The notes under the pieces were generated by a model. The model made no database searches. It saw only the letters and a program-made list of their open reading frames with translations, and was not told where the DNA came from. A DNA stretch of 25,955 nt, taken from a virus. Positions 1-25,955 of the stretch are shown here, piece by piece (positions within the stretch are counted from its first letter, which is position 1; each line of letters starts with the position of its first letter). The stretch spans positions 1-25,955 of the IMG/VR virus record IMGVR_UViG_3300032722_000105. The stretch is one strand, 5' to 3'. The translations under genes were made by a program, and so were the position numbers.

Positions 1-125
1 ACTTTTACTGCTGGTTCTTTATTGAATGTAGCCCATGAAGCAAGGATTTCATCAGGGGTCATAGACTTTTGCTTTTCATAGCCTTGCGCTTCAGACTTAA
101 ACCAGTTTATTAACCATTTAAACAT
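1..125 (-). CDS. Hypothetical protein, C-terminus cut by window edge
   Basis: An open frame starts at an ATG read from position 125 and runs off the left edge, giving at least 41 residues beginning MFKWLINWFKSEAQGYEKQK. It overlaps the end of the GroES-like gene by 8 bases, the same tight coupling seen through this operon, which supports it being real. The start is amphipathic and aromatic (FKWLINWF), followed by a charged helical stretch. I do not recognise a family and the fragment is too short to assign a role. Confidence 0.6.
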   Translation of the reverse strand, partial: MFKWLINWFKSEAQGYEKQKSMTPDEILASWATFNKEPAVK

Positions 126-429
126 TTGCATCTTCCTGAAAGCAAATATCTTGCCAACTCATGACTAGGTACTTAACCCCATCTTCAACATAAGGGAAGT
201 ATTTTAAGTATTCTTCGCCAGTATCATCGTTCATAGTGCCAAATCGGATTCTTGCTCCTACTTCTACGGGCATATCTTCTCTGCGACCATTAGGGAGTTT
301 CTTGCCAGGGCCTACAGCCACGACAGTTCCCATGTTCTCGACTTCTTTGTTATCAACAAAAATGATGCTGGAAAGCTCTCTTGTATCGGGCTTTACAACA
401 ATCTTATCTAATAGGGGTTTGAGCTTCAT
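118..429 (-). CDS. GroES-like co-chaperonin (Cpn10 family)
   Basis: The 103-residue protein has the Cpn10 plan. It opens with KPLLDKIVVKPD at residues 4-15, matching the RPLHDRVIVK start of GroES. A mobile-loop region follows whose IIF (22-24) occupies the place of the GroES IVL tripeptide that docks on GroEL. The GTVVAVGPGK turn (34-43) and a closing strand LVMSWQDI (88-95), equivalent to GroES LIMSESDI, complete the fold. Length is close to the usual 95-100. Phage co-chaperonins such as T4 gp31 replace host GroES for folding the major capsid protein; that role here is inference. The ATG overlaps the stop of the upstream Cys-rich gene by 4 bases, so translation is coupled. The mobile loop differs from GroES, so affinity for the host chaperonin may be altered. 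Confidence 0.88.
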   Translation of the reverse strand: MKLKPLLDKIVVKPDTRELSSIIFVDNKEVENMGTVVAVGPGKKLPNGRREDMPVEVGARIRFGTMNDDTGEEYLKYFPYVEDGVKYLVMSWQDICFQEDANV

Positions 430-659
430 GGTTTTTTAGGCCTCCCTGGTTTTTTCTTTGGTTGTTCTTCGCTAAAAGTAACAGTCAATCCAGATGCAAT
501 AGCTTCAATTACATGGTTTTTAGGGTAAAGCCATTCCCCACAAAAGTCATCATTCGATTTATTAACGGCAGTAGGGAACCTTTTACAGATTCCCATTCGC
601 TCACCTACAGAAAAAAATCGACAACTTAGGCAAGTATCTTTATGCTCTATAACAGCCAT
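426..659 (-). CDS. Small four-cysteine protein with C-terminal AT-hook-like tail
   Basis: A 77-residue protein. Cys10, Cys13, Cys25 and Cys40 sit in CLSC, GICKRFP and DFCGEW contexts, a spacing consistent with one bound zinc or iron. The last ten residues, KKKPGRPKKP, form an AT-hook-like GRP core flanked by lysines, which suggests binding to the DNA minor groove. Small proteins with a CxxC...C...CGEW pattern are frequent in phage early regions and have no firm function. The start at 659 is preceded by a GGAGA ribosome site. The gene overlaps the GroES-like gene by 4 bases. A DNA-binding regulatory role is inference. Confidence 0.7.
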   Translation of the reverse strand: MAVIEHKDTCLSCRFFSVGERMGICKRFPTAVNKSNDDFCGEWLYPKNHVIEAIASGLTVTFSEEQPKKKPGRPKKP

Positions 660-690
660 TTACTTCTCCGATTAGTATTTGGTTAGAGAA

Positions 691-729
691 GCCTACAGAC
701 CCTTCATCTGTGGGCTTTTCGCTTTTTTT
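691..729 (+). terminator. Terminator-like hairpin
   Basis: Arms GCCTACAGA (691-699) and TCTGTGGGC (707-715) pair with one G-T wobble around a 7-base loop. On the plus strand the stem is followed by TTTT and then a run of seven T. The stem lies just after the stop of the minus-strand gene ending at 732, so it may act in both directions. The better U-tract is on the plus strand, although no plus-strand gene precedes it. Confidence 0.45.
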
Positions 730-731
730 AC

Positions 732-974
732 TTAATACTTCTTCTCATATTTATCTTCAGAAGCATAGTTCATGCGCTTATGCTCATAGCAAATACCAGC
801 AGTACGGCCTGTATTGTATTCGCCATCTTTACCGATAGCATCTTCTTTACCCATTGCAACACCACCTCGGAGAGCTTCTTTGCGCTCGCCTTTAGTATCG
901 GCTGCATCAGCACCTTTAGGCATTACACCACCAGTTTTAAGGGGAATACCCTTGCTAGAATCCATCTTACCCAT
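732..974 (-). CDS. Hypothetical small basic protein
   Basis: An 80-residue glycine- and lysine-rich protein with no hydrophobic core segment. The C-terminus (ICYEHKRMNYASEDKYEKKY) is strongly charged and tyrosine-rich. Composition suggests a flexible, possibly nucleic-acid-binding or virion-associated protein, but I recognise no domain. The start at 974 has an AAGGA ribosome site 8 bases upstream. The gene stands alone between two hairpins (691-729 and about 993-1016), so it may be a separate transcription unit. Confidence 0.6.
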   Translation of the reverse strand: MGKMDSSKGIPLKTGGVMPKGADAADTKGERKEALRGGVAMGKEDAIGKDGEYNTGRTAGICYEHKRMNYASEDKYEKKY

Positions 975-992
975 TTTTCATTCCTTTTAGCT

Positions 993-1016
993 AAAAAGAC
1001 TGCAATATCGCAGTTC
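993..1016 (-). terminator. Possible terminator after the HELQH gene
   Basis: A near-perfect 16-base palindrome (999-1014, ACTGCAATATCGCAGT) is followed on the minus strand by CTTTTT (993-998). It sits between the stop at 1030 and the ribosome site of the next minus-strand gene. The stem is short, with little room for a loop, so the call is tentative; a regulatory dyad is the alternative. Confidence 0.4.
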
Positions 1017-1029
1017 CTTATATTTTGCC

Positions 1030-2214
1030 TTATTCTGAGCCTGTGTCAATAGGGGTTTCAAATCTATTCTCATGAGCATTTATTCGGTCTATGGGCTGCT
1101 CATATCCTGAATTTTGCAATAATTGTTTTCTGGTAATAGTGGGACTGTCATGTTGCATTTTAATAATTGCATCTTCTGGGTTTATATCTAAAGCATTTGC
1201 ACCTTTTTCAAATGGATAAATATTGCTTCTTTGTTCATTATTTAAATTTTGTCTAGCTTGTGTAAGCCTAGCTTCAGCTTCTCCACCATGTAATTTGTAT
1301 TCTTGAGTAGCTTTTTCATATACACCCATGCTGTTAGGCCCCATAAAATCTCTATACTCTTTGCCAATTTTGTCTCTTGCTGCCATCAAAGAATCATAAT
1401 TTTCAGTTCCTGCTGCCTTTGAAGCAGATTGATTTGCTTGTTTTAATCTTTCTTCAATATCATCTAATTGACCTTGATATTTTTTTAAAAAAGTTCCAGC
1501 ATCAGCACCTTTATTCCATCCTTCTATCTCCTGAACACCATGTTGAAGTTCATGCAATATTGAAGAAGTGGCTTTTTCAGCACTTAAATTAGGATTTACT
1601 CTAATTATTCCTTCTACTGGTGAATATGAAGCATTATTTCTACTTGTTTCAGGCAAAAGATGAACCTGTATTCCCTTTAATTGTGGGTAAGCTTCAAATA
1701 ATTCAGGGTGTCTCATTACTTCTTCTATTGTTGGAGTTGTTACGCCATGAGCTTCTTTTCTTTTTTCAAATATTTCTTTAAAATTTCCTGACCCTTTTAA
1801 AAATGCAGGTTCATCAGAAATTTCTTGCCTAAAAGCATTTTCTAATCCTTTTGCTGTTCCTGTTTGTGACCATATTTGTGAAGCAGGGACATCTTGCTTA
1901 AACATTTGAGCAGCTTTAAAGGCATTTGCTTTATTCCACAATGCTGATTCTGGGCCAATCATCATTCCAGCCACATTAGGCATTGTTTGAGTAAACTCCT
2001 GCATTGCACCAGGGTAATAATTAGGATTAGGCTGCCCTGTTCCTAAATCGGTTTTATACATACCAGCCATAGTTTTATCCATAGCCCTTTGGTTTGTTTC
2101 TATTTGCTGTGGCAGAGTATCAAAATGCTCTTTAAGCTTTGAAGCCAAAGTTTCTCTATTGTTTTTTAGGTATTTACCTTCAAACTGTCTTTGAATTTCA
2201 TCTACCAGAGCCAT
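1030..2214 (-). CDS. Polyvalent-protein-type HELQH domain protein (LPD23-like)
   Basis: A 394-residue protein whose middle contains ILHELQHGVQEIEGW (HELQH at 221-225) and, 85 residues later, LHGGEAEAR (309-317). This pairing of an HExxH-like motif followed by a GE.EAR motif is what I associate with the large polyvalent protein associated domain 23 family. Those domains occur in phage proteins thought to be delivered with, or to protect, phage DNA. HELQH keeps the metal-binding spacing of zincin metallopeptidases, with a downstream Glu as possible third ligand, so peptidase activity is plausible but unproven. The N-terminal 150 residues are helical and match nothing I recognise. The gene starts 2 bases after the VRR-NUC-like gene, as the distal part of the leftward early operon. 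Family assignment is from motif memory, not a search. Confidence 0.62.
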   Translation of the reverse strand: MALVDEIQRQFEGKYLKNNRETLASKLKEHFDTLPQQIETNQRAMDKTMAGMYKTDLGTGQPNPNYYPGAMQEFTQTMPNVAGMMIGPESALWNKANAFKAAQMFKQDVPASQIWSQTGTAKGLENAFRQEISDEPAFLKGSGNFKEIFEKRKEAHGVTTPTIEEVMRHPELFEAYPQLKGIQVHLLPETSRNNASYSPVEGIIRVNPNLSAEKATSSILHELQHGVQEIEGWNKGADAGTFLKKYQGQLDDIEERLKQANQSASKAAGTENYDSLMAARDKIGKEYRDFMGPNSMGVYEKATQEYKLHGGEAEARLTQARQNLNNEQRSNIYPFEKGANALDINPEDAIIKMQHDSPTITRKQLLQNSGYEQPIDRINAHENRFETPIDTGSE

Positions 2215-2216
2215 AT

Positions 2217-2504
2217 TTAGTCCATATCTAGCATTTTTATGAGGCGAATAGCAGCATCTACCGAATCTATTCGGCTAACTGCTCCACCCCTCCATTTTTG
2301 CATAAATTTGACCTGGGGCTCAGTAAAAGTGGCCTTGCTATCTCTTTTTATTTCAACAAGGACAGATTTGCTTTTATAGCCAATAAGTAAATCTGGACAA
2401 CCTTGACCAACTCTAGATAAATCAAGAACTGAAGCTCCCAAGCAAATAAATGTGTGCTTTATAAGATTTTGGTTTTCATCGACCCTTTTGGCATATTTAC
2501 TCAT
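2217..2504 (-). CDS. VRR-NUC-like nuclease
   Basis: A 95-residue single-domain protein with the PD-(D/E)XK layout of small phage VRR-NUC nucleases. GCPDLLIG carries the PD pair (37-38). LVEIKRD carries E51 and K53 of the E-x-K motif, and TEPQVKFMQKW places the conserved Gln at 64. The domain ends with VSRIDSVDAAIRLI, matching the usual V.....DA...I end. Stand-alone phage members of this family are linked to cleavage of branched DNA intermediates; the substrate here is not known. It overlaps the upstream Ref-like nuclease gene by 8 bases, implying co-translation. Confidence 0.8.
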   Translation of the reverse strand: MSKYAKRVDENQNLIKHTFICLGASVLDLSRVGQGCPDLLIGYKSKSVLVEIKRDSKATFTEPQVKFMQKWRGGAVSRIDSVDAAIRLIKMLDMD

Positions 2505-2772
2505 TTAATTTTTCTAACAAATCCATTTCAGAGAAACCCCAATATTTTTCAAATCCTTTATGTCCAAGTGCATGAACTGAGGAATCTCCAAGCCTGTGAT
2601 GGATAGCGCAGAGTGGGATGACAGGCGCAAGGCATCGCTTACCTCCAAATCTTCGAATATGGTGCATTTCGACCTGACTATCTTCGGTTTCTCTAACTCC
2701 AAGTTGTTTGCACAAAATACAGCCATATCTTGCCAATTCAGCATATTTATCCTTTTCCGCTTTAGTTGCCAT
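2497..2772 (-). CDS. Ref-like HNH nuclease (RecA-dependent nuclease family)
   Basis: A 91-residue protein with a CILC pair (18-21), MHHIRR (41-46) and PLCAIHHRLGDSSVH, ending in a KYWGFSEMDLL helix. This order is that of the phage P1 Ref / RecA-dependent nuclease family, an HNH enzyme that cuts DNA within RecA-formed D-loops. The metal-binding and catalytic histidines appear intact. Its place beside a VRR-NUC protein and downstream of a replication initiator fits recombination or repair. The ATG lies within the last codons of the preceding small gene (2762-2917), an 11-base overlap. Confidence 0.78.
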   Translation of the reverse strand: MATKAEKDKYAELARYGCILCKQLGVRETEDSQVEMHHIRRFGGKRCLAPVIPLCAIHHRLGDSSVHALGHKGFEKYWGFSEMDLLEKLNE

Positions 2773-2917
2773 GAGCTATATCTTCTAGCTTTAGTACCAT
2801 CTCGACCAAATCTGTAGAAATTTGATAAGCCAAGTTTTTATCTTGAGAAATCATTGCTTTGTAATATTGTTCTAAAAGGCTTTTGGCTGTCAAGTACGGC
2901 AAACTGAAGTCTTTCAT
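2762..2917 (-). CDS. Hypothetical small helical protein
   Basis: A 51-residue frame starting MKDFSLPYLTAKSLLEQYYK and predicted largely helical (AKSLLEQYYKAM, AYQISTDLVEMVLKLED). A clear AAGGAAT ribosome site lies 6-10 bases before the ATG at 2917, and the stop overlaps the next gene start, so both ends fit the operon. It overlaps the 3' end of the upstream nuclease-like gene by 80 bases in another frame, which is unusually long. The helical A..L...Y pattern is common among short phage proteins of unknown function. I recognise no activity. Confidence 0.6.
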   Translation of the reverse strand: MKDFSLPYLTAKSLLEQYYKAMISQDKNLAYQISTDLVEMVLKLEDIAHGN

Positions 2918-3365
2918 TTTTATTCCTTAATTTTAAATTTCTGTAAATAACCCCATCATGCCATTGTTCATCATGGGAATTGTTGTAAAGCTCAATAATT
3001 TTTTCTGGCTTAATCCAGATTGGAGTTTGTCTTTCTTTAAAGCAAAAAGCATAAATCAATGGGGCCTCTGGTGAACTAAAGGCCTCAATCATGCTTGGCA
3101 ATAAATCAATCTCTTTTTGCTTAAAGTTTTCAGTTCCTTTTACAGCCACTACAAAAGTCTTATTTTTAGCATTAATTACATAGTCTGGAAGGTTTCTAAG
3201 AATGGCATTTATTCTCCAAAATTTAGAAACATTTTCTTGGTGTTCATCAAACCCTAATCTTTGAAATTCGCTTTTATTAGCTTTGCAATACATCTCAAAT
3301 AGAATTTCACCATCATTTTTAATGCTTTTGACCCTTTCATCATAAGAATTTCCAGAATGAGCCAT
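2838..3365 (-). CDS. Probable PD-(D/E)XK-fold nuclease-like protein
   Basis: The protein is 175 residues from the ATG at 3365. A TTG codon just before it is possible, but the ATG overlaps the upstream TGA (TGATG), the usual coupled arrangement. GEILFEMYCKANK forms a first helix, LPDYVINAKNKTFVVAVKG gives a PD pair followed by a strand ending in V-x-V-K, and a helix with a conserved-looking Gln/Lys cluster follows. This resembles the core of small PD-(D/E)XK nucleases, although the acidic residue of E-x-K is replaced (AVKG), so activity is uncertain. Its neighbours are other nucleases. The last 80 bases overlap the small gene at 2762-2917. Confidence 0.55.
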   Translation of the reverse strand: MAHSGNSYDERVKSIKNDGEILFEMYCKANKSEFQRLGFDEHQENVSKFWRINAILRNLPDYVINAKNKTFVVAVKGTENFKQKEIDLLPSMIEAFSSPEAPLIYAFCFKERQTPIWIKPEKIIELYNNSHDEQWHDGVIYRNLKLRNKNERLQFAVLDSQKPFRTILQSNDFSR

Positions 3366-3697
3366 CAAATCATTCCTTTGCGCTTATTGCTGCTCAAAGT
3401 TTGCCAAAGTTCTGTGATTCTTACCTCAGAATTGCGCTGATTGTCCAAAATCTTAAAGTTTTTGTAAGCTTCTACCCAGGTTTCAGTTGCATTGGCATAT
3501 TTAAGGCTCGCTATGCTCTTTGCCTCCCTTTCTGCGACTGTCCCCTCAGCTATCAAAAAAGAATGAGCCTTGGCCTGTTTAATGGCTTCCTCGGCCTCTT
3601 TAACCCTTGCTCCTAACAGCGCATGTTCTGTATCTGTAGAAGATAGGAAAATAAGTGCCTTTTCTACCCTGTCATCATTCAAATTTTCTAAGTTCAT
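3365..3697 (-). CDS. Hypothetical helical phage protein
   Basis: A 110-residue, almost entirely helical protein. It has a heptad-like central segment (RVKEAEEAIKQAKAHSFLIAEG, then EREAKSIASLKYANAT) and ends in ELWQTLSSNKRKG. This architecture, a helical bundle ending in a WxTL.....R motif, is common in phages beside recombination or replication genes and has no assigned function to my knowledge. It overlaps the upstream 51-residue gene by 4 bases (ATGA) and the downstream nuclease-like gene by 1-3 bases. A coiled-coil partner of the nuclease next door is speculation. Confidence 0.68.
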   Translation of the reverse strand: MNLENLNDDRVEKALIFLSSTDTEHALLGARVKEAEEAIKQAKAHSFLIAEGTVAEREAKSIASLKYANATETWVEAYKNFKILDNQRNSEVRITELWQTLSSNKRKGMI

Positions 3698-3849
3698 CTC
3701 TTATTCCATTGTTTTTTAATTTCAATCTTCAATAAATCAGCCTGAGGATGCTTTTCAAGCTGTGGCAATAATTGCTCCCATCCCCTTCTTTTGGCTGCTC
3801 CAATAAACCAATCAATTTCATATTGAAGCTTTTGTTTTAAAGTATTCAT
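3694..3849 (-). CDS. Hypothetical 51-residue helical protein
   Basis: The frame begins MNTLKQKLQYEIDWFIGAAK at 3849 and ends in KIEIKKQWNKR. Its ATG overlaps the upstream TGA by 4 bases (ATGA), and its own TGA overlaps the next ATG in the same way, so it fills what would otherwise be a 150-base gap between tightly coupled genes. The protein is basic and amphipathic (WFIGAAKRRGWEQLLPQL). I recognise no family. The coupling on both sides makes it very likely to be translated. Confidence 0.7.
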   Translation of the reverse strand: MNTLKQKLQYEIDWFIGAAKRRGWEQLLPQLEKHPQADLLKIEIKKQWNKR

Positions 3850-4331
3850 CTACCAAGAATTTTGTCTAGGAAGTAATTTCCAACATCTATATCCTTTGGC
3901 AAAGCAACTGTTCCGACTTCTTTGATAAAAACTCGGTTATCAAGCTCAGAAATAATATTTTTTCTAGTTTTAAGCAAGTTTTTAGATACATGAAGGTGAT
4001 TCAATCCCATATCCTCCAATTCATCCTTGATAACCCTATCCGCTACTGAAAAAAAGGTTTCATCCCCTTCAGGCTTAAAAAATACCTCTGGAGTGGTACA
4101 CATATCAAAAAGATTTCTTAATTTGTCATTTTGATGAACTCTTAAAGTTGTTTGGTCATTTTTTGCTGGTTTAAGGCCAAAATGAAATCTGCAATAAAAC
4201 TTAGCTGTTCCATCAGTTCCGGCAGAAATAGTCCCTGCTTGAGCACATCCATAAGCAGCACATCCTAAAGGTTGCCCTTGTTGTTGCTGTTCTTCATCTC
4301 TACCGCCAAATTTAACAAGCTTGGATTTCAT
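3846..4331 (-). CDS. Putative zinc-binding protein next to replisome organizer
   Basis: A 161-residue protein. The N-terminal third has Cys24, Cys29, Cys47 and His50 (GCAAYGCAQAG ... FYCRFHF), a likely single zinc site, after a Gln-rich run (EEQQQQGQP). The remainder is helical and charged, with no motif I can name. The gene overlaps the replisome organizer stop by 4 bases, so the two are probably made together. In phages this slot often holds a helicase loader or a primosome accessory protein, but no loader motif is visible here and that role is only positional inference. Confidence 0.6.
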   Translation of the reverse strand: MKSKLVKFGGRDEEQQQQGQPLGCAAYGCAQAGTISAGTDGTAKFYCRFHFGLKPAKNDQTTLRVHQNDKLRNLFDMCTTPEVFFKPEGDETFFSVADRVIKDELEDMGLNHLHVSKNLLKTRKNIISELDNRVFIKEVGTVALPKDIDVGNYFLDKILGR

Positions 4332-5083
4332 AGGTATTTCCTTTCAATAATCTTTGTAAAGTTTGTAGGCTTAATAACCCATTCCAAATCAGCAAGGAAT
4401 GGCCTTCTATCTTTTGATTGAGTTCTGCCTGTCAAAAACTTGGAATTTTTAATAAATTGGAAAAAATCATTTTTAAACCAATCCAATGCCTCATCTGAGC
4501 TTTTGCACTCAAATTCAGTAAATAGCTCTCTCCATCTTTGCTTTAAGTGAGCCTCTCTGGTTTTATTCCAGGAAATCACTTTTGGAAGCTCTGGCAAGGT
4601 TTGATGATAAATATCAATAATCTGCTGATGGGGGCAAGGAGGAATCTTAGATTCCGACAAAGAAAGCTTTTCCTTACCTAACCTATCCTTACCTAACCTA
4701 TCCTGGGTTTCCAAATGGTATCCATCTGGTATACCAATGGTATCCATAGTGTATACACCATTGTCTTTTGTTGATAATTGACCCTTTAAATCACCATAAA
4801 CTGTTTCTTTGTACCTATCATTTCTGATGTAATTGTGAATTTTCCAATGCTTGATAACACATACCCCACCATCAAAAGGAATAATAAAATTCTTGGATAA
4901 AAGAATCTTTAAATCATCATCATTGCAGCCAAGCATCCTTTGAATTTTCTTAGCATTGTTTATAAAACCATCATCATCAGCCCTCATAGATAGGTGAAAA
5001 TATAAGGATTGTGTAGACAAAGGCATATCTAAAAAAGCATCACTATCAATGATAGTTTTTGCAAACATTCTTCTTTCAGCCAT
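4328..5083 (-). CDS. Phage replisome organizer / replication initiation protein
   Basis: A 251-residue protein. The N-terminal 110 residues (MAERRMFAKTIIDSDAFLDM, LYFHLSMRADDDGFI, VCVIKHWKIHNYIRNDRY) match the winged-helix domain typical of phage replisome organizers, the initiators that bind the origin and recruit the helicase loader. A low-complexity linker with DRLGK twice (about 128-137) follows. The C-terminal domain (ISWNKTREAHLKQRWRELF ... RTQSKDRRPFLADLEWVIKP) resembles the C-terminal domain found on such proteins for partner recruitment. The gene is second in the leftward operon, 2 bases after the HTH gene, and overlaps the zinc-protein gene by 4 bases. The linker DNA carries the dyad array described at 4672-4758, which recalls lambda, where the origin lies within gene O. 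Confidence 0.85.
   Translation of the reverse strand: MAERRMFAKTIIDSDAFLDMPLSTQSLYFHLSMRADDDGFINNAKKIQRMLGCNDDDLKILLSKNFIIPFDGGVCVIKHWKIHNYIRNDRYKETVYGDLKGQLSTKDNGVYTMDTIGIPDGYHLETQDRLGKDRLGKEKLSLSESKIPPCPHQQIIDIYHQTLPELPKVISWNKTREAHLKQRWRELFTEFECKSSDEALDWFKNDFFQFIKNSKFLTGRTQSKDRRPFLADLEWVIKPTNFTKIIERKYL
4672..4758. repeat. Iteron/dyad array within initiator gene, candidate replication origin
   Basis: Two perfect tandem 15-bp units (4672-4686 and 4687-4701, CCTTACCTAACCTAT) are followed after 13 bases by four abutting 11-bp units: ATGGTATCCAT (4715-4725), CTGGTATACCA (4726-4736), ATGGTATCCAT (4737-4747) and AGTGTATACAC (4748-4758). Each is itself a dyad, and GTAT-x-C is invariant. An 11-bp period does not fit the codon phase, and the encoded protein does not repeat there, so the DNA itself is probably under selection. 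Iterons inside an initiator gene are known from lambdoid phages. AT-rich sequence lies beyond 4759. Origin function is inference. Confidence 0.6.
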
Positions 5084-5085
5084 TT

Positions 5086-5283
5086 TTAATCCTTTTTAAA
5101 TAGGTCTGGTCTAAGTTGCTCTCTGGTCAATCTAAGTTCTGAAAGCTTCTCAATAGCCCCTAAATACTTCAATGGAATCTTGTTTACACCCCATAGATAA
5201 ACTGTATTTGGAGTTAAATTAAGCTTCTCAGCAAGGTTTTTAAGGCCCCCAAATTCGATTCTTATTAAGTCCATTGGATTCAT
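5086..5283 (-). CDS. Cro/YdaS-like HTH regulator
   Basis: A 65-residue protein with one helix-turn-helix (GGLKNLAEKLNLTPNTVYLW, residues 12-31) followed by LTREQLRPDLF near the end. The combination of a small HTH, a W-G.....P turn and a TREQLRPDL tail is typical of the YdaS/Cro-like group of phage repressors. It is the first gene of the leftward operon, with an AAGGAAG ribosome site before the ATG at 5283. It most likely binds the inverted repeats in the divergent control region just upstream and adjusts both early operons. No separate CI-type repressor is visible in the window. Confidence 0.78.
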   Translation of the reverse strand: MNPMDLIRIEFGGLKNLAEKLNLTPNTVYLWGVNKIPLKYLGAIEKLSELRLTREQLRPDLFKKD

Positions 5284-5307
5284 ATACTTCCTTTCTTAGT
5301 TGGAATG

Positions 5308-5345
5308 ACTATATCACAATTCTTTTACAATCCATAAAAATTTAT
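5308..5345 (-). promoter_or_regulatory. Leftward early promoter (extended -10)
   Basis: On the minus strand TGATATAGT (5308-5316) is an extended -10 element. The -35 region is weak (a TTATGG-like sequence about 18 bases upstream). It would start transcription about 20 bases before the HTH gene and drive the whole leftward early operon. Confidence 0.5.
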
Positions 5346-5349
5346 TGTA
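5326..5349. repeat. Inverted repeat TACAAT-N12-ATTGTA
   Basis: Six-base arms TACAAT (5326-5331) and ATTGTA (5344-5349) flank an AT-rich spacer upstream of the leftward -10 element. It partly overlaps the -35 region and touches the 5348-5367 dyad. It may be a second operator site; AT-richness makes a chance match possible. Confidence 0.3.
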
Positions 5350-5367
5350 TTAGGGAAAGTCCTAATA
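5348..5367. promoter_or_regulatory. Inverted-repeat operator in divergent control region
   Basis: Perfect 7-base arms TATTAGG and CCTAATA surround the 6-base centre GAAAGT. The dyad lies midway between the leftward and rightward promoter-like sequences, next to the gene of the Cro/YdaS-like protein. Twenty-base palindromes in this position are the usual operators of such regulators. Which protein binds is inference. Confidence 0.6.
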
Positions 5368-5386
5368 AAATAATTAAAAAAAACTG

Positions 5387-5413
5387 TTGCAAACCCAAAA
5401 TTTCATGTATAGT
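5387..5413 (+). promoter_or_regulatory. Rightward early promoter
   Basis: TTGCAA (5387-5392) and TATAGT (5408-5413) form a -35/-10 pair with a short 15-base spacer; a TG lies directly before the -10. The next gene starts 46 bases downstream with a GAGGA ribosome site. The short spacer suggests a weak or activator-dependent promoter. Confidence 0.5.
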
Positions 5414-5459
5414 TACACCTATGCAGTAAATTTTATTAACAAGTGATGAGGAAATAGTG

Positions 5460-5735
5460 ATGACAACAACAACAAACAAAATTGATGCTCTAGGTTACTT
5501 ATTAGCTGAGATTGCTGACTTAGAAGCAAAAGCTGAATTAATTAAGAATGAAATCAAAAACCAAGGTGAAGGTCACTATGAAGGCGAACTCTTTAAGGCT
5601 TGTGTAACTTTGAGCCAGCGCAACACAATCGACCATAAAGCTGTTTACAAAGCATTAAATGCTCCAGCAGAGTTATTAGCTCAGAACACCAAATCCACAG
5701 CAATGATTACTCTCAAATTGACAGGGAGAGCATAA
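5460..5735 (+). CDS. Hypothetical early phage protein with N-terminal coiled coil
   Basis: A 91-residue protein from the ATG at 5460. A GTG 3 bases earlier is possible, but GAGGA is better spaced for the ATG. The N-terminal half is a coiled coil (ALGYLLAEIADLEAKAELIKNE), and the second half has GEGHYEGELFKACV and ends in TAMITLKLTGRA. Proteins of this pattern, K.D.LG.LLA.IADLE followed by YEG.L, commonly open early operons of proteobacterial phages; the function is unknown. It is the first gene after the rightward promoter, so it should be expressed very early. Confidence 0.75.
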   Translation: MTTTTNKIDALGYLLAEIADLEAKAELIKNEIKNQGEGHYEGELFKACVTLSQRNTIDHKAVYKALNAPAELLAQNTKSTAMITLKLTGRA

Positions 5736-5816
5736 ATGAACAAGTTTATTGAATGGTCTGGTGTAGTTCTTTTAGCTGTTTTACTTGCTGCAATGTTTGT
5801 TTATGGAGGTGTGTAA
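5736..5816 (+). CDS. Tiny single-span membrane peptide
   Basis: A 26-residue frame (MNKFIEWSGVVLLAVLLAAM, then FVYGGV) that is nearly all one transmembrane helix. The ATG abuts the upstream stop, a GGGAGAG ribosome site sits just before it, and its stop overlaps the next start (TAATG). The spacing on both sides is that of a translated operon gene. The function is unknown. It is one of several minute membrane proteins in this operon. Confidence 0.62.
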   Translation: MNKFIEWSGVVLLAVLLAAMFVYGGV

Positions 5817-6109
5817 TGGGAATGTCTAAACATGATGCTTACTATGAACCTGAAGATTATGATGACCGCCATGATGAAATTGAAGGCAGAGCATGGGAAT
5901 TGATGAAAGTTGGAGCTGAATATGATTACAGAACTTCAGGAGCAATTTCTGAAGCAATGGGTGAGTTAGATGTAGATACTGCAAAAGCACTTCAGGATGT
6001 AATTGATACAGGTGATTTTGAAAAGATTGGTCGCAAAATGATGATGATTGCTTGCGACTATATGGAAAAGTTTGCTTTAGATGCAGCAGAATCAGAAATT
6101 TTAGACTAA
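5816..6109 (+). CDS. Hypothetical acidic early protein
   Basis: The gene encodes 97 residues from the ATG at 5816, chosen because GGAGGT lies 5 bases upstream and the ATG overlaps the preceding stop. A longer frame from 5753 would translate the membrane peptide gene out of phase into an implausible Cys-rich leader. The protein is strongly acidic at the start (YYEPEDYDDRHDEIEG) and helical after. I recognise no domain. The small acidic character is seen in phage proteins that mimic DNA or inhibit host enzymes, but nothing specific supports that here. Confidence 0.68.
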   Translation: MGMSKHDAYYEPEDYDDRHDEIEGRAWELMKVGAEYDYRTSGAISEAMGELDVDTAKALQDVIDTGDFEKIGRKMMMIACDYMEKFALDAAESEILD

Positions 6110-6118
6110 GGAAAAGTG

Positions 6119-6655
6119 ATGAAAACTTTTAATGAATTAAGACTTATTAATGTCAATGAACATACAGAGCGCAAAGGTAAATTTACTTATCTTTCTTGGA
6201 CCTGGGCTGTAGACCAGCTTTTACAAAATGATCCTACAGCTACCTGGAAGTTTGATGAGCCAGTTTATTTTGCTGAAACTTTAATGGTTTTTTGTTCAGT
6301 AACAGCTTTTGGCAAAACTATGACTTGCCAGATGCCAGTTTTAAACAATATGAACAAAGCCATTCAAAACCCTGATGCCTTTGCTGTAAATACCGCTATG
6401 CAAAGGGCTTTGGTAAAAACAATCAGTCTATTCGGAATTGGCCTTTATATCTATGCTGGTGAGGATTTGCCTGATGAAGAAACCCCTGATTTGGCTGTAG
6501 AGGCTGATAAATGGGTTGAGGCTATTTCTAATTGTGATTCTATTGAATTGCTTAAAGATGTCTACAAAAATGCCTATAACACCTTGTCAAAAGACAAATC
6601 AGCAGTTGCTAAGATTTCAGCAGCCAAAGATGCTAAGAAAGCTGAACTATCATGA
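6119..6655 (+). CDS. DUF1071-type single-strand annealing protein
   Basis: A 178-residue protein from the ATG at 6119, with AAGGAAAA upstream; a GTG precedes it. The N-terminal half carries FNELRLINVNEHTERKGKFT, YLSWTWAVDQLL and a basic-aromatic core. QRALVKTISLFGIGLYIYAGED forms the characteristic end of the DUF1071 domain. DUF1071 belongs to the Rad52-like single-strand annealing proteins of phages, which pair complementary strands made by a 5'-3' exonuclease. The YqaJ exonuclease gene two small genes downstream completes such a pair. The C-terminal 50 residues are a helical tail of the sort that contacts SSB or exonuclease. Confidence 0.83.
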   Translation: MKTFNELRLINVNEHTERKGKFTYLSWTWAVDQLLQNDPTATWKFDEPVYFAETLMVFCSVTAFGKTMTCQMPVLNNMNKAIQNPDAFAVNTAMQRALVKTISLFGIGLYIYAGEDLPDEETPDLAVEADKWVEAISNCDSIELLKDVYKNAYNTLSKDKSAVAKISAAKDAKKAELS

Positions 6656-6828
6656 AAAATTTTGAAGAATGGGAAATAACTTACAAAGTAGTTCTTGCAA
6701 ATCCTGTTGGATGCAAAATTCCGCTTCAAATGATTCATGAATCTTTAAATGCTGCTGTGGAAAAAATGGTGATTGGAAACAAAGTAGCCATTGGAAGAAC
6801 AACAGCTCAAGCGGAGATAATTGAATGA
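6652..6828 (+). CDS. Hypothetical small protein between annealing protein and exonuclease
   Basis: A 58-residue frame (MKNFEEWEITYKVVLANPVG ... AQAEIIE). The ATG overlaps the annealing-protein stop (TCATGA) and its TGA overlaps the next ATG. The predicted fold is beta then helix, with no membrane segment. I recognise no family. Coupling on both sides makes translation likely. Confidence 0.65.
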   Translation: MKNFEEWEITYKVVLANPVGCKIPLQMIHESLNAAVEKMVIGNKVAIGRTTAQAEIIE

Positions 6829-6923
6829 CCTGGGCCGACAAAGTAGCCATAGCAACATTAGTGATTGCATCTGTCATTTTGATGGGTGTAATCAGACTAG
6901 CAATTAGATTGGGAGGGGTATGA
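6825..6923 (+). CDS. Tiny single-span membrane peptide
   Basis: A 32-residue frame starting MTWADKVAIATLVIASVILM with one transmembrane helix followed by arginines (RLAIRLGGV), predicting an inner-membrane peptide with a cytoplasmic basic end. It has a GGAG ribosome site and overlaps both neighbours by 4 bases (ATGA). Its 3' end carries the ribosome site (GGGAGGGG) of the exonuclease gene, so its translation may gate exonuclease synthesis. The function is unknown. Confidence 0.62.
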   Translation: MTWADKVAIATLVIASVILMGVIRLAIRLGGV

Positions 6924-7558
6924 CTACCTTTACAACAGAAGATAGAATAGCTGTCGAACAAGGCACTCCAGAGTGGCATCAGATGCGCCTAGGCAAGGTT
7001 ACAGCTTCTAGAGTAGCCGACATATTGGCTAAGACTAAAACAGGGCCATCTGCTTCTAGACAGAACTACCTTATTGAATTAGCCTTACAGCGCACTACAG
7101 GCATCATTCAAGAATCTTACTCCAACTCTGCAATGGAATGGGGTACTCAAACTGAACCTCAAGCAAGGGTAGCTTATGAAGTCAATACCAATAATTTTGT
7201 CGATCAAGTCGCTTTCATTGACCATCCTAGTATTAAGTGGTTTGGTTGCAGTCCTGATGGGCTTGTTTCTGATAGGGGTCTTGTGGAGATTAAATGTCCT
7301 AATAGCGCAACTCATTGGGAGTATTTCAAAGCTAAAGAACCACCTAAAAAATACTTTATCCAGATGCAAGCTCAAATAGCTGTAACTAATAGGGATTGGT
7401 GCGATTTTGTAAGTTTTGACCCCAGGATGCCTGACCGCAGCCAGTTGCTAGTTGTTCGAGTTAATAGGGATGACCATTTTATTTTAGACATGGAAAGAGA
7501 AGTTAAGCAGTTTTTAGATGAAGTAGAAGCAGAAGTTCAACAAATGAAAGGGATGTAA
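6920..7558 (+). CDS. YqaJ-family viral exonuclease (lambda Exo type)
   Basis: A 212-residue protein with the complete YqaJ core: GTPEWHQMRLGKVTASRVAD (15-34), AMEWGTQTEPQAR (71-83), FGCSPDGLV with Asp113, LVEIKCP with Glu123 and Lys125, and an IQMQAQI helix (147-153). These are the PD-(D/E)XK catalytic residues of the lambda exonuclease family, which degrade one strand 5'-3' to leave 3' single-stranded tails. Length is normal. Together with the DUF1071 protein upstream and the SSB-like protein 3 bases downstream it forms a phage recombination module, used in genome-end processing, concatemer formation or repair. Confidence 0.9.
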   Translation: MTTFTTEDRIAVEQGTPEWHQMRLGKVTASRVADILAKTKTGPSASRQNYLIELALQRTTGIIQESYSNSAMEWGTQTEPQARVAYEVNTNNFVDQVAFIDHPSIKWFGCSPDGLVSDRGLVEIKCPNSATHWEYFKAKEPPKKYFIQMQAQIAVTNRDWCDFVSFDPRMPDRSQLLVVRVNRDDHFILDMEREVKQFLDEVEAEVQQMKGM

Positions 7559-7560
7559 AA

Positions 7561-7815
7561 ATGGCTATTAAATGGTATGTAAAGGCTCCAGTTTCTGAAT
7601 ACACAGCTCAGGATGGAACAAATAAGAAAAGATATGCTACAGTTGGGATTGTTACAGAAACTAAAAAAGGGGATTTGATGCTTAAGCTTGAAATGTTTCC
7701 TTTATTGGGATTAAAAGAAGGTGCTTTTTGGGCCTATTTAAATGTTCCAGAAGAAAAATCAGAACAAGCTGAAAAATCATCAAATTCTATAGAAGATGAC
7801 AAAATCCCTTTCTAA
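7561..7815 (+). CDS. Small SSB-like single-stranded DNA binding protein
   Basis: The 84-residue protein has a beta-rich N-terminal part (IKWYVKAPVSEY, KRYATVGIVTET, LMLKLEMFPLLG, WAYLNVP) compatible with a minimal OB-type barrel. A polar linker leads to the terminal EDDKIPF, which closely resembles the acidic DDDIPF tip that bacterial SSB uses to bind partner proteins. It sits 3 bases after the exonuclease gene. An SSB function is inferred from the tail, the strands and the context; the barrel is shorter than canonical SSB. The last 20 bases overlap the start of the HNH gene. Confidence 0.62.
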   Translation: MAIKWYVKAPVSEYTAQDGTNKKRYATVGIVTETKKGDLMLKLEMFPLLGLKEGAFWAYLNVPEEKSEQAEKSSNSIEDDKIPF

Positions 7816-8284
7816 AGAATTATTGCTTGAATTATTCCAATACAAAGATGGCAATTTGTATTGGAAAAAATTAATAAGCAAAAAAACTGTTATTGGAAAA
7901 TTGGCTGGAAGCAAAACTAATGATTATAAAAGAGTTGCTTTTTATGGCAAAGAATACTATTTGCATAGAATTATTTTTATGATGCACAAAGGATATATGC
8001 CTAAGTTTATAGACCATATAGATAACAATAAATCCAATAACAAAATAGAAAATTTAAGGGAAGCAAGCCATTCTCAAAATCAATGGAACCATAAATTAAG
8101 ATCTGACAATAAATCAGGAATTAAAGGGGTTTCTTGGGCTAATCGAGATAAATCTTGGAAAGCTCAATGTTATGTAAATGGTAAACAGTATCAACTTGGA
8201 TATTTTAAAGATTTAAATGAAGCAAAAAATGTTGTTATGGAATTTAGACAAGAAAATCATAAGGAGTTTATGAATCATGGGTAA
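7796..8284 (+). CDS. HNH homing endonuclease with AP2 domain (copy 1)
   Basis: A 162-residue protein. Residues 1-100 hold the HNH_3-type nuclease core: YYLHRIIFMMH (54-64), IDHIDNN with His74 as the general base, and IENLREA and SQNQWN with the conserved Asn residues. Residues 105-158 form an AP2-type DNA-binding domain (NKSGIKGVSW, WKAQCYVNGK, LGYFKDLNEAKN). This is the composition of free-standing phage homing endonucleases of the I-HmuI relatives. Codon use is markedly more AT-rich than in the flanking genes. It starts 20 bases inside the SSB-like gene and ends in NHG, where the next gene begins. It is a paralogue of the gene at 9135-9629. Confidence 0.88.
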   Translation: MTKSLSKELLLELFQYKDGNLYWKKLISKKTVIGKLAGSKTNDYKRVAFYGKEYYLHRIIFMMHKGYMPKFIDHIDNNKSNNKIENLREASHSQNQWNHKLRSDNKSGIKGVSWANRDKSWKAQCYVNGKQYQLGYFKDLNEAKNVVMEFRQENHKEFMNHG

Positions 8285-8408
8285 AAAATATATCGCAGCA
8301 GTAGCTTTCTTTTTTGTAACTGGCTTGGCTTTAGCTCAACACGCAAATTGCTGGCAACAATATGTTTGTGGTGGCGCTGGATGTCAATGGGTAACTATTT
8401 GCCGATAA
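8277..8408 (+). CDS. Exported small cysteine-rich peptide
   Basis: A 43-residue frame. It begins MGKKYIAAVAFFFVTGLALA, a textbook signal peptide: basic start, hydrophobic core, and A-x-A-like sites near residues 18-23. The mature part of about 20 residues has Cys25, Cys31, Cys36 and Cys42, suggesting two disulfides in the periplasm. AAGGAG (8261-8266) lies 10 bases before the ATG, within the HNH gene. The ATG is formed by the last codons of that gene. The function is unknown; a periplasmic or membrane-facing role such as superinfection exclusion or envelope stress is speculation. Confidence 0.66.
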   Translation: MGKKYIAAVAFFFVTGLALAQHANCWQQYVCGGAGCQWVTICR

Positions 8409-8417
8409 GGAGAAGTC

Positions 8418-8567
8418 ATGGGAGCAATAGTTGGAATACTTTGTGGATTTGCTTGGCTAACTCACATATTTTTTTGCTTTAGTCATGCAGCCTGGGGTTT
8501 TTTAATTGCAGGTGCTTTATTTTTTCCAATCGGAATCCTTCATGGATTCTATCTTTGGGCTCAATAG
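8418..8567 (+). CDS. Two-span small membrane protein
   Basis: A 49-residue protein with two hydrophobic segments (IVGILCGFAWLTHIFFCF and AWGFLIAGALFFPIGILHGF). AAGGAG lies 8 bases upstream, and the downstream gene's AGGAGG ribosome site overlaps its stop. The GAWGFLIAGALFFP...HG pattern is familiar from small phage inner-membrane proteins without known function. Holin activity is unlikely because the lysis genes with their own holin lie in the late operon. Probably expressed early. Confidence 0.66.
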   Translation: MGAIVGILCGFAWLTHIFFCFSHAAWGFLIAGALFFPIGILHGFYLWAQ

Positions 8568-8575
8568 GAGGCATT

Positions 8576-8779
8576 ATGAATGAACACATATGGACTGCTG
8601 CTGGAACTGACATTACAATTCGCTGGAGAATGAATGGCTGGACACCGCCATCAGAGATTCAGGGTTATAGGGATAAATGGCGATACTATCAAAATCTTCC
8701 TTTGCGCCAGCTTGACGATGCAGCTAAAGAGCAATATGAACAGGTCTTGCGAAAGGCCAAAGTAATGAGGATTAAATAA
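8576..8779 (+). CDS. Hypothetical phage protein
   Basis: The gene encodes 67 residues from the ATG at 8576, chosen because AGGAGG (8566-8571) is ideally placed; a frame from 8555 would begin inside the upstream gene without a ribosome site. The sequence has WRMNGWTPPSE, KWRYYQNLPLRQLDDAAKEQ and YEQVLRKAKVMRIK, a helical, basic protein of a type common in proteobacterial phages, where P-S-E..........W..YQNLPLR is conserved. No function is known to me. Its stop overlaps the next start. Confidence 0.7.
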   Translation: MNEHIWTAAGTDITIRWRMNGWTPPSEIQGYRDKWRYYQNLPLRQLDDAAKEQYEQVLRKAKVMRIK

Positions 8780-9069
8780 TGGCAACTAAAAAATTAACTG
8801 TAAAAGAACCAGCTATAAAAGAGAAATCTGGCAAGGTTATTGTGGCTAAGTCAAAAGCTTATAGCCATGATGAACTAAAAAAGATAGCTGGAAAAGAAGC
8901 AAAAGGCGCAAAGCATGAATTTGAGCTTTCTAATGGTCGGATTGTCACTCGCAAAGTTGCAGCTAAGATTGCAGAAAAAGCTGGTGAAGTTCCTAAATCT
9001 GTTGGGAAAAAACTACACTCTCATGATTTGCGAAGAAGTGCTGGAATTAAAAAAATTAAGTTAAAATAA
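8779..9069 (+). CDS. Lysine-rich basic protein
   Basis: A 96-residue protein with about one quarter Lys or Arg. The middle segment (HEFELSNGRIVTRKVAAKIAEKAG) could form a small beta-hairpin plus helix, flanked by basic tails. It resembles small basic phage proteins that coat DNA or bind RNA, but I recognise no named domain. The ATG overlaps the preceding stop (TAATG). A hairpin follows the stop, so this gene may end a transcript segment before the second HNH gene. Confidence 0.66.
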   Translation: MATKKLTVKEPAIKEKSGKVIVAKSKAYSHDELKKIAGKEAKGAKHEFELSNGRIVTRKVAAKIAEKAGEVPKSVGKKLHSHDLRRSAGIKKIKLK

Positions 9070-9075
9070 ACAAAA

Positions 9076-9103
9076 CCCCTAAAGGTCTGACAACCAATAG
9101 GGG
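9076..9103 (+). terminator. Hairpin downstream of the Lys-rich gene
   Basis: CCCCTA (9076-9081) pairs with TAGGGG (9098-9103) across a 16-base loop, just after the stop of the Lys-rich gene. There is no strong T-run after it (CTTCT), so it may be a weak terminator or an RNA-processing or attenuation element. The rest of the 65-base gap holds the ribosome site of the next gene. Confidence 0.3.
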
Positions 9104-9134
9104 CTTCTAACCACCACAATTTATAGGAATTGCT

Positions 9135-9629
9135 ATGGCTGATAAAATTTTAACTCAAGAATATTTACATGAAATTTTTTTATACGAAAATGGCAATTTG
9201 TATTGGAAAATTAATTCTTCTAAAAATGTAAAAGCTGGTTCAATTTGCAAACAAGTTGATTTAAGAGGATACAAAAAAGTAACGCTTAATAGAAAAAGTT
9301 ATTCTCAAAGTAGAGTAATTTTTATGATGCATTATGGATTTTTATCAAAAGAAATTGATCATATAAATTGTATTAAAACAGATAATAGAATAGAAAACTT
9401 ACGACCAGCATCAACTGTTGAAAATGGACAAAATAAAAAAATTCAAAAAAATAATAAATCAGGCTTTAAAAATGTGCATTGGTGCAAAACTAATAAAAAA
9501 TGGATTGTTACTATTAAAGTGAATAAAAAAACAATTTTTGTTGGGGGTTTTAAAGATGTTGAGTTAGCTGATTTAGTTGCACAAGAAGCTAGAATCAAAT
9601 ATCACAAAAGATTTGCCAATCATGGATGA
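9135..9629 (+). CDS. HNH homing endonuclease with AP2 domain (copy 2)
   Basis: A 164-residue paralogue of the protein at 7796-8284, with the same order: NGNLYWK near the start, VIFMMHYGF, EIDHINC with the catalytic-type Asp-His, RIENLRPAS and VENGQN, then an AP2-type domain (NKSGFKNVHW, WIVTIKVNKKT, VGGFKDVELAD), and an identical terminal NHG. One difference is that the H-R-I-I-F-M-M-H segment of copy 1 has Ser in place of its first His, so activity may differ. Base composition is very AT-rich compared with its neighbours, a mark of a mobile gene. AGGAATT lies before the ATG. The downstream membrane peptide starts within its last codons. Confidence 0.87.
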   Translation: MADKILTQEYLHEIFLYENGNLYWKINSSKNVKAGSICKQVDLRGYKKVTLNRKSYSQSRVIFMMHYGFLSKEIDHINCIKTDNRIENLRPASTVENGQNKKIQKNNKSGFKNVHWCKTNKKWIVTIKVNKKTIFVGGFKDVELADLVAQEARIKYHKRFANHG

Positions 9630-9714
9630 TATAGCCATGATTTTCGGTTTAACTGTCTTGATTGGCTTTGTCATTGTAATTTTTTATTTAATCGGAAAAG
9701 ACCATGACAAATGA
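9622..9714 (+). CDS. Tiny single-span membrane peptide
   Basis: A 30-residue frame (MDDIAMIFGLTVLIGFVIVI, then FYLIGKDHDK) with one long transmembrane helix and a charged end. Its ATG is made by the last codons of HNH copy 2, and its stop lies 8 bases inside the following gene. No clear ribosome site precedes it, so it would rely on re-initiation. The function is unknown; similar coupling to the exported peptide after HNH copy 1 makes it more credible. Confidence 0.52.
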   Translation: MDDIAMIFGLTVLIGFVIVIFYLIGKDHDK

Positions 9715-9892
9715 AGGAATCCCTTTTGGGGGTAATTTAAAAGTTCCAGATAATGATTGTGAAGAAACTTTCTTTGCTTTATATCCTGATTTCTTTTATG
9801 AAGGTTCTACAGCTTTAACTTTGTGGACTCAGGGCTGGCAAGCAGCTTTAGACCATGCAGAGTATAAAAAGCCTGTAATACAACTAATTTGA
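9704..9892 (+). CDS. Hypothetical small acidic protein
   Basis: A 62-residue protein, acidic and aromatic (DNDCEETFFALYPDFFYEG, LTLWTQGWQAALDHAEY). It looks like a small soluble helical protein, with a W..GWQAA..HA.Y pattern that I associate with short phage proteins of unknown role. It overlaps the membrane peptide by 11 bases and the PPK2 start by 4 bases, so it is translationally coupled to PPK2 and would be made with it. Confidence 0.62.
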   Translation: MTNEGIPFGGNLKVPDNDCEETFFALYPDFFYEGSTALTLWTQGWQAALDHAEYKKPVIQLI

Positions 9893-10656
9893 GCTCAATA
9901 GACCAATCGGAAGATTCTCCAAGGAATCTTATTGGCCTCAAGGAATATGAGGCCAAGAAGTATTTATTACAAATTGAGTTATTAAAATGGCAAAATTTTG
10001 TCAAAGATCAAAAAACTCAGCATATTATTATTTTTGAAGGTAGAGATGCAGCAGGCAAGGGTGGAAGTATTAAAAGATTTATGGAGCACCTTAATCCACG
10101 AGGAGCAAGAGTGGTTGCTTTGGAAAAGCCAACTGAGCTTGAAAAGCTTGAATGGTACTGGACCAGGCATCTTAGAGAATTTCCTAGAGCAGGCGAGATT
10201 ACATTTTGGGATAGAAGCTGGTACAACAGGGCTGGAGTAGAGCCTGTAATGGGGTTTTGCACTCCAGACCAAACAAGGCAATTTTTTAAAGAGTGCGCCA
10301 AATTAGAAAAAATTTGGATTGAAGCTGATATTCAGATTATTAAGTTTTGGTATTCAGTAAGCAAAAAAGAGCAAGCCAGAAGGTTTGAGGATAGAGAGCT
10401 TCATCCTTTAAAGCTTGGCAAGTTAAGCCCTATAGATGTTGCTTCACAAACCCTTTGGGATGAATACACCAAGGCCAAAAATGAGATGTTTAAGCAAACT
10501 AATATTTCAGAATGTCCTTGGGTGCAAGTAAAATCTGATTGCAAAAGGTCTGCAAGATTGGCAAGTATGCAGTATGTTCTTTTGAAAAATAATTACCCAG
10601 ACCGCAATTTGGAAAACATCGGAGCTATTAACTCCGACATTCTTAAGCTAGTTTAA
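9889..10656 (+). CDS. ppk2: Polyphosphate kinase 2 (PPK2 family)
   Basis: A 255-residue protein covering the full single-domain PPK2 fold. Walker A is FEGRDAAGKGG (49-59), followed by HLNPRGARVVALEKPTELE (67-85), Walker B DRSWYNRAGVE (108-118), VMGFCTP, IKFWYSVSKKEQARRFEDR (150-169) and a lid-like LKLGKLSPID (174-183). PPK2 enzymes move the terminal phosphate of polyphosphate onto ADP, GDP or NMPs, or work in reverse. The strand-P-loop-lid set appears intact, but the usual Trp of the WKLSP lid motif is Gly here. The start is a TTG overlapping the upstream stop by 4 bases; the first in-frame ATG lies after Walker A, so the TTG is needed. Last gene of the early operon. In a phage it may refill NTPs from host polyphosphate; that role is inference. 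Confidence 0.93.
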   Translation: MSSIDQSEDSPRNLIGLKEYEAKKYLLQIELLKWQNFVKDQKTQHIIIFEGRDAAGKGGSIKRFMEHLNPRGARVVALEKPTELEKLEWYWTRHLREFPRAGEITFWDRSWYNRAGVEPVMGFCTPDQTRQFFKECAKLEKIWIEADIQIIKFWYSVSKKEQARRFEDRELHPLKLGKLSPIDVASQTLWDEYTKAKNEMFKQTNISECPWVQVKSDCKRSARLASMQYVLLKNNYPDRNLENIGAINSDILKLV

Positions 10657-11255
10657 GCCCCTAGAACATCCATTGCTTTATGTATTCTGTCAATTCTATC
10701 TTGCAAACCTAAAAGACCGCCATTTATTCTTTTTGTCATGGCTTCCCAGTTTTCATCATCAGCCAATAAATTTAACTGCTTGCGATTCCAAAACCATCCT
10801 GCACTCATACAAGCCCATTCAGGCTCTAAGAGAAGCTCAGGATGCTGTATTAATGGCTGACCTATAGCATCGCCACATACTTGATAGTTTGACCGCCCTG
10901 TAAGCTGTATTAAGCCTCTGCCATGAAAATTCCATCCATCACCATCTTCTGTATTTCCAAGGTCTGCTCTACCGCCATAAACCTTGTTTGCGATAGCTTG
11001 AGGATTGTTATTATATTTTTCAGCAGTATTGGCATCTGGGAATCTAGAAGGCCAAACTCGCATTAAAGTTCCAGCAGAATAATGAAGATTTTCTTCAAGA
11101 GTCTTAAAGTTTGCTGATTCATGACCGCATTGACCTATGAAGGCTGCTTGTCTAACTGGAGTATTAATTCCATATTTGGCAAAAGTATCTTCTAAAGGTT
11201 TAAGCCATTTAGTATCAATTCCTAATGCTTGAAGTTGTTCATTATTTAATGGCAT
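10653..11255 (-). CDS. Endolysin, glycoside hydrolase family 19 type
   Basis: A 200-residue protein. RQAAFIGQCGHESANFKTLE holds Glu46 as the likely acid catalyst, with Glu54/Glu55 close by. GRGLIQLTGRSNY (112-124) is the substrate-cleft motif of GH19 chitinase-like lysozymes. GWFWNRKQLNLLAD and TKRINGG complete the fold. GH19 endolysins cut the glycan of peptidoglycan after holin release. It has no signal peptide, as expected for a holin-dependent enzyme. The start overlaps the end of the HNH gene by 14 bases. Its stop overlaps the convergent PPK2 stop by 4 bases, with no terminator between them. Confidence 0.92.
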   Translation of the reverse strand: MPLNNEQLQALGIDTKWLKPLEDTFAKYGINTPVRQAAFIGQCGHESANFKTLEENLHYSAGTLMRVWPSRFPDANTAEKYNNNPQAIANKVYGGRADLGNTEDGDGWNFHGRGLIQLTGRSNYQVCGDAIGQPLIQHPELLLEPEWACMSAGWFWNRKQLNLLADDENWEAMTKRINGGLLGLQDRIDRIHKAMDVLGA

Positions 11256-11685
11256 ATTTATTGTGTTTTGATCTATTATAAAATGCTGGAATAGCTTTTA
11301 AATTGCTTGGAACATGAAGGCCTGATACAAAATCACCTTGTAAAGGTATTACATGATCAACTTCCCATTTTTGACCAGTTAATTTGCTTAAAATATTAGC
11401 AAGTTTGTATTCATTTTTAATTCTTTCATGGTCAATATCATTAAGCCATAAAGGAGTTCTATATTTTTGAGCTGCTTTTCTAGTGCGATTTTTTGCATTT
11501 ACTAAAGCAGTATTTTTTAATCGCCATTCTTTGTTTATTTTGGCAATTTTTTCAGAGTTGTTTTTTCTGTATTCAGAATTAAAAGCAATTCTTTTTTCTT
11601 TAGTTTTTTGGTAATACTCTTTTTTATAAGCAAGGACTTTTTCCTTGTTTGCATAATACCAAGATAAAGAAGATTCTTTACTCAT
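11242..11685 (-). CDS. HNH endonuclease inserted in lysis cassette
   Basis: A 147-residue protein. The N-terminal 75 residues are a basic helical repeat region (YYANKEK, YKKEYYQKTKEKR, YRKNNSEK, NKEWRLKN) typical of DNA-contacting segments of mobile phage HNH enzymes. The nuclease core follows: WEVDHVIPLQGD (Asp110, His111), GLHVPSNLKAI (His124, Asn128) and YNRSKHN. It is not closely similar to the two AP2-type HNH genes in this window. It lies between the i-spanin gene, overlapped by 4 bases, and the endolysin gene, overlapped by 14 bases, so it interrupts lysis functions without breaking them. Homing activity is inference. Confidence 0.85.
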   Translation of the reverse strand: MSKESSLSWYYANKEKVLAYKKEYYQKTKEKRIAFNSEYRKNNSEKIAKINKEWRLKNTALVNAKNRTRKAAQKYRTPLWLNDIDHERIKNEYKLANILSKLTGQKWEVDHVIPLQGDFVSGLHVPSNLKAIPAFYNRSKHNKYAIK

Positions 11686-12095
11686 TTTGAAACTTCATCA
11701 TACTGAGCATAACAAGCTTTTAATGCTTCTCTGATTGTATCGGCTCTAGCAGCTTCCCTTGTAAGAAAGACGCTATCCTCGTAGAAAAGTTTGCTTCCAT
11801 CGTTTCCTGTGGCAACTTGTCCATTGGTGGATACTTTATCTGTCCTACTGGTTCTTGAGCGCAGCTCGACAAGAGCATTAGCAAGCTGATTGTTAATAGC
11901 ATTGATTTGAGCATCTTTTAGTTTCCTTATTTCATCAGTAGCATCTTGGAGATTATGTTCTTTTTGAATAGCATTTTTAACTTCTTGAGCTTTGTATTCT
12001 TCAAATTTATAGTGCTCATATTTTCCATAACCCAATCCAGATAAAGCTAAAACAGCTAAACCGATTGATAAATAATAACTAAAAGGAAGAATCAT
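11682..12095 (-). CDS. Rz: Rz-like inner-membrane spanin subunit
   Basis: A 137-residue protein with one N-terminal membrane anchor (PFSYYLSIGLAVLALSGLGYG) followed by a long periplasmic coiled coil (about 30-80) and a C-terminal helix (TREAARADTIREALKACYAQY). This is the topology of i-spanins, which bridge to an outer-membrane lipoprotein and fuse the two membranes at the end of lysis. A separate frame inside the gene encodes the Rz1 partner. It follows the holin-like gene with a 4-base overlap. Confidence 0.82.
   Translation of the reverse strand: MILPFSYYLSIGLAVLALSGLGYGKYEHYKFEEYKAQEVKNAIQKEHNLQDATDEIRKLKDAQINAINNQLANALVELRSRTSRTDKVSTNGQVATGNDGSKLFYEDSVFLTREAARADTIREALKACYAQYDEVSK
11720..11914 (-). 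CDS. Rz1: Rz1-like outer-membrane spanin lipoprotein, nested in Rz
   Basis: A 64-residue frame entirely inside the Rz-like gene. It has a signal peptide ending in LLSSC, a lipobox with Cys18 as the lipid-attachment site, then a short proline-containing mature part (AQEPVGQIKYPPMDKLP). An AAGGAAA ribosome site precedes the ATG. Nested Rz1 genes are well known in lambda-like phages, and the lipobox makes this a deliberate second frame rather than chance. Confidence 0.82.
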   Translation of the reverse strand: MLKSMLLTISLLMLLSSCAQEPVGQIKYPPMDKLPQETMEANFSTRIASFLQGKLLEPIQSEKH

Positions 12096-12274
12096 TGAAT
12101 AGGCTCGCTAGTTACAAAGCGCAATATAGCAACAATAATCCCAATGCTAATAAAGCACAAACCATAATATTGAGGGTCAATAATGTTTTGAACATAAGAA
12201 AAGTTATCAAATAAAGCACCAAAAACAACCAATGCAAAAGAAAACCACATTGTTTTGGATTTATGCGCCTTCAT
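12092..12274 (-). CDS. Holin-like small membrane protein
   Basis: A 60-residue protein with two hydrophobic segments (MWFSFALVVFGALFDNFSYV and YYGLCFISIGIIVAILRFV). The start MKAHKSKTMWFS and the end RFVTSEP are typical of small phage holins placed between XhlA-like and spanin genes. Holins form membrane lesions that let the endolysin reach peptidoglycan. It overlaps both neighbours by 4 bases. Assignment rests on topology and gene order. Confidence 0.75.
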   Translation of the reverse strand: MKAHKSKTMWFSFALVVFGALFDNFSYVQNIIDPQYYGLCFISIGIIVAILRFVTSEPIQ

Positions 12275-12513
12275 TTTGAATGGTAAAACCCAGCAACAAA
12301 AGCAACTAATCCACTAATTCCAGATACCATTGCCATTCCCATCCAAAATCCACCTCTAGATTTATCAGCAAGACTAACTAATTTATCAATAGAATTTTCA
12401 AGTTTGTCTATTTTGCGCTCCATAGAATCAAACTTTTTTTCATAGTCCTCTACTTTTTGCCAGAGAACTCCATACTTAACAGGGTCAAAATCATAGGACA
12501 TAATCTCACCCAT
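12271..12513 (-). CDS. XhlA-like membrane protein of lysis cassette
   Basis: 80 residues: a coiled coil (QKVEDYEKKFDSMERKIDKL, about 19-50), then one C-terminal transmembrane helix (FWMGMAMVSGISGLVAFVAGF). This is the layout of XhlA/hemolysin-type accessory lysis proteins. The start at 12513 overlaps the tail-collar stop. The internal ATG at 12501 has a GGTGAG just upstream and could be used instead. Confidence 0.68.
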   Translation of the reverse strand: MGEIMSYDFDPVKYGVLWQKVEDYEKKFDSMERKIDKLENSIDKLVSLADKSRGGFWMGMAMVSGISGLVAFVAGFYHSK

Positions 12514-13247
12514 TAAGTTTTATAGATGTATGCAAGAGCATAGTATGGAGGAAGGTTAGCATTTGTACCACTTACACCCGTTGTAGTATTTGTTGTAGCT
12601 ACAGTAATTCCAGTTGTAGCAGAACCTGTGCTACTTGCACTTCCATATCCAACGCCAGATAAATTTGCTCCATTTGGCGATCCTGCTCCAGAGCTTCCTG
12701 TTGGATGAGCATGGCTTGGGTCTGTAACTGTTGAAGTTGCCGTATGTGTATGTGACACAACAATAGCATCTGTAGAGCCACCAGTTTGACCTACTGTATA
12801 ACTATTTCCTGCGCCTAATACAAAAGAATTTCTTAAATCAGGAGTTCCATTTGTACCATCACAAATTACAAATCCACTAGGAATAGAGCCAACAGAGCCA
12901 GACCAAATTAAAATACAGCCACTAGGAACAGATGGAACTGTAGTAGGAATTGTTGTAAGAATTCCAGCAATATTGTCATAAGTATTAACTAATACACTAG
13001 TTGAATCTTCTAAAACAAATTTATAAGAATAGCCTTGTTGAAGCCATAATTCATTTGGAAGTTTGCCATCAGAACCTAAAATAATAGGGTTTGCATTTGC
13101 AATAGTTCCATTTACTGTTGTGTATGTAGCAAGAGGGGTAGAGCTTCCAGCTTGATAAGTAAAAATTTGACCGCCAGATAAAGGCAATCCAGTAGGCCCA
13201 AAAATAGTTTGAGCATTAAATAAGGGGGATAGATTTACTGTTGCCAT
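12513..13247 (-). CDS. Tail-collar domain fibre-like protein
   Basis: A 244-residue protein. The N-terminal part (LFNAQTIFGPTGLPLSGGQI, LPNELWLQQGYSYKFVLED) is a virion-binding region seen on many phage fibres. The C-terminal half has the phage tail-collar signature: PSGFVICDGTNGTPDLRNSF, VGQTGGSTDAIVVSHTHTAT, a Gly/Ser/Thr-rich loop, and the closing NLPPYYALAYIYKT. Such proteins are short receptor-contacting fibres or baseplate collars. Start and stop overlap neighbours by 1 base. It is the last structural gene before the lysis cassette. Confidence 0.8.
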   Translation of the reverse strand: MATVNLSPLFNAQTIFGPTGLPLSGGQIFTYQAGSSTPLATYTTVNGTIANANPIILGSDGKLPNELWLQQGYSYKFVLEDSTSVLVNTYDNIAGILTTIPTTVPSVPSGCILIWSGSVGSIPSGFVICDGTNGTPDLRNSFVLGAGNSYTVGQTGGSTDAIVVSHTHTATSTVTDPSHAHPTGSSGAGSPNGANLSGVGYGSASSTGSATTGITVATTNTTTGVSGTNANLPPYYALAYIYKT

Positions 13248-15190
13248 TACTGTCCTTTAGTTGTTGGGCTGCCAGATAACAAACCTCTAAGGGCTGTGGC
13301 TGGTACATTTTTAAATCTTGACTCAAATTCTGGCATTTTTCCAAGCCTCATCATATCGCCAAGTTTAGATACCTCATTTGATTTTAACTTTTCAGCAGCA
13401 ATTTTAGAAGCATAACTTCCAGCAGCAGCAGGAAGGCCAACATGAAGTCCACCGCCATATCCAAGAGCACCTTGAGTAAGAACTCCTAAGACACTATCAG
13501 GGGCAAATTTACCTACAAGAGCTAAAGTCTTTTGAGTAGCATTACCTTTGGCAACTTCAATAATGGCTTTTTGTTCTTCAGGAGTAAATGTCCTCATTCT
13601 CTTATCATTTGTAGCAAGCTGTTTCATTTGCTTTGTAAGAGAAGTATTTACATCTTTATCAAAAGAGGCATTTTCAAACATATCATCAAAAATCTCAGCT
13701 TTTTTAAGTTTTGTATATGTTTGACGAGCATCTTGCCAAGTTTTTAATCCTTGTGGACCGCCAGCAGTAATATGGTCTGGAGGAGCATTTAAGACATAAT
13801 CATCAAAATTATCTTTTAATATTCCTGCAAGCCTTCTAGTTTCTGGGTCTATGCTCTTTTGCTGACCTTGAATCATTTTTCTAATGGCTTGTAATTCAGT
13901 AAAATCTTTAGGCACATCAGTTCTAACCATCTCATTGATAACTCCATCAATGCCAGGATAGCCTTTAGAAGTAAATCCCTCCTGCCTTAATTCATGACCA
14001 GCTCTAAACATTTGGTCTGCAAACTTGCTGCCATTGAATTGAACTCCAGAATTCTCTGCTTGAGAATAAAGAGTCTTAGCAGCTTGTGCCAATTCAGATT
14101 GTTTTGGAGCATTAAGGGCATTTTGCTTTAATGAGAATCCAAAAGGAGCACCAGCAATAGCTCCAGCACCCATAGCCAAATAAGGATTGCCAGTTTTTTC
14201 ATAAACAGCTTGTCCTGCAACAGCAGAAGGAATTGCACCAGCTATTTGCGCTTTAGGAGCAGCAGCAGCAGATTCAGCAACACCTCTTACAAAAGGAGAG
14301 GCTGCTGTAGTAGCTAATCTAGATACAGCAGGAAGTTCAGCAGCAGTACCGCCCATTGCACTACCAGCAGTTTGAATCAATCTTTCTGGGCCAGTTTGAG
14401 CTACAGGTAAACCAGCTTGAGTCATCCATTTTTGAGCTACATCGCTTGGCATTTGAAGCTGAGGAATATTAGTCCCTGCATACTTGTTAATACCCCCTGT
14501 AACAGCATTAATTCCAGTATTCAATACATCGCCAGCAGGAAGTGCAACAGAGCCTACAAGAGCCCCTGGAGCTCCTGCAACAGTACCCCCAAGTGTAGCT
14601 CCAGTTACAGCAGGAGTTGCACCTCTAGTAAACAATCCAGCAGCTCTAGCAAAAGTTAAATTTGGTTTAGCTTGTAATTCAGATTCAGGAATATTTGTGC
14701 TTCCTGGTAAAGATTCTGGACTTACAAATAAAGGATTGCTTTCAGAAAGGTCAACATCTTGCAAAACTTGGTCAAGATATTTTTCAGGATTTTTGGTTTT
14801 AAATCCACCATAAGACTTCATAGCTTTTACATAATCGCCACCATGCTCTTTATGCAATTGACTAATGTAATAGTCCATTGCAGCTCTAGCTTCATCTTTG
14901 TTAAATGGATTAAATTCCACTCCTTGCTTATGAAGCATTGCCACAGTTTCAGGCATAAATTGACCTACACCCATAGCACCAGATGTAGGATTTACAGCAT
15001 GAGGATTACCAGAGCTTTCTGTTTGAATGACATTATCTAAAAGCTTTGCTGGAGTGCCATAGCTTTTTTTAGTATCAAACTTGACACTTTCTTTAGGCTC
15101 AGTCCATCCAGAAACTTGAACATTTTTACCAGAACCAGGCAAAACTTCAGGAGTAGATAATGTATCTGGGTCAACAAACTCTAAAGCCAT
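13247..15190 (-). CDS. DNA ejection protein with lytic transglycosylase domain
   Basis: A 647-residue protein. Residues 45-140 form an SLT-type lytic transglycosylase: LLDNVIQTESSGNPHAVNP with catalytic Glu58, GAMGVGQFMPETV (71-83) and AMDYYISQLHKEHGGDYVKA. The centre is Gly/Ala-rich and hydrophobic (about 185-230 and 320-350), able to enter membranes, and the C-terminal part is helical. The position after two other ejection-type genes matches the internal virion proteins of short-tailed phages (P22 gp16, T7 gp16), which are expelled at infection, open peptidoglycan and form the DNA conduit. The identification as an ejection protein is by order and composition; the SLT domain is direct. Confidence 0.82.
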   Translation of the reverse strand: MALEFVDPDTLSTPEVLPGSGKNVQVSGWTEPKESVKFDTKKSYGTPAKLLDNVIQTESSGNPHAVNPTSGAMGVGQFMPETVAMLHKQGVEFNPFNKDEARAAMDYYISQLHKEHGGDYVKAMKSYGGFKTKNPEKYLDQVLQDVDLSESNPLFVSPESLPGSTNIPESELQAKPNLTFARAAGLFTRGATPAVTGATLGGTVAGAPGALVGSVALPAGDVLNTGINAVTGGINKYAGTNIPQLQMPSDVAQKWMTQAGLPVAQTGPERLIQTAGSAMGGTAAELPAVSRLATTAASPFVRGVAESAAAAPKAQIAGAIPSAVAGQAVYEKTGNPYLAMGAGAIAGAPFGFSLKQNALNAPKQSELAQAAKTLYSQAENSGVQFNGSKFADQMFRAGHELRQEGFTSKGYPGIDGVINEMVRTDVPKDFTELQAIRKMIQGQQKSIDPETRRLAGILKDNFDDYVLNAPPDHITAGGPQGLKTWQDARQTYTKLKKAEIFDDMFENASFDKDVNTSLTKQMKQLATNDKRMRTFTPEEQKAIIEVAKGNATQKTLALVGKFAPDSVLGVLTQGALGYGGGLHVGLPAAAGSYASKIAAEKLKSNEVSKLGDMMRLGKMPEFESRFKNVPATALRGLLSGSPTTKGQ

Positions 15191-16662
15191 TATTTGCCCC
15201 TAGTAGCAATGCCATTAATAATTCGCAAATCTTCCTGAGCTTTTTTGTATCTTGCAGACTTTTCTCCACCAAGCTCTTTAGTAACTTGAGTAATACCTTG
15301 TGGGTCTATGCCAGCATTTCTTTTAGCATCAGCCAATCTAATAGAGTCTAAGTTTAAATTAGAATTCCATTTTTGTTGATAATCATTGGCATAAAGAGGA
15401 TTTTTATTGCTAATAACTTGAGATTGGTCCACACCATGATTAAACATCTGAACACCATAAGCCAATGCTCGGTTATATCTTGAGGTGTATTGAATGGCTT
15501 CTGGGTTCCATTCAGTTTTTCCTGCTGTCTGAGTGGCTTGTTCAATTTGTTTTTGAGTACCGCCACCACCAGCCATTGTTCCAGCACCATAAGCAGGGTT
15601 TTGAGCCAATAGGTTAGTTTCATTAGTTAATACATGGCCCAAAATCTGATAGTTAGCAGCAGGATGAGCAGGGTCAAACTCAGGCATACCAACATAGTTG
15701 CCTTTGAGATTGTTCCATAAATGAGCACCTTGACCAGTATCAGTAACTTGAGAAAGCTGAATTGCTTGATTTGCAGCAGATTCAATCCTTACAGCATTGC
15801 CAGCTTGTTCTCTTGACCTATTAACTAAATTATTGCCCAATTCCAAGTTAGCGGAAGTTTGTGGAGATAAAGCAGAAACAGCAGGGCCAGATTGTTGTTG
15901 ATTTGCAGGCATATTCATTTGAGCTGGTGTAACACCACCTTGACCGCCACCGCCCATAGGAGAACCACCTTGAGGCATTGCACCGCCACCACCTGTCAAA
16001 TACTTAGTTCCTGGAGGCAATCCTGAGTTATCGCCTGGTTGAGCTACAAGCTCTGTTCCAGCAGCCAAACCTAATTGAGTTCCTGGACCAGCTTGGCTTC
16101 CTGGTGCTTGTGCAGCAAGTAAAGCATTTCCTTGTGCCAATGGAGCAGTATAGCCACCAAGATTTGTTTGAGCTGCTTTTGGATAAAGAGCTTCTAATTG
16201 ACCTTGAGCCGTCAAAGTTCTAGCTAAATGACTAGCAAGCCATGCTTTATATTGAGTAGGAGTCCCATTTTCAGGAATATCAGACAATGTTTGAGCAACA
16301 ACATTTTCAGGGGTATTGGCATTTTTTGCATGAGTCATTACTGAATCAACAATATCTTGCTTGCCTAAATCTTTTTTTGTCAAAAGTTTTTGTTGGTCTT
16401 GAGCTACAGCAGTCAAATGATTTGTGTAGTTTGAAAGTTGAGAAGTATCAGCTTCCGTAATTGCTTTTCTAGATGCAGCTTCACCAGCCTCAATTTCAGG
16501 TTGAAGTAATGCTTTTTTCTTTTGAATATCTAAACTTTTACCAGATATATCCAACATATCTGAAATAGTCATAGGCTTAGGAGCATTTTGATTTCCATAA
16601 ATACTTGAATCAATAGTCTGACCTAATTGAGGAACAGAAACTCCGCTTGTAGAAATTGCCAT
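15190..16662 (-). CDS. Putative internal virion / DNA ejection protein
   Basis: A 490-residue protein with a helical N-terminal half (ISDMLDISGKSLDIQKKKAL; DIVDSVMTHAKNANTPENV). The Gly/Pro/Gln-rich flexible centre spans about 200-255 (PPGTKYLTGGGGAMP, GGGGQGGVTPAQMN), and the C-terminal half is helical. No enzymatic motif is visible. It lies where P22 gp20 lies, between the gp7-like and the gp16/SLT-like genes, so an ejected virion protein is the best guess. Sequence similarity to gp20 itself is not obvious to me. Confidence 0.62.
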   Translation of the reverse strand: MAISTSGVSVPQLGQTIDSSIYGNQNAPKPMTISDMLDISGKSLDIQKKKALLQPEIEAGEAASRKAITEADTSQLSNYTNHLTAVAQDQQKLLTKKDLGKQDIVDSVMTHAKNANTPENVVAQTLSDIPENGTPTQYKAWLASHLARTLTAQGQLEALYPKAAQTNLGGYTAPLAQGNALLAAQAPGSQAGPGTQLGLAAGTELVAQPGDNSGLPPGTKYLTGGGGAMPQGGSPMGGGGQGGVTPAQMNMPANQQQSGPAVSALSPQTSANLELGNNLVNRSREQAGNAVRIESAANQAIQLSQVTDTGQGAHLWNNLKGNYVGMPEFDPAHPAANYQILGHVLTNETNLLAQNPAYGAGTMAGGGGTQKQIEQATQTAGKTEWNPEAIQYTSRYNRALAYGVQMFNHGVDQSQVISNKNPLYANDYQQKWNSNLNLDSIRLADAKRNAGIDPQGITQVTKELGGEKSARYKKAQEDLRIINGIATRGK

Positions 16663-16671
16663 AATTAAACC

Positions 16672-17466
16672 TTAACCTGGATTTAAAGTAAATGAATTGC
16701 CAGCAGTAGGTGTAAATGCTCCTCCAGGGCTTGCTCCCTGAGCAACTTGATCGGCACTAAAACCGCCTAAATTATTTAATCCTGTTTGATAAGCATTATT
16801 TTGATTATTTGCTTGAGTAGCATAACCATAACCCATACTTCCTAATGAATTTAATGCTCCACTTGCAATATTTCCTTGTGCAATCTGACTAGCAGCAGTT
16901 GCATTTGCAGAGCCAATACCAAGAGCAGCCACATTGGTAGCTGTGCCAAGTTGAGCATTTGCTGAACCTGTACCCCCAGCCAAACCTAATTGAGCACCAC
17001 TCATATTCATGGCATTAATATTGCCCCTTTGAGTCTGATAATTATTAAAGGCATTTTGGTATGCTGTAGAAGCATAATTTTGAGTATATTGCTGTAAAGC
17101 TTGTTGAGCATTACCACCAACCATACCGCCTGTAGCATTTGCAGAAGCATTTTGAGTTGCTTGTCCCTGGCCTAGTTGCCAAGCATAATTAGGAGCTAAA
17201 TTAGAATTTAAGTCTGCATTGCTAAATTGATTATTAAAGTAAGCATTATTGCTAGTTAAATTCTTTAATGCAGTACCAGTACCATAATCAGCATAAGGAG
17301 TAAATTGTTGAGAAGCTTGTTGACCAGCAGCAAGTAAGTTCTGTTGTTGCTGTCTAGCAGCATCTGCTTGAGTTTGAGCAGCATTTTGCTGTCCTTGAGA
17401 GCTCATATAAGCTCCTCCAAGAACTGCTGCTCCTCCTATAACTGCTGCTGTTATTCCACCTGCCAT
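16672..17466 (-). CDS. gp7-like DNA transfer / internal virion protein
   Basis: A 264-residue Ala/Gln/Asn/Gly-rich protein. It begins with a hydrophobic glycine-rich segment (GGITAAVIGGAAVLGGAYMS), followed by QNAAQTQADAARQQQQNLLA and FTPYADYGTGTALKNL, a pattern (SS.GQ..AA..Q..AA, then PY...G..AL..L) shared by phage DNA-transfer proteins related to P22 gp7. They are packaged in the head and ejected with DNA into the envelope. Repeated GSANA/GTATN segments and low complexity explain the many spurious antisense frames. First of three putative ejection genes. Confidence 0.7.
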   Translation of the reverse strand: MAGGITAAVIGGAAVLGGAYMSSQGQQNAAQTQADAARQQQQNLLAAGQQASQQFTPYADYGTGTALKNLTSNNAYFNNQFSNADLNSNLAPNYAWQLGQGQATQNASANATGGMVGGNAQQALQQYTQNYASTAYQNAFNNYQTQRGNINAMNMSGAQLGLAGGTGSANAQLGTATNVAALGIGSANATAASQIAQGNIASGALNSLGSMGYGYATQANNQNNAYQTGLNNLGGFSADQVAQGASPGGAFTPTAGNSFTLNPG

Positions 17467-17476
17467 AATCTTTCTC

Positions 17477-18010
17477 CTAATTGCTAAAACCGAGATTATC
17501 AGTTAATAGCATTTTAATGCCATCGGTAAGTTTTTCGGTATCTTTTTGCTCTGTTTTATTCTCTAAAACTCTATTAGACATTAATCCACATTCAGGGATG
17601 ATATAAAGCCTATCTTCAATAGCAAGAATATCCTTACAATCATCTAAATTGTCATAAATATCAATCCAGATCAATTCTTCATCAAATACTCTGCCAACTC
17701 TTTTAATTCCTGCTGGAGCATCAAATTCCATTGGAGCTGTCAAAATCTTAATTTCATTGCCAATATTGACAGCTATTGTTCCTTTTTTAAGTATGACCTT
17801 ATAAGGAGTTTTGTGCTCTGCACCAACAATAACTGACCAAGGGGGAGCAATCATTGTTCTGATATATTTTCCAGGCTCAAAATCATGCAAAAACTTTACA
17901 TCAGCTTGAGGCATTTGCAATAAAGCTTCTTGAAGTTTTTCTACTTTTTCTTTTAATGGAACTACAGGTAAAAACCCTTTTCCATAAGTAACTGTAATTG
18001 AATGGTTCAT
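17477..18010 (-). CDS. Cupin-like structural/assembly phage protein
   Basis: A 177-residue protein whose middle is beta-rich: FEPGKYIRTMIAPPWSVIVG, HKTPYKVILKKGTIAVNIG, APMEFDAPAGIKRVGRVFDE, IWIDIYDN. This strand order with H-T-x(4)-I-L-x-K-G resembles single-domain cupins found among phage tail and head genes. It lacks the full His-rich metal site, so an enzymatic role is unlikely. The start overlaps the upstream small gene by 4 bases. It occupies the place of P22 gp14, but no homology claim is made. Confidence 0.55.
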   Translation of the reverse strand: MNHSITVTYGKGFLPVVPLKEKVEKLQEALLQMPQADVKFLHDFEPGKYIRTMIAPPWSVIVGAEHKTPYKVILKKGTIAVNIGNEIKILTAPMEFDAPAGIKRVGRVFDEELIWIDIYDNLDDCKDILAIEDRLYIIPECGLMSNRVLENKTEQKDTEKLTDGIKMLLTDNLGFSN

Positions 18011-18246
18011 ATATTGTAGTAAGGAACCTTAAAAGGCTTGCCATTAACAGTAATATTAATAAATCCTACTGGATTTGTAGGCAAAGTAGATGAGCCTTTT
18101 GTAGCTGTAGGAGATGCTGAAAAATTAAGCAAATTAAGAAAATACTGTTGCCATGCCCTTGTTGGCAGTTTATTGCCATCATCCAATAAAGGGGTTACAG
18201 GATAGGGATTATTTTGAGTTGTTCCCCAAATTTGATTAACAGCCAT
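18007..18246 (-). CDS. Small structural protein
   Basis: 79 residues with LPTRAWQQYFLNLLNF in the middle and LPTNPVGFINITVNGKPFKV near the end, closing with PYYNI. Proteins ending in NPVGFI...NG...K.PYY are frequent in phage tail modules just after the gp10-like gene. The function is unknown, probably a virion or assembly component. It overlaps both neighbours by 1-4 bases. Confidence 0.62.
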   Translation of the reverse strand: MAVNQIWGTTQNNPYPVTPLLDDGNKLPTRAWQQYFLNLLNFSASPTATKGSSTLPTNPVGFINITVNGKPFKVPYYNI

Positions 18247-20396
18247 TAGTTTTCTCCTTCAGAAGCTTTAAGATTAGCTGAAACAATAACCGCTTTAATA
18301 GGGTCAGTAACAACTACCTCAAATATTCTATCTCTAGACCAACCCAATCTGCGCCAAATAATCCTGTTTTGGTATTTACCAATACTACCAATAGTTTGCC
18401 AATGTTCATTTGACCATGTAGAGCCACCATCATTTGACCATCTAAGCATAGCTTGAGGATTTGCGCCTACTGTTTCTCCATTTAAAGGAATAGTTGTTCC
18501 TGTTAAACCTACACCTGGCTGGAATTGAATCTGAAATTCATCAAAATACTGTCTTTGAAGGTCAGTAACCAAATGAGGAGCTCTGCGAACCCTGCGAATG
18601 GTATCGCCATTATCTGTATAGTTTTGCGAATCTAATTGATAGATTTGACCATTTTCCCAATCGCCTACCAAAAAGATGTTTTGAAATAAGCATCCACAAT
18701 TTGACCTATGGCGATGATAGGTATTACTGTTATCTACCCAAAGCCATTTATGCCAAAGCTGAGTTGTAAAATCATAAGCCCAAGTTAAATCAAGAGTAGG
18801 GAATGAAATTACATAGACTTCATGGCCTTCTAGCTGATAAGTATAGGCAATAGCATCACCTACATATTGGTTTACAAGAGTATTTTCTACAGCATGAGTG
18901 GATATTCTTGTTGGGAAATAGCCATTCATCATGACAATTTCAGACTGTCCCCTAATATTTTGAGCTAAATAAGCAAAAGAATTACCTACCCTTGCTACTG
19001 AAAAAGGAGCAGAAATACCATGTTGACTAGAACTTCCAGGAATTCTTTGGAAAGCAAATGGAAAAGTTCCTACATCTGACCAAACTTCAGAAGTAGTTTC
19101 TCCAAGCAAATAAACTTGTCCATGGTCAGATATTAAAGATACAAGGTTATCAGGTGCTGTAAATTTAGAAGCAAAAGATAAACTATAAGTAATCGGACTC
19201 AAAATATTAGATGCAGCCCATTTTTGAGTATTTGGGTCATTGTAAATAAAGTAATTATCAATAACATCAACAATAGTACCGCCAGTAAATGCGCCATCAG
19301 TAGAAGGAATGACACTAAATCTAAGTGCATACATTGATTCTGAGGCAACTGTTTGAGTTTTGTTAATTACATAATTACCAGTTCCACCTGTACCGCTACC
19401 AAAAGTTAAGGTAAGAGTTAAGCCAGTACCAGCTCCACTTGTAGAAGTAGAAGCTGGATTTATAGGATTAGAGGTATATTGACCAGCATTAGTAACTGTC
19501 AATGTAGCAACTGCTCCAGCAACCCCAATACTAGCTACTGTGTAAGTTGCAGGAGTAGTTCCATAAACACCGCCAACAACTGTAATTGTGTCATTTACAG
19601 CATATCCAGTTCCTGCTGTTGCTATGGCTGTGGATAATACTGTTCCGCTTCCCAAAGCAGTAATAATGGTTTGATTAGTTACTCCTGTTCCTACAATAGT
19701 CATTCCAGGAGATAAAGTATCTGTCCCTGAAATTGTTGTAACAGTTAGAGTAGTTCCTGAAATTGATGATGTAATCTCTGCTGCTACATCACTAGTAAAC
19801 ATCTGAGTTGAAGCTACAGATTGAGTTAAATTTACTGTATAAGTACCAATTCCACCAGTTGTACCACCTGTTTGAGCTGTAATAATGGTATTTTGCAATA
19901 CTCCAGCACCAAATAGCTGACTAGCAATAGTAATTCCAGTACCTAATACATTAATTCCTGTAACAGTTAAAGTAGTTCCTGAAATTGAACCTTGGAAAAT
20001 GCAATCATCTGCATCTTCTTTAATAAACCAGCTATATCTATTTGCACCATCAGTAATATAGACATTTATGCCATTATCGGCAATTCCAACATAACCTGAA
20101 TTTGTATTAAGCTGACCAATGATTCTAGGTGTAAATGTTGCATCAACACAATAAACAAATTGACCGCATACAGCTACAAAATCCTGACCGCCTGACAAAG
20201 TTTTCATTCCTCTTACTTCAGCTTGTGGAGTAAGGGCTAAAACAGAAGTAAGCCCTGGAGTTGGATATAAAGCAACAACACCTCTAGAGCCTTGTGGCTT
20301 AGTAGGGTCCACTTCAGGGAACCAGTTTATGCACTCCTGAGCATCTTGATAAATAGAAGGGGCTTCATAAGAAGCTCCAACAAAGCCAAAATCCAT
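18246..20396 (-). CDS. gp10-like tail stabilization protein with nested domain insertions
   Basis: A 716-residue protein. Residues 1-133 (GASYEAPSIYQDAQECINWF, LYPTPGLT, RGMKTLSGGQDFVAVCGQ) and 358-716 (STDGAFTGGTIVDVIDNYFI, GQVYLLGETTSEVW, GHEVYVISFPT, WAYDFTTQLWHKW, LRWSNDGGSTWSNE) match the P22 gp10-type packaged-DNA stabilization protein, a beta-propeller-like tail hub that seals the head. Between them lie two copies of a beta-rich domain with the SISGTTLTVT motif (about 135-202 and 208-357). The second copy is itself split by a different domain (about 253-335). With the insert removed the length would be about 490, close to gp10. The inserts probably face outward as decoration. Confidence 0.8.
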   Translation of the reverse strand: MDFGFVGASYEAPSIYQDAQECINWFPEVDPTKPQGSRGVVALYPTPGLTSVLALTPQAEVRGMKTLSGGQDFVAVCGQFVYCVDATFTPRIIGQLNTNSGYVGIADNGINVYITDGANRYSWFIKEDADDCIFQGSISGTTLTVTGINVLGTGITIASQLFGAGVLQNTIITAQTGGTTGGIGTYTVNLTQSVASTQMFTSDVAAEITSSISGTTLTVTTISGTDTLSPGMTIVGTGVTNQTIITALGSGTVLSTAIATAGTGYAVNDTITVVGGVYGTTPATYTVASIGVAGAVATLTVTNAGQYTSNPINPASTSTSGAGTGLTLTLTFGSGTGGTGNYVINKTQTVASESMYALRFSVIPSTDGAFTGGTIVDVIDNYFIYNDPNTQKWAASNILSPITYSLSFASKFTAPDNLVSLISDHGQVYLLGETTSEVWSDVGTFPFAFQRIPGSSSQHGISAPFSVARVGNSFAYLAQNIRGQSEIVMMNGYFPTRISTHAVENTLVNQYVGDAIAYTYQLEGHEVYVISFPTLDLTWAYDFTTQLWHKWLWVDNSNTYHRHRSNCGCLFQNIFLVGDWENGQIYQLDSQNYTDNGDTIRRVRRAPHLVTDLQRQYFDEFQIQFQPGVGLTGTTIPLNGETVGANPQAMLRWSNDGGSTWSNEHWQTIGSIGKYQNRIIWRRLGWSRDRIFEVVVTDPIKAVIVSANLKASEGEN
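19326..19775 (-). repeat. Domain A copy 2, interrupted by domain B
   Basis: Residues 208-357 of the gp10-like protein. The first half of domain A (SISGTTLTVTTISG ... IITALGSGT) resumes after about 83 residues as GGTGNYVINKTQTVAS. The insert (about 19398-19631), with AGTGYAVNDTITVVGG, ATLTVTNAGQYTSNP and a STSTSGAGTGLTLTL end, is a second repeat type that I associate with phage fibre and hub proteins. GSGT stands at both junctions. Confidence 0.65.
19791..19994 (-). repeat. Domain A copy 1
   Basis: Residues 135-202 of the gp10-like protein: GSISGTTLTVTG, IITAQTGGT and IGTYTVNLTQSVAST. A 29-base stretch at its start (19960-19988) repeats at 19738-19766 in copy 2 with one mismatch, so the two copies arose by recent duplication or exchange. 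Confidence 0.65.
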
Positions 20397-21025
20397 TATT
20401 TAATATCCCCATATCGTTCGCCATCACGAATTCTACGAATAGTAGATTCGCTTACACCATATTCTCTAGCAAGTTGGGCAATGTTTCTGTAGCCTATTCT
20501 TGGTCTAATTTCTAATACTTGTCCAGCAGTTAAAACTCGTTTTTTAAGTTTAGGTTTACCAAGATTAGATGCACTAATTTTAGTCTTAGATTCTTCAGAA
20601 AGGGTTGTTCCAGCTTTATTTTTATTGCCAATACGAACATAAGACATTTGTGCTCTAGATTCTTCGGAATGTTTTTTTCCTTTAAAAGTCAAACCCCAAG
20701 AAGAAGCTCCATAAGAATTTCCTTTTAATTTAGTTTTATGTTCATTCGTATGTTTATAGCCAGTTGCACCTTCGCCACCATCAGTAAGGTTACAAAGCTC
20801 AATTCCCATATCTTTCATACAAGAAATTAACAATACTTCATGGTCTAATGCTTCAGCTTCGGTATCCCAATGGGCAAGTATTTGAACTTCATAACCATAT
20901 TTGGCAACTATGCGTTTCCAATAATCATTGCGATTTTTAGAATAAGCTCTTCTACCTATTCCTTTACCAATGTAAAAAATAGTTCCGTTTGGTTTTGCAT
21001 GAGCATAAGTGTAGTGTGTTTTCAT
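20396..21025 (-). CDS. GIY-YIG homing endonuclease with NUMOD3-like repeats and HTH
   Basis: A 209-residue protein. The GIY-YIG nuclease domain has YTYAH (5-9), FYIGKG (17-22), GRRAY with the catalytic-type Arg, and EALDHEVLLI with the likely catalytic Glu63. Three NUMOD3-like DNA-binding segments follow (GYKHTNEHKTKLKG, GKKHSEESRAQMS, GTTLSEESKTKISASNLGKP). The C-terminal helix-turn-helix is NIAQLAREYGVSESTIRRIR (181-200). This is the classic layout of a free-standing phage homing endonuclease. It lies between the gp4-like and gp10-like genes, and its stop overlaps the gp10-like ATG (TAATG). It has its own extended -10 promoter. Confidence 0.92.
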   Translation of the reverse strand: MKTHYTYAHAKPNGTIFYIGKGIGRRAYSKNRNDYWKRIVAKYGYEVQILAHWDTEAEALDHEVLLISCMKDMGIELCNLTDGGEGATGYKHTNEHKTKLKGNSYGASSWGLTFKGKKHSEESRAQMSYVRIGNKNKAGTTLSEESKTKISASNLGKPKLKKRVLTAGQVLEIRPRIGYRNIAQLAREYGVSESTIRRIRDGERYGDIK

Positions 21026-21031
21026 AGCTTT

Positions 21032-21040
21032 ATTATACCA
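21032..21040 (-). promoter_or_regulatory. Extended -10 promoter of GIY-YIG gene
   Basis: On the minus strand the sequence reads TGGTATAAT, an extended -10 with a perfect TATAAT, followed by six bases and then the ATG. The -35 region is poor. Transcription would begin at or beside the ATG, giving a leaderless message. No ribosome site is evident. Confidence 0.55.
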
Positions 21041-21059
21041 CCACTAAGTATCATGGTTA

Positions 21060-22049
21060 TTACCTAAAGAACCCTCCGCTCAAAATCCAGCCAGCATCAC
21101 GACTACGACCCACCAACATAGAATCAGGATAGCCAGCAGCAGCAATAGGTTTCATATTGTTTCTTTTAATTGTTGATTTAGATTGTGCAGCATAAGCATT
21201 AATCATGCTAATTTGAGTTGCAGAAGCTTTGCCATACATAGGCATCAATCTTTCTGCAAGATTCCATCTAAGGGCCATTGAATAGCCTTGTGGAAGCACA
21301 ATATTGTCATACAAAGTTTCATAATTACTAAAAATAGTAGATGAAAACATATGCATCTCGCCTTGAGCTGGATTAGGCCATACAAAAATATTTCCAGATT
21401 CAGCATTTGGATTGTAATAAAGAGCTTTAGGCCAAGGACCATTAAGAGTCTTTAATCCAATTTGGTTATAGTTTTCAAGAGCAATTACAGCAACTTGATA
21501 ATCTAAACCACCATTTTGAACAGCTTGACCATTAGACTGAGTATTTACCCTTACATAAGCTTGGTCAATAAATAAAGGCTTTTGATAATAAGCAGTAATT
21601 AATTCAGAGCTTACAGGTGCTGTATAGGTAATATTTAATTCATAAGTGCCAACTTCATTAACTTGACCACCAGCACCAGTTAGAAACTGAACAATTTTAG
21701 TCCCTGGGATAATTCCAGTTCCTTTTAGGGTTTGTCCTTGTGCTACTGCGCCTGTAGTTAATGAAGTTACAGTAAGAATATTTCCTGCAATTGAGCCTGT
21801 AAATGTAGCTCCAACAAAGTTTGCAGTTGAAGGAGTAGGCCCAATGGTATATTGAACTTGACCTGAAATTAATGGAAATATGATTTCTGTGGTGTTGTAA
21901 ACCATCATATCCTCATTAGACCATTGGTCTACGAGATCATTTAGCATATCAAAAGCATCTTGAGCAGCCTCTGGAGTAGGAGTTTCACCAGCTTCTAATG
22001 CGCCAATGTCTTTTAAGGCTCTGCTAATAATATCTATAGGCTGTGTCAT
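21060..22049 (-). CDS. gp4-like head-tail adaptor/tail accessory protein with insert
   Basis: A 329-residue protein. The N-terminal helix set (DIISRALKDIGALEAGETPT, DAFDMLNDLVDQWSNEDMMV) and YTIGP are those of P22 gp4-type tail accessory factors that attach below the portal. Usually the chain passes from YTIGP directly to a R/KP..I..AYVR stretch; here KPLFIDQAYVRV appears only after about 75 extra residues. Those residues match domain A of the gp10-like protein. The rest (ENYNQIGLKTLNGPWPKALY, LRWNLAERLMPMYG, IKRNNMKPI) fits the family. It carries its own start 2 bases from the upstream gene. Confidence 0.82.
   Translation of the reverse strand: MTQPIDIISRALKDIGALEAGETPTPEAAQDAFDMLNDLVDQWSNEDMMVYNTTEIIFPLISGQVQYTIGPTPSTANFVGATFTGSIAGNILTVTSLTTGAVAQGQTLKGTGIIPGTKIVQFLTGAGGQVNEVGTYELNITYTAPVSSELITAYYQKPLFIDQAYVRVNTQSNGQAVQNGGLDYQVAVIALENYNQIGLKTLNGPWPKALYYNPNAESGNIFVWPNPAQGEMHMFSSTIFSNYETLYDNIVLPQGYSMALRWNLAERLMPMYGKASATQISMINAYAAQSKSTIKRNNMKPIAAAGYPDSMLVGRSRDAGWILSGGFFR
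21591..21812 (-). repeat. Domain A copy 3, in the gp4-like protein
   Basis: Residues about 80-153: GSIAGNILTVTSLTTG, GQTLKGTGIIPGTKIVQFLT, VGTYELNITYTAPVSS. It has the same strand order and spacing as copies 1 and 2 in the gp10-like protein but is more diverged, so it is an older or independent acquisition. Confidence 0.6.
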
Positions 22050-22050
22050 T

Positions 22051-22416
22051 TTAGTTCGCTGGTGTAAAAGTTTGTGCGTTTAAAGCAGTAACCCAAGGTA
22101 ATTCTGTAACTGCTGGGCTAATCGGTGGGCTAACGATTGATGCAATTTGTCCGTCAATGTTAGCCTGTGTGTTAATTACTAAGTTAGGTTCAGCTTGAAT
22201 CCAGCCTAAAACTTCTGCTTGTGTAAGCTGTGAGTAAGGAATTGGAGTGGCTGTTGTATCAATCGTAAACTGGCTTGAACCAGCAATTGACGCTGTGTTA
22301 GTGCCGTCTGTACCAGTTACCAAATATTGAGCTAATACTACATACTCATTAATTGGTGCGGGTGGAGAAGGAAGTGTGGACATTGAAGTGATTGTCCAAG
22401 TGTATGTATTTGCCAT
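22051..22416 (-). CDS. Small tail-module protein (DUF7936-like)
   Basis: A 121-residue protein: NTYTWTITSMSTLPS, NEYVVLAQYLVTGTDGTNTA, IPYSQLTQAEVLGWIQ. This motif order (TWTI..., a strand with V.GTDG, then PY..LTE..VL.W) recalls a small conserved protein found among tail genes of T7-like and related phages. The name DUF7936 is from memory. Probably a virion component; function unknown. Stop is adjacent to the gp4-like ATG. Confidence 0.6.
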   Translation of the reverse strand: MANTYTWTITSMSTLPSPPAPINEYVVLAQYLVTGTDGTNTASIAGSSQFTIDTTATPIPYSQLTQAEVLGWIQAEPNLVINTQANIDGQIASIVSPPISPAVTELPWVTALNAQTFTPAN

Positions 22417-22425
22417 TATTATTCC

Positions 22426-25323
22426 TTAAGCGATATTGGCTGCTTTTAAGCGAGCACGGAGAGATTGAATTTCTGCTACTAATACAGCCATTTTGGCAGA
22501 GGTTGAAAAATCACCTTGTTGATAAACTGGTTTTCCTTCTGCATCTACAGCATTAGGTTGTCCTGTAATAGCATTTGGGAATTGTTTTTGATATTCGTCT
22601 GTAATAAAACCCATATCAGAAGAACCATCTGCGTTCCAAGTAAATATTCTTGGTAACAAAGCGTCAATAATTGTTCCGCTATCTGTTAGTGGCGCAATAT
22701 TAGATTTTAATCTGCGGTCAGATGTAACATTGTAAAGAACGCCAGTAGTTCCAGCTTGAGTAATAGTGCCAATTGTTGTACCGTTATAACCAAAAGCTGA
22801 GTAATAATACCCAGAAGCAGTACCTGAAATATGGTTTACAACACTAATACCAGCAGTATAAACAAAACTGTTTGAATTATTAACAGATGCACTTGTAGTA
22901 CCAACTAAAAAATTACCACTACCATCAAAAACACCTCTAGGATTACCAGAACCATCAGATAAGACAATGTATCCTGCTGCTGTACGAATATCTAACCCAC
23001 CTTGATTACCTGAGTAAGAACCCAAAATAGTGTTGGCATATCCTGTGGTCATTGCATAACCAGATTGATATCCTACATAAGTATTTAATCCTACACCTGA
23101 AGTGCCTGTTTCAGAATACCCAGCTTGATATCCTAAAAATGTGTTACTTCCTGTATTTGAGCCGCTATACCCAGCTTGATAACCTACTGCTGTGTTGTTA
23201 GAGGCTGTGGTGTTTGAGAATAAAGCACTTGTACCAACAGAAGTATTGCTACCACCAGTAGTATTTGTGTATAAGGAATTTACACCTAAAGATGCGTTTC
23301 CAGCACCTGTCGTATTGCCTAAAAGAGACTGAATTCCAACCGCAGTATTATTATTTCCAGTTGTGTTTGCCGCTAAAGCACTAGCACCAACAGCAGTATT
23401 ACCACTTTGCGCACCACCACCTAAACCAACAGTAAGACCGTGAATAGATGCGTCAGAAGTTGTTTGGAATTGTCCACCGCTAGTAATTGTTGCTGCATCG
23501 GTAGCACCACCGTTTACAACAAAATGAACAGCATTTGAAGAGCCAGTACCGATTACTAAATCAGCACTCATTGATTGCAAATAAACTGCATTTGCCAAAC
23601 CAAAAGAGCCAGTTCCACTAAATCCTGAACTGTTCATACCAAAGTCACCATAATAGGTGCTTGCAGTTCCTAAGTTATTAGAAACTACATAATCAGTAGA
23701 AGCTGTTGTTCCTGAATTAGTGTTTTGTAAAACAATTTGATTGTAGCTATTTGTGCTTGATGTAAATGAAGCAAAAATACTTGTGTCTGTATAACCAAGT
23801 GTTCCATAACTAAAAGCACCAGTATTTGCAGAAGTAGCAATGGTTTTATTGGCTACAAAAGCACTAGCAGTTTCAGTTCCAGAGGTGTTGATGCTTGTTG
23901 CGCTTGCCGCACCCAATGTTGGAGTAACAAATACTGGGCTTGTAGCTAAAGCAATACCGCCTGAACCAGTAACTGTTTGACCAAGAGCAGTTTGCACTCC
24001 TGTTCCAAAAGCAGTAATACCAGTACCGCCATTGGCAATATTTAAAGTTCCAGCTAATGTAACTGCACCAGTTGTAGCGGTTGATGGCGTTAAACCAGTT
24101 GTTCCACCGCTAAAAGAAGTTACGGTTGCGGATGCAGAAACCCATGTAGGCACACCAGCAACAACAGTAAGAATTTGCCCTGAAGTTCCAATAGCAAGCC
24201 TGGAAGAAGTATTTGCACCACTTCCATAAATCATATCGCCAACAGTTGTAATTGGGCTTAATGCATTAAATGCCGAAGAAGCCGTAATTTGCCCTGTACC
24301 GCCATTTCCAATAGCAAGAGTACCAGTTACACCAGTTGTTAAGGGAAGGCCTGTAGCATTGGTTAAAACACCGCTTGCAGGGGTTCCTAGTGCTGGAGTA
24401 ACAAAAGTAGGGCTTGTAGCAAATACAAGAGCACCTGTTCCAGTTTCATCTGTAACTGTAGCTGCTAAATTTGCAGAAGTTGGAGTTTGCAAGAAAGCCA
24501 GCATATTTGTACCAAGACCAGTTACATTTCCAATGGCAGGAGTAATAGTGGTATTGGTTACAGAAGTAATTTGACCTTGTGCATTTACTGCAAATACTGG
24601 GGTTGCAGTTGCAGAACCATAAGTGGATGCGGCAACTCCTGTATTGGTAATGCTAAATTGATAACCAGTTAAAGTTAAACCAGTTCCAGCAGAATATAGT
24701 GTTGAAACACTAAAATTACTCCAATTCATTGCCGTTGTACCAAGCGTACCGCCTGGCTGGGCTGTACAATACCATGCTGAACCAGCTTGACCGCCATACT
24801 CAACGAACACTAATGCGCTAACATATTGCGCCCAAGTAGTGCAGCCTGTTGCATAAGTCCAAGCACCGCTAGAAACCGTATAAATACCGTTTTGAGCTGC
24901 GTTCGTTTGGTTTTTAACAAGTACTGTATTACCAGCAACAAGGCTTACTGTATCAACAGTCTGAAGCCCTGAAAGCGTAATGTTTGCTGTTGTTGCCGCT
25001 GTTACAGGATTTTTCCAACTAATTCCAGCAGCATAGGACTGAAGTGTTAAAAAGTTAACAATATCAGTAGCACTAGAGGCATTTGTGCTGATGGTTCCAG
25101 TAACTGTTGCAATATTGGTAAAAACACCTGTAGAAGGTGAGGTGCTACCGATAGGCGAGCTGTCTAATGTGCTATTGGTAATTGTTAAACCTGATTGAAT
25201 AGGATTAGCGCTTGCATAAAATGCTTTCCCTTGTCCAATAAAAGTCTGAAAATTACCATAAACATCAAAATAAGCCTGAACAGGCAGTAGATTTTGGTCT
25301 ACTGTTGAATTGGGAGCACCCAT
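22426..25323 (-). CDS. Large tail fibre with S74 intramolecular chaperone
   Basis: A 965-residue protein. The N-terminal QNLLPVQAYFDVYGNFQTF (9-27) is a probable virion anchor, shared in part with the smaller protein next door. The body is beta-rich and Thr/Gly/Ala-rich, with VFVTPALGTP-type repeats. Residues 641-772 form eight or so 16-18-residue repeats (NTAVGxxALxxNTTG) of the YadA-head type. The C-terminal 100 residues are an S74 peptidase/ICA domain, SDRRLKSNI with Ser868 and Lys873, FTWNADGSSDMGFI and a terminal coiled coil, which self-cleaves after trimerization. Likely the receptor-binding fibre. Confidence 0.88.
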   Translation of the reverse strand: MGAPNSTVDQNLLPVQAYFDVYGNFQTFIGQGKAFYASANPIQSGLTITNSTLDSSPIGSTSPSTGVFTNIATVTGTISTNASSATDIVNFLTLQSYAAGISWKNPVTAATTANITLSGLQTVDTVSLVAGNTVLVKNQTNAAQNGIYTVSSGAWTYATGCTTWAQYVSALVFVEYGGQAGSAWYCTAQPGGTLGTTAMNWSNFSVSTLYSAGTGLTLTGYQFSITNTGVAASTYGSATATPVFAVNAQGQITSVTNTTITPAIGNVTGLGTNMLAFLQTPTSANLAATVTDETGTGALVFATSPTFVTPALGTPASGVLTNATGLPLTTGVTGTLAIGNGGTGQITASSAFNALSPITTVGDMIYGSGANTSSRLAIGTSGQILTVVAGVPTWVSASATVTSFSGGTTGLTPSTATTGAVTLAGTLNIANGGTGITAFGTGVQTALGQTVTGSGGIALATSPVFVTPTLGAASATSINTSGTETASAFVANKTIATSANTGAFSYGTLGYTDTSIFASFTSSTNSYNQIVLQNTNSGTTASTDYVVSNNLGTASTYYGDFGMNSSGFSGTGSFGLANAVYLQSMSADLVIGTGSSNAVHFVVNGGATDAATITSGGQFQTTSDASIHGLTVGLGGGAQSGNTAVGASALAANTTGNNNTAVGIQSLLGNTTGAGNASLGVNSLYTNTTGGSNTSVGTSALFSNTTASNNTAVGYQAGYSGSNTGSNTFLGYQAGYSETGTSGVGLNTYVGYQSGYAMTTGYANTILGSYSGNQGGLDIRTAAGYIVLSDGSGNPRGVFDGSGNFLVGTTSASVNNSNSFVYTAGISVVNHISGTASGYYYSAFGYNGTTIGTITQAGTTGVLYNVTSDRRLKSNIAPLTDSGTIIDALLPRIFTWNADGSSDMGFITDEYQKQFPNAITGQPNAVDAEGKPVYQQGDFSTSAKMAVLVAEIQSLRARLKAANIA
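23008..23403 (-). repeat. YadA-head-like repeat tract in the tail fibre
   Basis: Codes for residues 641-772 of the fibre. About eight units of NTAVG.xAL..NTTG, later NTFLGYQAGYS type, each 16-18 residues. Such repeats make left-handed trimeric beta-rolls in bacterial adhesins. The units are similar at the DNA level and could expand or contract. Confidence 0.7.
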
Positions 25324-25332
25324 ATTTAATCC

Positions 25333-25809
25333 TTAAAATGCCATTGCCATTACAAGAACCATATCACCAGCAGTCATAGGCGAGGCAGTTCCAGTTGTAA
25401 TGCCATAACTTGTTAATGATGCTGAGGTGGTAGAGCTTCCTGATTGTTGCAAAAACAATGTATTTGCGCCAGTAATATCCCAAGCTTGAAGAACCCAACC
25501 AGCACTAGATGCTGGAAAGTTAATAGTCCCACCAGAAGAACCGCCAGTCCCCACAATAATTTGAAAAGCCGAAGTATTGCTAGCTGTGATTGTTGCTCCT
25601 GTACCCCAACCAGTTCCCAATGTAGGAAGCTGATTGGAAATACATAAACAACCGCCAACAGATAAACTTTGCAAATTCATAGGAGGCACTAAAGGCTGTC
25701 CTGCTTGACCATACAAGCCTAAACAAGTTCCGTTTCCAGTAGAAGCATATTCAGCCTGAACTGGCAATAAATTTGTAGAAGTAGTTGAAGCTACTTGATT
25801 AGAGGACAT
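25333..25809 (-). CDS. Small virion/fibre-associated protein
   Basis: A 158-residue protein. STTSTNLLPVQAEYASTGN near the start matches the LLPVQA anchor of the large fibre. The C-terminal part (GTGATITASNTSAFQIIVGT, INFPASSAGWVLQAWDITG, TAGDMVLVMAMAF) is a beta-sandwich-like domain found repeatedly in tail proteins of short-tailed phages. It probably sits beside the large fibre on the virion. ATG overlaps the preceding stop (TAATG). Confidence 0.68.
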   Translation of the reverse strand: MSSNQVASTTSTNLLPVQAEYASTGNGTCLGLYGQAGQPLVPPMNLQSLSVGGCLCISNQLPTLGTGWGTGATITASNTSAFQIIVGTGGSSGGTINFPASSAGWVLQAWDITGANTLFLQQSGSSTTSASLTSYGITTGTASPMTAGDMVLVMAMAF

Positions 25810-25955
25810 TATGAAATCCCTTCACCTGGGGTAATTTCTACTGAAGTTGCTGCGCTAGCTATAAACCAAGCATTCGGTGGAATAGAACTAAATACACCAA
25901 CACCATTAGCAGGAATTGCCAAGACATTCATTACAGGAGCACCAGCAGAAGGAGC
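25809..25955 (-). CDS. C-terminal end of a virion protein, cut by window edge
   Basis: A 48-residue fragment (PVMNVLAIPANGVGVFSSIP ... TSVEITPGEGIS) open to the right edge. The beta-rich, Pro/Gly-spaced pattern ending in VEITPGEG is typical of short fibre or decoration proteins. It overlaps the next ATG. Family not determinable from the fragment. Confidence 0.55.
   Translation of the reverse strand, partial: APSAGAPVMNVLAIPANGVGVFSSIPPNAWFIASAATSVEITPGEGIS

Follow-up and report, generated by a model that had tools for sequence, protein, structure and literature searches.

A class I polyphosphate kinase 2 gene of phages that seems to be exchanged as a cassette

The window, by which we mean the whole stretch of 25,955 bases analysed here, a virus record described as a freshwater phage, encodes a protein that is, by all the sequence and fold tests made, a complete class I polyphosphate kinase 2 (PPK2). 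Judged from sequence comparison, this is an old, selected phage gene and not a recent host fragment, and within the phage lineage of the window it seems to be an exchangeable cassette that moves between phages. The interpretation that we favour, with moderate confidence, is that a working class I enzyme turns host polyphosphate and nucleoside diphosphates into nucleoside triphosphates (NTPs) for the phage, and that its gene is an accessory cassette of the phage gene pool.

Gene neighborhood of the phage PPK2

The original prediction, made from the bare sequence, placed the gene at the end of an early operon, behind recombination genes and joined to a gene for a 62-residue protein. It is indeed the last gene of a rightward run on the plus strand, 'early' describing its position only; genes for an annealing protein and an exonuclease lie upstream on the same strand, and the junction with the 62-residue gene is an overlap of stop and start codons. 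The genes in and around this operon are the following:

6116..6655, plus strand: Sak-type single-strand annealing protein, upstream of PPK2
6920..7558, plus strand: YqaJ-type exonuclease, upstream of PPK2
7796-8284: second HNH endonuclease, in or around the PPK2 operon
8779..9069, plus strand: s96, a lysine-rich protein of 96 amino acids (28% K+R, pI 10.3), its family remotely similar to phrog_839 (unknown function)
9135..9629, plus strand: HNH endonuclease, an insertion in this phage that separates s96 from s62
9704..9892, plus strand: s62, a 62-amino-acid gene without a family found, its TGA stop sharing 4 bases (TTGA) with the start of PPK2; found in phages of the window lineage whether or not they carry PPK2
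9889..10656, plus strand: class I PPK2, 255 amino acids, TTG start, no internal stop
10653..11255, minus strand: convergent GH19-like endolysin that bounds the PPK2 slot and overlaps the PPK2 stop by 4 bases
11242-11685: open reading frame next to the endolysin, present or absent in sister phages

TTG is the only sensible start of PPK2 because the first in-frame ATG is codon 65, behind the Walker A motif; moreover, relatives with a GTG, TTG or ATG start at this position share the N-terminus (MSxIDQxExxPRNLI). To judge from the overlap, translation of PPK2 is probably coupled to that of s62. A like overlap (GTGA), between the start of PPK2 and the stop of the gene before it, occurs in the viral loci L001-L007 and L019, and in L003 the overlapping gene encodes a family A DNA polymerase (Pfam). 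In the window, PPK2 is flanked by small genes and a gene for lysis instead of replication genes. s62 was detected in all 63 window-lineage loci and, among the first 27 viral loci, in L020 and L021 only. A promoter scan of positions 8500-11300 returned 12 sites where chance would give 9.9, and no site exceeded 9 of 12 matches; a scan around PPK2 found no terminator-like site, and there are no tRNA genes in the window.

Identity, fold and active site of the protein

A complete PPK2 core had been claimed for this open reading frame, and all the comparisons agree with that claim. The protein matches the Pfam PPK2 family (PF03976) over residues 18-237 with an E-value of 2.4e-80 (269.8 bits, cut-off 22.3) and exceeds, by a narrow margin, the cut-off of the NCBIfam equivalog TIGR03707 for class I PPK2 (309.6 bits, cut-off 301.8). 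It contains the Walker A motif (FEGRDAAGKGG), the Walker B motif (DRSWYNRAG) and the lid region, and aligns without gaps to Francisella PPK2 over residues 17-241. The closest solved structures by sequence are the Francisella PPK2 entries, and a Foldseek search with the AlphaFold model of the window protein (19 aligned sequences, pLDDT 89.1) identified as the best match the Francisella structure 5llb (TM 0.92, rmsd 1.0 Å).

Residues D53, K57, D108, R109, N113 and R169 of the window protein correspond to D62, K66, D117, R118, N122 and R178 of the Francisella enzyme (Francisella numbering minus 9), D53 being the Walker A aspartate, and all six columns are invariant in an alignment of 19 sequences, 15 viral and 4 bacterial (alignment A4). 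Alanine mutants of K66, R118 and R178 of Francisella PPK2, residues of polyphosphate binding and activity, have dramatically reduced activity (PMC8776046). An asparagine directly after Walker B (RSxYN) is the mark of class I PPK2s, which phosphorylate ADP and GDP from polyphosphate (PMC8776046); in the window protein, this asparagine is N113, within DRSWYN.

The window protein shares with the class I bacterial PPK2 of Francisella (PDB 5llb/5ll0/4yeg) the fold, the Walker A and B motifs, the class I asparagine and the polyphosphate-binding lysine and arginines, at 48-53% identity in structural alignments; the corresponding identity to Sinorhizobium meliloti SMc02148 (PDB 3czq/6dzg) is 43-45%. 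Unlike the bacterial class I enzymes, it belongs to a virus-only clade on a long stem and is encoded in a phage operon.

Phylogeny, selection and the phage origin of the gene

PPK2 is rare among catalogued phages, as had been suspected when it was called a non-standard phage gene: only 15 of 50,697 records match PPK2, all with less than 60% identity to the window protein, which itself has no PHROG family at E <= 0.001. Relatives are readily found in IMG/VR, where a first scan yielded 27 PPK2 loci, of which 19 share 71-82% identity with the window protein, and a scan with an alignment query yielded 92 relatives. All these scans rest on short patterns, and the best 80 matches were kept of 189 for s96, 92 for viral PPK2, 83 for bacterial PPK2 and 544 for the polymerase.

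For tree construction, PPK2 matches covering fewer than 170 model positions and those beyond two per locus were excluded, and the rows were collapsed at 95% identity (bacterial ones further at 82%), which reduced their number from 234 to 156 and then to 91. In the resulting quick tree of 60 viral and 31 bacterial rows, the window protein falls into a virus-only clade of 21 rows (clade A) with a stem of 0.81, positioned near beta- and alphaproteobacterial PPK2. In a careful tree of 30 rows, clade A is supported at 100/100; the quick-tree group of the window protein, L016 and others (95) is without support there, and the place of the window protein inside clade A is without supported resolution. 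The phage-encoded nature of PPK2, as originally predicted, is thus borne out by this clade and by the IMG/VR relatives. The best bacterial relative is 56% identical to the window protein in the pattern-limited scan (best 80 of 83) and 58% identical among 300 genomes of one order, 242 of which match at E <= 1e-20.

The dN/dS ratios are in the range of 0.05 to 0.12 for the 14 of 91 gene pairs that are not saturated at synonymous sites (14 clade A genes). Only one usable pair includes the window gene, with a dS of 2.9, near saturation, so the constraint is measured mainly in the relatives.

PPK2 is found inside bona fide phage genomes: the window encodes the head-closure protein Hc3, Sak and an endolysin, and the contig carrying L003 has terminase, portal and tail fibre genes. 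The order s62, PPK2, endolysin recurs in 8 other contigs (9 with the window), which argues that the contig is not chimeric at this point. We attach a negligible probability to the alternative that the gene is contamination, a chimera or a decaying host fragment. Some deposited records do resemble host fragments, in particular that of Moraxella phage Mcat6, in which PPK2 lies in an unannotated stretch and groups with bacteria. Against this stand, for the present locus, the recurrent gene order, the intact active site, dN/dS of 0.12 or less, the 100/100 clade and the identity of at most 58% to the bacterial sequences found; on these grounds, the alternative is refuted at this locus. Accordingly, the profile search of viral genomes and the tree, which had been proposed as a check, did not reveal a recent host fragment devoid of phage relatives, nor did the gene order in the nine contigs point to a chimera at PPK2.

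Several candidates were set aside, three of them among the closest of the 15 matching phage records. The PPK2 of Mcat6 (57% identity) was rejected as a phage relative given its grouping with bacterial PPK2 and its location in an unannotated stretch; this bacterial-type open reading frame (KR093630.1, L264:4659-5765) is possibly host DNA that was deposited along with a prophage. MT835589 and MT835605, two records from the gut whose GC content is 73-74% over the stretches read, fall among bacterial sequences, outside both virus-only groups; the IMG/VR loci L023-L025 are likewise outside both groups in the quick tree.

As a separate observation, Hc3 of the window (18246-20396, minus strand, 716 amino acids) contains an apparent long inserted Gly/Thr-rich repeat stretch at approximately residues 130-335. 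No phage record covers 80% of the protein in one place, and 14 of the 20 matches listed begin at residues 360-370. Among 399 genomes from the order to which a Burkholderiaceae MAG belongs, 2 gave matches to Hc3, at 37-58% identity.

A second virus-only group in large phages

The second virus-only group in the tree consists of 33 rows, four of them long-branched (SH-aLRT 92, not starred), and its phage records reach 735 kb. These PPK2s (LR745206, LR756501, LR756502 and IMG/VR contigs) are related to class I and are 41-48% identical to the window protein for most of the rows listed. They differ from it in forming a separate group, in a long N-terminal extension in the loci read and in their neighbors; no s96 was found in the large-phage loci examined. 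The loci of this group are L139-L179, L265, L268 and L269. In six of the seven loci read, the PPK2 frames are 381-417 amino acids long, and in the seventh, L165, PPK2 lies inside a frame of 1,941 amino acids; a conserved gene of about 300 amino acids is the first or second upstream neighbor of PPK2 in 17 of 28 loci.

Exchange of PPK2 in the window lineage

The window lineage was set by shared genes, and the PPK2 slot was compared on contigs spanning s96 to the endolysin; after removal by hand of the duplicates L057, L128, L130, L131, L132 and L136, the 63 slot loci correspond to 57 contigs. The slot contains PPK2 in 9 contigs (including the window), a gene of about 60 amino acids (sA) in 23, a 57-amino-acid gene (sB) in 23, and neither small gene nor PPK2 in 2 (L091 and L093). 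When near-copies are collapsed at 95% identity over 80% of the length, 34 groups remain, 8 with PPK2 and 26 without. The loci from the s96 scan alone give PPK2 in 6 of 54 contigs, the scan selecting on s96 with a query alignment that comes from PPK2 carriers.

The annealing protein, exonuclease, s96 and endolysin (partial) of L020 are 75-91% identical to those of the window, and the PPK2s of these two contigs are 60% identical, compared to 80% identity between the window PPK2 and that of L001, an unrelated phage. Forcing the eight slot PPK2s into a single clade carries a cost of 54 log units, and the AU test rejects this arrangement (p 0.0005). The set (window, L016, L020, L076, L078, L082, L083 and L133) was defined by gene context and tested after the quick tree had shown the split; L016, whose contig starts inside PPK2, was assigned to the lineage by downstream genes only. 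In the careful tree, six slot PPK2s other than that of the window group with L129, a polymerase-carrying phage (100/99). Given that the slot PPK2s do not form one clade and that the window PPK2 is closer to that of L001 than to that of L020, PPK2 has been exchanged in this slot, or has entered it, on more than one occasion. HNH genes occur at varying points around the slot (9135-9629 in the window, and related open reading frames in L031, L058, L073 and L081), and these endonucleases could drive the exchange.

Replication genes and s96 beside PPK2 in other phages

Of the 18 clade A loci examined beyond the window lineage, 15 have one or more genes for a DNA polymerase of family A, a helicase, a primase or a PD-(D/E)XK nuclease near PPK2, on either side, and in the other 3 none of the replication genes sought was found near it; the annotation of these loci was made in part by profile and otherwise by similarity to those so annotated.

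Among 27 clade A contigs that do not belong to the window lineage, 24 (11 of 14 after collapse at 95%) have s96 immediately 3' of PPK2, the contigs without it in this position being L125, L137 and L138. This adjacency suggested an obligate partner of PPK2, a candidate that was rejected because s96 is present without PPK2 both in the window lineage (48 of 57 contigs) and among relatives of the polymerase, where s96 was found in 4 of the best 80 of 544 (L314-L317) and PPK2 in none of these 80 in the stretch examined. The polymerase scan omits known PPK2 carriers such as L001 and yields no frequency. Throughout, gene absences refer to the stretch examined for each locus. In L014 (3636-4674) and L015 (886-1927), the PPK2s are 93% identical and the s96 proteins that follow them only 53% identical; hence, s96 is exchangeable while its adjacency to PPK2 persists.

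Across 32 aligned sequences (alignments A1 and A3), the s96 family shows a KKLHSxxLR motif together with invariant H30 and R58. At E <= 0.1, 8 of 16 members match part of the phrog_839 model (best E-value 8.9e-11), the window copy being unmatched. Pfam matched neither the window copy nor, at an E-value better than 0.07, any of the 16 members, and a sequence search of the PDB with s96 returned no match up to E 5; the best PDB fold match of the predicted structure (pLDDT 85.7) has an E-value of 1.9.

The small genes that alternate with PPK2

sA and sB fill the PPK2 slot in window-lineage phages that lack PPK2, and s62, sA (2 copies) and sB have no match in PHROG better than E 0.07; the comparisons of small genes were scored without composition correction. 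In the window lineage, sA and s96 are separate genes. sA also occurs directly 5' of s96 in the polymerase-carrying phages L314-L316 (L314:6880-7365), L094 (3824-4300) and L095, where the two form one open frame from an ATG; in L314-L316, its position is that of PPK2 in relatives with an 86% identical polymerase, and in L317, s96 directly follows the polymerase. No two of sA, sB and PPK2 co-occur in the 35, 24 and 119 loci, respectively, in which they were found, duplicates included. Inside the window-lineage slot, mutual exclusion of PPK2, sA and sB is trivial because one slot holds one gene; weight rests only on the recurrence of the alternation beside s96 in other phages. It is conceivable, though in our estimate doubtful, that PPK2, sA and sB are interchangeable modules that work with s96 as a shared basic adaptor, the small proteins achieving what PPK2 does by targeting an enzyme with which the host metabolizes polyphosphate or nucleotides. 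Were this so, the phages would possess a polyphosphate/NTP module with alternative effectors.

Possible roles of the phage PPK2

The role in NTP supply that we favor builds on the protein family, the class signature, the intact active site, the virus-only clade, purifying selection within that clade and the exchange of the slot; we infer enzymatic activity, its direction and timing, use of host polyphosphate and benefit to the phage. PPK2 would be made from the last slot of the rightward recombination operon of the phage and, as expected of its class, would move phosphate from host polyphosphate to nucleoside diphosphates (ADP and GDP); the resulting NTPs would provide phosphorus and energy for phage replication and expression, and the supply would fall at the time when replication and transcription are most demanding. 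The location of PPK2 near replication genes in other phages fits this role; that PPK2 is optional, being absent from 48 of the 57 sister contigs, counts against it, as do its surroundings in the window and the three clade A loci where the replication genes sought did not turn up.

An alternative is that PPK2 removes host polyphosphate, thereby blunting the stress responses that depend on it, or restores NTPs in the face of nucleotide-depleting defenses, in which case NTPs are the means and not the purpose. An accessory, swapped gene in a slot shared with alternative small genes would resemble the habit of counter-defense or takeover genes. However, PADLOC gave no match at E <= 0.01 for any of the five proteins tried, including PPK2, s96 and s62, PPK2 lies near replication genes in other phages, and a literature search linking polyphosphate or PPK with anti-phage activity gave nothing on the subject, judged by title. 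We regard a counter-defense function as possible but unlikely.

More improbable still is that PPK2 is cargo that mainly serves the lysogenized host and not the infection cycle. The window encodes a YdaS/Cro-like regulator, so that a temperate life is possible, and PPK2 is optional in the lineage; conversely, the gene before PPK2 in the recombination operon runs into its start, the relatives lie near replication genes in other phages, and a scan of the proteins from part of the window's genes turned up no integrase. As for a promoter of its own, the scan described above neither shows nor excludes one for PPK2, the 12 sites found being set against the 9.9 expected.

The direction of the reaction cannot be read from the sequence because some class I PPK2s strongly favor polyphosphate synthesis (PMC8776046). 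If the phage enzyme shared this preference, it would run in reverse, making polyphosphate from ATP or GTP and storing phosphate during infection, and viral ppk1 and ppk2 genes from sediment have indeed been proposed to augment polyphosphate accumulation (PMC13188868). On the other side, Pseudomonas aeruginosa PPK2A prefers phosphorylation of nucleoside diphosphates 75-fold (PMC8776046), and storage of phosphate in a lytic cycle would bring no evident benefit. We therefore consider synthesis very improbable and retain NTP supply as the preferred role.

Relation to earlier reports and significance

Virus-encoded polyphosphate kinases in activated sludge are reportedly the subject of Li et al. 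(2025, Water Res 268:122678), going by its title, and overlap with the present findings is possible. The existence of virus-encoded ppk2 as such is already in print: ppk1 and ppk2 are reported on active sediment viruses in PMC13188868, which cites two earlier reports, Li et al. being one of them, and ppk2 is among the active genes of lytic viruses in PMC9636769. The main text of PMC10987575, on phosphorus genes of soil phages, contains no word beginning with ppk. What these auxiliary metabolic genes have in common with the present gene is the occurrence of PPK2 on viral contigs. PMC13188868 and PMC9636769 list ppk2 in environmental viromes, and in their accessible parts virus-only clades, slot exchange and an s96/sA neighborhood were not found; as far as the literature consulted reaches, these are new details.

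Polyphosphate can hold much phosphorus and phosphate energy in reserve, and phage DNA needs much phosphorus. That a PPK2 lineage confined to viruses exists and is exchanged suggests that phages profit from tapping this reserve. This idea is testable with one small enzyme, and nature offers the comparisons, namely a single phage slot that may contain PPK2, sA or sB or none of them.

Follow-up and report, generated by a model that had tools for sequence, protein, structure and literature searches.

The sequence considered here is a fragment of 25,955 bases from a freshwater virus of bacteria, referred to below as the window. Our subject is a minus-strand gene for a protein of 716 residues (Table 1), both ends of which fall in the P22 gp10 head-closure/hub family. 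The protein matches the sequence profile phrog_578 (E 9e-96), and its fold is that of a beta-propeller hub: in the VIA comparison it aligns with P22 gp10 (8eap) at Z 35.7 (rmsd 3.2, 416 residues aligned), with further matches to 8u10 (Z 35.1) and 7sg7 (Z 31.9). In its C-terminal part, PDB sequences 9vyg_M (E 6e-17) and 7eeq_1 (E 6e-15) are matched as well. The SU10 nozzle protein is another fold match, and T7 gp12 a weaker one. A gp4-type adaptor gene adjoins the hub gene, and a homing endonuclease gene sits exactly between the two, overlapping the hub start by one base. The hub thus resembles P22 gp10 and Sf6 gp8 (Hc3, phrog_578; VIA Z 35.7 and 31.9) in fold, family and gp4-like neighbour; it differs from P22, Sf6 and all insert-free relatives in a 223-residue block, described below, which they lack.

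Table 1. Features of the hub region, in window coordinates (residue numbers are those of the protein named)
Feature	Positions	Strand	Basis
gp10/Hc3-type tail hub gene (head-closure, “packaged DNA stabilisation”), 716 aa	18246..20396	-	phrog_578, 8eap
Hub N-terminal part, residues 1-132	20001..20396	-	alignment to insert-free homologues L003-L006
Domain A copy 1, residues 133-200	19797..20000	-	A profile 45.4 bits; AF2 strands
Domain A copy 2, N-terminal segment, residues 208-249	19650..19775	-	A profile, spliced copy 56.3 bits
Domain B within A copy 2, residues 250-332	19401..19649	-	missing from A-A homologues; T4 gp18 domain I candidate relative
Domain A copy 2, C-terminal segment, residues 333-357	19326..19400	-	A profile positions 43-62, 22.4 bits alone
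Hub C-terminal part, residues 358-716	18246..19325	-	phrog_578; PDB 9vyg_M, 7eeq_1
79-aa ORF directly downstream of hub	18007..18246	-	form found throughout insert-bearing clade
NUMOD3/GIY-YIG-like homing endonuclease gene between two insert-bearing tail genes	20396..21025	-	NUMOD3 E 1e-7; phrog_314 E 1e-20
gp4-like head-tail adaptor (Ad3) gene, 329 aa	21060..22049	-	phrog_12985 E 2e-40; phrog_637 Ad3, residues 1-46
Domain A inside gp4-like protein, residues 81-149	21603..21809	-	A profile match

Anatomy of the insert

The block consists of two copies of a domain A, the second of which is interrupted by a different domain B; we write this as A-A[B]. The original prediction had described such an arrangement in a gp10-type hub at 19326-19994, and our boundaries agree with that interval within 6 bases. 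The interruption of the second copy was also part of that description, and we find it upheld by an A profile built from B-less homologues only. Copy 1 scores 45.4 bits against this profile; copy 2 scores 26.9 bits unspliced and 56.3 bits after removal of B in silico, and B by itself does not exceed 5.3 bits. Because the removal of B raises the score of copy 2 to this extent, its splitting is more than a chance likeness. The splitting is confirmed by natural homologues in which B is absent and the second A runs without interruption. Comparison with insert-free homologues was possible too: residues 133-357 are missing from MW202674, MW202520, Rhodoferax phage P26218 and Xanthomonas phage PBR31.

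Structure prediction gives discrete folded domains and not one continuous domain. An AlphaFold2 (AF2) model of the hub, built with 93 homologues, has a mean pLDDT of 81.8 over the whole protein; the insert block is mostly above 90 within the hub and reaches 90.9 when modelled alone, A and B both being confidently predicted. Each A is modelled with long strands in and out and short strands in between (in copy 1, strands 132-150, 159-163, 171-178 and 184-203, with pLDDT mostly above 90); B is modelled as all beta with a short helical turn. A conserved pattern of glycine and hydrophobic residues is present in A and in B.

Searches of A, B and a further domain C (see the next section) against the Pfam and NCBIfam models yielded no adequate name or model, and no Ig-type family matched any of the three at E up to 1. 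No solved relatives of A or C were found by sequence, and the best Foldseek hit of the insert alone in the PDB has E 0.34. The relatives of A offered by VIA (EF-Tu-type barrels and the Bridgette virion protein 8eci) stay at Z 7.0 or less, too weak to name the fold. Domain A alone has no match in the annotated phage collection, where low-complexity filtering perhaps masks it, and a literature search for its motif found nothing.

For B, we presume a distant relationship to domain I of T4 gp18. VIA aligns B with residues 99-188 of gp18 (3foa) at Z 6.6 (rmsd 2.9, 72 residues aligned, 25% identity), a value below the VIA guide of Z 8 and in the range that unrelated folds can reach. Gp18_dom_I (PF22639) is the only Pfam family that matches B, at 13.3 and 11.9 bits for two B sequences against a cutoff of 27 bits, which leaves B outside the curated family. 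Compared by hhalign with a profile of 11 gp18 domains (Straboviridae and related phages), B reaches 87.8% (E 3e-6, 42 columns), with controls at 2% or less. Taken together, fold and profile suggest that B is probably a distant relative of domain I, one that fails formal membership. In T4, gp18 has three insertions nested in one another, and domain I, the innermost, projects outward and binds the retracted tail fibres (PMC3004832). B is likewise the innermost domain of the nest in the window, and its likeness to domain I in fold and profile is suggestive; unlike domain I, B belongs to the hub of a short tail and has A as its carrier, a domain missing from T4 gp18.

Architectures, age and exchange of the modules

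Among the 223 hub homologues listed (the scans give at most the best 80 loci each, are rich in related lake metagenomes and include several loci on one contig), 88 have no insert, 19 have A-A, 112 have A-A[B], and a few are longer. Empty hubs are common in the set used for the tree as well (86 of 206), which means that the hub family as a whole can do without the insert. In the A-A[B[C]] hubs (L060, L394, L395, L397, L304/L396, L399 and L400), C splits B, which makes three nested levels. The architecture A[D]-A[B] also occurs, L341 has an additional A-like domain within A copy 1, and in L291 the same hairpin holds modules of quite another kind. A distant gp10-type hub, L402 (2527-4791), has neither A nor B; it contains C, another glycine-rich repeat and a module like that of L291 (VFYNGNLFTVT-like). 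Inserted accessory domains in phage tails are known already, and so is the nest in T4 gp18. Here every step of the ladder, from none through A-A and A-A[B] to A-A[B[C]], is still found among living relatives, with the nesting order and the empty sites directly readable.

The arrangement had been called “recent”, and here the data contradict the original prediction. On a tree of the hub alone, A-A was gained once, long ago: its clade includes more than 100 genomes (support 0.93, and 0.86 in a larger set), presence and absence switch twice (once for A-A and separately for L291), and 7 architecture changes are counted versus about 80 with shuffled labels. A-A hubs nest within the A-A[B] clade at approximately three places; therefore B was probably lost, or replaced by an intact second A, several times, the deep nodes that bear on the direction of gain and loss being weakly supported. 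The identity between the first and the second A is 46% within a genome and the same 46% across genomes, and the copies cluster according to position rather than genome.

The observations from which recency had been deduced are nevertheless correct for the window. The SISGTTLTVT-coding stretches of copies 1 and 2 are identical in 29 of 30 bases, and GSGT occurs at both junctions. Across homologues, within-gene matches of the same stretch average 20.9/30; a match of 29/30 is reached in 4% of the between-gene pairs that code for the same ten residues. In only 5 of 112 homologues do both junctions have the same tetrapeptide, and the 12-nt junction DNA agrees at 7.33 positions within a locus versus 7.26 between loci. 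We therefore rejected GSGT as a target-site-like duplication, there being no extra DNA similarity within loci. A recent duplication of A was rejected too, since the copies group by position and their junctions carry no duplication signal. Local conversion of the short SISGTTLTVT-coding stretch in the window is possible.

The original prediction also proposed a modular “system” that spreads decoration domains through tail genes. This is supported in part. Inheritance is mostly vertical: in close pairs (n=79) the hubs are 96% and the inserts 95% identical, and in random pairs the divergence of the insert tracks that of the hub (r 0.77). Between gp4, gp10 and other genes, the DNA of A is about 70% identical at most, and we saw no recent transfer of it from one gene to another. 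Sequence identities do indicate, however, that C moved laterally between distant hubs: in L402 and L060 it is 75% identical in protein and about 72% in DNA, versus about 25% for the hubs. L304/L396 and L045 have hub flanks 97-98% identical, whereas their inserts are 87% identical, that of L304/L396 containing C in addition; the differences are concentrated in A2[B[C]], a pattern as expected of a swap of this block. The gp4-like gene of L021 has flanks 95% identical to those of the window, yet it contains an extra A, which points to a fairly recent gain or loss. The extra A agrees at 75-79% with the second A of other gp4-like genes, the flanks of which agree at 57%. Tandem second copies of A in gp4-like genes are located at 3583-4803 of L021 and 4482-5750 of L016. 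Lateral gain and exchange of modules thus stand, and dedicated mobility machinery is not part of the supported picture. The homing endonuclease gene precedes 16 of 129 insert-bearing hubs versus 1 of 82 empty ones (p 0.003, ancestry ignored), and it is possible that the endonuclease drives co-conversion of the flanking tail genes.

It is tempting to see here a recent and actively mobile module, carried by a dedicated spreading process that left the GSGT repeats at its junctions. The 29 identical bases of 30, the lateral movement of C, of the second gp4-like A and of the A2[B[C]] block, and the excess of the endonuclease beside insert-bearing hubs (counted, again, with ancestry ignored) would all agree with such a process. 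A single old gain shared by more than 100 genomes, copies that group by position, junctions lacking a duplication signal, the limited cross-gene similarity of A and the close tracking of hub divergence by the insert are difficult to reconcile with it; we consider this explanation highly improbable in general and largely refuted for the window. An insert that is so often absent, and modules that vary and nest wherever a hairpin allows, might instead be neutral filler, harmless beta modules collected by permissive loops without any benefit. This is also improbable in our opinion: dN/dS is 0.171 for the insert versus 0.110 for the C-terminal half of the hub, i.e., purifying selection on the insert is nearly as strong as on the hub; the insert is kept across a deep clade; and the glycine/hydrophobic pattern is conserved in both A and B. 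The insert is under purifying selection and is, therefore, very likely functional.

Domain A in other proteins

As a check, the original prediction named a look for the same modules in unrelated genes, and A was indeed found in many virion and surface proteins; the modules thus look like additions to the outer surface of the particle that can be used again and again. In the window, the second carrier is the gp4-like adaptor; A is present in 217 of the 219 listed gp4-like homologues and absent in two. Elsewhere, A lies within proteins matching tail sheath phrog_205, phrog_1876, phrog_376 and tail fibres, in a head-closure (neck)/baseplate fusion (L090), in a DUF1996 protein (L115), and in a DUF3383 protein, a neck/tail terminator and a lambda D-like decoration protein. 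By fold, it is also recognised in an HK97 capsid protein and in tail tip proteins. In Baseplate_J proteins, A is located at or past the end of the match and is known there as a neighbour of the match. PHROGs 21413 and 38233 resemble our case in containing A as an unnamed part of larger proteins; they differ in that they are described only as unknown function or tail fibre, and A is not delimited there.

Neighbouring neck-type and sheath-type genes, both with A, occur in L491 (2791-5326), L122 (3-2690) and L148 (1646-4353); these pairs belong to contractile-tail phages or prophages and echo the gp4/gp10 pair of the window. Among bacterial surface proteins, A is present in secreted FG-GAP proteins. 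In two Bacteroidota FG-GAP/ASPIC proteins (L511, 2398-5547; L503, 2353-5529) it follows an early FG-GAP stretch and precedes the ASPIC domain, i.e., A also enters propeller-type proteins outside phages.

We tentatively propose that A is an undescribed and very promiscuous “insertion domain”, shared by tailed phages and the surface proteins of bacteria, which would enter loops and offer its own glycine-rich loop as an entry site for other modules; this is plausible, and we would not go further. If true, nests of up to A[B[C]] would build and swap at fixed sites, and the hub hairpin would be a display platform for A, C and other modules. The carrier A is without an adequate Pfam or NCBIfam model, although it recurs in neck, sheath, hub, capsid-decoration, fibre and bacterial surface proteins. 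Once A is defined, annotators could divide hundreds of unnamed phage proteins into their parts, and the role of the decoration would become testable.

Placement and possible role of the insert

In the model, the insert joins strands 119-124 and 360-363; from the predicted strand order, this hairpin would be the outer junction of propeller blades 2 and 3. In SU10, nozzle domains (four Ig-like) are inserted between blades 2 and 3 and reorganise on genome release (PMC9509320), and the nozzle tip of T7 comes from a loop in blade 3 (PMC6702177). For other added domains, a review of tail sheaths (PMC9230969) comes to conclusions like the reading favoured below, of an exposed arm for docking or host contact. 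It also cites promiscuous Ig-like domains in unrelated phage structural proteins, with a proposed weak binding to surface carbohydrates (Fraser 2006, as cited in PMC9230969). As presented in that citation, the latter domains resemble our case in being small beta modules common to unrelated virion proteins; they are of other families, and A, B and C sit in loops and in each other, up to three deep.

The parallel with SU10 and T7 raises the question of whether A-A[B] is a nozzle-like extension, which would lengthen the tail tube and rearrange during DNA delivery. By fold, the hub is matched to the SU10 nozzle protein and, less well, to T7 gp12; in both cases the domains are placed in the propeller of a similar hub, and by strand order the insert fits the same blade 2/3 junction as the SU10 nozzle domains. 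The latter are, however, Ig-like and arranged in a row, while A and B are nested and match no Ig family. Moreover, hubs of the P22 type function without an insert, A is also present in proteins with no nozzle role, and the number of small domains varies from two to four among close relatives, with C gained or lost amid near-identical hubs, which is unexpected for the wall of a tube. We consider a nozzle unlikely, although it is the main rival of the reading that follows.

We rather favour, and hold to be fairly probable on the basis of the model and the analogies above, nested and independently folding beta modules in a surface hairpin of the hub that would serve as exposed appendages for docking or host contact. 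The hairpin would carry A and then A split by B, each as an independently folding unit. If the hub is hexameric as in P22, there would be six A-A[B] arms per tail, projecting outward, and B, like domain I of T4 gp18, would form the outermost element of the arm. The exposure and direction of the arms are predictions from the geometry of strand order and fold matches. Fibres or spikes could dock on such arms, or the arms could touch the surface of the host weakly. For the gain and exchange of modules, we presume that ordinary homologous recombination among related phages would be responsible; the hub would tolerate an added module because the two ends of the module lie next to each other at the hairpin loop that receives it.

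The product of the 79-aa ORF downstream of the hub is a candidate partner of the arms. In the insert-bearing clade, the ORF after the hub is usually 78-80 aa long, with a conserved PVGFINITVNGKPYKVPYYN end. In phages with empty hubs, the ORF after the hub shares an N-terminal PQ.PFLD..RP-type motif and has another end or a fused spike. First counts suggested that insert-bearing hubs are without the downstream spike gene of empty hubs; the match then proved to be mostly a short shared anchor. We dropped the idea because this anchor sits in the small ORF, which the insert clade has in a diverged form. The window also encodes, at 22426-25323 on the minus strand, a structural protein of 965 aa with a terminal S74 endosialidase-type chaperone domain, which matches head-decoration and fibre PHROGs.
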